Origin: Protonemura montana
Lineage: Eukaryota; Arthropoda; Insecta; Plecoptera; Nemouridae
Assembly (NCBI GenBank): GCA_947568835.1
Contig: OX387603.1
Coordinates: 22,592,651 to 22,656,650 of the forward strand
Direction of reading: 5' to 3'
Length of the DNA: 64,000 nt
The notes under the pieces were generated by a model that saw only the letters and a program-made list of their open reading frames with translations, was not told the origin of the DNA and did not search any database. The position numbers and the translations under genes are program-made. Of this stretch, positions 1 to 64,000 are shown piece by piece. The stretch's first letter is position 1. Each line of letters starts with the position of its first letter.

Positions 1-1027
1 TGGCTATTGTTAATGGAATTAGGTGTAGGTCAACAATCCTGAAGGCTTTCTCAATCTTTCAAGTAACATTTCTTATATTTCAATATTTCAATTTATTTAT
101 TAGAATTTTAGATAGACAAGAGGCAACTCTGTGATTACCTTGTAGAAAGTCTCCTGCTTGGGTGGGTTAAAGCGTGTTCCCTCGGAGACGCCCTCGTGGC
201 GTTTGAGGAATGAGCCGGTGGCAAGCCGCCGTGTGACCCACTCGATGGGCACCATCTCGCACTTGCGAGCGATGAAACCCGTCTCACCCGTGCGCTTCAC
301 AAACGCAGTCTTCATGCCAACTGCATTTAGGATCTCAAATACCTGCCACAAGTGTAAAAAGTCACACAACTTGCCTTACAGTCCTAATAACATCTTGAAA
401 AAAAAATATTTTCTATCGATTGCAGACAAAACCATTGGTTTTCTGTACTGATAAATTATGGTATGAATTCTTATTGGATGCAGTTTACCACCAAATATTG
501 GAGACAAAATGTTTAGGAGACTTCAGTCTCTAGCAAACCCACTCAGCCAAATGTTACGCACCTTGGAGGATGATTGTTTTTTTAGACTCATGTTTACTTG
601 ATTTACCTTGGAGGATGTTTCGTTGGAGATGGCAGCCTTTCCCTCAAGCTCGTGTGACTTGACCCCATCGCCAGCAGTAATGCGATCCTTGCTCTGCAGC
701 AATACGTGGCCTGGGAAGTTGGGTAGGTCCCACACCTGCTTGGTCTTGCCCTCAATCACCAGCTCCCCTACCTTGTGACCCTCCACTGAAATAGAACACA
801 CTGCACTTTAGATAACTTCAGTTGCTGAAACAGACTTTACACTCACTTGCCAAAATCCACATAATAAACCTCACAATTGCTTAAAGAATTAAGTAACTCA
901 TTAGCTTAGCCTGGTAAAAAATATTTTTACCATAAATTAAATCATCACTAAATGACCTATCAATTTTGGTGATGCCATTTGTGACCAGTTTCGATGGAGT
1001 TCGCTGAGCATCTTCCGTCGATGTCAT
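1..1027 (-). CDS. PAICS: PAICS: SAICAR synthetase / AIR carboxylase, 5' part only
   Basis: This is the N-terminal part of the bifunctional cytosolic purine enzyme that carboxylates AIR and adds aspartate to make SAICAR. Three coding exons are visible on the minus strand: 931-1027, 607-785 and 139-342. The rest lies beyond the left edge. The start is the ATG at 1025-1027. The first donor (after 931) gives phase 1 and restores the frame into exon 2. Family signatures seen are [37 protein letters not shown] and [12 protein letters not shown] followed by ATGSFLKR, all in the SAICAR synthetase domain. The AIR carboxylase domain is not in the window. The gene points away from PPAT, the first enzyme of the same pathway. 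Recognition is secure; only exon 1, which is poorly conserved, is less certain. Confidence 0.93.
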
Positions 1028-4000
1028 ACTTTCCAGCGCGACTGATTTTTATCCTTATCAACGACCAAATAATACGCTCGGCGAGTAATAAATTATTAAA
1101 GTAAATATTTTGCTATCTTCCCGCTGGCGTTTGAAGTTTGGACGAGCGACAAAAAAACAACCAATCGCCAAGCACATGCTTATTGTTCCCGGAGAGCTGT
1201 AAAAAAGCTGCACGCTTTGGTATGTTGCGCCCACAAGGACAACTTCTATGCTAGAAATTCCTCGACTAGCCGGTACATGCTACAATTATTTCCAAGCAAC
1301 AAAAAAAATAATTACGCTAAAAAAATAGCCTATAAACACTCACCAATACCGGCCATATCCAATTCTTGAATTCTGCTGAGACCAGATTGAGGCATACAAT
1401 GGTTCTAGCACAGTTAGCAGCTCGAGCGATAGTGGAATTTTAGCAGCCGCGGGTCTGGGGTGCACCCTCTAACATCCACCAGTCCAAACGATGCAGTTAC
1501 AATACGAGAACCAGCACTCAAGTCTTCCAACAAGTGGTTGCAAGGCCGCGTGCAAGATTGGGTCCGACCCTGACTCGACACACTGAGAGTAGTCCACGGA
1601 CCAATCTGCAGCCCTTTCCTCAATGAGCGGGGCAGAAAGTAGGCGGGATAGACGCGTAGCTCTCAGTGTACAGCCTAGCCGTGGTCCACAGCAGTGTATC
1701 GAGGGTCACGTGGTCAGATGCAAGTCGGAAGTATTTGCGTGTCGACAGATGAAACTCTTGTAAGACACTGCGTATTCTGTGAGAAGCACGTGGTAACCAG
1801 AAGCCGGCGTCGCATAAAAGCTACCAATTAGGGTGAGTTCATTGCTTGTTGCTTTTGGTAAACTTGCGGAATGTTGGGTGTGGGGGTGCGAGGGTACGGT
1901 GTCGGCATTGGTGATTCCTGGAAATAGCCGGCATGCAGTTTTCAAGCGCGCGGTTTTGTCAAATTTTGATACCTTATCAATTGGCCAGATTGTGAGCGGG
2001 TAAAAAGGTCACACAATCTATGCCATTTGACAATAACCACGCGTGTCTTCTGTGCTTGATATCAGTGCGCATTACAGATAACCGGTGCGTGAGTTCTGAT
2101 TATTAACGCAATTTGTGTTCCCTATTTCCGCGTACCAGTGACAGGGATCGTGGTAATCCGTAGCCAACAGGTAGTTTGTTCACATTTTCCAAAAAACATT
2201 TATCCCTTGCTATTTCAGTGTAAGCCGATCTAGAATTCTTGGACAGTTCCATACCTTACCTTCCATTTCAGTTAAATATTCATAAAAATTATAGCGTATA
2301 CCTAGAAGTGTGTTAATTGCATCGTAAAAGGTAAACTTCTAGTTTAATGCTCACATGGTTTCTGAAATGTCAAACGGTAATTACCAATAATTAATAATAA
2401 AGTGCGTATATTCTCGTCGCAACTAGTAGCAAATTCTTCCCGCAGGCACTGCTTTCGCAATGTAATAAGTAAAAATTCGATTAGCATTTAGCGCTCATGT
2501 CAATCATAATTGATCGCGACTACGTGCCACACAATTTGTATCGGACGAATCAATCGACGGCAACCTATTAATTCGATTTAATTCCACGATCCCGTCTAGC
2601 CAAAGTGAAGAGTTAAAACTTTCCACCGCGATCTCGCATCCGGCACACACATGTACGTTTTTTTTTAACCCGGATTTTTGATTGCCGAAATTGCACACAC
2701 TCGTATCAGAGCTCATACCTTTGCTCAAAGACCACTTTTGCTCATTCTAAATTGCTTAACTAAAAATTACTCGTGCTGGGATTGTTGAAATCGACCCATT
2801 GCCCACCCAACATTTTGGCATTTGTTTGTTTTCTTAACGTTCTATGTTTTCCCATTCGAACCCGCATCCCTACTCTGAGTTGGTCTAAAATCAGGCACGT
2901 GATTTGGCAAGTCAATCACACAGCCAGAAGCGTGCACGGACGTGATGGGCCTAGGTTGTCTATCAAAGAAATTGACAGCGGGACCAGTTCATTGAATCCA
3001 CGAGCAAATCGATTAGAACTGGGTCATTCGAATATAATTTTTTTTTATAATTTCAGTTTACTAATTTCGTATGCTAGCAGTTGCGAATGGAAAGAGAGCA
3101 AATTAAATCATGCATAGTTTGGCCTACCCGAATCTAGCGGTTCATCAGCCTGTGTCATAATTCGGCCACAAACAATGTTGCAAAGATGCGAATGATCAAT
3201 CAAAAATATCTTTCCCAATGAAATATTGTTTTCTTACAATTTAAATATGTGTGACAAACATTGTTGATGGCTTTCTAAAAGATGAAAACAATTTCGAAAT
3301 TACTGCGCTTTCTGCCTACTCCACGATCTTGGAAGACATCGGATCGTAATTTCATGTCATCACAATATATCAATGACAACAATCACTGACGTAAATCAAT
3401 CAGATTATAGGCTGCCCCTTTACCCCCAAAGATGAACCTTTGGGTTTCAATTGTAATTGGTAATCGCTCGTGAGCAAATGATGTCAGTCTGATTTCCCTT
3501 TATAAGACCCGGAAATAATCAAGAGCGCGATTAGGATATTAAAATTATGTCCAACATAGAAATGTCTAAATAATAAAAACTATTATGTTGCCCAAAATAT
3601 TAAAGATTAATTAATTTTTGCAATGTAACACATAGCCGACACAAAATTACCATAGAGTGTGGCACTAAGAAAATGGCACTAAGGGATGATTACGATACAA
3701 TTCTTATGGCAAAGATACTTTTTGCCAAAAAAAAATACGTCCCTTGTGAAGCTCAATTTGAGAAACTTTGTTTGTTCTTGACCAATCAGTTCTAATCAGT
3801 GTATTGCCTCATAAAGTAGGGTCATTGTGTTAAAAAGTTGCTTACTTTTATTTACCATTTGTGGCTTACGCAATCAGGAAGATTTAATAATCACAACATG
3901 TTGATGTCTTTAGTCTGTCATTTTTCATTTGTTTAGCAGCTAATAAACATTTTCTTAATCGTAAATGAGTATGCGTTGACTGTGTTTAATCCCAAACACA

Positions 4001-4312
4001 TAAAAACACGCTTTGTTTATTTATGGCTGCAATATTCGTCGATTCAATATTTCATCGATTCCATACAAATGCCTTATTGCTAGATCAATTGTGCAAGTTA
4101 GAGACTGCGCATTTTCTTGTTCTAGATTACATCATCATCATCAGCTAAAAAGATTTTCGAAATGTAAACTAAATCTCGCTATATGACTCTTGCTTGCTTG
4201 CAATTTGCTAGAAGTAATCGATGCAAATGATTGGGGATTTAAGTCAAGCTTTGTTTAATGCCAGAAGTAGAGGGGCGTGTTAGTTATAAGGACTTCAAGA
4301 GAGGCTCCCTTA
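1028..4312. other. Intergenic region between divergent PAICS and PPAT
   Basis: About 3.3 kb separates the two start codons. No coding exon is recognisable. The stretch must hold both promoters and any 5' untranslated exons. The part nearest PAICS (about 1030-1900) is richer in CpG than the AT-rich remainder. The short open frames here (for example 1414-1623, 1706-1945 and 2773-3117) resemble nothing known and are probably noise. Confidence 0.6.
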
Positions 4313-7300
4313 ATGTTGCAAAAATGGAAAATTCTACATTTTCCACGCCGCGTTCTTTGCAGAACCCTCCGTCCAATGTCCGAGTCCGATTCGAGCACGG
4401 CGTCGGCGAGCGCCGCGGCGCTAAGCAGGGAGTCCTACATCACGAAGGAGCACGCTAAGCAGGAATACCTGGCAAAACAGGAGTCTGGACTCACCCACGA
4501 GTGTGGTGTATTTGGATGTATAGCCGCGGGAGACTGGCCGACGCAAATCGACGTACCCCAGGTCATCTGTCTGGGGCTGGTGGCATTACAGCATCGGTGA
4601 GTCTGCTGACAGGCAGGGTTCGCCGTTTTGACACTTAAGGGTTCAAGGTTGGTAGGTAGGTCTTTTCAGTTAAAGAGTGAAAACTGACTTTGGATTGCTT
4701 CTCAAGACTCCAGTCTGAGAAGCTGCGACTCAGCTAGTAAAGAACACAGATGCTTTTTCAGAGCATAGCATGGTCAAAGTTTGGTCAAGTAGGATTGTCT
4801 CAGAAACATAGTGTTATCAGAGATATGTCATTTAAAATTATATTCTACTTATCATGATTCTTGGTAGGAGTCAGAAGAGCTCAATGCCTTAGACAGATAG
4901 CAAGATTGCAATGTGAAATGTTTATGTAACTGCTTCATGGAATTGTTCATCAGCTCTTGTCTAATCTGTTAAGAAATAAATGGCTAACATATTAACAAGC
5001 TTTCTGCTTTACTCTCCCATGACACTGTAAAAAAGTTACTACCCTTTCAAGCACAGAGTAGAGGCTCCATGAGACTTTGATCCCAGATATTTTTTATGTT
5101 TAGTTTTTTCAAAGAATAACTTCCCAAAGTACCAATTCTGCAACATTATCCATGGACTCCTGATTTTTGTGGAAAGGATTGCAGTAAGGGTCTAAACAAT
5201 CCATTCAGGCTCTGTAAACCTAAAAAATGTTTTCATATGAATCAAATGAATAACTGCATTACTTCGCAATTAGAGCCCCCACTAATTTCCGCCTTGTGCT
5301 TTACAGCGGCCAAGAAAGTGCAGGTATCGTCACCAGTGTTGGCAACCAATCCAAGTCATTCCACACTCACAAGGGCATGGGTATGATCAGCAATGTTTTC
5401 ACGGACGAGACCATAAAGAAGCTCAAGGGCAACCTGGGTATCGGTCACACCCGTTACTCCACCAGCGCCGCTTCCGAGGAAGTCAACTGCCAGCCATTCG
5501 TCGTTCACTCTGCGCATGGTGCACTGGCTGTGGCACACAATGGAGAGCTCGTAAACTGCGGCTCACTGCGCAAGATGGTATGCTTCTGCAGATCTGTCTA
5601 GATCTGTCTCTTCGTTTCAGTAGCTATGACGAATTTTTGAGATTGATGTTATAATTTGTTTTTAGATTGTAAAGGGTCCTAAACTTAAGCAACTGATACC
5701 ATTGCCTTCATTCATGGATCACGTTTTGACTTTGAATGCTAAGTGTTTGGTCCTGATTCGTTTGGACTACATCTTGAGTCTCACTTATGTCACAGGTGCT
5801 CGGTCGTGGAGTGGGTCTCTCAACGCACTCTGACAGTGAGCTAATAACGCAGGCACTGTGCCTGAACCCCCCTGAAGGCGAGGTGGATGGGCCTGATTGG
5901 CCGGCACGAATTCGTCACCTTATGCAGCTAGCTCCGCTCTCTTATTCGCTGGTCATCATGCAGAAGGATCGCATTTATGGCGTGCGTGACCCTTATGGAA
6001 ACCGCCCTCTCTGCCTTGGCAAGATGATGCCCATCAAGACCAAAGGCGGTCAGTACCCACTTCCCAACGTCTTTCATCGTGGTAGGTTACAATCTTTGTT
6101 TTTTTTATTAGGATCTAATTTGACATTGAAGTGTAGGTACGTACCGTCTTTGTTGTTTTTGTTTTATTTATCATTCTGTGAATTTGCTATGAATATTTAT
6201 ACAGAAAAATGATTCCAGATTTTACCTCTGAAAGGTTTTGAATATTCTTTCAACTAAATATTGGATTTTTATTGCTATTTAAGATTGAATGGCTTGCATG
6301 TGATTTTTAAAGATCATACTTCCTTTCATCTAACGCTTAATCTTTTAAAAATTTCTTATTGCAGGAGAGTATTGCATTAAAATAGATAATGTGGATATGA
6401 GTAAAGGAAGCAAGAAAGTAGAATGGGACCTGCCAAGAGAAGCGACAAAAGGCCACGAGGGTTAAATTATTGTCGACATTTTGGCTGTAGCTGGATCACT
6501 TGCTAGAGAGAGACTCTACAGAGAACACCGAAACACAGACACAACTCTTAAATTCTTGCGGCCTAATGTTGCTTCTCTACTTTTCTCTACCTCTTACACG
6601 TATCCAGCCTTTTGGAACACCAAATGGTGGAGTCCTGGGTGTAGTGTAGTCCTACCTTTTTTTTAATTAACTATCCATAATTTTATTTCAAAGAAATTTT
6701 CTGAGGTATGCAAACTAATCCCTTTTTGCCCTATCCACCAAAATCGTCCTATTTTGCAACTTTGATGAAGGTTAATAACAATCGAATTTAATGCCAAAAA
6801 TTCACGAGAAAGATGTATGAGCCTTAAAAGCTTCGAAAAGTTTCAAATGTTTGGTTGAAGTGCAAAGATATTCTTCAAAAAATGTCCTTAGTTCAAATTT
6901 TTCTTGGGGTTCTTCTCTTCCCCCCCCCCCCCCACCCCCCACTCCATCAAGGTGAAAAATGATCCTATATATACCTTCTTATTTCAGCACTATACCGCTG
7001 GGTCACTATATTATACCACTACCACTTAACAACGAAGCCACTACGTACCAAACACATTCAACTTTGCTTATATTATAGTTATAGAAATTTAGCTAACCAC
7101 CAATGTTTTACGCAGGTGGGGACAACAGTGACACGGAAAATGAGCCTGAGGGCTGGGTAATCTCGTCAGAGTCGTGCGGCTTCCTGTCGATTGGAGCGCG
7201 GTACATGCGCGAAGTCAAACCGGGGGAGATCGTAGAGATGACCAGTCGTGGGGTACGGACTATCGACATAGTCGAGCGACCGGACTCAAAGCCTCAGGCA

Positions 7301-9042
7301 AGTTAGCTCATCATTTACGAGTTTACGAACATATTAAACTGGTGCAAATCAGCTGTGGATAAAGCTGATGTGAAAATCAGGAGTGGGTTTACTTATTTCT
7401 TTTTTGTGGAAATTTATTGCAGTAACTATGTTATGATAAAACTTCTTGATGGATTATTATTTTCTTCTCATATCTGATGAGGCATTTGTAAAGAAAACAA
7501 AAATAAGAAACCAGGTAGTGAAAAAAAAATACATGTAGGGATAATATAAATACCAAAAAATGTAAATACACTCTTAGACATTGTGCAGACTAGAGGCTAA
7601 TTAAAATTTGTACGCAGGCATTCTGCATCTTCGAGTACGTGTACTTTGCGCGTTCCGACAGCATCTTCGAGGGCCAGATGGTGTACTCGGTGCGCATGGA
7701 GTGCGGCCGCGTGCTGGCGCGCGAGTCTGGCGTCATCGCCGATATCGTCAGCTCGGTGCCTGAGTCGGGGACTGCCGCTGCACACGGGTACGCCCGTGAG
7801 GTGAGCTACAAAGCACTGCCTCGTGCAGCATTTCCCTGCTAGTAATGGGTCTTCTTCTCAAAGGTCCATTGCTCAAAACTTTGAAAAATGCAAGCTTCTC
7901 CCTTTTCCTTCACCAGGTTTTTGCTCAAGATATTAAGACTTAGAGGTGCTTCGATTCATCTTAAGATTTCGATTTCATGCACCCATTGAGCTCTTGAAGG
8001 AAGTGTATTTTTATGTCTTGAAATTTGGTTCGTCTGACAACTTACCTTTTCCAGCAAACTAGTAATGATGGCCTTTGAGATCTTAGTGAGCCGGTAATAC
8101 ATTCAAATTGCACAGATCCTCTAGGGCCTTTATCTAAGTAGCATGTAGGAAATCTCATGTCTGCATTAAGATTTCGGCTCTCTCGGTCGTTGCTTCTCCT
8201 ATTTTAGTGATTTCTTTTTTTCTGACTCTTAAAGCATTAATACTGTAACCTCGTATTTGTTTCTCACCGCTCGTCACATCTCTTTCCAGTCAAAGATTCA
8301 CTTTGCCGAAGTACTATGCAAGAACCGGTACGTGGGACGCACATTCATCCAGCCGAGCACCCGCCTTCGCCAGCTGGGTGTGGCCAAGAAGTTTGGCGCC
8401 CTCAGTGAGAACGTCAAAGGCAAGAGGCTGATCCTGATCGATGACTCCATCGTCCGTGGCAACACGATCGGACCGATCATCAAGCTTCTACGCGACGCAG
8501 GCGCCAAGGAGGTGCACGTTAGGATTGCATCTCCTCCGTTGCAGTATCCTTGCTACATGGGCATCAACATCCCGACTAGGGAAGAGCTCATTGCCAATAA
8601 GCTCAACGCTGCTGACCTTGCAAAGGTCGTTGGTAAGACAGATTTTCTATTTATCCTAGAAACAACGCCAAGAAGCCTTTTGATCTGTCATGTTTTTGTT
8701 TTTACATTTATTACACATTTCGAAATATTTCGAATTCGTTGGAACATTTTGAGATAAGATGTAGTCCATACCTTTATATGGCCTGGAGAAATTCTGAGAT
8801 TTTACTCTGAACATTACTGTAGCCGTAGTTTTCTGATCTTTTCTCTTGACTTACGATAAATGTGAAGACAATAAGTGTCTGATCCCAGTGTGTTTGCTGC
8901 AGGTGCTGACAGCCTGGAGTACCTGTCTGTGGAAGGGCTCGTTCAAGCCGTGCGACACCGCATGGTCGATCGCGACAAGAGCCACATTGGCCACTGCACC
9001 GCGTGCCTCACTGGAATCTACCCCGAAAACCTCGAGTGGTAG
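4313..9042 (+). CDS. PPAT: PPAT: amidophosphoribosyltransferase (glutamine PRPP amidotransferase)
   Basis: This enzyme catalyses the first committed step of purine synthesis, PRPP plus glutamine to phosphoribosylamine, in the cytosol. Exons are 4313-4596, 5307-5577, 5796-6081, an optional 6365-6460, 7116-7297, 7618-7800, 8290-8632 and 8903-9042, all in phase. The product is about 562 residues without the optional exon and 594 with it. The Ntn-hydrolase nucleophile is the Cys of HECGVFGC (about residue 64 from this start). Then come [15 protein letters not shown] and [10 protein letters not shown] of the glutaminase domain. The PRPP loop [13 protein letters not shown] and the C-terminal [16 protein letters not shown] lie in the transferase domain. 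A second in-frame ATG at 4376 is an equally good start. The intron after 7297 begins with GC (GCAAGT). The gene is divergent from PAICS. Confidence 0.95.
6921..6941. repeat. Poly-C tract in a PPAT intron
   Basis: A run of about 15 C followed by an A-interrupted C run sits in the PPAT intron before the exon at 7116. It is a simple low-complexity tract whose length is likely to vary. Confidence 0.8.
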
Positions 9043-10389
9043 CCACATACACGTCACACACTCTTCGAGTAGCCTATTATATTGTTAGACATATTATTTT
9101 GTTGTTACTTGTGATTCATTTGTGTTGTGGCAGCTCATTTTATGCCTATGCAGCCTTTTTTTATGTTAAATATAAAATTTACTTTTCTTGTTTTGGAAAG
9201 TGACAGCGAATATATTTTGATGAAAAAAACTAAACTCAAAAAAGTAGGCAAATACGTAATTTCATCGGATCTTCCTACATTAAGATGAAACTAAAATAGT
9301 GCCTATGCAAAATTTCATGAATAATTTATTCATGAATGAACTGACATTGAAAATTTATGATATTAACAAATTTATTATTAGATCCATTACATTCAATAAA
9401 TTATATTTACAATAGTATACTGTCTGTTGCAATTGTTTGTTCCTGTGCAGTATAGCCTTCTGTTTGATATGAAACGACACTATGCACTTATGTTTAAAGC
9501 TGTCATTGCAAAATTAGCCACCAAATGACTTCTTCACCTACAAAAATGGATAATGCTTCTAGGTGGAGCGACTGTCGTTGCGAGTATTAAGAAATTTCCA
9601 TTATTTTTTCCCCATTTGATACTGGTTTGTGCTCAATTAATCTTAATTTGTGCTAACCTTAACAGTTGATAAACAATTATCGATTTTGAGGTGTAAATAT
9701 TTATTTGTGGACGGATGTGAAATGTTAAAGCGGCAGGGCAGAAACCACCATTGGGTGGCACCTTCCGTTACCATGTGTTGTTGGCTAGTTTGCTTACCAG
9801 AAAGTTTAACATAAATGCTTGCCCTCTGACGGTCTTTGCCTCTGACTATGTCTATAAACTCAATGATAGCACTGAATGTGTACAGTGTGTCCAGGGAGGC
9901 TGGAAGTGGATGGAACCTTCTAAGAGTTCAAGAATTGTGCCAAAAGAAATCATTTTTCTATGCAATTTGGGTAAAGTGGGTGATAAGGAAGAACACAAAC
10001 AGATATGAAATTAGATAACTTGCAACGTGGTCCTGGCTGTACTTCCTCCCAAATTCGTGAATTAAGCGTATCGACAACTGTGTTCTTATTTACTTGATAC
10101 ATTAAATTAATGAATTACACATTTTAAGTGTTCATTTTAAGTTTCTACAGAGTGTGATCGTCTGACTCGAGCAATTCTTTGATTTTATAATTTTCTTAAG
10201 AATAAAAAGTTAAGTTGGTCTTAACCAAGTAGGTGGTAATCAGGCGACCCAAAAACTCAAGTAATAATATTGGCGCCGGGAATTTGAAGCGCGAGCTGTC
10301 GGGCAGACAGTGGTCGCTGGTTGTGCAGGATTTACATGCATGTGTAAAAGGGCTCTAACATAATTTTATTGCAAAAGTATTGGTGGACC
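9043..10389. other. PPAT 3' region and TADA1 upstream region
   Basis: This AT-rich stretch holds the PPAT 3' untranslated region and the TADA1 promoter. No exon is recognisable. The only notable content is a short diverged repeat near 9516-9580, described separately. A short frame at 9751-10008 has no recognisable similarity. Confidence 0.6.
9516..9580. repeat. Diverged fragment of the inverted-repeat element found at 33319-33773
   Basis: The order of words here (CCACCAAATGACT, then CTACAAAAATG, then GGTGGAGCGACTGTCGT) matches, with substitutions, the left arm of the 455-bp element at 33319-33773. That arm reads CCGCCAAATGACT, CGACAAAAATG and AGTGGAGCCACTATCGT in the same order. Only about 65 bp is alignable by eye, so this looks like an old remnant. 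Confidence 0.55.
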
Positions 10390-11473
10390 ATGGCAGCCTC
10401 GAGCGAGCTAAACAATGCTCGATTGAAGTTAGAGGATTCTTTGGGTGAAGAAACCAAATCCAAGTGAGTTATCTCGCAGATGTTTGTTAAAATTGTGGTT
10501 GTGTTTGACATAACTGACATAACCCTCAAACCTTGTTTATATTCACAGATATTTTCATCTACTCAAACAATGGTTCAAAATGAAGTCTTCCAGAGAAGAG
10601 TTTTATAGCGAATCAAGAAAACTCCTTACCCAAGATCAAATGATTCTCCACAACAGCTTTTTACTCAATCTATTTAACATCTGTCAGTTCCCTGTAACGA
10701 CGTCTAGCTTGCCACAAGTTGTTACCAAGCAAGTGCTAATTCCCGTGCCTCATAAAGCAAGCCCATCAAGAGAGAAAGATAGAGAGAAGGAAAAGATGAA
10801 AAAAGATAAAGTACGACCACGCAAGAGAACCCGCTCGGATCGTGGTTTTGAGCCTACCGACTTGGCTGAGTTAGCCCGTCCGTATGTCTTTCCACCTAAA
10901 GAATTGAGAGAACCGCTGCGATTTGTACACGAAGAATTCTTTCTGCCTGATGCTTCATTTATTCTGGGCCGCATTCTTCTATGTGCGTGGGACCATGGGC
11001 TAGACGGGGGAAATGAAATGGCTGCAGAATATTTAGTTGCTGCTGTCCAACAATTCTTAAAAAATGTTCTCACTGCAATTTTTGGCCAGAGAAGTGGGTA
11101 CAATGTTCAAGAAGGTCGATTTCAACATGGTATGGGATCATTGATTCCAAATCCATGGCTTAAAAACACAGCTAGAATAAAGAACTACACAAATGAATTC
11201 ACCCCTACTGAGCTAGACGAAGAGACAGATGAGTGTCAAGTGCCTGGGTCAAGACCAAATTATGAAGACATAGAGCAACGAGCTGCGTTTGAGATGTCGT
11301 GCTCGACCAAACCTACTGTAGTGAAACCTCCAGTGTCAGTCTTTCATCTTCTGGAAACATTGGCTACAGAACCAAATATCATTCCCTCACACCAAGTATA
11401 TGCAATAAATGTTGAGCGGATCTTTGCCCATCTCAATCACCCGTCACACGAAGAACTCTCGAAAGAAAAATAA
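10390..11473 (+). CDS. TADA1: TADA1: SAGA complex adaptor subunit (Ada1/STAF42)
   Basis: This is a nuclear subunit of the SAGA histone acetyltransferase coactivator, where it forms a histone-fold pair. Two exons, 10390-10463 and 10549-11473, are joined in phase 2 across an 85-bp intron and give 332 residues, close to the family length. The start ATG at 10390 has a good context. Recognisable family blocks are the N-terminal YFHLLKQWFKMKSSREEF and RLLTQDQ-like SRKLLTQDQMILHN. In the histone-fold part are GRILLCAWDHGLD, then VAAVQQFLKNVLTAIF. Later come the GRFQHGMGSLIPNPWLKN block and the C-terminal IIPSHQVYAINVERI, HLNHPSHEEL. A lysine/arginine-rich linker at about residues 90-120 is a likely nuclear-localisation segment. 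A polyadenylation signal, AATAAA, lies at 11591-11596. Confidence 0.93.
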
Positions 11474-11590
11474 TTAAATTAACTTGTCTTACCGTAAAAA
11501 ACAGCACCGAGATAGTATTTGTATTAAATATCAAATAATTTTATAAACTCTGCAATCGAGTCCATGTCACTCGTACAACTGCCAACTGCA

Positions 11591-11596
11591 AATAAA
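11591..11596 (+). terminator. Polyadenylation signal of TADA1
   Basis: Canonical AATAAA lies about 118 bases after the TADA1 stop codon on the same strand. Confidence 0.6.
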
Positions 11597-14500
11597 TACG
11601 GTTAATAACAAATTTAAATGTCTTCTTTGCTCGTTAAAATCTGCTTTATCCTAGAGCTTTTGAGGGTACGCAGGAATACGTACGTAGGTGTTCTGCGGGC
11701 TGCCTACTAAACAACTCGCAGGAGCGGTCGGTTTCGCCCCGTACGGTTGGCTGGCTCGTCTGGTCTGTCGAGGTCATTTGGCGACCTCATCTCTCTTCCG
11801 TCTCTGCCACTTGGCTGGTCTGGCGCTCGCCGACGCCTGCAGAGTTTTAAGCATCTCATTTAAATATATCTTCATCACAGTCTTTTAAACTTTATCCAAT
11901 TATCGATACTCAATTAAACCCAAAAATAACACTCCATTTTAATTACGAAAGCCGCAACTGTACGTTGCTATGTACGGAAATTGAGCGTTTTACTATCGCC
12001 CCTTATAGCTTGCTCTGTATCTTTCTGGTTTTCTTTTTAAACTAAACGTTATCACATTAAATTATTATCACATTACGTGAACTATAAAGTATGACTGGCG
12101 TAAATGACCATGCAAATTGTACATACTAATTGCATCAAATAAGTGATCAGTGGCCGAGCGATTCTGAGCAGCACTCTAAAAAATATGTTCTATTCACTGA
12201 TGGCACCGGAAACCTAAAAAATAGGTGTAAGGGGAGTCGCCGTATCCTTTCTCGCCACCCTTTCTGACCGGTGGACGACAAAAGACCCCACCAAACTCCG
12301 CATGACGATTCTCATACTATATACAAAGTTACAAAACTTCTTATATAAAAAACAGCCTATCTCCAAACCAGATCGTAGTCTTAAATCGGAATCCATCCAC
12401 GTCTGCCCATTCTCCGGCCAGGACATTGAGTGACAGACCCGACATCGATACACAAGTCGCTATAAATTATTAGACATTGTGTGAAAATAATCCCCGTCCA
12501 TTCCCTGGCCTTATCTCTTCGCATCCATCCATCGCTCGGCACAAGGACCGGCCGCGCTCAGCGACAGCAAGCCAGCAAGGGCCTGCCTTGCACCTGCGAC
12601 GACGACCCTGCCCGCTGCCTCCTGGCATACGGCGGCCTCTGCGATGCGGGCCTCTCCTTCACTCCAGCCCACCTGTTGTCAACGGCGACCTAGGCGGCGG
12701 CGGTGGCGGCAGCGGCTGCAGCGCGCGACCGAGCCACAGGAGGTCCCACTTTACCCCTCGCCTCCCCATCCCACAAACCAGCCGCCGCGCCACGCAATGT
12801 GGGCCCCCTGTCGGTTGGCTCCCCCCAGCAGCGATATCCTCTGTGGCTCTTCACACCCAACCAATGAATGTTACCGGTTTTTTAACAACAAAAAGAATCC
12901 TCGCGTTGTGTGTGCAAGAGAGGGGACGGAGATAACTCGTCGTCGGCGGCGGCAGCAGTAGAGGCAACAGCAGCAGCCGACGGTCGCCGGCAAAGGAGCG
13001 GAGATATAGGCGTTAGATTCTGCCGTGGGAAGCAGTCGTGAACTAGAACCGCTATCACAAAGGCGACGCTGCTCTCAGATCTCAGGTCTGCTGGTTTCAC
13101 GCGACTATCGGGACAATAGCGCAGCCTGCACGCTCGCCGTCGCCGCCGTCGCCGCCTCGCATATGTGTGATATTTCATATTGAGGGCGACGATCATCTTA
13201 GCGGTACCTTCTTGTGCGTCGCCGTCGGTCGTCGTCGCAGTGCGCGCGGTGTTTCATTCTCCTACCGACGAGCGGCTAGCGAAGACCGTCCTGCGTCCGT
13301 GCGAAGCAATTAGACGACGCCGAGACAGAAGGGCCATCATTCAAGAGTTAACCAGCGGGGTGCTGCTTACTGCACGGCAGGCTACAGGCAGGGGTCACCA
13401 GTGCGTAGGCGACCACACGCACATACGGCAAGGCAGAAAGGTGAACGAGGTACGTCAGTTACTAAGTAATTTCGCAGTCATCTCGTGTGTCAGCCGCGTC
13501 GGCGAGCGACTCGGAGGAATGGTATTGATGTCGCGGCTAGGAAGGCGACGGTGCCCGCGGTCTGATTGCGGATCGCCTGCTAATTTCCCATGACGCGAAC
13601 ACACGAGGCGTGAAAGGGCGTCTCGTGCTCGGGTCGGCCGGCGGGCGCTCAACGCAGCCACCAGCGACACGTCTGGCTGCTGACCGCTCGTGCAGCTGCA
13701 AATTGCCCTCTGAATGATTATCATTGTCAGCAAGCAGCCTCTTCTCTCCGCGGCTCGTCGTCTGCTTGTTTTGATTCGCCGTGTCAATTATGCGCGGGCG
13801 CGGGACCCATTAATTTCGTTCGCAATTCGCTCGATGTCATCGTCATGTGCGTTTCGGTCCACGTTTTCGTCGATCGTGATGACGGGCGGGCGAGCGAGCG
13901 GTGTCCTCGGGAATGGTTTTTTGATTGCGATCGTCATTGTATCGATGCCGTGTCGACGCCAGACGAATGGTAATCGTTCCAACTACAGTATAAATGTCCT
14001 CTCCTCTCTCAACGAGCCGAGCCAACTCGCGAGGCAAACAAAGAGACTAGTGGTGGCCCCCCCACATCGTAATCTACAGCTTTACACAGCTAATGGACTT
14101 TCATATTGTGTGTATTTTTGTATTTTATTATCTCTGTTGCTCTTGCCCTACCTCCCTAAGTGGTAAAATATTATTAGAAGACGTCCCCTGGTCTGATCCC
14201 ACGGCGATCTCGTCTTGGCCGATCAGAACTTGCCTCTGGGAGAGCGCGAACGTGGGCACTTGCCTTGTCGCGTCCGGACGAGAAAAACCTCACGACGCCG
14301 ACCGCGACGACGACGACGAATAGAGGAGGTTGCTGCTAGATTTGCGGTTTCAATTCACACTTTGTGATTCAGAGACGCTGGGTTGCGTCCGACTTGTGGT
14401 TAGCCGGTCCAATAATTCGTGGAATCCGTCTTTGCATGATCACTGGCCCGGCCACCACTTTTGTATTCGAGGGACCGAGCGGGGGAAAATATTCACAGCG

Positions 14501-16694
14501 TCTAATGACTAACGAGTCTCGCTAATCATCGTTGTCAAGGTGACGACTGCACCCGAGACCTGCAAGTGCATCGTCTGTCATTGCAGTCTTGTACCTATCA
14601 GCAACGACGAGACTCGAATATAGCGACACCCGTTTTTAATCACTTAGATTCAGGTCAGCATCTTGCTACCTCATAGCTTGAAGCTGGCGCACCACTCTTC
14701 GCGGCCACCGTGCTATCAACTAGGAGCGATTACTCATCATATCATTTCAATAGATCCATCTGATTTCCACGTCGCAGTCAAATTACGCAATAGCATCTAA
14801 TAATAGATTTGCGTTGTCGTTCTTTGGTCCCCGTGTCACCACGTGAATGTGAACTCTCCCGGGCGAGGGTCGTGATCTCTCGATTACTTGTTCCTGATCG
14901 TATTGACTCGGTTATTAGCGAGTGGCTACGTAATAGCCAGCCGCCGTCGCCATAGCTTGCGACGATTACCCCACGAACAGGACGGCGACTCGACACGACT
15001 AACCAGTCGCCGCCATGCCATTTACCCGCCGAGCCGGATCCCCAACCGCCGCGACAGTAAACATCCAATACAAAGATCACCGATAACCTCATGCAAATAC
15101 AGCGAAATTGTTTACCGGACTGCGTGGTTTGCATGAAACTGAGTTACGAGTGGGTCTGGTAACTGTTCTGACGACTGTTCAATTGACAAGTGCCGATCAG
15201 TGCTGGGTACACGCGCTGAGTTTCTAGAAGGTACGCGAGCGTGGGAGTCGTGCCTTGTTCCCGTCGGGCCGTCGTTGCGAAACACGAATGCACGCGGCAT
15301 TGCAGGGGGCGCCAATTATCGATAGCAATGGGCCAGCTTAGCTGGAGACGTGAGGATACGCTAAGTGGCCGGTCGCGACTTGCCTTGACATTTTCAAGTG
15401 TTTCGCCAGAAGAAAGAAATCGCATTTCATATCTTTTGACAAAGTGACAATGAGGTGCAGTTTGGGCTCGTTGTCACACCCGGAGAGCCACTAGAGATGC
15501 TCAGGTGTATGCTTGCACGGGCGTACCTCGTATCCGATGTCGCAGTCAAAAGACCAGGCATTGCAGCGAACGTCATTGCAGTTTGCTACTTACTGTGATA
15601 CCGCCACAACCTGTTGATTCTGTCTGGTTTCCCCAAGAGTACCATGGGCCTAATTGCGCTCAAACAGCTTAAAAAAGTGTGCAAAATGTTAGCAAATCGC
15701 AAACCCTGAAGTTCAATGTTTTATGGGCGCCTTCGGCTAGAAGGAACATTAACACCAATTAAATAATAACCCGGCTGCGCGCAACAGCAGCAGATAACAC
15801 TATTGAATGTTCTGTTATCAACGGAAAAATACGGACTAGACCGGTTTGTCGGAGATCACACGTCCATAGGCTGTGACCTACGACCCAAGCATGGCAAAAG
15901 GACACCAGAAAACTGGAAATGTCCGGTTCTACTGGAACGCTAACGTCTCATGACTGGCACTCGATGATAATTGGATGATTATTTGTTAATAAAGTAATCG
16001 GATTCGAGTTGGAGTTCGTTAGAATCCATTCGGTCACAGTGCAAGGTGGTTGCATGCTTGCATCTCAAGCTCGATCGTCGCCTCTATCTTTCTAAAGTTT
16101 GTCGAACCTCTCGTTATCACGCGCCGTCATAATGGGAGCTGCGCTGCCTTATCGGAATTACTACAACAAAGGTATGGACACTTTTTTCCCCCAGCGTTTC
16201 AATCGTACTCTCTCGAAACAATACGAACAACTTTTCAAACATCCTGCGAGAGCTATTCGCTGTTTGCACGGGTCTCCGAAACTAAAACAAACTCGAGGCA
16301 CGGCGCGAAATTACGCCCGTCACAGCATGGTCTTTGTGCTCCATTTCTTGCCCAACCTTCCAGCCTAGCCGAGCAGCTAACCGCCCGGGTTCGGCACCGA
16401 CATCGGGGCACCCAACCCTCGTCACACACATGCCCCCAGGCGCTGCACTAATCGCTTCCCCTTCTCTCCTTGTCTAACCGACTAGCGACTAGCGCCCATC
16501 GATACACCCTACACCGAAGCCCACACTATCATCATCTGCCGCGGCCTAGCGGTTCGCTTTGTTTCCCCACACACAGCCGCGCGTACACAGTTTCTACCTG
16601 TTTCTTATGAGTGTCGTGTCGGTCTGTTCGCGTAGGTCTGTGGTGCCCGTATCTGAGCTGCGTCTTTCCGGAGCCCGTCGACGTCGCCGCAGCC
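11597..16694. promoter_or_regulatory. GC-rich, CpG-dense upstream region of the GLIS2-like gene
   Basis: From about 12480 to 16950 the base composition shifts sharply to GC with many CpG steps, against an AT-rich background on both sides. No open frame here has a recognisable protein. The many overlapping frames on both strands are what GC-rich noncoding DNA produces. Position and composition fit a promoter or 5' untranslated region of the GLIS2-like gene. One strong donor-like site (GAG then GTACGT, intron starting at 13450) could end an upstream noncoding exon. That last point is inference. Confidence 0.5.
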
Positions 16695-19544
16695 ATGGGG
16701 GAGATTACGGACGAGCGGCAGACGGCGGCCTCGTCCCCTTTGGCCCAGGTACGTAGCCAGCGTTGTGTGCGCAGAGGATGCCGATAAGGGAAGGCAGACA
16801 ATGGGCGAACGTGTCCCCGCCGCCGCCTGCCATGGGTGGGTCACGCACGCACGCACCAGCACGCAATCAAGTGGATGGCTGGCCGTGTGCGGGTCGAGCC
16901 CAAATCACGTCGACGCGGCGAATCGAGACATCCTTGGTCGTGGATTGGGTAGCAGCAGCATGGCCGTGATTTTAGTGGCAATCAAACATATCAAAAAGAC
17001 CCTGGGGAGATAGTTTGCTTTTTAAAATAAATGAAATATTGTTTGTAATGTCTCGGGTTCAAACCCCTGATAAGATAATCGGCCAGTAAATTCTCCGAAT
17101 GTCGTCGCCTGTGATGCCGACGGATCTAATCGTCAATTAATATTCCACGTCAATATTCATCATCTGGCATGCATATCAATTGGAAACACTGCGACCGCCG
17201 ACTTTCTCTCCTTAAAAATCGGCGTGTGTCGGCATTGGACGCCGCAATAAAGAAGTGTCCGTGTCTGATTTTCGCAGAGCGACAGCGAGGGCAGCACGTC
17301 CAGCTATGACCTGGGGTCGAGCGTAGCAGGGCTCGCCATCAACGCCGCTGCCTCCAAGGAGAGCCTTGTCAAGTGCAGGTACGTTTCTCTGCCAGACTAA
17401 ATCCCAAACCCTTCCACAGACGCTAATCTTGGCCCCCCAGCGGCTGCATCGGCGCCTGGAGGATTTACTGATAGTGATACTCAGAACCAGTCGGGTATCT
17501 CTTCGTGGCCTACAAAGATATCGACCGAAATAGACGCGAGCGAAAAAAAATCGTTGGACTTTTGGCGGATAAAATCTCCAGACTGGTAGTTCGATGTTGG
17601 AATCATTCCCCATCTCATTCCTCAATAGATCAATTTCACGAAGTGGAGATAGAGACTGGATTTCGGCGGCTCAGAGCTGGGGGTCGCGATCCCCAAGTGA
17701 TAGTAGCCATAGTTTCTCCGCTGAGCGAGTTTTGTTGGATCATCCTGCACTTTAGACCCTCGGTCACCCGGCGTGCACGTTATCACGCTGCCTCCCGCGA
17801 AGTCGAAGAGTCAGCTGTTCGAGTTTGCTAATGAAGCGACTGACAGTAAATTGATCAACTAGCAATTTGACATTGCAAAACTAATTGGCTTGCCTATGCA
17901 AAAAAAAAGAGGAAGTAAATAATGAGTCGTGTATTTTGTCCTGCGTTTGAATACTTGAAATGTATTGGAGGCCGAAGCCAATGCCAATGATAAAATATCT
18001 CTGTGGGAGGACTGGAATGTGCCACTCATTTCTGTCATACTCCAGTGCACACTGCGTGAGATTAACGCCCTAAAGATTTGACAACAGACCCTCATTGACT
18101 CTAAAATTAATTAAAGTAGCAGAAGCAGGGAATATAAATTGCTCCTTCTTTATTTACCACATCAAATCAATGGCAGTCTATTCCAGCCTTGCACCATATT
18201 TCTCCATAGAAAATTACGTTCAAATGCGACCTATTATACCGTTGGCATAACTTTCCTCAAGTCGCAACCCCCACCCTCTAAATCACATGATATCGATATT
18301 CATGTCTAGCATTCTGATTCCCAGATTGCAAACCACCTTGGCCCACCCCACAATTAACCACGTCCTATGGTGTCCTGATGTTCGTACTTGCTTCTGTTGC
18401 AGGTGGTCCGATTGTGGACAGTGGTTTGAGCACCTCGATTTGCTAGCATCGCATGTGACAAGGGTGCATGCACAATCTGGCCGAGCTGGACTTTTCTACT
18501 GCGGCTGGGAAGGGTGCAGTCGTGGGGATCGAGGGTTTAATGCGAGGTGAGTTCGATTTTAGGAATGAATATGTGACGATAAGCTCCTTTCACAATTTTA
18601 AAACTCGATGGCACACATCACAAGTCAGCTTAACACAGAAAAATTATCTTTGCTACTCCAAGAAAACCTTCAAAGGTTAAAAGTATTTTAAAATTTTATG
18701 TCATTATAAAATAATCAATTAACAGATTAAAACTGCAGTAAAACACATGTTAAAAGAACTGTATCTGGTCATGCCATTTAGGAGACATTCTTTAACCCAA
18801 CTCTCTCTCGTCGACAGATACAAGATGCTTGTCCACGTTCGCACGCACACCAACGAAAAGCCGCACCACTGCTTCAAGTGTGACAAGAGCTTCAGCCGTG
18901 CGGAGAACCTCAAGATCCACGCGCGATCGCACACTGGCGAGCGTCCGTATGTGTGCCCCATCGCTGGCTGCGGGAAGGCCTACTCCAACTCATCGGACCG
19001 CTTCAAGCACACACGAACGCACTCCATCGACAAGCCATACGTTTGCAAAGTGGCTGGGTGTCCAAAGCGCTACACGGACCCCAGCTCGCTACGTAAACAC
19101 GTCAAGACCTATCGACACTACCCTGAGGCAGACAAGGCGGAGTCAGTGCTTGAGGTACTGGCACGCGAGCCAACGCCCCCCAAAGTGTTGAAAAGAGACA
19201 GCACTGGTGCAGCAAAACCGAGTTTTGCAGAGAGATGCGAAGAGGACGCCGCAGGGAAAGAGTCGTTCGTCGATGGCCAGGGCACGCAGTACGACCTGTT
19301 TCGGTCCTGGCTCAATGCAGACCTGTCAGTTTTGTCGCGGTCCCTGCCACTGGGACTTTCGTTGTGGAGTCATCCATTGATTGGGCGGGAGGACTACGTG
19401 AGGCCGAACGTGAGGTTCGAGGCTCATGGTGTAAAGCACAGTCGGATGGACTCTTCGAGTAGTGATGACGCGATGGATGCCGGCATCAAGGACCAGGAGT
19501 GTCCTCTGGATCTCACGATTCACAGGGCTAGCACGAGGACGTAG
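16695..19544 (+). CDS. GLIS2: GLIS2-like zinc-finger transcription factor (sugarbabe/Glis2 family)
   Basis: A nuclear Kruppel-like factor with five tandem C2H2 fingers of the GLI/GLIS/ZIC type. Exons are 16695-16748, 17278-17378, 18403-18546 and 18818-19544, all in phase, giving 341 residues. The ATG at 16695 sits in a strong context. Finger 1 is C51-x4-C56-x12-H69-x4-H74 and finger 2 is C85-C90-H106-H110. Fingers 3-5 follow with [20 protein letters not shown] and the diagnostic [12 protein letters not shown] and [12 protein letters not shown] blocks. These match GLIS2 better than GLIS1/3 or GLI. The final finger has HVKTYRH, an unusual spacing. The C-terminus ends with PLDLT, a CtBP-type corepressor motif (P-x-D-L-S/T). 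The gene is shorter than vertebrate GLIS2 (about 520 residues), mainly outside the fingers. Confidence 0.9.
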
Positions 19545-19872
19545 CGAGGGGTCGTCAGAGGTTGTGTTTCTGTTTGATGTGTGGCTGAGTGTGTTCACGT
19601 TTACCAAGCGATTCAGGGTTAGAAAAAAATGGACTTAGTGCCTTGACTAAAGACTGCTGTATATAAATAGAGCAATGGGTTCAACGTAACTGTTGTAATA
19701 TATCGATGATACAAAGATTGTTGATGTTCTACGAAACGTAATTATCTAGTTACTCTACAGGATATTTAAACCTATTATTTATTTTCATGTAAAATTTTGT
19801 GCAATTTGTTAATTAGTATTACTTTCATGGTCTGATAAATACGAACATGTAATTTAAAAATAGGATAATTTT

Positions 19873-19878
19873 AATAAA
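19873..19878 (+). terminator. Candidate polyadenylation signal of the GLIS2-like gene
   Basis: Canonical AATAAA lies about 330 bases after the stop codon in an AT-rich stretch. Confidence 0.5.
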
Positions 19879-20354
19879 TTTATAAGAAACATTTTTCTGT
19901 GTACAAACTTAAAATTACTTTCCTTTCCATATGTCACAATGTCCAGGCAATTCACGAAGACAAACTACTTGGTACTGGTACATTTCCAAGCAACAGTTTT
20001 AAGTCACAGCTGTAGAAACAACAAATTAATTAATTCACCTCTTTCGATTTAAGAACAGCACATTCAACAAACAGACGATCGAATAAGCAGATAAAGAAAT
20101 GCTTTGTACTATTATAAATCTGTGCTTGATTTAACACAATGTGAATTGCACATGCTATTTGATGCTTCAGTAGTATTGGAGAGGTGAAATAATTAAAATT
20201 ACAATATGGTTTAGTTTCGTTTCAATTGGGTAAGTTTGTCAAACTGGTCGAAACAAATCAACTGCCTGACAACTTACAGAAACGGTATGCCTGTAATGTA
20301 TAAAATCCACAGCACAATATATAGATCATATTAGAAAAACTACACATTTTAGAT

Positions 20355-20360
20355 TTTATT
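20355..20360 (-). terminator. Candidate polyadenylation signal of Nup54
   Basis: TTTATT on the plus strand reads AATAAA on the minus strand, about 425 bases after the Nup54 stop codon. Confidence 0.4.
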
Positions 20361-20783
20361 TATGGCTTTCAATCGTCTCTGGATGTAAAGTAGGATACCG
20401 TGTGTTCAAAGTCTTGTAACATGACAAAAAATCCCTGCTGTGGTTGTTTCTCGAATCGCACTATAGACAATAATTACAGCACAACACTATGATTCAGATC
20501 ATTCTAATTCAAAACTCAGATCGGTAAGTCACGTACGTTTCACGTTCATATTGTTTTGCGCTTCACTCGAATTTTATGCCATCGAACTGTCTTACACCAG
20601 TTCTATCTGTGTCCATCATTGAAGTCACCACACAACACAGTTATCCAGCCCAAAGTTTGCACCCTAAGCATAAAAAGCAGTCCTCGAAGACATGCGTCTT
20701 GCAGACAGATCACCCGGCTTGAATCCGAATATTGATCGGCACTTCACAAACGCACTGTGTTCGGAATAATTTATTTTCTGAAG

Positions 20784-23700
20784 TCAATGGCCTTGCAGCA
20801 GTCGCACCATGCCCTCCTTGATTATTTTCAGACTGGCCATATCTGCCTGGATAGTGTCAACAAGATGAGACATACCGTTCTGCTCCAGCAACAGAAACTG
20901 TTTGATGTCGTCCTGAACGGCAGGGTCCATCGCGTAACGCTCGGAAGGAACGTGCATCGCTTCCTGCCGCTGCATACGCATTTGCGATAGCATCTCGTTC
21001 AGGCGGCCCTGAAATGCAAACGCAGCGTATATCAAACAAGTAGGCAAAACAATACCAGGACATAAAAATGTTGCAGATTTAATTATTTTATTACTGCAAG
21101 TTTATTATTTTAAATCAGCAAACATTAAAAAAAAATTAAACAATTAATTCGTATAATTTTTAACGTGCTATAAATGGTTTTTAGTGGCAGCTTCCATACC
21201 TTGAACTGAGTGGGAGCGTTGAGCTGAGACTCGAGCGTCTCCAGCTGGCTCTTAAGACCTTCCTCCTCGGGGGCTAGGGACATGCCTGCTTTCCTGGACA
21301 CCTCCTGCTGAACCAGAACCTGAAAACAGTCACAGACACACTATATAGACACTTCCCATTTACATTCTTATATCAAGAATTCAAGACCAAATTATTATAT
21401 AGATGTTTTGTAGAAGAATGCTACTACAGTTTGGTTAGAGCACAGTTGTATCATCCATAGGCTTAAATCAGCTATATTGTTAATCAAATAAGATTACAAT
21501 GGCTGTCTACAAAAATCAAGAGGATTTAAATTGCAAAAACAAATGTACAATCCCACATCCCAGAGACTTGAAATTGTGTAACCACATAGTGGCTTGTCAA
21601 TGGCTACTAAAATTTGACATTTTCTGGTTGTCGCAAAATACCGCATTGTAGCTGCAAGAGGACCAGCTTTAATGTTCCACCCTGTATTGATTGTCACCCA
21701 CCTTCAGGATGCGATGCTCCAGCTCAGCAAACTTGCGCTTGTACTCAGCTGCCTTGGCAGTGGTCTTGGACTGCTGGCACTTAAGCTGGGCGATGTCTTC
21801 AGCGACGTGGTCGAGGAATGCCTGGTGCCGACGTGTCTCCTCTTCCTGGCACTTCATGCGCCAGCGCACCTCGCCGAAACCGACCATCGGCACCGGCACT
21901 AGTTTTGTGTCGTCTGGATTATCAGCCAGGGCCTGCTTCCACAGCCTGCCGAACAAGGAATCAATTGTTTTGGAACTTGTGGGTGTAGAGGTGCTAGGTT
22001 AACTGGAATTCATTACAAGGACCGATTTTTAGCAATAAAAATAAGACTGATTAGTATGGAAGACAACCTTTTGCAAGTTAGAGAATGTGGGTCCAGAGAA
22101 AGCCAGGATATTTATCACTAAAAATGTTTGTTTGATGGTTATTAGTCAATTATTCATTTGCAAGATCAAATTTACATCAAGTTATTGGTAAAGTCTGCCC
22201 CACCAACATTTCTCAAGTACAAACTACTTAGTGAAAAAAATCCTCAAAGAAATATGATGAAACCACCACATCTTGCCATGAATGTAGTTTTCTCACACAA
22301 ACTTGTAATAATCCCTTGAGTGGCTGCAAACCAAATGGACAGGTTGGTTACCTGGGGTCGATACCGGCAGGCGGCGTTTCGAGATAGGCGGTGAGCGCCT
22401 CCTTCCCGGGATGCGCCTGCGGGAAGACACTTTCAACGGCCATTGAGACCAGTGACTGGCGCTGCGCTGGCTGTGTCAGGAAGCCTGCCAACTCGGGGCC
22501 CGGAATCTTGCGCACACCGCCAGTCGCAGTCTTCTCCTGAACGTGCACTAAGGCTTGCGACTTGCTCTCTGACACGGGCTTGATGCTGTCAACCGTCACC
22601 TGTACATTGTAACCACACCCGGTTAGTTACAGCTGGTGAATCAGCATGCTCCAAGCTGACTGGTGAGTGTTTAACTTTTCAGAGTAAACACAGTCAATCA
22701 AATCATAAAAAAAAATATATCCAATTGCAGTATAATTGCAGTTAGGACACCAAAATAAACTCCCATTCCCAATTTTCCATTTAAAAACAAGAAGTTGGAT
22801 TATGATTTTCTGAAATTTATGATCTTGAATGTTTTGACAAAAACTTTTTGAACTGGGTTTTGAATGCTAAGTGAAGAACAACTAAATTTCCCAGCATTTC
22901 GTAACTTGTTCCTGATGCTTTTTCAAGGTTAAAAGCAGTCCTTGAAAAAACAAATTGAACCCTTTGAAAAAACCCTTGAAAAAGTAACGGGTACAATTCA
23001 CGAAACTTTGGGAAATTTATTTGTTCTTCACTTAGCATTCAAAACCCAGTTCAAAAAGTTTTTGTCAAAACTAGTGCTAAGGTTAGATCAAGTAGACATG
23101 AGTCTAAAAACTATCATCTTGAATGTTCATTATTTTTAGCTGTTTTAATGGAGCACAGCACAGAGGCACAGACATACTCTTGAATACTTCCCAACTAACA
23201 GCCAAAAGCAACGTACCAGCAGGTTGGGTTTGTTCCCAAGTATGGCGCTCAAGCTCTGCTGGAGCTGTGCCTGCTGCCCCTTCACCTCAGCCTCCGGCTT
23301 ATTGAACACGATTGCCACCTGCCCATCGGCATTGTCAGCTGCTGGCATGCAGCTGTACCCAATAGCCTTGAACCGACAGAACGGGTTGTGCGGCGTGATT
23401 TCGACAGGTGGAGCATTTGCAGAGTAGAACGCTTTGCCGGTACCCCAGAGTGCCTGCAACAGATTCCAACGCGAGAGCGTCGTGTCCCGTTCATCGCCGT
23501 ACACGCTGCAGTGGAAGATCGAGTTGTAGAGCGCTTCGTTGGGGCTAGCCGGCACTTGTTGTTGTTGCGGCTGTTGCAGGGAGAGGCCTTGGCCGAAAGG
23601 CGTACCGCCGCCGAGGGATGAGTTAAAGCCTCCGAATCCTGGACCATGAGATAAAACTTGTTACTGGAGATTCCAAAATTTTCAGGACCATAAAGATTTT

Positions 23701-26700
23701 ATTTGTGCATTAACTCTGACAAATACAACAATTGTATTTATAAGTTACAAATTACAATAACCAACCTAACCTATCCTTACACCATTCTAACACAATAGCA
23801 AACACAATGTTACACATTAAAATTTGAAGACAAAATGAATGATTGAGGTATGCATCCATAGATTATTTGTAAATAGAGTTGTTTTTATTTAAATATCGAA
23901 AATACATGAATGAATGTGTTCCGTACCTCCGGTGGTGGCTGTTTGCGCAGGCTTTGCCCCAAAAGTTGTGCCGAATCCTCCGAATCCCGTGTTGGTAGCG
24001 GTCTGTGTCTGACCGAAGCCAGAGAACAGCGAGCCTGGCGCAGAACTTGAGGCGGGCTGACCAAAAGTCGAGCCAAAACCGAAGCCCGCGCTTTGAGTGG
24101 ACGTTGTCGGTGCAACGCCAAATCCGGTGAAACCCGTGCCCGTCCCGAACGTGGAGCCTGGCCATGAAGGAACAGACAGTCAGAGTTATGTTGAGTTTTT
24201 TGTCCGTTTCTCTGGAAATTGTCAGCTAAAGAAAATAAAACCAATTAGGCAACAGGTGTTGCCTAATTGGTTTTATTTACTTTAAAATTTACTTAATTTG
24301 TGTAATCCTTAACTTATTAGGTGATCATGAACCTTCCAAGACATTTTACATGGCACTTTTAGTAAGGACGATGCAAACTGTTCTACCGATCCATACCAAA
24401 AATCATACTTTGCATGGCCAGCTTTTTCATTGTTTCCTCTTAAACAAAGGAAACTTCTTGCCCTGCATGTGTTTGTGTCTCAAATGCCACTTTAAGAATG
24501 AGAAGAGGAAGTGGTGAAATGTTGCATAAATGTGGTCTTTCAACATACTTTCAGCTCTAAGAAGTGGTGCGATTCTATGTCTTAGCAATAGCAGTGGCAA
24601 GTAGCAACAGTGTCAACAGTGACTGGTTTTAATGATAGGATTTAGCTTTTAGCTTCGCTTGCAAATGTTTTTTTTAAACATTATACACTTTTTATAGTGT
24701 CTAATTTGACACTTTTCGCAATTATTTATAAAGAATGCGTCAAGGATCACTCATATTTTAAAACATCGACTTAAAAAGACTTTGTGTCTGTCTTGAAGAA
24801 TTAAAATTTTTAATCATGTTTTTGGCACAAATAGCCTCGTAGCTGACGTGTCGCTAAACCCCACAATCTATCTATCTAAATTCCATTGCAGACATATGAG
24901 AATGCTAGCTTATTATTTGATAGTAAGTTACATAATAATTGCAGCAATTGATCAGTCCATGAAATTACAACTGGACTGACAAATTAAATTATCGAGTAAT
25001 TAATTAGGTGGTAGGCATGGCAGATTTGTTTAATAAATCCATTGCAATTGGCATGTTTGGAGGTACCACTTGGGTTGCCCAGGGTTGAGACCCCGATGTT
25101 TCTTTTTTTTAAATTAAAGTATCGCAAACTTACTAAATTAATGATTACATTTTTTTTTTTTTTCTAGTACTGGCCAAATTATTTGTGTTTCTTGTATGAA
25201 GCTAAAATGGCAAAAGCATACATAAATTCAAGTAAAAGCATTGATGACAGAGATTTTGTTGCATCACAGTTTTCATTCAATGTTGGCACGGATGAGATTG
25301 TATCAATGCAGCAAACCAGTCTGTAGTAACGTATTCTGAGAAGCGTACACTTGTCTCCTGAATGGAACGTCACACAACTCCTATCTAACCACACCCACAG
25401 GCATCCTGTAATGACCGCTCTGTGGTCTCTGGATCACAGAATTAAAACTCAATGCTGATAGCAGGTTTTTACTGTAAATCACCGGAATCACCGGATTTCT
25501 TGCAAAAGGAAAACTTTGCATTAAACATCGCATAACTTTTCGAGCGGTGTTTAGTGGGTGACGATCAGATGTACTTATTGGGAAAATACCTTAGAAACAC
25601 AAGCCATTCCTGTAAAATATTAAAACTATTACAAATGCCCTACCCTACTTATGAATAATGTTGGTTAAAAAAATTTAACAATCCATCGGTTCTACAATGA
25701 CCGTTAAGGAAACCAATCTCTTGTGACAAACATAGCTCTAGGATGAAAACAAGTTCAGGTACATTCAATTTCACCTTTCATTTCAATTTACCACTTACCT
25801 ACAATTAATAACTTGAGTTAAACTCTACAGGGAAAGTAATTCGTAGATACTTCTCGGAATGTTGACTCATCATTTCAAGCCCAGTTAGCAAAATAGATTT
25901 AGCAAATTACATTTTGCATCATACGGCTACAAACCTGAGGTGAGTGTTGTGGTGGTGGCGGCGGCGGGCGTGGCACCAAACCCAGAGCCAAACGTTCCAA
26001 AGCCTGTGGCAGCTGGCTGAGTTGCTGGTGTCAGGCTGCCAAAACCGAAGCCTGTAGACCCCGGATTCGACGTCGAACCAGTACCAGCCCCAAAGGAGAA
26101 GTTGGCTGTTCCGAAGCCACCTGCAGAAATGTGTGGAATGACTCAAGGGACTTTGTTGTATTAAATTGGTAAATATATACATTGCTCATTTGATAGTGCA
26201 TGGAGCTCAACCACATACAAGAGCACAAAGGAAAGAGATGGATAACACAAATCATAACTTGAATGAAAGTCACAATGTAAGTAAGGGCTCCTTTAAACAT
26301 CCACAAATGTTCCAAATGAAAGTATCCACAACTAGATAGAACATACTAATTGTGTTCAAAAGTAATAAATCAGCAATTTACTGTACAATTTACAATGGAA
26401 AAGTTAAGGGTGGTTAGATTTCATTCAGAAGTTGTTAAAAATACAAAAAAGAAACGCCTGTCTTGTCTTGGCCTCATGTTAATAGTAGATTAGACAAACT
26501 AATCTGGCTGATTAAAAGAGGGAACTGAATTTCTAGAAATTCTCTTAGAAATTCTCAACAACATGTAGGTAGGATTAAATTAGATAGGCATGTGCCATTT
26601 TGAATCATTGATGATTGAGTGTTCTTGTGCAATCTCTTTGGTCGCGGCAAGCACTCAGTTCCTGTAACTGGTTTCTGCAGGAAGCAAACAATTCACGGAA

Positions 26701-29700
26701 GCCAAACCACACAACTTGACCAATATGTTGGGCAAGCGCAAAAAGAAATATATCAGAAGTAAATGAAGTTTCAGAAAACACAGACAGCAAGGAGAACGGA
26801 TTGACGTGGAAGACAATGGTAAAATATTGTTGACTATTTTAAGTGAATTTTGCTACTCAAATGTCATCATTTCATCTTTCATACAAGATGCACAACAATG
26901 ATACTTAATCAAATCAATAACTGGAAAATGAAACGTTTATCATTTTTCTTTTTGAAGTTTGACCAAACTGATCATTTTTATCATCTTATTCCAGACCGGG
27001 AGGTTTTATGGTGCTTCCTGTTTTATTACACTTATCAACTTATATTAATAATACTCTATTTAACATCTATTAAAACTTTACTGTTCTTTTGCAGGAGAGT
27101 GAAGAAAGATAAAAACTATTCTTATATTCTTGAACAGTCTAATTCTACTTGCTTCGGAGTCCGGTAGTTTTCACTCTTACTCCTCCATATTGGGCTCGAA
27201 TTAGACCATCATCAGTCATCACCCTATCTTTATGTCTCTGCTCTATTAAAATAGAGAGAGTGCCATTTTAAAAAGTTTGTAAGGATGTATAAGCATTATT
27301 CGTGCCATGTTTAGGCCGTGTTCCGTCTCGCTCTACTAGCTCTGTGTCTATGGCATGCGGTTGACACATCAGACATTGAGCGAAAGCCATGGACGCCATC
27401 AACAAGCTGCCCCGAGGAATGTACGTGCAGTGCAAGTAGCCTGACTACTATGCGCATACGGCCGCCTCAAATTAACAGACAGATGGCCCAGTGTAGCGCG
27501 ATACCCAAAGCGGCAGTGGCATCGTCGATATACTCCATCAAAGTCGTAAGATTCTTTTGGAAAACATGCTAGCCGATATGAGTTATTCTATCAAATTTAG
27601 TTGTTCATAACTGCAGCTTGATCTCAATTGATTGCAAAATTACCTCTACTTATATATTATGAAGATATTTAAAAAATATCATTTGTTATTTATACCACAA
27701 CATTGTGCATGAAGAACATTGACCCATTACCATGTTTTATCTAGAACGGAGAAATCGACAAAGTGACTCCAGATATGCTGGCCAAACTAGGCAGAAATTT
27801 GGAAGAGCTGGACATAAGCAACTGCGGAATATCTCACATTGTCAAGGGCTCGTTTGACAAGTTGGGCAAACTTGCTGTACTCAAACTCTCCAACAACAAG
27901 ATTGAAACAATAGATACAAAATTATTCAAAGAGACCACTCAGCTCAAAAAACTTTTCCTTAATGGGAATCTTATCAAAGAAATTGGGCAAGGGACATTTT
28001 CTAAGTGCACCAATCTAGAAGAACTGCATCTGGAAATGAACCAACTACGAGAATTCCCCAGCAAATTGCCGCAGAAGTTGACCACACTCGACTTGTCACA
28101 TAATGACATTATGACGTTGAATGCAAAGGATATGGATTTGGTAAATTGACATCATTATAAACCTTTGCATTACAAACACATACCTAGGAAATTACTTCTT
28201 TGAGGTTTTGTGAGGTTTTCCTAGAGAATGTTTTATTATTTTTTCTGTTGAGAGTTTCACCAAGACCAGGGAATTAATCATGTAACCTTTTTGTTAGAGA
28301 TCACAAACGTTACCTCGTTAAATAAAGTTTATTAACCCTGGAGTTTACTGAGATAACGTTCGTTATTTCTAACGAAAAAGTTACATGACCCCTACCCAGA
28401 CATACATTTAATACGAAAGCAGGTAAAAATAATGTTCCTGGAATGGACAGGACCCTCTAATTGCAGATATGTGCTGGTATGATTCAAAAGTCAGTGTCAA
28501 TGTCACAGCATAATAATTTGCATAGAATAAAGAAAACGAGCAATACTCAGCAATGATCTTCCGTAGATAAATTTTAGTAATTTTATGTGAATAATATGCA
28601 AATATATTTTACAGATACTCCTGAAGACCCTCGACCTCTGCTACAACCACATCGAGACGTGGATGCTCAGCATATTTGCCTCACTGCAGAAGATTCAGGA
28701 CTTGTGCCTGGGCATGGCGGAAGTTGTCCTGCCTGAGCACACAGCCGAAAAGATTCCTAGCATTGCGCATCTAAAGCTCATCAGCGAACTCACAGAACCA
28801 CTGCATATGCTTCACCATATCACACAGGATGAGATCGGAAAAATGAAACGCTTGACTACACTCACAATAGGTAATTCAGCAAGCATTAATGTGATTTTGC
28901 AAGACAGAAACATCTTTTGACATTCTCTACATGAATTTTACAAATTACTTGACATGAATGACATTATGTCTACTTGAAATTCTCTACTGCCAATATCAAG
29001 GAATTACTTTTGATAAAGTGGTACCTATCTTCACAATAAAAAATCATTTTTTAGGATAACTAGTAAAAGTATATAACATCTAAAAAAAATTTGTTTTTTG
29101 TCTTTCAGAAAACTACAGGATTGAATCATTGGCATTCTTGTTAAATCACACAAACTTGAAAGAGCTACGATTTGTTAATGTTGATGTAACGACAACAAAT
29201 AGCGTTGAAATGAAGCAAATCTTTGCCAATAACCCTTACCTGACTAATATAAACTTCAACCAGAGCCCAAATCTAGCCGACATTCTCGTCAACAACATCT
29301 ACATGGTAGCACACCTCCAAGACCTACAACGACTGAGCATGCAGAGCTCGGGCATCGAACACTTGCCCACATCATTCGAAGCGCCCAACACAAACTTCCG
29401 CCTCGACATCAGCCACAATGCCTTGCACTGCGATTGCCAGTTCGAATGGCTCCGCCAGATGGACAAGGCAAGTATGCACTATTTGCTAGCGTGCTCTGAA
29501 AACACCACCTGCCATTCGCCTGAAATCGTTCAAGGAAAAACTCTTGAGGACTTTGTCAATACAGTGGACTGCTCCACGGGGCCAACCACAGAGGTGCCCC
29601 AAGTCGAGGAACAGGACCCGACAGAAATGTTTAGCGTAGCGCATCACTACGATGACACGATTACTGATGAAGTGCTTGACACAGATCATGTTGAAGGGAT

Positions 29701-30530
29701 TGATCAGACCAGTGAAGGGGAAGAAGCTGGAAAAACTGATAAAAAGAGTGAAAATGAATCTGATAAAAATAATGAAGACCACAAAACAGGAGAAAATGAA
29801 CAAAGTGGCAAAACTGATGTAAATGACACAGGATCCAGAGAAACTGATGTGGTCTCGGAACATGCTCACGTAGATTCTTCTGGTACAGACTTTCAATTTG
29901 AGAACTCAGAAAAAGGTACTGAAGAAGAAGACAGTGGTGACCAAGAAAAAAATCAAGAAGCCAACGATGATGGCGGTGGCACAGGGGAACATATTACCAC
30001 GCACGACAACACTGATGATTCCAAAGTAACCAATAAAAGTGGAGGAAGTCAGAGCCACCATCACAAGCCCAGATCTGGCAACGAAGACCATGCTAAAATC
30101 TATCTAGTACTTGGATGCCTATTGCTAGTATTAGTTTTCATAGGAGTAATACTAGGAGTGGTATACTGGAAATACAAACAAGATGGTAAGAACAAAGTAG
30201 AGCCCGGTACCGAGGAGCCACACAACGAACCAATCGAACCAACATACAAGCAAACTCTGGCATCAGAAGATACAACTCTAATAAAAAAATAGTTTAAAGG
30301 ATTTCCAGATGTATGAGTGCAATAGTATTTATGACTTTTCTCTATCTAATAACTAAATTATTTTTCAATAAAACTAGTTAGTATAATAAAAATGTGTTTT
30401 GATATAATTAACCTCAAACTATTATGAGATTCTTACTTTTATTAGCTGTACCAGCACCAAGACCGAATCCTGCAGATGGAGCCGCGTTGGTATTAGGAAA
30501 GGTAGACGTATTTCCAAAATTAAAAGACAT
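20784..30530 (-). CDS. NUP54: Nup54: FG nucleoporin of the central channel
   Basis: A component of the Nup62-Nup58-Nup54 complex in the nuclear pore channel. Eight minus-strand exons are in phase: 30437-30530, 25935-26120, 23927-24157, 23217-23638, 22352-22599, 21702-21945, 21200-21319 and 20784-21008. The product is 589 residues, in the range of insect homologues. The N-terminal third carries FG repeats (SFNFGN, GFGLG, GFGFGS, TGFGTFGSGFG, GGFGTTFG). The conserved alpha/beta region shows ALYNSIFHCSVYGDERD and PHNPFCRFKAIGYSC. The coiled-coil part shows LWKQALADNP, PVPMVGFGEVRWR and the C-terminal RLNEMLSQMRMQ helix. Intron 1 (26121-30436) contains a complete plus-strand gene. The start codon is 78 bp from that of divergent XPNPEP3. 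Confidence 0.95.
22831..23071. repeat. Near-perfect 62-bp inverted repeat in a Nup54 intron
   Basis: The arm at 22831-22892 is the reverse complement of 23010-23071 with one mismatch by eye. Inside these arms the pairing continues with lower identity to about 22927 and 22973. The whole unit lies in the intron between exons 4 and 5 of Nup54. It would fold into a long hairpin and resembles a foldback or MITE-type insertion. No target duplication was found at its borders. Confidence 0.8.
24233..24278. repeat. Perfect 21-bp palindrome with a 4-base loop
   Basis: The left arm 24233-24253 and right arm 24258-24278 are exact reverse complements around the loop AGGT. The unit lies in the Nup54 intron before the exon at 23927-24157, about 75 bases upstream of its acceptor on the minus strand. 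Its function is unknown. Confidence 0.85.
26816..30292 (+). CDS. Leucine-rich-repeat single-pass membrane protein, Windpipe-like proteoglycan candidate, nested in Nup54 intron 1
   Basis: Exons are 27315-27545, 27745-28140, 28615-28870 and 29109-30292. The start is inferred as an ATG at 26816-26818 directly followed by a GT donor. Joined to 27315 it gives MAVFRLALLALCLWHAVDTS, a textbook signal peptide, and 689 residues in all. A cysteine-rich LRR N-cap (CPEECTC) is followed by leucine-rich repeats such as LEELDISNCGISHI and LTTLDLSHNDI, and an LRR C-cap (LHCDCQFEWLRQM with two later Cys). Next is a roughly 175-residue Asp/Glu/Ser/Thr-rich stalk with several Ser-Gly pairs, including EEEDSGDQE at about 571. 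A transmembrane helix at about 626-649 and a 40-residue tail complete the protein. This layout resembles Drosophila Windpipe, a chondroitin-sulfate LRR proteoglycan, but orthology is not proven. AATAAA lies at 30367. Confidence 0.8.
28278..28388. repeat. Imperfect inverted repeat in an intron of the LRR gene
   Basis: About 48 bases at 28278-28326 pair imperfectly with 28341-28388 (TCATGTAAC... against ...GTTACATGA, with a shared GTTAGA/TCTAAC core). It lies in the intron between 28140 and 28615. It looks like a small foldback insertion. Confidence 0.6.
30367..30372 (+). terminator. Polyadenylation signal of the nested LRR gene
   Basis: AATAAA lies 75 bases after the LRR gene stop codon and about 65 bases before the end of Nup54 intron 1. 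The nested transcript can therefore end inside the host intron. Confidence 0.6.
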
Positions 30531-30608
30531 TTCAAATAAATATCTTCACTGATACAATTTTTTTTTCGAATTCACAATCCATCCATTCATTTTCTTTAAC
30601 GCGGAAAT
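30531..30608. promoter_or_regulatory. Shared bidirectional promoter of Nup54 and XPNPEP3, with a YY1-like box
   Basis: Only 78 bp separates the Nup54 ATG (minus, 30530) from the XPNPEP3 ATG (plus, 30609), so the two genes must share promoter DNA or have overlapping 5' regions. The sequence AAATATGGCGGC at 30605-30616 covers the XPNPEP3 start codon and fits the YY1 consensus AANATGGCGGC, a class of site often placed over start codons. No TATA box is evident. Confidence 0.65.
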
Positions 30609-33600
30609 ATGGCGGCTCTGATGTCTAGTATACGCACCGAACCCAAAATAGCGCTAATTTCCCGTTTAAAGAGTGCAGCAAAATCGTCGCATACAAAAGG
30701 CTTGATCCAAGGAAGGTGCCGTCTGATTGCGTCTGATTTTATAAAATATACACAATATTATATGGTCTACGCTCCTGCTGCAGTATTTGCCATGGCGAAT
30801 TACAAAACTCGGGGGCTCTTATGTGGTCTGTGGTGGGCTTATGAGGGTGGGGGAGAGAATCAGCTGCAGGCAAATCAGCTGTGTGAGTGCGTGCTTAGTT
30901 AGCTCAAAATGTTTAATATACCTTGAATATACCTGAATATACCCATCAGAAATCAAAATTAACTGTCAAGTCTGAAGTTGTGCTAAATACAAAAATTAAT
31001 AGAGAACAAGATATGGTGCAAAATGATAACAAGTTTTAATAAAGTGTTCATGAATCATTCAAAAGCAGGTATTTATTTTGGAAAGAGCAGTCTTAAAAAG
31101 TATTCGTTAGACAAGTATTTTTTCTATGCCTAGATCTTATATTGAAATGCAATGGCTAGACACAATTATCAATGTTTTTTAAATAATTGTGCCTTTAGGT
31201 GTATTTGCATTTTCTGGCTTATCCAAATGCTGCTGCTCAACCACATCAAATTATGTTGGCGTACGAAAAGCTAAACTGGCTCTAGAAAATCAACCACACA
31301 GGTTTGGTCAGCCAACGCCAATAACGCATCCTCATCTAATGCAAGATGGAGAGGTTTGTAATAAACCTTACTTGGCTTTGAGTACTCTAAAGACTATTAA
31401 AAGAAATTTTAGGTCACATACCATTTGCTCTAAACAGGTAACACCAGGAATACAGCTGGAAGAATACCAAGATCGAAGGTGCAAATTGATGGAGAGCATT
31501 TATAAACATGCAACACGACAAGAAAACAATACAAAACAACAACATGTTGTTATTATTCCATCAGCATCAAAGGTTTACATGACTGAAAAAATCCCTTACG
31601 TTTTTCGACAAAACACCGACTTCCTCTACCTTAGCGGCTGTTTGGAGCCAGACAGCGCCCTTGTGCTTACTGGTGCACAAGGGGAGGATCACATGTCAAC
31701 ACTTTTCATGCGAAAACGAGATTCCCAAGCTGAGCTCTGGGATGGACCGCGAACAGGAATTGAAGAGTCTCCGACACTTTTTGGAGTTGGCCAATCATAT
31801 CCTGTTGGAGAGATGGATAAATTTCTTGCATCGTTTTCAAAATTGCACCGCAGTTTCACTCTGTGGTACGACTTTATGCAACCAACGCAAATAGACGTCC
31901 ACAAAACTATGAGAGACTTCTTAAGCAATACCTGGAATAAGGTCTTTGTATACATTCTATTTTCTGAAGAAACTTTGTTGAAATGCATACCGGTGTTAAT
32001 AGCTTGTTCATCAACCTGATCTCTTTACCAATTAGACGTGGGAGTCTCCTAAAAAGTTAATCCATCGTCTGCGCCTGTACAAATCACCGGGGGAGATAGC
32101 GCTGATGACCAAGTCGTGCCAGATCGCTTCAGATGCAATCGCCACCACGATGAAGTCATCACATCCAGGTGTCACGGAGCACCAGCTGTTTGCTAGGGTT
32201 GACTATGAGTGTCGGACAAACGGAGCCGAGTTTCTGGCTTATCCTCCTGTGGTTGCCAGTGGGGATCGAGCCAACATTATTCATTACATCAACAACAATC
32301 AGATGGTGGGGCACAACGACACGATTCTAATGGATGCAGGTGAACAACATGTATTTTCTATCCCTAATGTGAGAATATTTGAATGAGCTAATCATGGAAA
32401 ATAATAAACTACTTCACCATTAGCTTAACTGAAATAGTTAACATGTGAATTCGAGAAGAATTTTACGTGGCATGATCTGAAATTTGCTGGTTGCAGTTGA
32501 TTCCTTTATCACTTTCAATTAGTAATGATCCCCCTTTCCTTACTTATTGTATTGATGAGATATTTATCCATCTACCTGCCAAGTGGCCAAAATAGTCTAG
32601 TACATAGTAAAAGCATAGTAAACGTATTCTACCTATTCCAATTAATATAATCTTTATCATATAAAGGTATATCTTATACCTCAATTTATATCTAAATTTG
32701 TATTTAATTTTGTCATATTTTTGTTTATTATAACTTAATTTTTATTAATAGTACTTAGCACTGGTGGCAGTGTTTTTCTCTTAACTTGTAACATTTTAAT
32801 TGTTCATATTCAAACGTGCTCGAAATCTTGGTCGAATCACTCTGACAGCCATTGCACCCTCATCGTTTGGCAGGATGCGAGTATCACGGATACAGCAGTG
32901 ACATCACGCGCACGTGGCCCCTGTCAGGCAAGTTTTCCGCGCGGCAGCGCGATCTCTATGAGGCGGTGCTCTCCGCACAGACGGAGCTGATCGCGGCGTG
33001 CGCGGAGCGGCCGTCACTAGACGAGCTGTTCTCGCAGATGTGCGCAAAGCTGGGGCGGAACCTGCGAGATCTTGGCTTCCTGCCAAGGAATGCCACCGAA
33101 GACGATATGGCAAGAGTAAGTTTATCACTTTGTGAGCTTGATTGTGACTCGGATAAAATAGGTGATGTTAAAATTTTGCGTGCTGTGCTAGTAGTTTATT
33201 TTTCTGTGAATAACTGGGCAAGCACCGAAGGTGAAGGAAGGACTTGTATGTGAAATGTTGATTGTATAGAAAACAAAAATTAAAATTAACTGTGTTGTAC
33301 CCAGACGCAATGTATAAGCGTTGAGTGTGCAGGTTGTAGGTAGAGGCAGAATGTTAATGTTACAGTTTCTGCTTGAAATATGGCCGCCAAATGACTACCT
33401 TACCGACAAAAATGCAGAGTACCGGAACACCCCGTTAAGTGGAGCCACTATCGTATGAAATTTAATTTGAATATTTCTCGTAGGTTACTCGCTTTTGAAT
33501 ATCGTTACCTGTATATCAATCGTTGAGGTAAACATTGATGGAGATCTTTTGAGCATGAAAAGTCTCTAAAGCAAGAAAGCCTACGAGAAATATCTAAATT

Positions 33601-35334
33601 AAATTTTATACGACAGTGGCTCCACTTAACGATGTGTTCCGGTACTCTGCATTTTTGTCGGCAAAGTAGTCATTTGGTGGCCGAAAGTGGAGCCGGCCGC
33701 AGAAGGACGCGGAGTGGACGCAGAAAGTTTAACGTTAACGTTCTGCCTCTACCTATAACCTCCACACTCAACGGTATAAGGGGAAATAAGATCCTCTTAT
33801 AATTTAATACTTTCCTCTCTGTCTACCAGTGTAAGACAAGTGCATAGGTTGCGGATTGTTTTAGTTTGAAGCATGCACATCGAGCTAGATTTGTGGGTTT
33901 CCCAAAGATCTTATCGTTGACCAACAATAAAATTTTGTCGTTTTTGGAGTTAAGATATTTTTTATGAAGTTAATTGATTGGTCTCGTTACACAGATAAAC
34001 CTCGATGTTCATTTAAAACTGAAAAATGAAAATTGGACCATACGCAAACGTTTAAAGTATGGCAAGGTTGTCAACAAAACTCCTCAGCCGACCCAGCCTA
34101 TTTCGTTATCACCACAGACAATACATTCCTAATATAACATGCCTCGGCTTGAAGACAGAGATTTTTAGACTGGTCAATTACTAGCCAGTATTAGATTTAT
34201 GGTTCCAAACCACTGACACTAGGTAATTAAAAATTCAGACCTCACACCAATCTTAACTTTTCACTTGTAGTTATGTAGTTAATTATTTTTTACCTCAATC
34301 CTAAACCGTGTATTCCGTAAAAGCGGTTTCCGTAAAAAAAAATGCAGAAGGCGTCAGAAATAGTTCCTCGGAACAGTCCTTGGCTCAGAATGACTTAATT
34401 TTGATTTCACAATTAAGAGGAAGGTGTGTTGTGTGCAAAAATGGTTTTTCCATCTTAAGTAATGGTTGTTATCGAAATGTAATCGTCCGAACTTTGAAAA
34501 ACTTGAAAAAACTTTGATAAACTGCGTTTATCTCAGTGAGATTTTGCTGAAATATATTTCTGGAGAATTCCTATTCTACAAATGTTTAGAACTTTTAGAT
34601 TTAACTGAAAAAATTCGACATTTTTGTACACATTCTTAAACATAGCGATGGTCTACAACGCCTTAACAAGCAAAATTTTATTTAATTGTGGGAGCAGAGT
34701 GATCTTGAAATGATTGCCGAGGATTTGAAATGGAATCTTCTGAAAATGTGTGTCATTTTGGTGTTAGTTTTTACACCAATTTCTCTGACACTGGTTTTCG
34801 CTTCACGTAGTCCAGAACTATCCAGAACCACAAGTATTACGGAATGGCCGGTTGCAATAACAAAATGCTATGCAGCGGCAACATCCGGCAACATTTACCG
34901 TTGCGATAAATTACTGCAATTGTCGACAGCATTAGTTGATATTTTCAGGCAGCGTACAGCTTCTGTCCCCATCACGTGAGTCACTATCTGGGCATGGACG
35001 TTCACGACACTGCAACGGTCACACGAAGCATCAACCTGGAGCCAGGAATGATTGTCACCATTGAACCAGGTAAGACTATTGCCTATCGGTAAAAAAAGTT
35101 ATTCAACGAGTCTTCCTAATTCAGAAAAATAATTTGATAAGCGATGGCTTTTTTCTAGGTATTTACGTCAACTCCAGGAACAAGCTAGCCCCGCCAGAAT
35201 ACCACGGACTAGGTGTGAGAATCGAGGATGACATTTTGATTACCGAGAGCGGCCCTGTGGTTCTCACTCAGCCGTGTCCTAAGACAATCGATGAAATTGA
35301 AAATCAATTTCTTGCCAAGAACTGTGATCTGTAA
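30609..35334 (+). CDS. XPNPEP3: XPNPEP3: mitochondrial Xaa-Pro aminopeptidase 3
   Basis: A metallopeptidase of the aminopeptidase P family that removes N-terminal residues before proline, acting in mitochondria. Exons are 30609-30627 (tentative), 31199-31353, 31438-31941, 32036-32339, 32874-33115, 34949-35069 and 35159-35334. They give 506 residues, almost the human length. The tentative exon 1 gives an MAALMSSVFAF start typical of an import sequence. The prolidase N-domain shows [29 protein letters not shown] and ELWDGPRTG. All five expected metal ligands are visible: Asp in LMDAG, Asp in SSDITRTWP, His in [10 protein letters not shown], Glu in TIEPGIY and Glu in GVRIEDD. The donor after 31941 (GTCTTT) is weak. 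The 84-base intron 31354-31437 is in frame and has no stop codon. A foldback element lies in the fifth intron. Confidence 0.92.
33319..33773. mobile_element. 455-bp foldback/MITE-like element with 7-bp target duplication
   Basis: Terminal inverted repeats begin CGTTGAGTGTG and extend with good pairing over at least 54 bases, and with gaps across most of each half of the element. GTATAAG occurs directly outside both ends (33312-33318 and 33774-33780), a perfect 7-bp duplication. No transposase frame is present, so it is non-autonomous. It lies in the XPNPEP3 intron 33116-34948. A diverged relative of the left arm is at 9516-9580. The superfamily is not identified. Confidence 0.85.
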
Positions 35335-36264
35335 TCTTTTAACAGTGACTTTTTTTAAGAATTGATCTTTATATTTAACAATTTTAAGTCATATCTACAT
35401 AAAAGTTTTAAGTATGACTGATGAGCTGATGGGTCTTTCTGTAAATTAGTTTTGTAATTATTCTATTTTGTTATTGAAGTCTTCCATTTTAATCTCTGTT
35501 TTGAGTAATTTTTGGTCGTGTGGCTGTTATTTAATAAAAGGTATGTGAATTCATTTATTGGTAGTTCATTTCATATTTTGTGTGAATTCTTTTCATTGGT
35601 TGGCTATGGGTGTGACGTATCGCATGGTTACGGCCGATTCTGTCCTAACAAGCACGCCGCGGATACAAATAGAATAATAATTCTATCACGTAATTTCACC
35701 AAGTATAAAGTAAAAATTGTTCATCAGGCAATATACCGAAGCAATTACACTGACAGGTAAGCGATCAACTTGCATTTACTACTTGGGGATATCGAAATGG
35801 TAGAGATTAATTGCTACCACAATGCCGCCGCTTGCGGCACCCATTTTTGTTTAACGGACAGCGAAGCAACGCATTTATTTTTGCCAGTGACGCTTAGCTT
35901 GGCGCCCGCATTTCTCGATTAGTTCTCCATTTAGCTACCAGGTAGTGCCCGAGTCGCGCCAGCCAGTTTTCAGCTCAGCCAGCCAAGGCGTCACCCTGTC
36001 TGGCAAAGCGACTTTTGTGTTTAGTGTGTTGCCAGATGTATCAGTAACAGAATAGTCAGTAGGAATAACGACCAGTTTTCTTCCATCCCTTGCAACTTCC
36101 ATCGTTTACCAATTCAAGTGTCGTGTGATTACTGATATTGTATCATAATAACTTATAAAATGCACAAAGTATTACTCATTTCCCTGGAATTCCTCAGTGA
36201 CACATACCCGTGTGACAACGCAGCGTCTAAACTTGTTTCTTCCCCTACCTTTTTTCACACTCAC
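35335..36264. other. XPNPEP3 3' region and upstream region of the brinker-like gene
   Basis: No coding exon is recognisable. AATAAA at 35533-35538 is a candidate polyadenylation signal for XPNPEP3, about 200 bases after its stop. The rest is presumed regulatory DNA for the brinker-like gene. Confidence 0.55.
35533..35538 (+). terminator. Candidate polyadenylation signal of XPNPEP3
   Basis: Canonical AATAAA lies about 200 bases after the stop codon on the same strand. Confidence 0.55.
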
Positions 36265-36266
36265 CC

Positions 36267-36297
36267 ATAAATAAATACCCCCTCCCAGTTGTCAGTG
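36267..36297 (+). promoter_or_regulatory. Candidate TATA plus initiator core promoter of the brinker-like gene
   Basis: A TATA-like ATAAATAAATA begins at 36267. An arthropod-style initiator TCAGTG lies at 36292-36297, putting the A of the initiator about 27 bases downstream. This would give a 5' untranslated region of about 490 bases. A second TCAGTT at 36330 has no TATA partner. The spacing is good but the motifs are short. Confidence 0.35.
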
Positions 36298-36785
36298 TTG
36301 GTGAGAAGAATTTAGATCCTCGCAAGTGGTCAGTTACTGTGCATTCGACTAATTTCAACTAGATTAATTTGCGTACGGACTGATTTCGGGAAGCATTCGT
36401 GTGTTGGCAAGGAATCGCGACGAAGGCATTGAGGCGGATTCGTGCGTGACAAAGGCGTGTGAGTCTCGTGCGCTTGGTTCGTCGGTCGGGTCGCCAACTT
36501 CAAAGGGCACAGCAGTGTTTGGTAGACAAGATGGCGCCATGACGTAGCTCGCAGCCGCCAGCCCACATCCGCAGGGGTCGGGGAGCGAGGGGCACCCGAT
36601 GCTTTATCTCCGCACTAGCCAAGAATGAGAGATGTGAGGGGAAAATCGCTTTCGTCAACGAAACCCAGGGAGTGAGAGAGATCTCGGCCTGTTAGATGAG
36701 TGTTGAAATCGCGGTAGCCGGTTTTGTTGTGTGATTGCGTCGTCCTAGTCGTCCTCGCAGCTCGCAATTATTTCCCGAGCGAGCC

Positions 36786-38636
36786 ATGGCTGAAGGGCTC
36801 GGGATAGAGGTAAATGTCGAGCCGCGGGTGAAACAAACAGACTCGGCTGAAGAAAAGAAAACGGCAACGGCAAGATCAGTGCGAAAAAACGTCGAGGGTC
36901 GAGTGATGGGATCGAGAAGAATATTCGCACCGAATTTCAAATTGAAAGTTTTGGACTCTTATCGTCAAGATTCCGATTGCCGCGGGAATCAAAGGGCGAC
37001 GGCAAGGAAGTATGGAATTCATCGTCGCCAGATACAGAAGTGGCTTCAAGTGGAGGCTTCCCTCCGCACCTCAGTGGAAGTATGCCCCGTCCCCGCATCA
37101 CCAGAGCGAGTGGCCTTGAACCTCTGCGCCGATGCCGCTGCCGCCGCCACCACCGCCGAAGCTGGCAGACAGCTCGACGACAAGGCTCAGCCAGCAGAGG
37201 AGGCGGCTGCCGCCGCGGCTGGGGAAAGTCACCAGCAGGCACCTTGCCAACAAGGCGGCTCCGCTTTGCCCTTGCCCACCGGCAAACCCACCGCTTTATC
37301 TAATGCCTCGGCCAGCGCCGATCAAGCTCAAGTTGAGGAAGACTCCAATCTAAAGCAAATGGTACCGCCAACTCCTTCCTTCCCTTCCGTCCCCATTGAA
37401 GTGCCTATTTCGGAAGATGACGACCACGATGAAAAAACAGAAGTCACTGTTAGCCTATTCCCTACTGTCAAAATCGAACAACTTCTTATTAAAAAAGAGC
37501 CACTAAATAATTTTAGTCCACAGTCCTTGAAAGACTACACCTTTGATTCGCACCCCTCCCCTCCGATCTCGAGATACGACACGCCTATCGGCGACGACGA
37601 TTTGACGGTGGACGAATTAGATTCCGAGGACGAAGAAATCAACATTGTCGACGGCTGCGAGCAAGCGCTTGACTTCACGTGTGCAGCTCTGAGCAAGCGA
37701 CGTTCCTTCTCGCTACAGTTCAAGCTGGAGGTGCTGGATGCGTTCCACGCCGGCCGCCACTGTCGGGGGAACCAGCGTGCGACAGCGCGCCAGTTCGGCA
37801 TCAACCGGCGGCAAGTACAGAAGTGGCTTCACCAGGAAGACGAGCTGCGTGGTGAAACAGTGTCGAGGGTCGGGATGCTGCGCCATCGGCTTGGTCGCTG
37901 GTCCGAGATGGAAGACGTGCGGCCAATCGAAGAGAGTCAGGAAACAGCATGTGCCTTGGATCCCAGCCGACAATCGCCAAATGATTGCTGGGACCTTTCC
38001 AGTAGGAAACGAAAATCAATACCTCTCAACGTGATACCGTTTAAAAAACGGACTGTCGAATTTTTATTAAAACAAGAAAACAAAGACTACATTAGACATA
38101 TTGAAAATGCGACCGCCTGCAATGAGCGAGTTTCGCCAGTTGTCCAAGAAACCGCGTTGTGCCTCATCAAACCCAAGTGCCCTCCAAAAGAAGAGACGCG
38201 TAGCTGTGCCGAGACGCTTTCGGAGTGCGGCAACGACGAAGTGAGCAGTTCAGTGGACGTGACCCGTGTCGTCGGGCAAGCTCTCTACCATTCCAGCCGT
38301 GAGCAGGAAATGGCACGATGCTTCCCCTTGCCTCCGACCTCGCACCTGCCCTTGTGCTTCCCACCTGGGCTGGGGTTCCCAGGGTTGCATCACATGCTCA
38401 GTCTTTACCAGGGCTACGTGGGGGAAAAGGCACAGGCAGGAGCCCTTTACCCGCATGACCTAAAGCTGCAGGCTATGGAGAACTTCCACGGGGAAGTCGC
38501 GTGGCGGTCGAGCCAATTCTCGGCGGCGTCGCGCCTCTCAGCCGAACACGACCGTTTGCAAAGGTGGATGAAGCACGAAGACCAGTTGCGCCAGTACCAC
38601 GACAGTTCACAGATCATAAATGTGTTTTCGGTTTGA
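36786..38636 (+). CDS. brk: Brinker-like transcriptional repressor with two intact and one degenerate Brk DNA-binding domain
   Basis: Single-exon gene of 616 residues. The start is the ATG at 36786 (GAGCCATGG, good context). Drosophila Brinker represses Dpp/BMP target genes through one homeodomain-like BrkDBD. Here the first domain (about residues 43-96) reads GSRRIFAPNFKLKVLDSYR, then CRGNQRATARKYGIHRRQIQ and KWLQ. It is very close to the known domain. A second (about 303-356) has SKRRSFSLQFKLEVLDAF, then CRGNQRATARQFGINRRQVQ and KWLHQEDELR. A third (about 553-604) keeps only HDLKLQAMENFH and DRLQRWMKHEDQLRQ and has lost the CRGNQRATAR core. Between them lie Ala-rich and acidic linkers. No canonical P-x-D-L-S corepressor motif was found; QALDFT at about 296 is a weak match. 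Family membership is clear, but strict orthology to brk is inferred. Confidence 0.85.
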   Translation: MAEGLGIEVNVEPRVKQTDSAEEKKTATARSVRKNVEGRVMGSRRIFAPNFKLKVLDSYRQDSDCRGNQRATARKYGIHRRQIQKWLQVEASLRTSVEVCPVPASPERVALNLCADAAAAATTAEAGRQLDDKAQPAEEAAAAAAGESHQQAPCQQGGSALPLPTGKPTALSNASASADQAQVEEDSNLKQMVPPTPSFPSVPIEVPISEDDDHDEKTEVTVSLFPTVKIEQLLIKKEPLNNFSPQSLKDYTFDSHPSPPISRYDTPIGDDDLTVDELDSEDEEINIVDGCEQALDFTCAALSKRRSFSLQFKLEVLDAFHAGRHCRGNQRATARQFGINRRQVQKWLHQEDELRGETVSRVGMLRHRLGRWSEMEDVRPIEESQETACALDPSRQSPNDCWDLSSRKRKSIPLNVIPFKKRTVEFLLKQENKDYIRHIENATACNERVSPVVQETALCLIKPKCPPKEETRSCAETLSECGNDEVSSSVDVTRVVGQALYHSSREQEMARCFPLPPTSHLPLCFPPGLGFPGLHHMLSLYQGYVGEKAQAGALYPHDLKLQAMENFHGEVAWRSSQFSAASRLSAEHDRLQRWMKHEDQLRQYHDSSQIINVFSV

Positions 38637-39820
38637 CGGAACCATTGTGCAGCCATATTTATATTTATTCTAGTTTAAGCTAAAAGAGTCTACTTTTTAA
38701 TATAAGTACCTACTATTACTAAGTTGTTGACATTTTTACATGTCACCACTTGCCATGCCTTGAAGTGTCTTAGAATTTAAACATCTTAACATAACATGTC
38801 TAGCATAAGCTTTTTTATGATACTGTACATTCAGTGTGAAGAGATTTATAAGAGGGACAATTTTCTGTCTGATAGTCATAACAAAATTATATTTTTGATG
38901 AATTAAATTTGTCCTAGAAGTTAGGAGGCATTTGCCTTTTACAATGTTCCAATATGTGTGCCTTTAACAGACCTTGAATTAAAAGATATATACTATAAAT
39001 TAGAGCCCTTATATAAGCCTAGGTATAAGTAGCATGAAAGTGCAACCAAATTTTATTTATCTCAAACCAGTGAAATTATGTAGGAGAGTAACAAAAAAGT
39101 ATTTTGCAACGAAGAACATGACAGCTATTAAGGTTGAACGGTTTCTTGTGCCTATCCATACTCTAATAATCTTGAAAATAAGATGAGTTTTGAATGCTTG
39201 AGGAGTCCTGTGGAGCACTTCATTGAGCCAAAGTCCACAAGATAAAAAGTTTTGAATCTTTTGGACATGTCTAGCAGCATTGGTCCTACTTAAAGCGTAT
39301 AAACTTCGTTTTCCAAATTAAGATTAGAGATTAGCAAAAATGCAATAATAATTAAATACATGGCCAAAGTTGCATTCATATTGTGCTATGAATTTAACCA
39401 CAACTTATGTTTGCTCACGTATCATTAGTTGGCAATTAAATATATATTTTTTGTATTGAATTATGCATTTCAAGCAATACCAGTTTACTAGCAAGTTTAA
39501 CATGAAGCTTTATACATTTTAAGATATTTTATGTTGCTTACCATAGCAGCACATAAAATATAAAATGAGTTGTGATTTGAGTAAAGCCTAGAAGAATGAG
39601 AAAAATGTACAATCTTCCTTTTAATACACCCATCTGATGTAATCATACTAATTGTGTAATTGTATATTTTTATAATATATTCAACAGTCTTGGAGTATAA
39701 CAACTTTCTGTTCACTATGTGTCCCAGCCATAACAATCCTTCGATCCGTGGTACCTTTAAGTTTCTACAAAATTTAAGATGGATAAGTAGTTAAAATTGG
39801 CATTCCGATTTCATCCTTAG

Positions 39821-39950
39821 GTTGATGGTGGAGCCGCCTGCATCTCATCTCCCCGAGACGTTGGATGAAATCAAGAAACGCTACCAAGATACAGCTCTTG
39901 TCGTCTTCAAGGTGCCACAACTTGAGACCTGGGGGTCATTTAAGTAAAGA
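39821..39950 (+). other. Unassigned exon-like open segment
   Basis: After the acceptor-like CATCCTTAG there is an ATG at 39825 opening a 40-residue frame (MVEPPASHLPETLDEIKKRY, then QDTALVVFK) that ends at a TAA. Its composition looks protein-like against an AT-rich background. A donor-like GTAAAG follows in phase 2. I do not recognise the peptide. It could be a 5' exon of the downstream kelch gene, since a cryptic acceptor after the AAG at 41318-41320 would keep the frame, a small separate gene, or chance. Confidence 0.25.
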
Positions 39951-40110
39951 TGTTAAATGAGTTATCAATTGTGCAGCCCAATTGAATCCCATCTAAATGC
40001 AACAAGTTATTGTGCAAACACTTAATCAACAATTTTTACACAATTTCTCTCCAGATAGCTCTAATAAAAAACCTTTTTTTTTTAAATAAAAAATTAGGAT
40101 AAATTAGGAT

Positions 40111-40512
40111 CTGTGGCATAACTACCGGCGGGGCGACCGCCCCCTAGAGGTTTTTCCCTGACAAGGGGGCCTACTAGCGAAGGCTTGTGGGGCCCGCCAA
40201 AAGGGAAAAACTTGGGCGCGTCCCGTACTCCCGCCGGCTGACGAGTACGTGGGTCCCAAATTTGTGGATCCCATTCGATGATCCCGATTAATTACTAAAT
40301 TGCAAAGAATTGGTTATTTTTAGAAATCATACATTTGTTTAAGCATCTCTTTCACCATTTGCAAGTGAATGTAAACAAATATGTGCAATACAGAAACATT
40401 AGAATTTAGAACTGTTCATTTTTTATAGACCCCTTTCTTTTTGATGGGAGGGGGGGGGGGGGCAAAACAAAAATCTTTCTCATGGGCCCAGGTATACCTA
40501 GTTACGCCACTG
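40111..40512. mobile_element. Degraded hAT-like non-autonomous element, about 402 bp
   Basis: The left end CTGTGGCATAACTACCGG and right end TAGTTACGCCACTG match the termini of the better-preserved copy at 58791-59608. The internal order also matches: a GGGCGACCGCCCC block, a CGCGTCCCGTACTC-like block, GTGCAATACAGAAACATT, AGACCCCTTT and a poly-G run near the right end. No target duplication is left and no transposase is encoded. Confidence 0.75.
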
Positions 40513-41307
40513 CCATGGCTAGTATGTTTTAGAAAGATATATGTGTGAGCTGGGGGAATATGAAAAACCTTTTTTGGGATAGGCTTTACCTAGATTTTAT
40601 GAACTGTCAGATGGCAGCTAGCATTTTAGAAATGTCTTCTCTCAAATTGAGTTGTAATAAATGATTTTGCCTATTATTAAGCAACTTATTTGTAGTTAAT
40701 AATGTATTTGTGATGAAACTAAATTCAATCCAGCCAAAATTGTTGTTCTAAGATAAAAGCATAGAATGAAGCCTTATCCTTGGTCTATGATATGAGTGTG
40801 TGGGAAATAAGTAAACACAACTCCTAGAATTAAAACCTTTATCTGAGAATAATGATCAATGTTCAATTGATATATCGATTTAGCATTATAGATTTTGTTT
40901 GTATTCTTCTAAGAAATCAAATTGTTTGCTGTGAGGATTGTATCAATAATTTTCCTGGCTAGCTGTTGAAATCTATTTTTAGAGGTAGGAGATTTTACAA
41001 GGAATTACAAGAAAGTATTCAAAAACAAAAATGACAAAAATGACCATGTCCCAGTTTACAACCCAGTACTTTTCCCTAAACCAGTACCATGAACCTTACC
41101 CTCGAATGTTTCTTAGTGTGATGATAGTTTGAAAAAGTTGATTCATTTTTTTAATTTTTAATTGCTTAGTCCTCTAAGAAAGTAATGAACTATTTTCAAC
41201 CTAAAATCAATTTCTAATATACGGGGAAATTAAGACGAAGTTATTGCATGAAACAGTTAAACTCTGCTTGGAATGGTTTTTGAAAAATTTTGAAATTTTG
41301 TTTCTAG

Positions 41308-41486
41308 GAGCAGCAGCAAGCAGAACCTCAGAGAAACTACCTTTCTTACGGCAGCGGGAGACGAACTACCGAATACAGCAACTTTGGAAACAATACATTA
41401 ATAGTTCACAACAGAGTACCAAACCGGCAAAATCAAAAATCATCAGAATCAAAGATTTGTGTGCTGATGTGAATAGTTGCTTGGAA
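41308..41486 (+). other. 5' part of the kelch-gene exon, probably untranslated
   Basis: The exon after the acceptor TTTCTAG (ends 41307) is open in frame with the kelch protein from its first base. The first good ATG is at 41487. The 59 in-frame codons before it (including KLPFLRQRETNYRIQQLW) could be coding in a longer isoform that starts in an upstream exon, or be 5' untranslated. Confidence 0.45.
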
Positions 41487-42823
41487 ATGGCTGACAAAAA
41501 TTTGGTTGTAGACAATACGAGCTTTCCATCAAATCTGAAAAAAGAAATATGGTACCTTGCCTGTCCAACTGGCTACCTTCCAGAACCCAGAGTGGGCCAC
41601 ACTGCTACATACCTCCCTAAAGAACACAAAATTGTGTTCATTGGAGGTGCAAATCCCTCGTTGCTACACAAAGACACTTGGATGCTAGACTTGGCCCAGC
41701 TTCAATGCGGTCGACTGTCGATCAAAGGCGACTTTGAACACCGCTACGAGCACTGCGCTTTTGTTCCCGAAAATATCAGCAGCAGAGCTGAGTACCAGAG
41801 GACGACTATCTGGGTATTTGGGGGCGCACATATGGAAGGCAACAGGAATGATCTGTGGGAGCTGGACTTTGGTGCTTTGAAATGGAATAGTGTTACTCAG
41901 ATGGGAAGCATTCCTACCGACAGAACAATTCATACAAATACATCAGCAATAGATAATAAACTATTGGTGTTCGGAGGGGGTTCGTTGGGAAATGCTGCAG
42001 AACCCGACACGAACGTTTATGAATTGGACCCTCGAACAAAAAAGTGGTCTTTGAAAGCTACAAAAGGGGAGTCTCCACAACCAAGAAATGGACATGTTTT
42101 GGTTGCAGTCAACGACAAGGTATCTGAGGCAAAAGGAATACACTGTTGCAAACAGCCAAATAAGTTTACAGAAAGTTTCACCAGTTCTACGCAATTATAA
42201 ACTATTTTATTTCACTGTTCCAGCTACATGTCCACGGAGGGTTGTCGGGAACTACGTTTTTCGATGATATGTACGTCCTTGATAACAAGGGCATATGGTC
42301 CCTTGCAGTTACTTCCGAAGTTAAACCTGCTGCTAGGGCCAGCCATGGTGCAGTCAGCCACGGATCCTACATTTACCTGTTTGGTGGACTCGGAGTAGCG
42401 GGAGTACTGGGTGACTTCTGGAGGATTAGTACGGACAGTTATATATGGGAGGAAATGGCTGTCATCACCCCGACTTTATGTCCAAGGCTGGACTTTGCTA
42501 TGACTGTTGTCGATTTGCCAGGAAAGTTTAGTGGGAAAAGAGTCGAGGAGATTTGTGATTCTGACCTAGACGATGGAGATGTTAATTCAATCGAAGATTA
42601 CTTGAGTAAAGGTGCAGAGAGGAGTAATAAAACCTATCCAATTCATGGAAAAGGAGACAGTAAGAATCAGTTATGGTATCCTTACATTGTCATTCATGGG
42701 GGAATGGATGGTAAAGGGTCAATATTTGATGACTTTCATCTTTATGGTCTAGATCCAAAGAATGATTTGTCCAGATTTGTTGAACTACAAAAGTCACTTA
42801 AAGAAATTCTTGTTATAAGCTAG
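41487..42823 (+). CDS. RABEPK: RABEPK-like kelch-repeat protein (Rab9 effector p40)
   Basis: Two exons, 41487-42119 and 42224-42823, in phase 0, give 410 residues against about 372 in human RABEPK. The ATG at 41487 has a good context (GAAATGG). It lies 21 residues before the WYLA motif, much as the human start does. Six kelch blades are visible: VFIGGANPSLLHKDTW, IWVFGGAHMEGNRNDLW, KLLVFGGGSLG, LHVHGGLSGTTFFDDMY, IYLFGGLGVAG and YIVIHGGMDGKG with IFDDFHLY. RPRVGHTATYLP-like PRVGHTATYLP and HRYEHCAFVP match RABEPK closely. In the family this protein binds Rab9-GTP and helps endosome-to-Golgi recycling. An acidic insert lies between blades 5 and 6, as in RABEPK. Confidence 0.88.
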
Positions 42824-43148
42824 GATTCCAGGTGTAAGTAACAATGAACTTTTCAATTATGTCATATTTTGTGTATTATTTTATTTCATGGCCCAAGCGC
42901 TCCAATCCAAAAATACTCTCCAATCCTACAGCTTATCCTGCTCACTGCTTATTCTACTTCAAATTTCGGCGGTAGTTGGCCGGTGAACTACAGTCTGACA
43001 TTTGACGAAAGATCTTCAAAGGGTTATTGAGGTGTTTCGCGCTGCGTTCTTGTTTATTATATCATCAAAGTGTTAGACAATTCTTATCGTCTTGGAGATT
43101 ATAGTTTTTTAATACATTTGTTTATAGTAACAGATTTATTTATTCATC
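42824..43148. other. Short spacer between the kelch gene and AP-3 mu
   Basis: 325 bp separates two genes on the same strand. It must hold the kelch gene's 3' end and the AP-3 mu promoter. No motif is strong enough to name. Confidence 0.5.
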
Positions 43149-44998
43149 ATGATTCACAGTCTGTTCATCATAAACACATCTGGGTAAAGCAATAATGTTT
43201 TTGGTTATGTTTGCATATTTTAGAACATATGTGCATCTTTGGTGCAACGTGACTTGTTGCATAGAATTTGGAATGAATTTCAATGCTTGATCCTTACAAA
43301 CAAGTTTTAGCAACTATTTAACACAAACTTAATGGTTTTGGTTCTAGGGATGTATTCATGGAAAAGCACTGGAAGAGTGTAATTTCACGGTCAGTATGCG
43401 ATTACTTCTTTGATCAACAACGGAAGGTTGGTGTGCCAGAGGATATGCCACCAGTCATAGCTACACCACACCATTATTTGATCAGCATCCATCGCTGCTC
43501 AATGTTTTTCGTAGCTGTGTCCATGACGGACCTTCCTCCGTTGTTTGTGATTGAGTTTTTGCATAGGGTAGTCGACACGTTTGAAGACTATTTTGGGGAA
43601 TGTACCGAGTCTGTCATAAAAGAACATTATGTTGTTGTTTATGAGCTGTTGGATGAGATGCTAGATAATGGATTTCCACTAGCAACTGAGTCTAATATTC
43701 TCAAAGAACTAATCAAACCTCCAAATATTCTGCGTACAATTGCTAACACAGTTACCGGAAAATCAAAGTGAGTAATAGAATAATGTAGATTTACAATTGT
43801 CTTTTAAATTTCAGAAAAATTTGTGCTTAAAAAACTATATATGTGTGTAATCATATTTAGAATTGACACAATTGTGACTTAATTGCAGCGTTAGCGCAAC
43901 ACTTCCAAGTGGCCAACTTTCGAATGTGCCATGGCGCCGCACAGGAGTGAAGTATACAAACAACGAAGCTTACTTTGATGTGGTCGAAGAGGTGGATGCC
44001 ATTATTGACAAAGCAGGAGCTACAGTTTTTGCAGAAATCCAGGGTTATGTAGATTGTTGTATCAAACTTAGTGGAATGCCAGACCTGACGCTCTCTTTCA
44101 TGAATCCTCGACTCTTTGATGATGTTAGTTTCCACCCATGCGTTCGCTTCAAAAGATGGGAGGTAATCATCAGAAACCTAAACAGAAGAAATATGCATTA
44201 TCTTCTAGAAATGTCTAATGTTAATCTTTGATATTTTTATTTTCAGTCTGAGAGAATTCTTTCTTTCATCCCACCAGATGGTAGCTTCAGGTTGATGTCT
44301 TACCACATTGGCTCTCAAAATGCTGTTGCAATACCAATCTATATTCGGCACAACATCTCATTCAAAGATGTTGGCGGAGGTAGATTAGATATCACTGTTG
44401 GCCCAAAACTTGGTGTCGGCCGAATTCTTGATGCAGTCACCATCGAAATTCCTATGCCGAAGTCAGTTCTCAACTGCAGTCTAGTGTCAAATCAAGGGAA
44501 ATATTCATTTGATCCTGTTTCCAAGATACTCTTTTGGGATGCAGGGAAAGTAGATCCTGCCAAGTTGCCAAATCTAAGGGGAACGGTAAGTTTTCTAGAT
44601 CAGCTGCTTGCAAGCTCATTTTGATATCTGGGCCTGTACAATATTTATTTTTCAGATAAATCTTCAAGCAGGAGCTCCAGCTGTCGAAGCCAATCCTTCC
44701 ATGAACGTACGAACATTTTGCTTGGTTTATTTTACTGACGTCCATGATTTCCAATTTCATATCCAGCCAATTATTTCTATTTTCATATGAGAATGTACTT
44801 GTTTTACTGCTGATAATGCACACATTTGGAATTTTATTGAATGTTTGTGTTCTCTTCTTTTAGGTTCATTTCACAGTCGGTCAAACAGCTGTATCGGGAC
44901 TGAAGGTCAATCGTTTGGACATGTATGGAGAAAAGTACAAGCCATTTAAAGGAGTAAAATATCTTACAAAAGCAGGACGCTTTCAAATTCGTATGTAG
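43149..44998 (+). CDS. AP3M1: AP-3 complex mu subunit (AP3M, carmine homologue)
   Basis: Medium subunit of the AP-3 adaptor, which sorts cargo from endosomes to lysosomes and lysosome-related organelles. Exons are 43149-43183, 43348-43767, 43889-44162, 44247-44585, 44656-44706 and 44864-44998, all in phase, giving 417 residues (human 418). It starts MIHSLFIINTSGD as in the family. The longin-like N-domain shows EKHWKSVISRSVCDYFF and FVIEFLHRVVDTFEDYFGEC. The linker ends with NILKELIKPP. The mu-homology domain shows PWRRTGVKYTNNEAYFDVVE, KLSGMPDLTLSFMNPR, SFIPPDGSFRLMSYH and the C-terminal SGLKVNRLDMYGEKYKPFKG. An AATAAA at 45220-45225 lies inside convergent CutA, so the two transcripts may overlap. 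Confidence 0.95.
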
Positions 44999-45113
44999 GT
45001 AAGTATTGATCGTTAGGAAATGGGCTTAAGAAATAATTGTATATGGTAAAAGTTCATTGTTACTAGTTGTAATCTTTTTGTAACAAACTACATTCATGAA
45101 GCAAGTCAATTGA

Positions 45114-45853
45114 TTACTGCGGAACTGTGTCACTGATCCACTTCAAATAGTCAGGGTTCCCATTTAGAATGGGGAGAGAGATGACCTCGCACACTTCGTA
45201 GGGGTGGTTGGATCTGAAAAATAAATTTATCATAGGCACATGAGTGGATACAGTCTTGAAAAAATTAGAAATTAAATCAATTGGTAATAAAATCATAGAG
45301 CTGGTAAACTTACTTCACATACTGTGATAACTCGTTGACTTTTGTAGTTCGGGTCTTGATCATCTAAAAAACAGATCTTTGGTTAGCAGAATAGGTTTTC
45401 TTTAAATAATGTCTATGTTTGACACAATGGATCCAAATTCTTATTGATTCAAACCATTAAAACTTCTGAATCTTCATTAATTTCTCCTTTCCATTCATAT
45501 CTGAAAAGAAATACCATCTTCATTTTCAGATTCAAATATATTACTAGATGAAAATATTTACGTATTATTTAAATTGTATACCAACATTGATGTTATTTTT
45601 GGGATGATGTTTACGCACGCAGCTAATTTGTTTTGGACTATGCCCCTGGAAACGACAATTTTACCGTTAAACTACGAACAAACATTTTTTCCGTAAGGAG
45701 CAATATTAACGAAAGCATATTCACTGACTGGGCTAATTTCTTGGCTACTTCTTCGCTCGGTGCTGTTACGTAAGCAACCGAGTGCGTACCAGGAACAAAG
45801 TTTGTGGCTAAGGTGCTCATTCTGCGAACAAGTGCCCCAGTGAAAACGGGCAT
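45114..45853 (-). CDS. CUTA: CutA family protein (divalent-cation tolerance / acetylcholinesterase-anchoring homologue)
   Basis: Small trimeric ferredoxin-like protein found in all domains of life; its cellular role is still unclear. Five minus-strand exons, 45729-45853, 45586-45645, 45455-45500, 45314-45363 and 45114-45213, give 126 residues. Joined, they read through the whole family core: SVAYVTAPSEEVAKKLAQ, GIVQNKLAACVNIIPKITS, IYEWKGEINEDSEVLM, MIKTRTTKVNELSQYVK, then SNHPYEVCEVISLPILNGNP and the C-terminal YLKWISDTVPQ. Four introns are only about 83-100 bp. Two donors, GTCAGT and GTTGGT, are chosen because they keep the family alignment without gaps; the second is weak. An acceptor-like TTTTAG just before the ATG (45853) suggests an upstream untranslated exon. 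The stop codon is 115 bp from that of convergent AP-3 mu. Confidence 0.9.
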
Positions 45854-46458
45854 ACAGCACCTAAAATAAAGACTGTGTGACCACACAGAAGCAACACGCC
45901 TTTTTGAACAGTGAATATTTTTTGTTGTAATATGAAAACAGATTATACCAAATCCTATCTGTAAAATAAACTGATGTAAGTTATATTTAAATATATTTAA
46001 ATTACAGAAATATTGCAGTTGTATTAAAAAAAGAGAAGCGAAATATGTTTTCAGTCAACTATTTAGCGCAATTATTAGCCTGTAAACTCTTAGAATAGAC
46101 ATGCACACTGCTGTCCGAATATTTTTTTGTGCCTGTCTGTTAAGTTATTTGGTTTTTGGTTATTTGTGAAGTTTTTACGGTCATAAAATCATTAAAATTT
46201 AGGATTGAACGGCCGTGAGCAGTAGGCGTCATGCCCGTTACGTCATACACAGTCATGCACTGCAAAATGGCGCGTCCATGTCTAAGCATTTTACCATTAT
46301 TGTAATTCGTACTAATTGTCAAAATGTCACGAACCTGCTTTGCCAAGGAAATATATAAATTTTTTGTTTGTTGGAGGAAATTATTGGTTATCTTTAACAC
46401 TTCGTAATATTTCACGGTAGTCGGATCAGATAGCTTAAAAAAGCTGCTGCGTTCTCAA

Positions 46459-46540
46459 GCCAGGTTGGCCGAGTGGTCTAAGGCGCCAGACTTAAGTTCT
46501 GGTACCCTCTGGGTGCGTGGGTTCGAACCCCACACCTGGC
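46459..46540 (+). tRNA. tRNA-Leu, anticodon TAA
   Basis: A complete 82-base cloverleaf. The acceptor stem pairs GCCAGGT with ACCTGGC. The A box is TGGCCGAGTGG and the B box GGTTCGAACCC. The anticodon stem CCAGA/TCTGG encloses the loop CTTAAGT, with anticodon TAA at 46493-46495. The long variable arm (CCCTCTGGG-type) is typical of leucine tRNAs. There is no intron. A run of T beginning at 46544 is the expected RNA polymerase III terminator. Confidence 0.95.
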
Positions 46541-49500
46541 ATACTTTTTTAATTCGGTAGTTAATCCTGTAAAAAACAAATCTGATGCCATCTGTTTTCG
46601 AAATATGCACAGCAACGATGGTAACCGAATTATGACGATTTGCTTGTCTTGTGTGTGCTCCTCTTACATCTCGTCAGGATGACTTACTTAGCTGGAGAAG
46701 TCGCCAGTGTTTCTCCGTTACTATCAACAGTCGTCATGGAATTGTTTGCTCGTGGTTTGTATGTTATAAGTCTATCTTATGAAGTTGCAAAAAAAATGAA
46801 AAGTAAATAAAATATTGGCAAAAAAAAAACAAGCATTCAGATCATTCATACGAAAACTAAATTTCCCGAAAATGTTAGGTGTAAATTTCGTCCCTAGTTT
46901 GTTTTCATTTTAACACGGTCCCTGTGAAATGTGTGACGTGTACGCATGTGCGTTGTACAGCTTTTGGCTCTTGCAAGTTGACCTTTGCTGACCCAAATGC
47001 GAATAATTTAACCTTAGAATGACCCCGCCAATGTCACGTTCCTGGTCTGCTCGTTCGAAACGGGGTTGTGAACCCTGTCACGACCTTCAACTCTTGTCAC
47101 CCAGCCAACTCTGTAGGAACCTCCCACCCACCCTTGTTATGTCCGATCCCTTAATATGTCTTATCTTGTCTTAACTATATATCTTATCAGTATCACTAAA
47201 CAAGTATTCACCATTCTTGCTTATCTCGAAAATGTAGACCTAAACTAAGAATGCGAGAATAGCAGTTAGATTAACCCGCACAACAGCCGAGTATCGCAAA
47301 ATGTATACCTATTACGAAAATTAAGCAGCTGTCATAAGTGACCAGGGCCCAAGGTTTTTTATAGTACTACTCCACAAGTAGTATTCACAGTAGTATTCCA
47401 CAAACCTTGACCAGGGCCTAATTTTTGCAAACTTCAAGCGCCTTTGTTCTCTCCCCCCCCCCCCTCTCCTCTACCCTTCGGCTGCACACGAGGGTTTCCA
47501 AGGGTCTCGTTGTGCCTCCCCGTGTTTTGCAAACTGCGTCGACGCGATCGATCCTGGCGAACGGCGACGTCGCACTTGGGCGCCGAGTCCGGCGTCGTTG
47601 GCCGATTCGTCATTGGAAAGTGTTTCGGCGGCAGAGAACACCTTTGACAGGGGTGAGAAGTGCCATATGGTGCGTATAGATGTATAATATTATGCATATA
47701 CAAACCGTTTACTTCGAGCGGCTCATAAATTGAAAAATAAACATGTGTTCCTGTGTGTGTGTGTGTGTGTGAGTGAGTGTTACTAGCGCTTTAGAACGTA
47801 TTTGTTGATGTGATCCTTCTAGGTTGAGGCTTTAGTAGGTAGCTAGACATAAATGCGGATCCTGTCTTTTTCATTACACCTATACTGCAGTGTTCCTGTC
47901 GTGTTTGGCACTATCTTTTGATCGCTGACAGCAAACAAAACACCGTAGTCTATTGTAGATAAATGCATCAACTCGTGCATGCAACTCAAGCGTATGATTC
48001 TAGGGAGCAAGAAATATTTCAGGTATAGAAGGGGGCGGGGATAGCATGTGAAAATAAATTTCTACAAAATACTGCATGAGATTTTGTATTACTAGAAACA
48101 ACTAATAACTAATAATCCACCTAGGAGAGGATCGGAGTTCCGAGTCCTTGGCAGGGCAGCAATTTTTGGGAGGTTAATATTGTTCTAATATTAGAATTAT
48201 CTGTTTAGGTATTTACCACATAATGTTGATAATATCCTATTGTGGTTAATCGCCTCCCGGTTCCGGTAAAATGCATAGAAAGCTTTGTAAATCATAAATA
48301 TGACTTTATGTACGTCAATGAGAATACATCGATGCAATTATAGACCCCCTTTTTGCGTCTAGATGTGTACCTTCCACGTTTTGGTGTTCAAATCGCACAG
48401 GTATCGGCACCCACTGTTAGCATGCCTCTCCACGGTTCAGTCGGTAACAATGCATATTCGGACTCATTCTTGTCCAACCTCATTCTCATCCCTAACCGAG
48501 CAGAATTTAGAGGTAGGATCTGTTGGGTATGAGGAGCGTATGGGATTGGCAAGGGCATGTAAGAAGAATGGTAGGTGTACGTGTGTCTTGCCTCGCCGCC
48601 GCTCAGTTGCCATTTCGGTATCGCGTAGTGAGGTTCGGTTAGAGTTTCCGTCTTGTTCGTGTGAATCATTAGACTTTTCAATGTCGCTGGTGTGATGGAT
48701 AGTCGGCAGTTCTGTCTGCTTTGACTGTCGGCTGATTTGATAAACTTTCTTGTAAGTTGACTGTATAGTGGAGTGGGCCGAGCTAGCGTGTTGTTTCGAA
48801 GGTAATTTGAGGTAATGAAGTGATTTGTCGATTGTTAGAGATACCAAAGAGCTAAAATAAGATAATTCGAAGTGGGTACCTACCCAACATAAATTAGCGG
48901 TAAAAATGTGATGTATTGTCTGTAAAAGGATAGACGTGGAAAAGTAAGGCATAAAAGAGTTTATAGCTTAAAAAACAGCTTCGAAGAAGTGTTGCTTTTC
49001 GTACTATGAAATTGAAAGGGATGCTACGGACCTGTACACTCACAGATTGGCTGGCTCGGAAGTCGATAAGGTTAGACGATTTTCATCTAGTGAATTCTTC
49101 AGCGTGGGATTGGGTGTTGCTCAAAGGTACTCAGCACCATTTAAGCACTTCTGCAATTATCATGGCAGGTACAGATTGCAACCAGCCAACGCGATTCGCA
49201 CAAGGAAATTTGTGCTGAGTCCAAAACATGTAGCGGTCACGCTCGAAAGATGATGTTGTTTGTTTCGCAGAAAGAGATGCATTAACAAATCATGTCTTTG
49301 TAAAAAAATGCGCAATTGCATTAGAAGCGCATTTCTGCATTCCGTTCAAGTAAGTACGTACAGTGACAAGGTTGCATTTTATTATTTTCCTGAGAGCAAT
49401 AATACGACTTAGCAATCGCAGGGGATACCTATAATATTATAACATATTATAACATATTTAAACATACCTGTAATAAAATTGCGAATCAGCAGCGTCATCT

Positions 49501-52082
49501 TACTTAAGAAATCAGAGAGCATTGTCATTTGTTTGCACTGATAAGAGAGAAGAAACAAATTCAAGTAATTCCAAAAAAAACATCGCACAATTTTGACCTT
49601 TAAGCAACATTTTTTTTTCTACAATTAATTACCAATCTATGATTGATGTCGAAAAAACTCTATCGACACCTTGAAATTCATGTAAAAAGTATCTTACGGT
49701 ATGGATCTTTGAATTCATTGATCACACTTGGTCTAACTCGCGTCACATGGGCCGATAAAATCCTGAATATAAATTGTCAGCTGGCTCGAGCTCCCCTTTA
49801 GTTCCTTCCCATCGCTATCCTGGCGCAGATGTGCAGGCAGCGACGCATACTAGCTGCGAACTATTTAGTTTAGTGTCGACAAGCTATTGCTTCGGTTGGT
49901 AGCCGCCGGCAGCTACCAACGAATGCGATTGCACCAACAGTTTAATTGCAAGTATTATGTTTGTGCATGTGCAGCTACTTTAGAGAGCAGCCAAATTGGT
50001 TAGGTGAGTGTACACATGCTAGTGATGCATTAAAAATACGTCCTGACGTGCATCTATTTGCGTCGCTGTGCGTTTGTTACTTGTCAATGTTACACGTGTA
50101 AAATCTTGAATCGATTCTGGCTGCCGACAGCCTTGTTAATATTATTGATGTTATCTGATATCGTAAATATTTGGGCTCTGAATTTGAGATAACACACATC
50201 GGAGTAGGTTAGGCTTTATAGAAATTGTTTCTATGTTAGAGAAGGATTTTTTTTGCTCAAATCGATTTTCGTCAGTGGCGTGGATATTATGATAGGGGTG
50301 TTTGGGAATGTTTCCCGTTAGGTGGGAGACGTTCGACATGCACGTTGGGATGATGTGTTGTTAGAGTCAGCCCATGGAACCGTGGACATATGCGACAGAA
50401 TATGCTCACACAAAATGTACCATCTTTAAAAAAATTGTATAGTGTATCAAACTAACCAGCATTGCCGAAAACTCTTTTGAACGTAACTGGTTTCGATCGG
50501 TTCTTGTCTATTTTTGCGAATGTTTAAGCTATATTTCACAATGTGGACGGTCGATTTTATCTCCATAAAACGCTAAGGATCACTCCAAATCACTGTTATC
50601 GATTCTCTGTTTCCAGTTAGTAAATCGGGAGTAAAGTTCATAAAATCACAATAACTAAGATTCTGTGATCTATGTGATACTGTGATTTCTCTGGCGATTT
50701 TCGAAAACTAACTGGATTCACTGAGCTAGTCAAGAAGTTTTACCGTATCTACCTCCGCAACTGCAACAATATAACAGCTCTGTGCGTTCCAAGAGTACTG
50801 TCCCAGCAAAAAAAATGTACTGTACCTAATTTAAGCCTTGTGAAGCCAGTGAATCCAGAAAGATTTCAAAAGCAATTTTATTGGTTGGTTTAGCTGGATT
50901 CACCAGGACTAGCTCTGTAGTCCGCCGTTGTGGTGCGGACTCTCAGTGGTCGCTCAATGGCATCCTTTCATGCGCGCATCGCTCATTTACAAATTGGATA
51001 ATTGTCAATCAAAAATTGAATGAGGTCATGACAGAGAAGACATAACACATCCTTAAATTGATGTAAAATGCTACATGCACATAACGCTTGTAACAGAACA
51101 GGACGCTAACCTATGCAAATAACAACAATTAAAATCGAATGAAAAATTATGTTTCCATCACTGTGTCACTAATTGCAGATTATCTTACAATAATGGTTCA
51201 AATAATCCACTGATTTTGTTTATACATTACCTCATTGCCCACGTTCTAGGTCATATCAAATTTCGTCTACAAAACCGAAAGTAATTATCTCCACTTATAA
51301 ACGTAATTAGTTGATAAAGCATCGAGTGTTATCATCGAATCGGTTTTGATTGAGTGTCTGGGACCAAAGATGAACATGTGCGATCAAAAAATACAAACAA
51401 AACAAATTCCTTGCGCAATTTGTTAATTTATTGACGTAGCTTGCAAATATAAACCCAGAAGCCAGTTCGATGTCGATCGATCAATAGGCCAATCTATTAG
51501 GCATACCCTGTTCAATAATAGTCAAAAAGCTTCTGTCATTGGGTTCAAAGCTTGCGTCACGGATGCCAAAACAGCGGATGTCAGAAGCATCCTACCTTCA
51601 TCGGAGATGGGTTGTTTATTGATAGCTGCTTTAAATAATGAAATTGTAACATAAACCAAGTTAATTAGCAGAAAAGTTAAATAATCAGAACCATGTATGG
51701 CAATAACAAGGAAGAATAGGCTGAAACTGGGGCGACTTGGCTATGCCGTCGATTGAAACTGCCACATCCAGGAAATCCGGCGACTCCGGATCGAGCCCGT
51801 ATACCATCATAAGTAATGCCACCAGCCTGCAATTACTATTGTTTTCAGTTATGTGTTATTGGTACTCTATACCGTTGAGTGTGCCATACATTTGTCGAAG
51901 CATGAAGTCACCAGCCGAATCTGCGAAGTTTTCGTGTTTGGAACTGATGGTTCTTCCTCACAATTCCCGGTTCTTGTTCACATTAAGACAACTTATTGTT
52001 CACCCCACTCTTTTAATATGAACTTCGTGGTAAACTGTCGTATGCAGTCCCCATTTTTACCTATTTTTTTTCCTTTTTTCAG
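46541..52082. other. Gene-poor region upstream of AGPAT
   Basis: About 5.5 kb with no recognised coding exon. It contains a C run near 47453, a short GC-rich patch at about 47460-47640 and a (GT)n microsatellite at 47752. A donor-like TTAG/GTGAGTG site near 50004 could end a 5' noncoding exon of AGPAT, but this is weak. A 162-codon minus-strand frame at 48464-48952 has no recognisable similarity. Confidence 0.55.
47752..47771. repeat. (GT)n microsatellite
   Basis: About ten GT units followed by degenerate GAGT units; a simple dinucleotide repeat. Confidence 0.9.
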
Positions 52083-52085
52083 ACC

Positions 52086-55000
52086 ATGGCGGAAGTACAG
52101 AGCCACTCCCAGTGGAGCTGGACCTTCCTGGGTGCGATCCTCCTCATCTCGCTGTTCCTGCTCTTCAGGTCGAACAAATTCATGAGGTTCCAAGGGCACT
52201 TCGTCATCTATGTGGGCATCGTGTCGACGATGGCTGTGGGCTGCATGCCCCTGTTTATGCTCAACCCTAAGAACGTAAAGAATTGTCTGTAAGTTTACCA
52301 AGAGTCTTGTCCAACTGCCTCCAGGGCCTCAGAAGTAAGAAGTATTTTTACGAGAACGAGGTTGCGGGAAAGTCGTAACGTAACCTATTAAGCTTTTGGA
52401 TACCTGATTATGTCGTGGTTTGCTGTATCACTCGAGAAGGCGCTACTAATAATTTAAAAGTATATTCTGAAAGTATATGTTTGTGAATTGGAAAGGTGTA
52501 AGCTGCAATATTAGTCATCAAATCGCAATCCTCTCTGTGATCATCTCATACTAGAACCTACAGGTCATACAGTCATAGGTCTATATAGGTCTATGACTAC
52601 GCCAAGAGATTCGTCATTCTCAAATATTTTATGCCAGAATCGTGGTTCGGTTCTTGTCGAGAACGTTTCAGAGTTTGAAACCAACGCTGTGATCTTAGGA
52701 CTCCTACAAATTCTTAAAAACAAACACCACAATCTTGTCAATAGCATTGTATTGATAACTCAAAGTCCGGGTTTGACACAATGCCGGCCAAGGGCCATGC
52801 TTACTGCTTTGTCATTATAAACATGCGCACAACAATCGAGCTTCACTAAAGTCATATCTCCTTCGCCTATTTACGCGCCAATCATTTCCTGCCGATTGCT
52901 AAATTATTGTTGATGGCTTTAGGCAAATCACGTCGAAAAAGCAGGCAGGTCCGCGGCGTGTGGTGCTATGCCCTAACAGGCCTAATTCAGTAATTAAGGT
53001 ACCGATTTGGAACTGATAATGAGATGGCCGAGGGCCTTAAGCGCTGTGCTAAAACATGTCGTTACACGTGTCGATAATCGATTGATAAACACATCGATCG
53101 ATCGTTAACAATGGGTCAAAATAGTCACGGACCTACATGTATGTAGTACCTACATGCTGACTCAGTTCGCCATCATTGTCATCGTATGCTCGTGTCTTAA
53201 TCATATATTCCATTCAATAAACAAATTTAAAATGTCTTCGCTACACTAAAAAATAGTAATTTCAATCTAAAAAGCATTTTTTTCCAGGGCGTGTTGCAGA
53301 TCAGCAGATCACAGTAATCAGCTTCAGATGATATATCTAAAAAATAATGGCTTTTTGAAATCGAAATCCTTTCGCTGGAGAACGACTTTAGCTTTTCTTT
53401 TTGAATCTTTGAATGACAAAAAGGTTCTAAGCTCCGGTTGCGAGCAGTTTGCTCTCGTTCAATGTCATTCACATCGCATAATACCTGGCGAAAACAAGAG
53501 CTTCGACAAATAAAGGAGCCTTCTAAGTTGTGCAGTGCAGCGCATTATGTAAGCACCAGCTGAGGCACGCTATGCTCTGAGCAACGAACTCGTATCTTGG
53601 ATCAAATTGCCACAATATAAGATTTGCAAAAGGCCGAGAGCGTCTGAAAAGTGAGCGATACTAACCGGTCAGCGTTTTTGCCATGACCGACATACCAGTA
53701 CTCCAAATGGAGTTTTGCAAAAACGTAGAAAACAATGTGCATTTCCCACTTGGCGGCTTTCCAGACATACCGAAATGTAGAAAAAAACACTTCAAACCAT
53801 CGGTTTTGAAATATTTAATTACATTTTTAAAGTGAGAGGAAACTGGCGCTCGCGTGTAATAAAATCCATCCGTGCGTTCTCGGACAAGGTTCGAGTTCGT
53901 CAGTAAAAACTTCCAGATCCCTGGCTTCGCTATTAAAAAAGCGCGTCTGGTCCTCAAATAGCTGTGGTACTGAAGGCCGTCGTGGCTGTTCCTTGTTGCA
54001 GCTACGTCTCGTACTTCTTGAGACACATCACCAAGTTACTAGGCATCACTTGGGAGCTTCGCAACAGAGAGATTCTCGAGGTGGAGCGCGGGGGAGTGAT
54101 CGTCGCCAACCACCAGTCCTCTCTGGACATCCTTGGTGAGTGACGTGATCCTGGATACGCCTCGTATGGACAACCCTGCGTCGCAGGACATGGACCAAAG
54201 ACCACATGGACCGTTGAAATAGATAGTCGCGGGACTACGCGGTCGCGAAAGGATTTGCATGGGTTTCAAAATATCACAGCCATGGAACATGACAGGAGGG
54301 CACTTCTGATCTTGTGTATCTAAAGTTAAAGCGATGATTCTATAATTTTTTTGGAAACTAGGACAGGTAATCACCCTGTGTATTAATTAGTAATCCAAAC
54401 GCATGTAGATACTCATTATCGCCGATTGAACATACAAATCGTCGGCTCTTGGCAAGAACATCAAGATTTTCAATGTTTGGTCCTGTGTACTAATTTCGAC
54501 CCAAAAATCGCTCAACCACTGTGAGCATCACATTTTTCCTAACTTAGTTGCCAATAAATGTGACTGTTATCCATTTCTCGGCATTTCCAAAGAAATCTGT
54601 GTTAAATCGGAAACTTTTAGGTTGTTGTCCTCGGCGTACACTTTCCTTGAACCAGACTTTAATATTTCACAACTACCTTGGGCTAGACCCATATCATTTT
54701 TAGTACTATTTCCTTGCGGCCCACAAAAGCCCGTGGACACATGTTCAGGGTCGTATTAAGGGTTCCTGGCTCCCTGACCCAGTGAAGAGTCCAGACCTGT
54801 CATCTACTGAAGCTTTGTCCATTGCAAATGTTCACTGTCCATCGAAAATGTTCTCTGTCCAACCCAGCTCCCATTTTCCACCGTCCTTAAAACCATGGCC
54901 ATATCAGACCGTTCCCGCATTGACGTCTACCTTATGTCTCCAGGGATGTTCAACATGTGGGACGCGATGGGCAAGTGCGCCGCGGTGGCCCGCAAAGAGG

Positions 55001-56390
55001 TGTTTTACGTGTGGCCGTTTGGGCTCGCCGCCTGGCTGGCAGGGGTGGTCTTCATCGACAGGGTGCACCCCACCAAAGCCAAAGAGCAGCTCAACAAGGC
55101 AGCAAATCTCATGCACACTGAGAAGGTAGGACACAGGGAGGGTGATAGTCGGTGATAACGGCGGAAAGGAGACAAGACAAAATTGAGGAGTGGTAGAAAT
55201 GTCGGTCTCGGTCTTCTTTTATATGGGCAGTAAAAATTCGTTGATAATGGGAAGTAATAGGAAATTGAGGATGGTATCTGTTTTTTAAGTTTAAATGTAT
55301 GGATATGTTTGGTTTCTTGGTATTGTTCTCCTTAAATCAGTGCTTGTTAGCCTATTCTATTTTAAAAGCATCCCAGTCCCCAGACTAGGGCATGGCAAAC
55401 ATGACAGACATAACAACACTTTACAAGTAGTTACTACAAGATCACTTGCGAGTGGGCAAGAATTCGGAGCGTTTCATAATTTACTGCCGACTCGACGAAG
55501 GTAGGTCAGCACCAGATAGGCAATTAGCTAAGGTCGAGTTGTGATTGCTAAGAGAAAGTTGCATTGAAAGGGTAATCACTGAGAAGAAGATGCCATAAAG
55601 AGACACTAAGTGATGAAGGGGGTTACTTTTTACTAGGGTAGGAAACTAAACATTCTTCTGGCATTCATTCGACAGTTAAGTCTAGACTGTGGCCTACTCC
55701 CACTTACAAACCAAGATTGCTGTCATCTCGTTATCTGCCTAGGGAGTGTTTCATGATGTGTTTGTTGTGTTTACAGACCAAACTGTGGATGTTCCCAGAA
55801 GGAACTCGGAATAGGAAGGGCATTTCGTTACTACCCTTCAAGAAGGGCGCCTTTCGAGTGGCCATCACTTGTCAGGTACCCCTCCTGCCCGTCGTGTTCT
55901 CGCCGTACTACTTTATCGACGAGGAAAAGTACATCTTTGGCTCAGGTACACGATACTTACATGGGTCGTCGTTCCCAGAAAATAAAAAGTAGTCCAACAT
56001 TGCATGTCATTCAAAGTTCAGGACACTCTAATTCAAATTCACTTTATTATATTTATTGGTAATGCAATATGATTCCCTAAATCTCTTGCCCCCCTCCATT
56101 TTATAAGTATAATAATAAACTCATAATCATTTGAAGTCATGCAACAAAGTGAATAGAGCAAAGTTCGCCAGCTAGTTAGCCTGGCCGGCGTACACGTAAG
56201 TACCGCGGGATGCCTAACGAGGTGTCTTGTTGCAGGCAAAGTGATCATGAAGGCGCTGCCGCCCATCCCCACGGAGGGCCTCACCATGGACGATCTCGAC
56301 GATCTAATGGAGAAGACGCGGTCCACCATGCTGGAGACCTTCAACACCCTCACTGAGGAGGTGCTGGCAGCCAAAAGGCCGCTGAACTAA
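52086..56390 (+). CDS. AGPAT: 1-acylglycerol-3-phosphate O-acyltransferase (LPAAT, AGPAT1/2 type), first copy
   Basis: A membrane enzyme of the endoplasmic reticulum that makes phosphatidic acid from lysophosphatidic acid. Exons are 52086-52288, 54002-54135, 54944-55125, 55777-55945 and 56236-56390, all in phase, giving 280 residues, the family length (AGPAT2 is 278). The ATG at 52086 follows an acceptor at 52082, so a noncoding first exon lies upstream. Two hydrophobic segments (about 13-27 and 40-58) precede the catalytic motif NHQSSLD (H105, D110). FPEGTR is at about 179-184. The substrate block PFKKGAFRVAI and VPLLPVVFSPY follow, and the end matches PPIPTEGLTMDDL of the family. A paralogous first exon is 11 kb downstream with the same splice phase. 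Confidence 0.94.
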
Positions 56391-57643
56391 GACACAGTTG
56401 ACGTCATTTCCGAAACGGCACTCGACCACAGCGGTTTTAGAATGCAGACGTCGTCGCAACTCAGGGGAATTTCGATAAAGTATTGATGATATTTTAATGG
56501 CACCAGTGTTTGATGGACTGAATGGCCGAAAGTGATAAAAGAGGCTGCATAATTTCAGAACATCCTCTGCTGTTTTAGCTGCGGACAGAGTGGGTATTTT
56601 TTTCGTCTACGAGGAACATTTTTGTAAGAATGATTGTAGTGTTATGGAACGTGTTCGGTTCATGCGAAGGGAACGTCAGTTTTGTCGTTATTGGTGTACG
56701 TACTCTGGTTACAGAATAATTATTCTAGTCTAATTGAGTATGATTGAGAACTGTAAAATTTGATTTAAATTTCAAATTGCAATAGGCATAGTATTTTCTG
56801 GTTGGGAACACTAATAACTTCTCAAAAATCCAATTGGGTGCGTTCATTTTTCTTCCTTCCTTTTGTTAATTCTTGTTAGAATTCGAAGTTTCTTCAAATT
56901 TTTATCGAGACTCTTCGATACCAAGATTCTTTTTCTGGGTAAATTATGCCTACAGTTTATATAAACTTAAATATAATCATAATTACACTATGTTAGTAAA
57001 TCTTTTACTACATATTCAACAATATATTTGCTATTGCAAAACAAATGTATCTTCCTGCCTGCTTACCAACCTAGATTTGAATCTGACAGTATTCTAATGG
57101 AACTAGTGGCCTACACAATATTCACACACCAACTCTAACAATATCTTGTCTACACAAAATTGGATTTGATGTATTGGAAAGGAATTGCATACTATTGTAT
57201 TTTGGGATTGTGCACAAATGGCCATTTTCGTGTACTTTATATGTGTGTTCTTCTTGCCATAAGTATGGATGACCCATGTCTTGCTGGTGACAGTTGGGAT
57301 TTAAATATTTTGATATTATTATGCCTGAATTAAATTTCAAAGGTTTTTGTCATTATTCGTAAATTATCCGTATGTTTTATTAATTTAATGAGTCACTATT
57401 TAATCAACTTCAAATTTGTATGTTGCACTACCAAAGAAGTTAGATAATAAACTTGAGATTCCTATTAATTTATCGCAATGTTTTTCGTTCTATTTATCAA
57501 TCGAAATTAGATATTTTCCAGTAGGTTCTGGATTTAAGAAAAAGAAACAAAAGTGCTGGCCATTTCGCCAGCACGAATCTAACTCGTTATACAAAATCTT
57601 GAAGCGTTCTTAATACAGTTTTTAAGTTAATAATTTTCTTGCA
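56391..57643. other. AGPAT 3' region
   Basis: Increasingly AT-rich sequence with no recognised coding exon. It presumably holds the AGPAT 3' untranslated region and the promoter of the small membrane-protein gene that follows. Confidence 0.5.
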
Positions 57644-58206
57644 ATGGCTGGTGGCATCGAAGCGACGGGACACTCCAATGGAGGTAGGATGTTGATTGAG
57701 ACTTAGTTGTTCGTTACCAGTAGATGTATGCGGTCCAAGACCTTTCCAAAATGCTCATCGACAAACTTGCATAGCCTTACGACATCATGATCGATTTTCA
57801 AACGTCTTAACGCACCCCACTAAAAACAGTTCTTCATAAATATTGAAACAGCTGGATAGCAATTATCTCGACATAGTAAAATGTAAACACGACGCCTTCT
57901 ATTCGTGTCCCGGGGATAGATTCTTGGAACTACTTCCTTGCCGTTTGGATGGTAGAGCTGTTACACCTGGCCCTCGTCCTGTTTATCCTGGTGCTGCCAT
58001 ACCTTTATGACACACGTCCTCGAGTGAAGAACTTCATGCGCTACCTGTTCGACCGGGGGAACCGACGCCCGACGCCCGAGACGACGCCGAGCCTGCGGGG
58101 GAAGTATGTGCAGGTGGTGCGACCGCGTGGTGAACCCATTACGGACCTTTACAGTCCGCGGTTCAGGCGAAATGCCGCCAGTGTAACAGCTGTTGACGAC
58201 GACTAG
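57644..58206 (+). CDS. Small single-pass membrane protein, family not recognised
   Basis: Two exons, 57644-57683 and 57920-58206, join in phase 1 across a 236-bp intron and encode 108 residues. The ATG at 57644 (GCAATGG) has a good context. The N-terminus MAGGIEATGHSNGDSW is followed by one long hydrophobic helix, about residues 20-43 (FLAVWMVELLHLALVLFILV). Next comes a basic patch (TRPRVKNFMRYLFDRGNRR). The tail is Pro/Thr/Arg-rich and ends in acidic VDDD. By the positive-inside rule the tail is probably cytosolic. AATAAA at 58314-58319 sits about 110 bases past the stop. The exon is GC-richer than its surroundings, which supports coding. I know no named family with this sequence. It lies between two AGPAT paralogues and might be lipid-related, but that is a guess from position. 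Confidence 0.65.
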
Positions 58207-58313
58207 AAACTAGCCGAAACAGCTGGATTAAAAGAAAAATTATAGTTGGCCAAACAACACAAAAAGAAATTAGATTGACATTTTTGTAAACAAATACTCG
58301 AACATTATTACGC

Positions 58314-58319
58314 CAATAA
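58314..58319 (+). terminator. Polyadenylation signal of the small membrane-protein gene
   Basis: Canonical AATAAA lies about 110 bases after the stop codon at 58206. Confidence 0.6.
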
Positions 58320-58790
58320 ATGAAACGTGCCCTCAAACATGTGTTTTAAAAGGTCGTTACACTGACCTTGGACGTTGATTTTTAATTGTGTCATACCTGT
58401 TATCTCAAGAGCCAAAATACTTTAAACATTTGGGAAAAGAAATTTATATTTTTTTAAATTGTTTTGGCTCTTTACTTAGATTTAAATTATGTGTATGCAC
58501 TTTTTCGGCCTGCAGCGACTAGACCCAGTGTAGTCCATCATATTCGTCTTAGGCCTATTGCCCAAACTGTTAGAGAACCAATAAAACATTCAATGCTCGT
58601 ATAAGCGTCACGGCGTTATCACCGGGCACAGTTTACGATAACAAGATTCCAATACTACACATTTTGAATCGAAAGGTCAATTAATCAGGTAGAATACCGA
58701 TAGCTAAGTGGATAGCAGGAAATATTTACGTAATGGTTTGATTCTGCATTGACAGATTACAGATGGGTACAGGGTTGATTGTTCTGTAAT

Positions 58791-59608
58791 CAGTGGCGTA
58801 ACTACCGGTAGGGCAGGCGGGGCGACCGCCCCCGGGCCCAGAGATTTTTCCCAGAAAGGGCGGCCCACGAGCGATTGCTCGTGGGCCCACCAAAAGGGGA
58901 AAAATTGGACGCGTTCCGTACTCAGGCCAGCCGACGAGCCTGTGCCCACGACCCCGTTAAATTTATTTGTTGTGTTTGCCAAAATAATTTTTAAGTTAAT
59001 ATTTGCATTTCAGGCACTCTCACTACCCCATTGAGGCTGTGGGACTTGCCTACTCCTGGTAATGGTAACATAGTAACTACGTTTCTACTACCGCTGAGTG
59101 CGTGTAGCCCATAGGCTACACACTCAACGCCTTACTTTTTGTCGGCGCAAAAGACCCAATTTGCGTTATTTTTGCGGGTATAGGCAACTTATTTTTACCA
59201 ACTGTGGGAAAAAAAGCTTTTACACTATTAAGTAGTTTAGTAGTTACCTACTTTTCACTGGGCTACGGTGGCTGATGGCAGTCACCGCGGGGACATCGCT
59301 AGGTCAACAAAAAACGTATTAAATGTGACAATTTAACAAGGAAGTGAAACAACTTTCTAACACCGGCAGCTTTTCGTGTCTACTGGTTCAAGTTTTCCCG
59401 TATGCAAAGAATTTTTTATTTCTAGTAACCATACTTTTACTGTATCTTTTTCAGCACTTGCAATTGAACGAATACAAATGTGTGCAATACAGAAACATTC
59501 CACTGGTAATTTTTCAGACCCCTTTAGTTTGGTGTAGGGGGGGGGGGGGGGGGGGGGGGCAACGGAAAATCTTGCCCCCGGACCCAGGGATTTCTAGTTA
59601 CGCCACTG
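58791..59608. mobile_element. 818-bp hAT-like non-autonomous element with 8-bp target duplication
   Basis: The ends are CAGTGGCGTAACTA and TAGTTACGCCACTG, perfect short terminal inverted repeats of hAT style. The 8-bp direct repeat TCTGTAAT flanks it at 58783-58790 and 59609-59616. The inside contains a GC-rich left block, an AT-rich middle and a run of about 23 G near the right end. There is no transposase frame. A shorter, older relative lies at 40111-40512. Confidence 0.92.
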
Positions 59609-59616
59609 TCTGTAAT

Positions 59617-62600
59617 CAGTACCGAATTATTAATAGACCGATGGTTATGCGAACCCACCTGAGTCGCGTATATCAATCAGTAGCTGCTGTGTTCTTCGGA
59701 GAGGAGGTTGCAGAAGGGAGATTTTTATAACGCAGCACAAAACGGTAAGTGTAGTTCTCGATATTTGTTCCATTGAACACAGATTGTAAAAGCTACCAGA
59801 AACAAGTTAATAGTTGATAATTGACTCAAATATCTCGATATTTATTGAAATGGCCACCAAGACTCTAATATTTAGCTTCTCATTAAAGATATTTTGTAAC
59901 AACATATTTTTTGTGATGCTGTGATACCATTACATTTTCATACATTTTATCACTGTGTAAAAACGACTAGGTGATAACATTTCTACTTACGTTTTGCCAA
60001 TAGAAGATACGTCTTATTGTGCCAAGGTCATCAGTAAGAAGAGGATTATTCATTACGTGTATTGACAACTAGTAATTATTACCAATAGATTTCAAAAAAG
60101 CCACTACTTTTCCTTACGTTTCTATTCTTATAAAGAATTAAAATTAAAAGTGTGGACAACTGAAAATCAAATGCATATAGCGTGCTGCTTGTTTCATATT
60201 TCATTCCCGTGGAAAGACAGACCACGCGTCTCCCCCCCCCCCCCCCCCCAGCCCCCTTTATAAACGCTTTCACAAATATCGCGTACATGCATGTACCTTC
60301 ACACACAATACTCGAGACAACCGCTGGAATGCACAATTACTTATTTACGTCGCCCACCACAGAGCAGGCGCGCGGCAATCCACGCCACTCTTCAAAGACG
60401 TTTAATTATTGAATCGAATGTCTGCTGACCGTCGCTTAAATAATGCAAGACCCTTCAATCTCCGAGTTGACGCTTAATATTTAGAGTGTAAGGCAAATGT
60501 ACAGAGAGCAAGGTTGGTTCGACCATTTCGAGCCGGGTGCGGTCGATGCGCGGTGGCGATCCGAGGAAAACTTCTCATCTCGCCTAGTCAACCCCCGCTC
60601 CTGCTTTCAGTTCCCTTTCGACTTTCGGGGTGAAACAGCGCGCCGCGCGGAAAAACAGTCACTCCATTTCCATAGCCATGCATTTGCTGCTTAGAAGAAA
60701 ATAAATCCTAGTATTTGACAACCATTGCAAAAGATACGACTCAATCTGACACCTTGGCGTTTCACACCACGTGACTATGACGTAACGCTGCGAAGCAAGT
60801 CGCTGGGTAAATCAGTTGTGGTTGGAATAGGTTCGGTGGAGCACGTGTGCCGCGCGATTGCGTCGGGAAATTGGAGAGCAACGTGTTATCAGCTCAAACA
60901 TTCAGGTAAATTCCATAACATTTCGACCATTTTTTAAGTTAAGAGAAATAAAAGCAATAAATAGTAAAACAGTATAGATAAGCATAACTTGACCCCGTAA
61001 TGGGTCACAGCTCGTTTCCTTTAATGCAAATGTCGATAATTGCCAAAGCAAACAGATTCTCCGCATATAAACTAGTAATCACGGTTTGCACGTGTGAATG
61101 GCGTATCGTATGTTGGTATCTTCGCAACTTACTGCGCCTGTATTGGATCTTGTGTCAGACCATACTGTCAGGCCATACTGTCAGGCTATCAGCGTTCAAG
61201 TCGGTGAGTCTAGTCTTTTATGTTTCGTTTGATTTGATGAAAGTTCCGGCATTGTTGTGCGGTCGTCTAGCGAATAACCAGCGTGGTTGCACTGAACTTT
61301 GGGCATACAGGTCATTTCTCGTGCACCCTTGCAGTGACTAAGTGGACGGTGAACTCGAGTGTCGATTACGATTTCCGATCGATTGACTAGATTTTATCAG
61401 AAAAGTGTACCTAAAACAACGAAGAACTTGAAAAACCCCCAGAGCTGTGAACGATAACATTGTTACAAGCTGTCATCTAAAGTGTTGTTTATATAAGTGT
61501 TAATTTTCCATCAATGTCGAATTGAATGTAAGCACCTACAATAATTTTCATTCGATTTGCACAAATGTTGACATGGTTGGGAAAATTTTGAGGGAAATTG
61601 TGCAATTGGGGCTCGTATTACCTAGCTAGTAAGTGTTATTGATCGCCCAACCACTACTACAACAAAGAATTCATGTGTCCAATCCAATCGAATCAATGAC
61701 CTATCATCAGAAATAAAATGTAATCGGACTTTGCCATTGAACACTCATCTCTTCTTTTCGGTTTCAATAACAACAAAGTGATAACGTCATCTGTTATCAA
61801 CTGCCATGAACTGACATAATGGCACTGATTCGCAAGGGAGGAACTAAAAGATTAATGGCACACCACGCTCTGAGAATAAGGGAACACATTCACTTGAACT
61901 TTGTACAATTCAATTGATATAGCTTCGGGTCATGAATAGGTATATAACAGAATGGCGCACTTTATCGAAGAAACTCTGGCAGGTTCCCTTGGCAACAATA
62001 AGCAAGTGTATTTGAGGCTACCGCTGATAGAAGTGGTGTGACGATGACAGGGCAAGATAGGTTGACCAAGAGGTCGAGATACACGTCGGCAATCGGACCA
62101 CCGGCGCCCCGTCCCCGCTATAACAGTACAGATGCACTCGTGGTCGCAATTACTTTCCTCAAAAGTATTCGTTGTGAAGTTCAAGGTTGACTTGGTCGTT
62201 ATTTGGTATATACCTGGAAGAAGACGCAGAGAATTGACATGATTGACTGGTTTGCTGAATTAATACTTATGTTGTTACGTATACGTCAAGTGTGACCACT
62301 TAAGAAAAAAATACAAATGGAAAACATGAAATACATTTTCCCTAGGTCTAAAAATCATTTCAAAACGATAGCTGATTGTCATTCATTATTCATTTGACAC
62401 GCGCAATGCAAAATAGTTTATCAAAGTGCATGTGGCATTGAATTCTAGCGGAGACGACCCTTTATGGTAATTATTGCATCGGGTTTAAGAAAAGTAAGGA
62501 AATATTTATACTAATTGTCACCATTAAGCAATAGCATGTCAGTTGAAGGTGATTTGTTGTCATAATTAATCACCTATTAGATAATAAAATTAAAACAACA

Positions 62601-63265
62601 ACGAAAAGCTGAAAGCTTTAGATGTCAACCCGTTCTTTATAATGAGCAATTGTAATGACAGCTTTGTGGAGTTTCGCTTGTGCAAACACGAATATATATT
62701 CTCCTCAGGTAGTTCTGACTTGCGATCGATATTCTTCCGCAAAACGGCCACCTACACCGACAGGCCACATTTCAACGTGCCTATTTATACATGGTCTTAT
62801 CTTCCAACTAACCATGAATCTAAACCATACGAATGCCTGAATTCAGCAAAAAAAATACTCTGTAGGCTGTACAGCATACCAATTTATTTTTGGGTACATT
62901 GAGGTAACAGATAATTAATGAGAAATTCGACCCCAAAAGGGTGTGTAATCATCTGTGATCATCACCAGATAAATGATAATAATAGACTCTAAAACTATAA
63001 AGATAAGGGATATCTAATATTAGTAGGACAAGGGATAACGAACAATTAATACCTTAATTCTAAAATTGAGAGCCAACGTACGGATTACGTTACATAACCA
63101 AAAAAGACATGGTACTTAAAATTTTCCTCTGTTGTATTCAAGTGATCACCTGTAAATCTGCCGATTTCCACGAGATTTTCGGGAAAATCGAATACCTACT
63201 CGCTCAGAAAATTGGCTGTCTCTTGCAAAACCTACACAAATTCCCTGCTTCCAGAATATTTGAGA
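59617..63265. other. Intergenic region upstream of the second AGPAT
   Basis: About 3.6 kb with no recognised protein. A short GC-richer patch at about 60500-60660 and 60760-60900 could be promoter-like. The last stretch before 63265 reads as an intron or 5' region ending in a CTTCCAG acceptor. Confidence 0.5.
60230..60249. repeat. Poly-C tract
   Basis: About 20 C in a row in intergenic DNA; low complexity. Such runs recur in this window (6921, 40451, 47453, 59538). Confidence 0.85.
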
Positions 63266-63456
63266 ATGTCGTTCTTGGACGTGCTGACGTCGACCCAGTT
63301 TCTCGGGTTCACCGTGTTCCTGGTGTTCCTGTACCGAGCCAGCCACGTGGCGCGGTACTACATGAAGTTCGTCGTCTTCACCCTCATCTCGGCCGTCTCG
63401 GCCACCATCTTCATCCCTCTCATGCTGCGACGACCCAAGGACTACAGAAACGCCCT
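63266..63456 (+). CDS. AGPAT: Second AGPAT paralogue, first coding exon only
   Basis: An exon of 63 codons plus two bases begins with MSFLDVLTSTQFLG. It carries two hydrophobic segments (FTVFLVFLY and FVVFTLISAVSATIFI) and ends RRPKDYRNAL just before a GTGAGT donor. The end RPKDYRNA is typical of AGPAT1/2 proteins, in the place just before the second exon that carries the NHxxxxD motif. The first copy ends the same exon with NPKNVKNCL in the same split codon. The remaining exons are beyond the right edge. The ATG follows an acceptor at 63254, so there is probably an upstream noncoding exon. Confidence 0.85.
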
Positions 63457-64000
63457 GTGAGTTCACCGGCCACTCGACCGACCACTGGAATGTTTGCACT
63501 AATGGAAAAATTCCTTTGGACACATTTGGTGTCATGGAAATACAGAAATGCGCGAATATTTTGTGTCTACCGACTTGTGTTAGACATTTCAGGTGCCGAT
63601 TTTTGTTGAAAAATATGTGGTTATTGGTTTCACCAAATTAAACTCCCTCCCCTCTACCTCACCACTCTTAAAAAAATGGACCACTAAGAATGCTTTAATC
63701 TTTACATGTTTTCTTTCATAAAGCTATGTTAAACGATATGAACAGAATTTTTTTATAGTTTTCTTTTTTGTGAAAGATGTGCCTTGTCCATTCAAGAAAA
63801 AAACCACGTCTTGAACATTAATTCTGGTTGGTCATAAAAGTGAATCAAAAACCAAGTGAAGCATCACACCACGCTTTAGTTGCTATCGTCGCAACATGAT
63901 GCAACGTTTTATCTTCCTGACGTTTAAGTAACGAGTAAATTGCAAGGCTGTATCATTCAAGGTACAGTCCCACAGGTGGTAATTGGTTGGACAGCCACAA
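63457..64000 (+). other. Intron of the second AGPAT paralogue, to the window edge
   Basis: The sequence after the donor at 63457 is AT-rich and shows no further exon. The next AGPAT exon, which should carry NHQS-type residues, is not in the window. Confidence 0.6.

Follow-up and report, generated by a model that had tools for sequence, protein, structure and literature searches.

Results

A Brinker-like protein with a duplicated DNA-binding domain and a degenerate third copy

The window, i.e. the whole 64,000-nucleotide stretch of Protonemura montana DNA analyzed here, was found to encode a Brinker-like protein harboring two intact copies and one degenerate copy of the DNA-binding domain BrkDBD. 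The protein is specified by an uninterrupted coding frame of 616 codons plus stop on the forward strand (36786..38636; start ATG at 36786, stop codon at 38634-38636, no internal stops). We consider it likely that this is the insect's single brinker ortholog and that its product, a repressor of BMP targets, bears two DNA-binding domains connected by a flexible segment and ends in a third domain copy that no longer reads DNA; the gene would in its turn be silenced by BMP signaling. Of this reading, the coding frame, the homology of the three copies and the degree to which each is conserved, the single-copy status of the gene and the matches to silencer sequences were computed here.

Searched with the Pfam model of BrkDBD (PF09607) at a listing threshold of E 10, the whole protein yielded three matching stretches and 162.8 bits. 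Copy 1 (aa 42-97; 36909..37076, forward strand), the counterpart of the fly domain, scored 102 bits and copy 2 (aa 303-358; 37692..37859, forward strand) 68.8 bits, both passing the curated cut-off of 23.4 bits; the fly Brinker domain itself scored 127 bits on the same model. The piece carrying copy 3 (aa 550-605; 38433..38600, forward strand), searched alone, reached 14.8 bits (E 0.028 against 24,736 models), which is under the cut-off. The two-plus-one arrangement put forward in the preliminary description was thus borne out by these scores, and its expectation that the extra copies would be recovered by a profile search held for copy 2 but not for copy 3, which misses the cut-off though clearly homologous by the comparisons given below.

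In a search of the PDB, the best match was to fly Brinker (2glo; E 2.3e-24), the next among the four matches listed having an E-value of 0.53. Aligned in register with 2glo, copy 1 was identical at 44/56 positions, copy 2 at 28/56 and copy 3 at 11/56, confirming the earlier proposal that copy 1 is the closest to the fly domain. Identities between copies amounted to 31/56 for copies 1 and 2, 13/56 for copies 2 and 3 and 10/56 for copies 1 and 3. The alignment also confirmed that both intact copies carry all residues of CRGNQRATAR and the motif RRQ(I/V)QKWL (RRQVQKWL in copy 2). Twelve Arg/Lys positions are common to copy 1 and the fly domain, ten of which are retained by copy 2 and five by copy 3. 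The general helix-turn-helix model HTH_28 gave a slightly higher score on copy 2 (31.3 bits) than on copy 1 (27.7 bits).

Copy 2, having diverged from both other intact domains, could read another site. A different DNA specificity of copy 2, such that the protein would bridge two kinds of sites, nevertheless strikes us as rather improbable. Copy 2 departs from copy 1 at 25/56 positions, among them the residue preceding RRQ (His in copy 1 and in the fly, Asn in copy 2), and two of the twelve shared basic positions are lost; against this stands the conservation of CRGNQRATAR and RRQ(I/V)QKWL noted above.

Copy 3 appears to retain the hydrophobic pattern of the domain but not its basic surface

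In pairwise comparisons, copies 1 and 2 scored 164, copies 1 and 3 58, and copies 2 and 3 71, the maxima over 5,000 shuffles each being 53, 47 and 56, respectively. A profile built from copies 1 and 2 together with the fly domain put the three copies at the top when all stop-to-stop segments of 30 residues or more in the six frames of the window (1,283 segments) were scored, a ranking in which copies 1 and 2 lead by construction. Copy 3 obtained 15.6 bits in this ranking and the next segment 5.3; scored separately, the C-terminal piece containing copy 3 reached 21.7 bits compared to 12.4 bits for the best of 20,000 shuffles. Since copy 3 outscored all shuffles and all segments of the window other than copies 1 and 2, it is, on sequence comparison, homologous to BrkDBD despite its score below the family cut-off. 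Chance similarity was ruled out, none of the 20,000 shuffles in the profile comparison and none of the 5,000 for either pairwise score having equaled it.

The preliminary description held that copy 3 had lost the core of the domain and might be a relic. The loss applies to the CRGNQRATAR motif and does not extend to the hydrophobic positions. Fifteen positions are hydrophobic in each of copy 1, copy 2 and the fly domain, and copy 3 has a hydrophobic residue at 14 of them; where all three have non-hydrophobic residues (27 positions), it has one at 4. None of 20,000 permutations reached 14. In agreement with its being a relic, copy 3 keeps only four of the ten Arg/Lys positions common to the other three domains, losing six, and carries a net charge of 0 (fly, +8; copy 1, +9; copy 2, +6). 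Of the 28 residues on which those three domains agree, copy 3 retains nine. The simplest reading is that of a helical domain devoid of its DNA-facing surface, the surface being deduced from charge; judging from these residues, DNA binding by copy 3 has probably been lost.

The gene appears to be single-copy and is improbable as a pogo-type transposase

A six-frame search of the whole genome (258 Mb, 34 contigs) with the BrkDBD profile at E 0.001 returned 36786..38636 as the sole matching gene, with the proviso that this search scores the best candidates only and that degenerate copies can escape it (copies 1 and 2 were listed, copy 3 itself was not). No second copy of the whole Brinker-like protein was found in the 258-Mb genome at E 10. 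As far as these searches reach, the gene is single-copy. On the strength of one domain, the single-copy status and the two short motifs upstream described below, we infer that 36786..38636 is the brinker ortholog of this insect. Three further searches, in which the Brinker-like protein was compared to viral contigs, the fly domain to genome contigs and a four-row alignment to viral contigs, produced 5, 116 and 169 pattern matches in viral, bacterial and archaeal collections, of which none was confirmed; these results have no bearing on animals.

BrkDBD is also listed for POGK and for pogo transposases of the Passer type, alongside HTH_Tnp_Tc5 and DDE_1 (PMC7386202). A domesticated transposase or the protein of a pogo-type element, rather than brinker, could accordingly be envisaged, the more so as weak matches to transposase-type helix-turn-helix models were obtained, all of them under their own cut-offs, and as CENP-B_N scored 25.1 bits on the whole protein (cut-off, 21.2). 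The fly Brinker domain itself, however, also matches CENP-B_N weakly (18.4 bits), and neither HTH_Tnp_Tc5 nor DDE domains were among the 13 Pfam families listed for the protein at E-values up to 10. Together with the absence of any other BrkDBD gene from the genome search, the 44/56 identity of copy 1 to fly Brinker and the silencer-element matches upstream of the gene, this makes a transposase origin extremely improbable, and it was rejected. POGK and Passer-type pogo proteins thus have BrkDBD in common with the Brinker-like protein and differ from it in their HTH_Tnp_Tc5 and DDE_1 domains; repeated BrkDBD domains are not mentioned for them in the accessible passages of the source.

Other genes were recognized in the window. 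An amidophosphoribosyltransferase-like gene was identified by eye at 5787-8757, with the Pfam model Pribosyltran just under its cut-off at 8257-8754 and no match at 5787-6209. A SAGA-Tad1 gene lies at 10580-11473, an aminopeptidase P-like gene at 31189-33253, and a kelch protein gene at 41244-42823 is followed by a Clat_adaptor_s piece at 43358-43771. In the genome at large, overlapping matches to telomere-type TTAGG repeats numbered 7,938 on the forward and 7,633 on the reverse strand, which, like the occurrence of brinker, indicates an insect; clusters are interior and far apart on one contig (at least 30.5 Mb), with positions 916562, 963644, 1042484, 1101522, 11637666 and 16524876 among the places listed.

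Matches to BMP silencer elements lie upstream of the gene

Fly brk is repressed by BMP signaling via silencer elements of the sequence GRCGNC(N)5GTCTG that are bound by Mad, Medea and Schnurri; the spacer and a T at position 15 permit Schnurri binding, and a relaxed form, GNCGNC(N)5GNCTN, has been used for predicting 13 sites (PMC3738585). An exact sequence match to the strict consensus is present 784 bp upstream of the ATG of the Brinker-like gene (35987..36002, forward strand), and a second silencer-element-like site (36523..36538, reverse strand) fits the relaxed form, its last base mismatching the strict one. The gene is thus preceded, within less than 1 kb, by two candidate silencer elements, one exact and one relaxed.

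Genome-wide, 612 exact sites were counted in 258 Mb compared to 413 for a reversed control pattern. The window contains two (35987-36002 and 14180-14195) against 0.15 expected. When the kilobase preceding the ATG was resampled 20,000 times at its dinucleotide frequencies, the fraction of resamplings with two or more 15-base matches was 0.0001, that with at least one was 0.0119, and that with an exact match over 16 bases was 0.0039. Among overlapping 1-kb tiles of the window, 1/256 had two silencer-like matches. The other exact match (14180-14195, forward strand) is situated in a GC-rich block at 12-18 kb, beside another gene; downstream of it is a C2H2 zinc-finger gene (ORF 18747-19544), near the end of whose product PLDLT was noticed by eye, which we take to be a CtBP-type motif.

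The second upstream site overlaps Brinker-type sites (TGGCGCC) and, within window 36523-36539, the palindromic Brinker-type site TGGCGCCA. It also holds a AAGATGGCG core, which resembles YY1/Pho-type sites, and given this core its presence may be due to another cause. Competition among inputs of the Mad, Brinker and Pho types is conceivable at 36523-36539. Another Brinker-type sequence match (TGGCGCC) occurs upstream of the gene at 35900..35906 (forward strand). Brinker-type sites of the form TGGCGYY were not enriched in the window, 22 being found and 22.57 expected. This chance-level count, the exact silencer match beside another gene and the YY1/Pho-like core of the second site weigh against reading the upstream matches as BMP silencers.

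Linker and corepressor-type motifs

Copies 1 and 2 are separated by 205 residues (linker 1; aa 98-302; 37077..37691, forward strand) rich in Ala, Pro, Asp and Glu, these and Ser being the commonest residues. A Pfam search of aa 101-301 returned a single chance-level match (E 8.4), and the composition suggests that the linker is probably disordered. Because of its 205 residues, rigid binding of paired sites at a fixed spacing would be unlikely. The linker contains two candidate SUMO-acceptor consensus sites flanked by prolines, PTVKIEQLLIKKEP (aa 226-239; 37461..37502, forward strand), identified by pattern match; the stretch resembles a synergy-control motif and may act as one.

Corepressor motifs for Groucho and CtBP in the fly are of the FKPY, WRPW and PxDLS types. 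A motif scan of the 616-residue protein detected neither FKPY nor WRPW, and its only PxDLS-like matches, ALNLC and CWDLS, were weak.

The two intact copies separated long ago

Copies 1 and 2 have 31 residues in common, for 23 of which their codons differ, and the NG86 method returned a dN of 0.31 and no finite value of dS for this pair, which we read as saturation. Amino acids thus appear to have been held while codons drifted, pointing to copies 1 and 2 having long been maintained by selection on protein sequence. By the same codon evidence, the duplication that separated them is old, and a recent event was ruled out by the codon differences. For copies 2 and 3, NG86 gave a dN of 0.74 and a dS of 0.91, suggestive of a much weaker constraint on copy 3; all NG86 values are rough, the pieces being short and divergent.

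How the present arrangement arose relative to the one-domain fly protein can be read in two ways. A two- or three-domain brinker may be the ancestral or a common form in insects, the fly protein being derived from it by loss of copies 2 and 3, a history to which we assign an even chance. The old split between copies 1 and 2 agrees with it, as does the fact that copy 2 is about equally distant from copy 1 (31/56) and from the fly domain (28/56), whereas copy 1 and the fly domain share 44/56 positions, the pattern to be anticipated if copies 1 and 2 had already split when this lineage parted from that of flies. Pulling the other way are the 12 positions that distinguish copy 1 from the fly domain: copy 2 agrees there with copy 1 in three cases, with the fly in none and in nine with neither of them, a weak lean toward copies 1 and 2 being sisters. 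Nor is a second domain mentioned in the literature on other insects, the accessible passages of which, covering butterflies, Gryllus, mosquitoes, honeybee, Clogmia, Musca and Oncopeltus, give no domain counts or domain make-up for brinker at all.

The alternative, which is that of the preliminary description and which we rate at somewhat under an even chance, is an internal duplication specific to the lineage of this insect, producing copy 2 and then copy 3 from copy 2, with fast evolution and decay of copy 3. It draws on the same three-to-zero count, on the greater closeness of copy 3 to copy 2 (score 71) than to copy 1 (58), on the finite NG86 values for copies 2 and 3, and on the GC content at third codon positions (GC3), which is 0.76 in both copies 2 and 3 and 0.50 in copy 1. 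The lack of a finite dS between copies 1 and 2 speaks against any recent event of this kind, NG86 is rough on such pieces, and the counts are too small to separate event orders. Copy loss in the fly lineage fits about as well as internal duplication in the lineage of this insect, the four domains offering too few informative positions to decide on the order of duplication or loss relative to flies. These two alternatives concern history only and both are compatible with the two-domain function proposed here.

Discussion

Brinker governs how the BMP gradient is interpreted in flies, a textbook case of signaling by relief of repression, and the fly protein is described with one DNA-binding domain. 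The P. montana protein resembles Drosophila melanogaster Brinker (CG9653; PDB 2glo) in its N-terminal BrkDBD, and its gene resembles fly brk in the silencer-element sequences of the same consensus nearby; the protein differs in having a second intact and a third degenerate domain. Potential brinker orthologs have been reported in honeybee and Nasonia (PMC3995682), and brinker has been reported in Gryllus (PMC8051952) and Oncopeltus (PMC6444547). No description of a multi-domain Brinker was found in the full-text papers searched, which come largely from outside the subscription journals; in insect sequence databases the multi-domain form may well be visible already and even be common.

The fly Brk protein recognizes GGCGYY by way of an intrinsically disordered DNA-binding domain that becomes folded on DNA (PMC3738585; PMC8085671, the latter a review that cites work by simulation and NMR). 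The favored reading, in which the single brinker ortholog encodes a two-domain repressor, would operate as follows. A BMP (Dpp) signal would act through the Mad/Medea/Schnurri silencer elements near the promoter and turn the brinker-like gene off; where the signal is low, the protein would repress BMP target genes. Copies 1 and 2 would each be expected to fold on GGCGYY-type DNA, and the approximately 205 flexible residues between them would allow one molecule to hold two loosely spaced sites or, alternatively, to bind groups of weak sites with greater avidity than a single domain would permit. Copy 3 would be expected to keep a helical fold that no longer reads DNA and at most to make protein contacts. 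Repression would proceed via recruited corepressors, perhaps aided by sumoylation in the linker. In this reading we infer that the gene is orthologous to brinker, that copies 1 and 2 bind DNA, that two domains confer avidity, that the protein acts as a repressor, that BMP signaling regulates the gene, and what fold and role copy 3 has.

A bolder version, in which a two-handed Brinker would read two sites at once by virtue of its long flexible linker, use copy 3 as a protein-contact module, impose a sharper threshold against Mad than a protein with one domain and be confined to part of the insects, appears doubtful to us.

Should a two-domain repressor occur in other insects, what has been learned in Drosophila about thresholds, site grammar and competition with Mad may not apply to them, and the fly protein may be a reduced form. 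Copy 3 would also exemplify a domain whose hydrophobic pattern is retained while its DNA-binding surface erodes.
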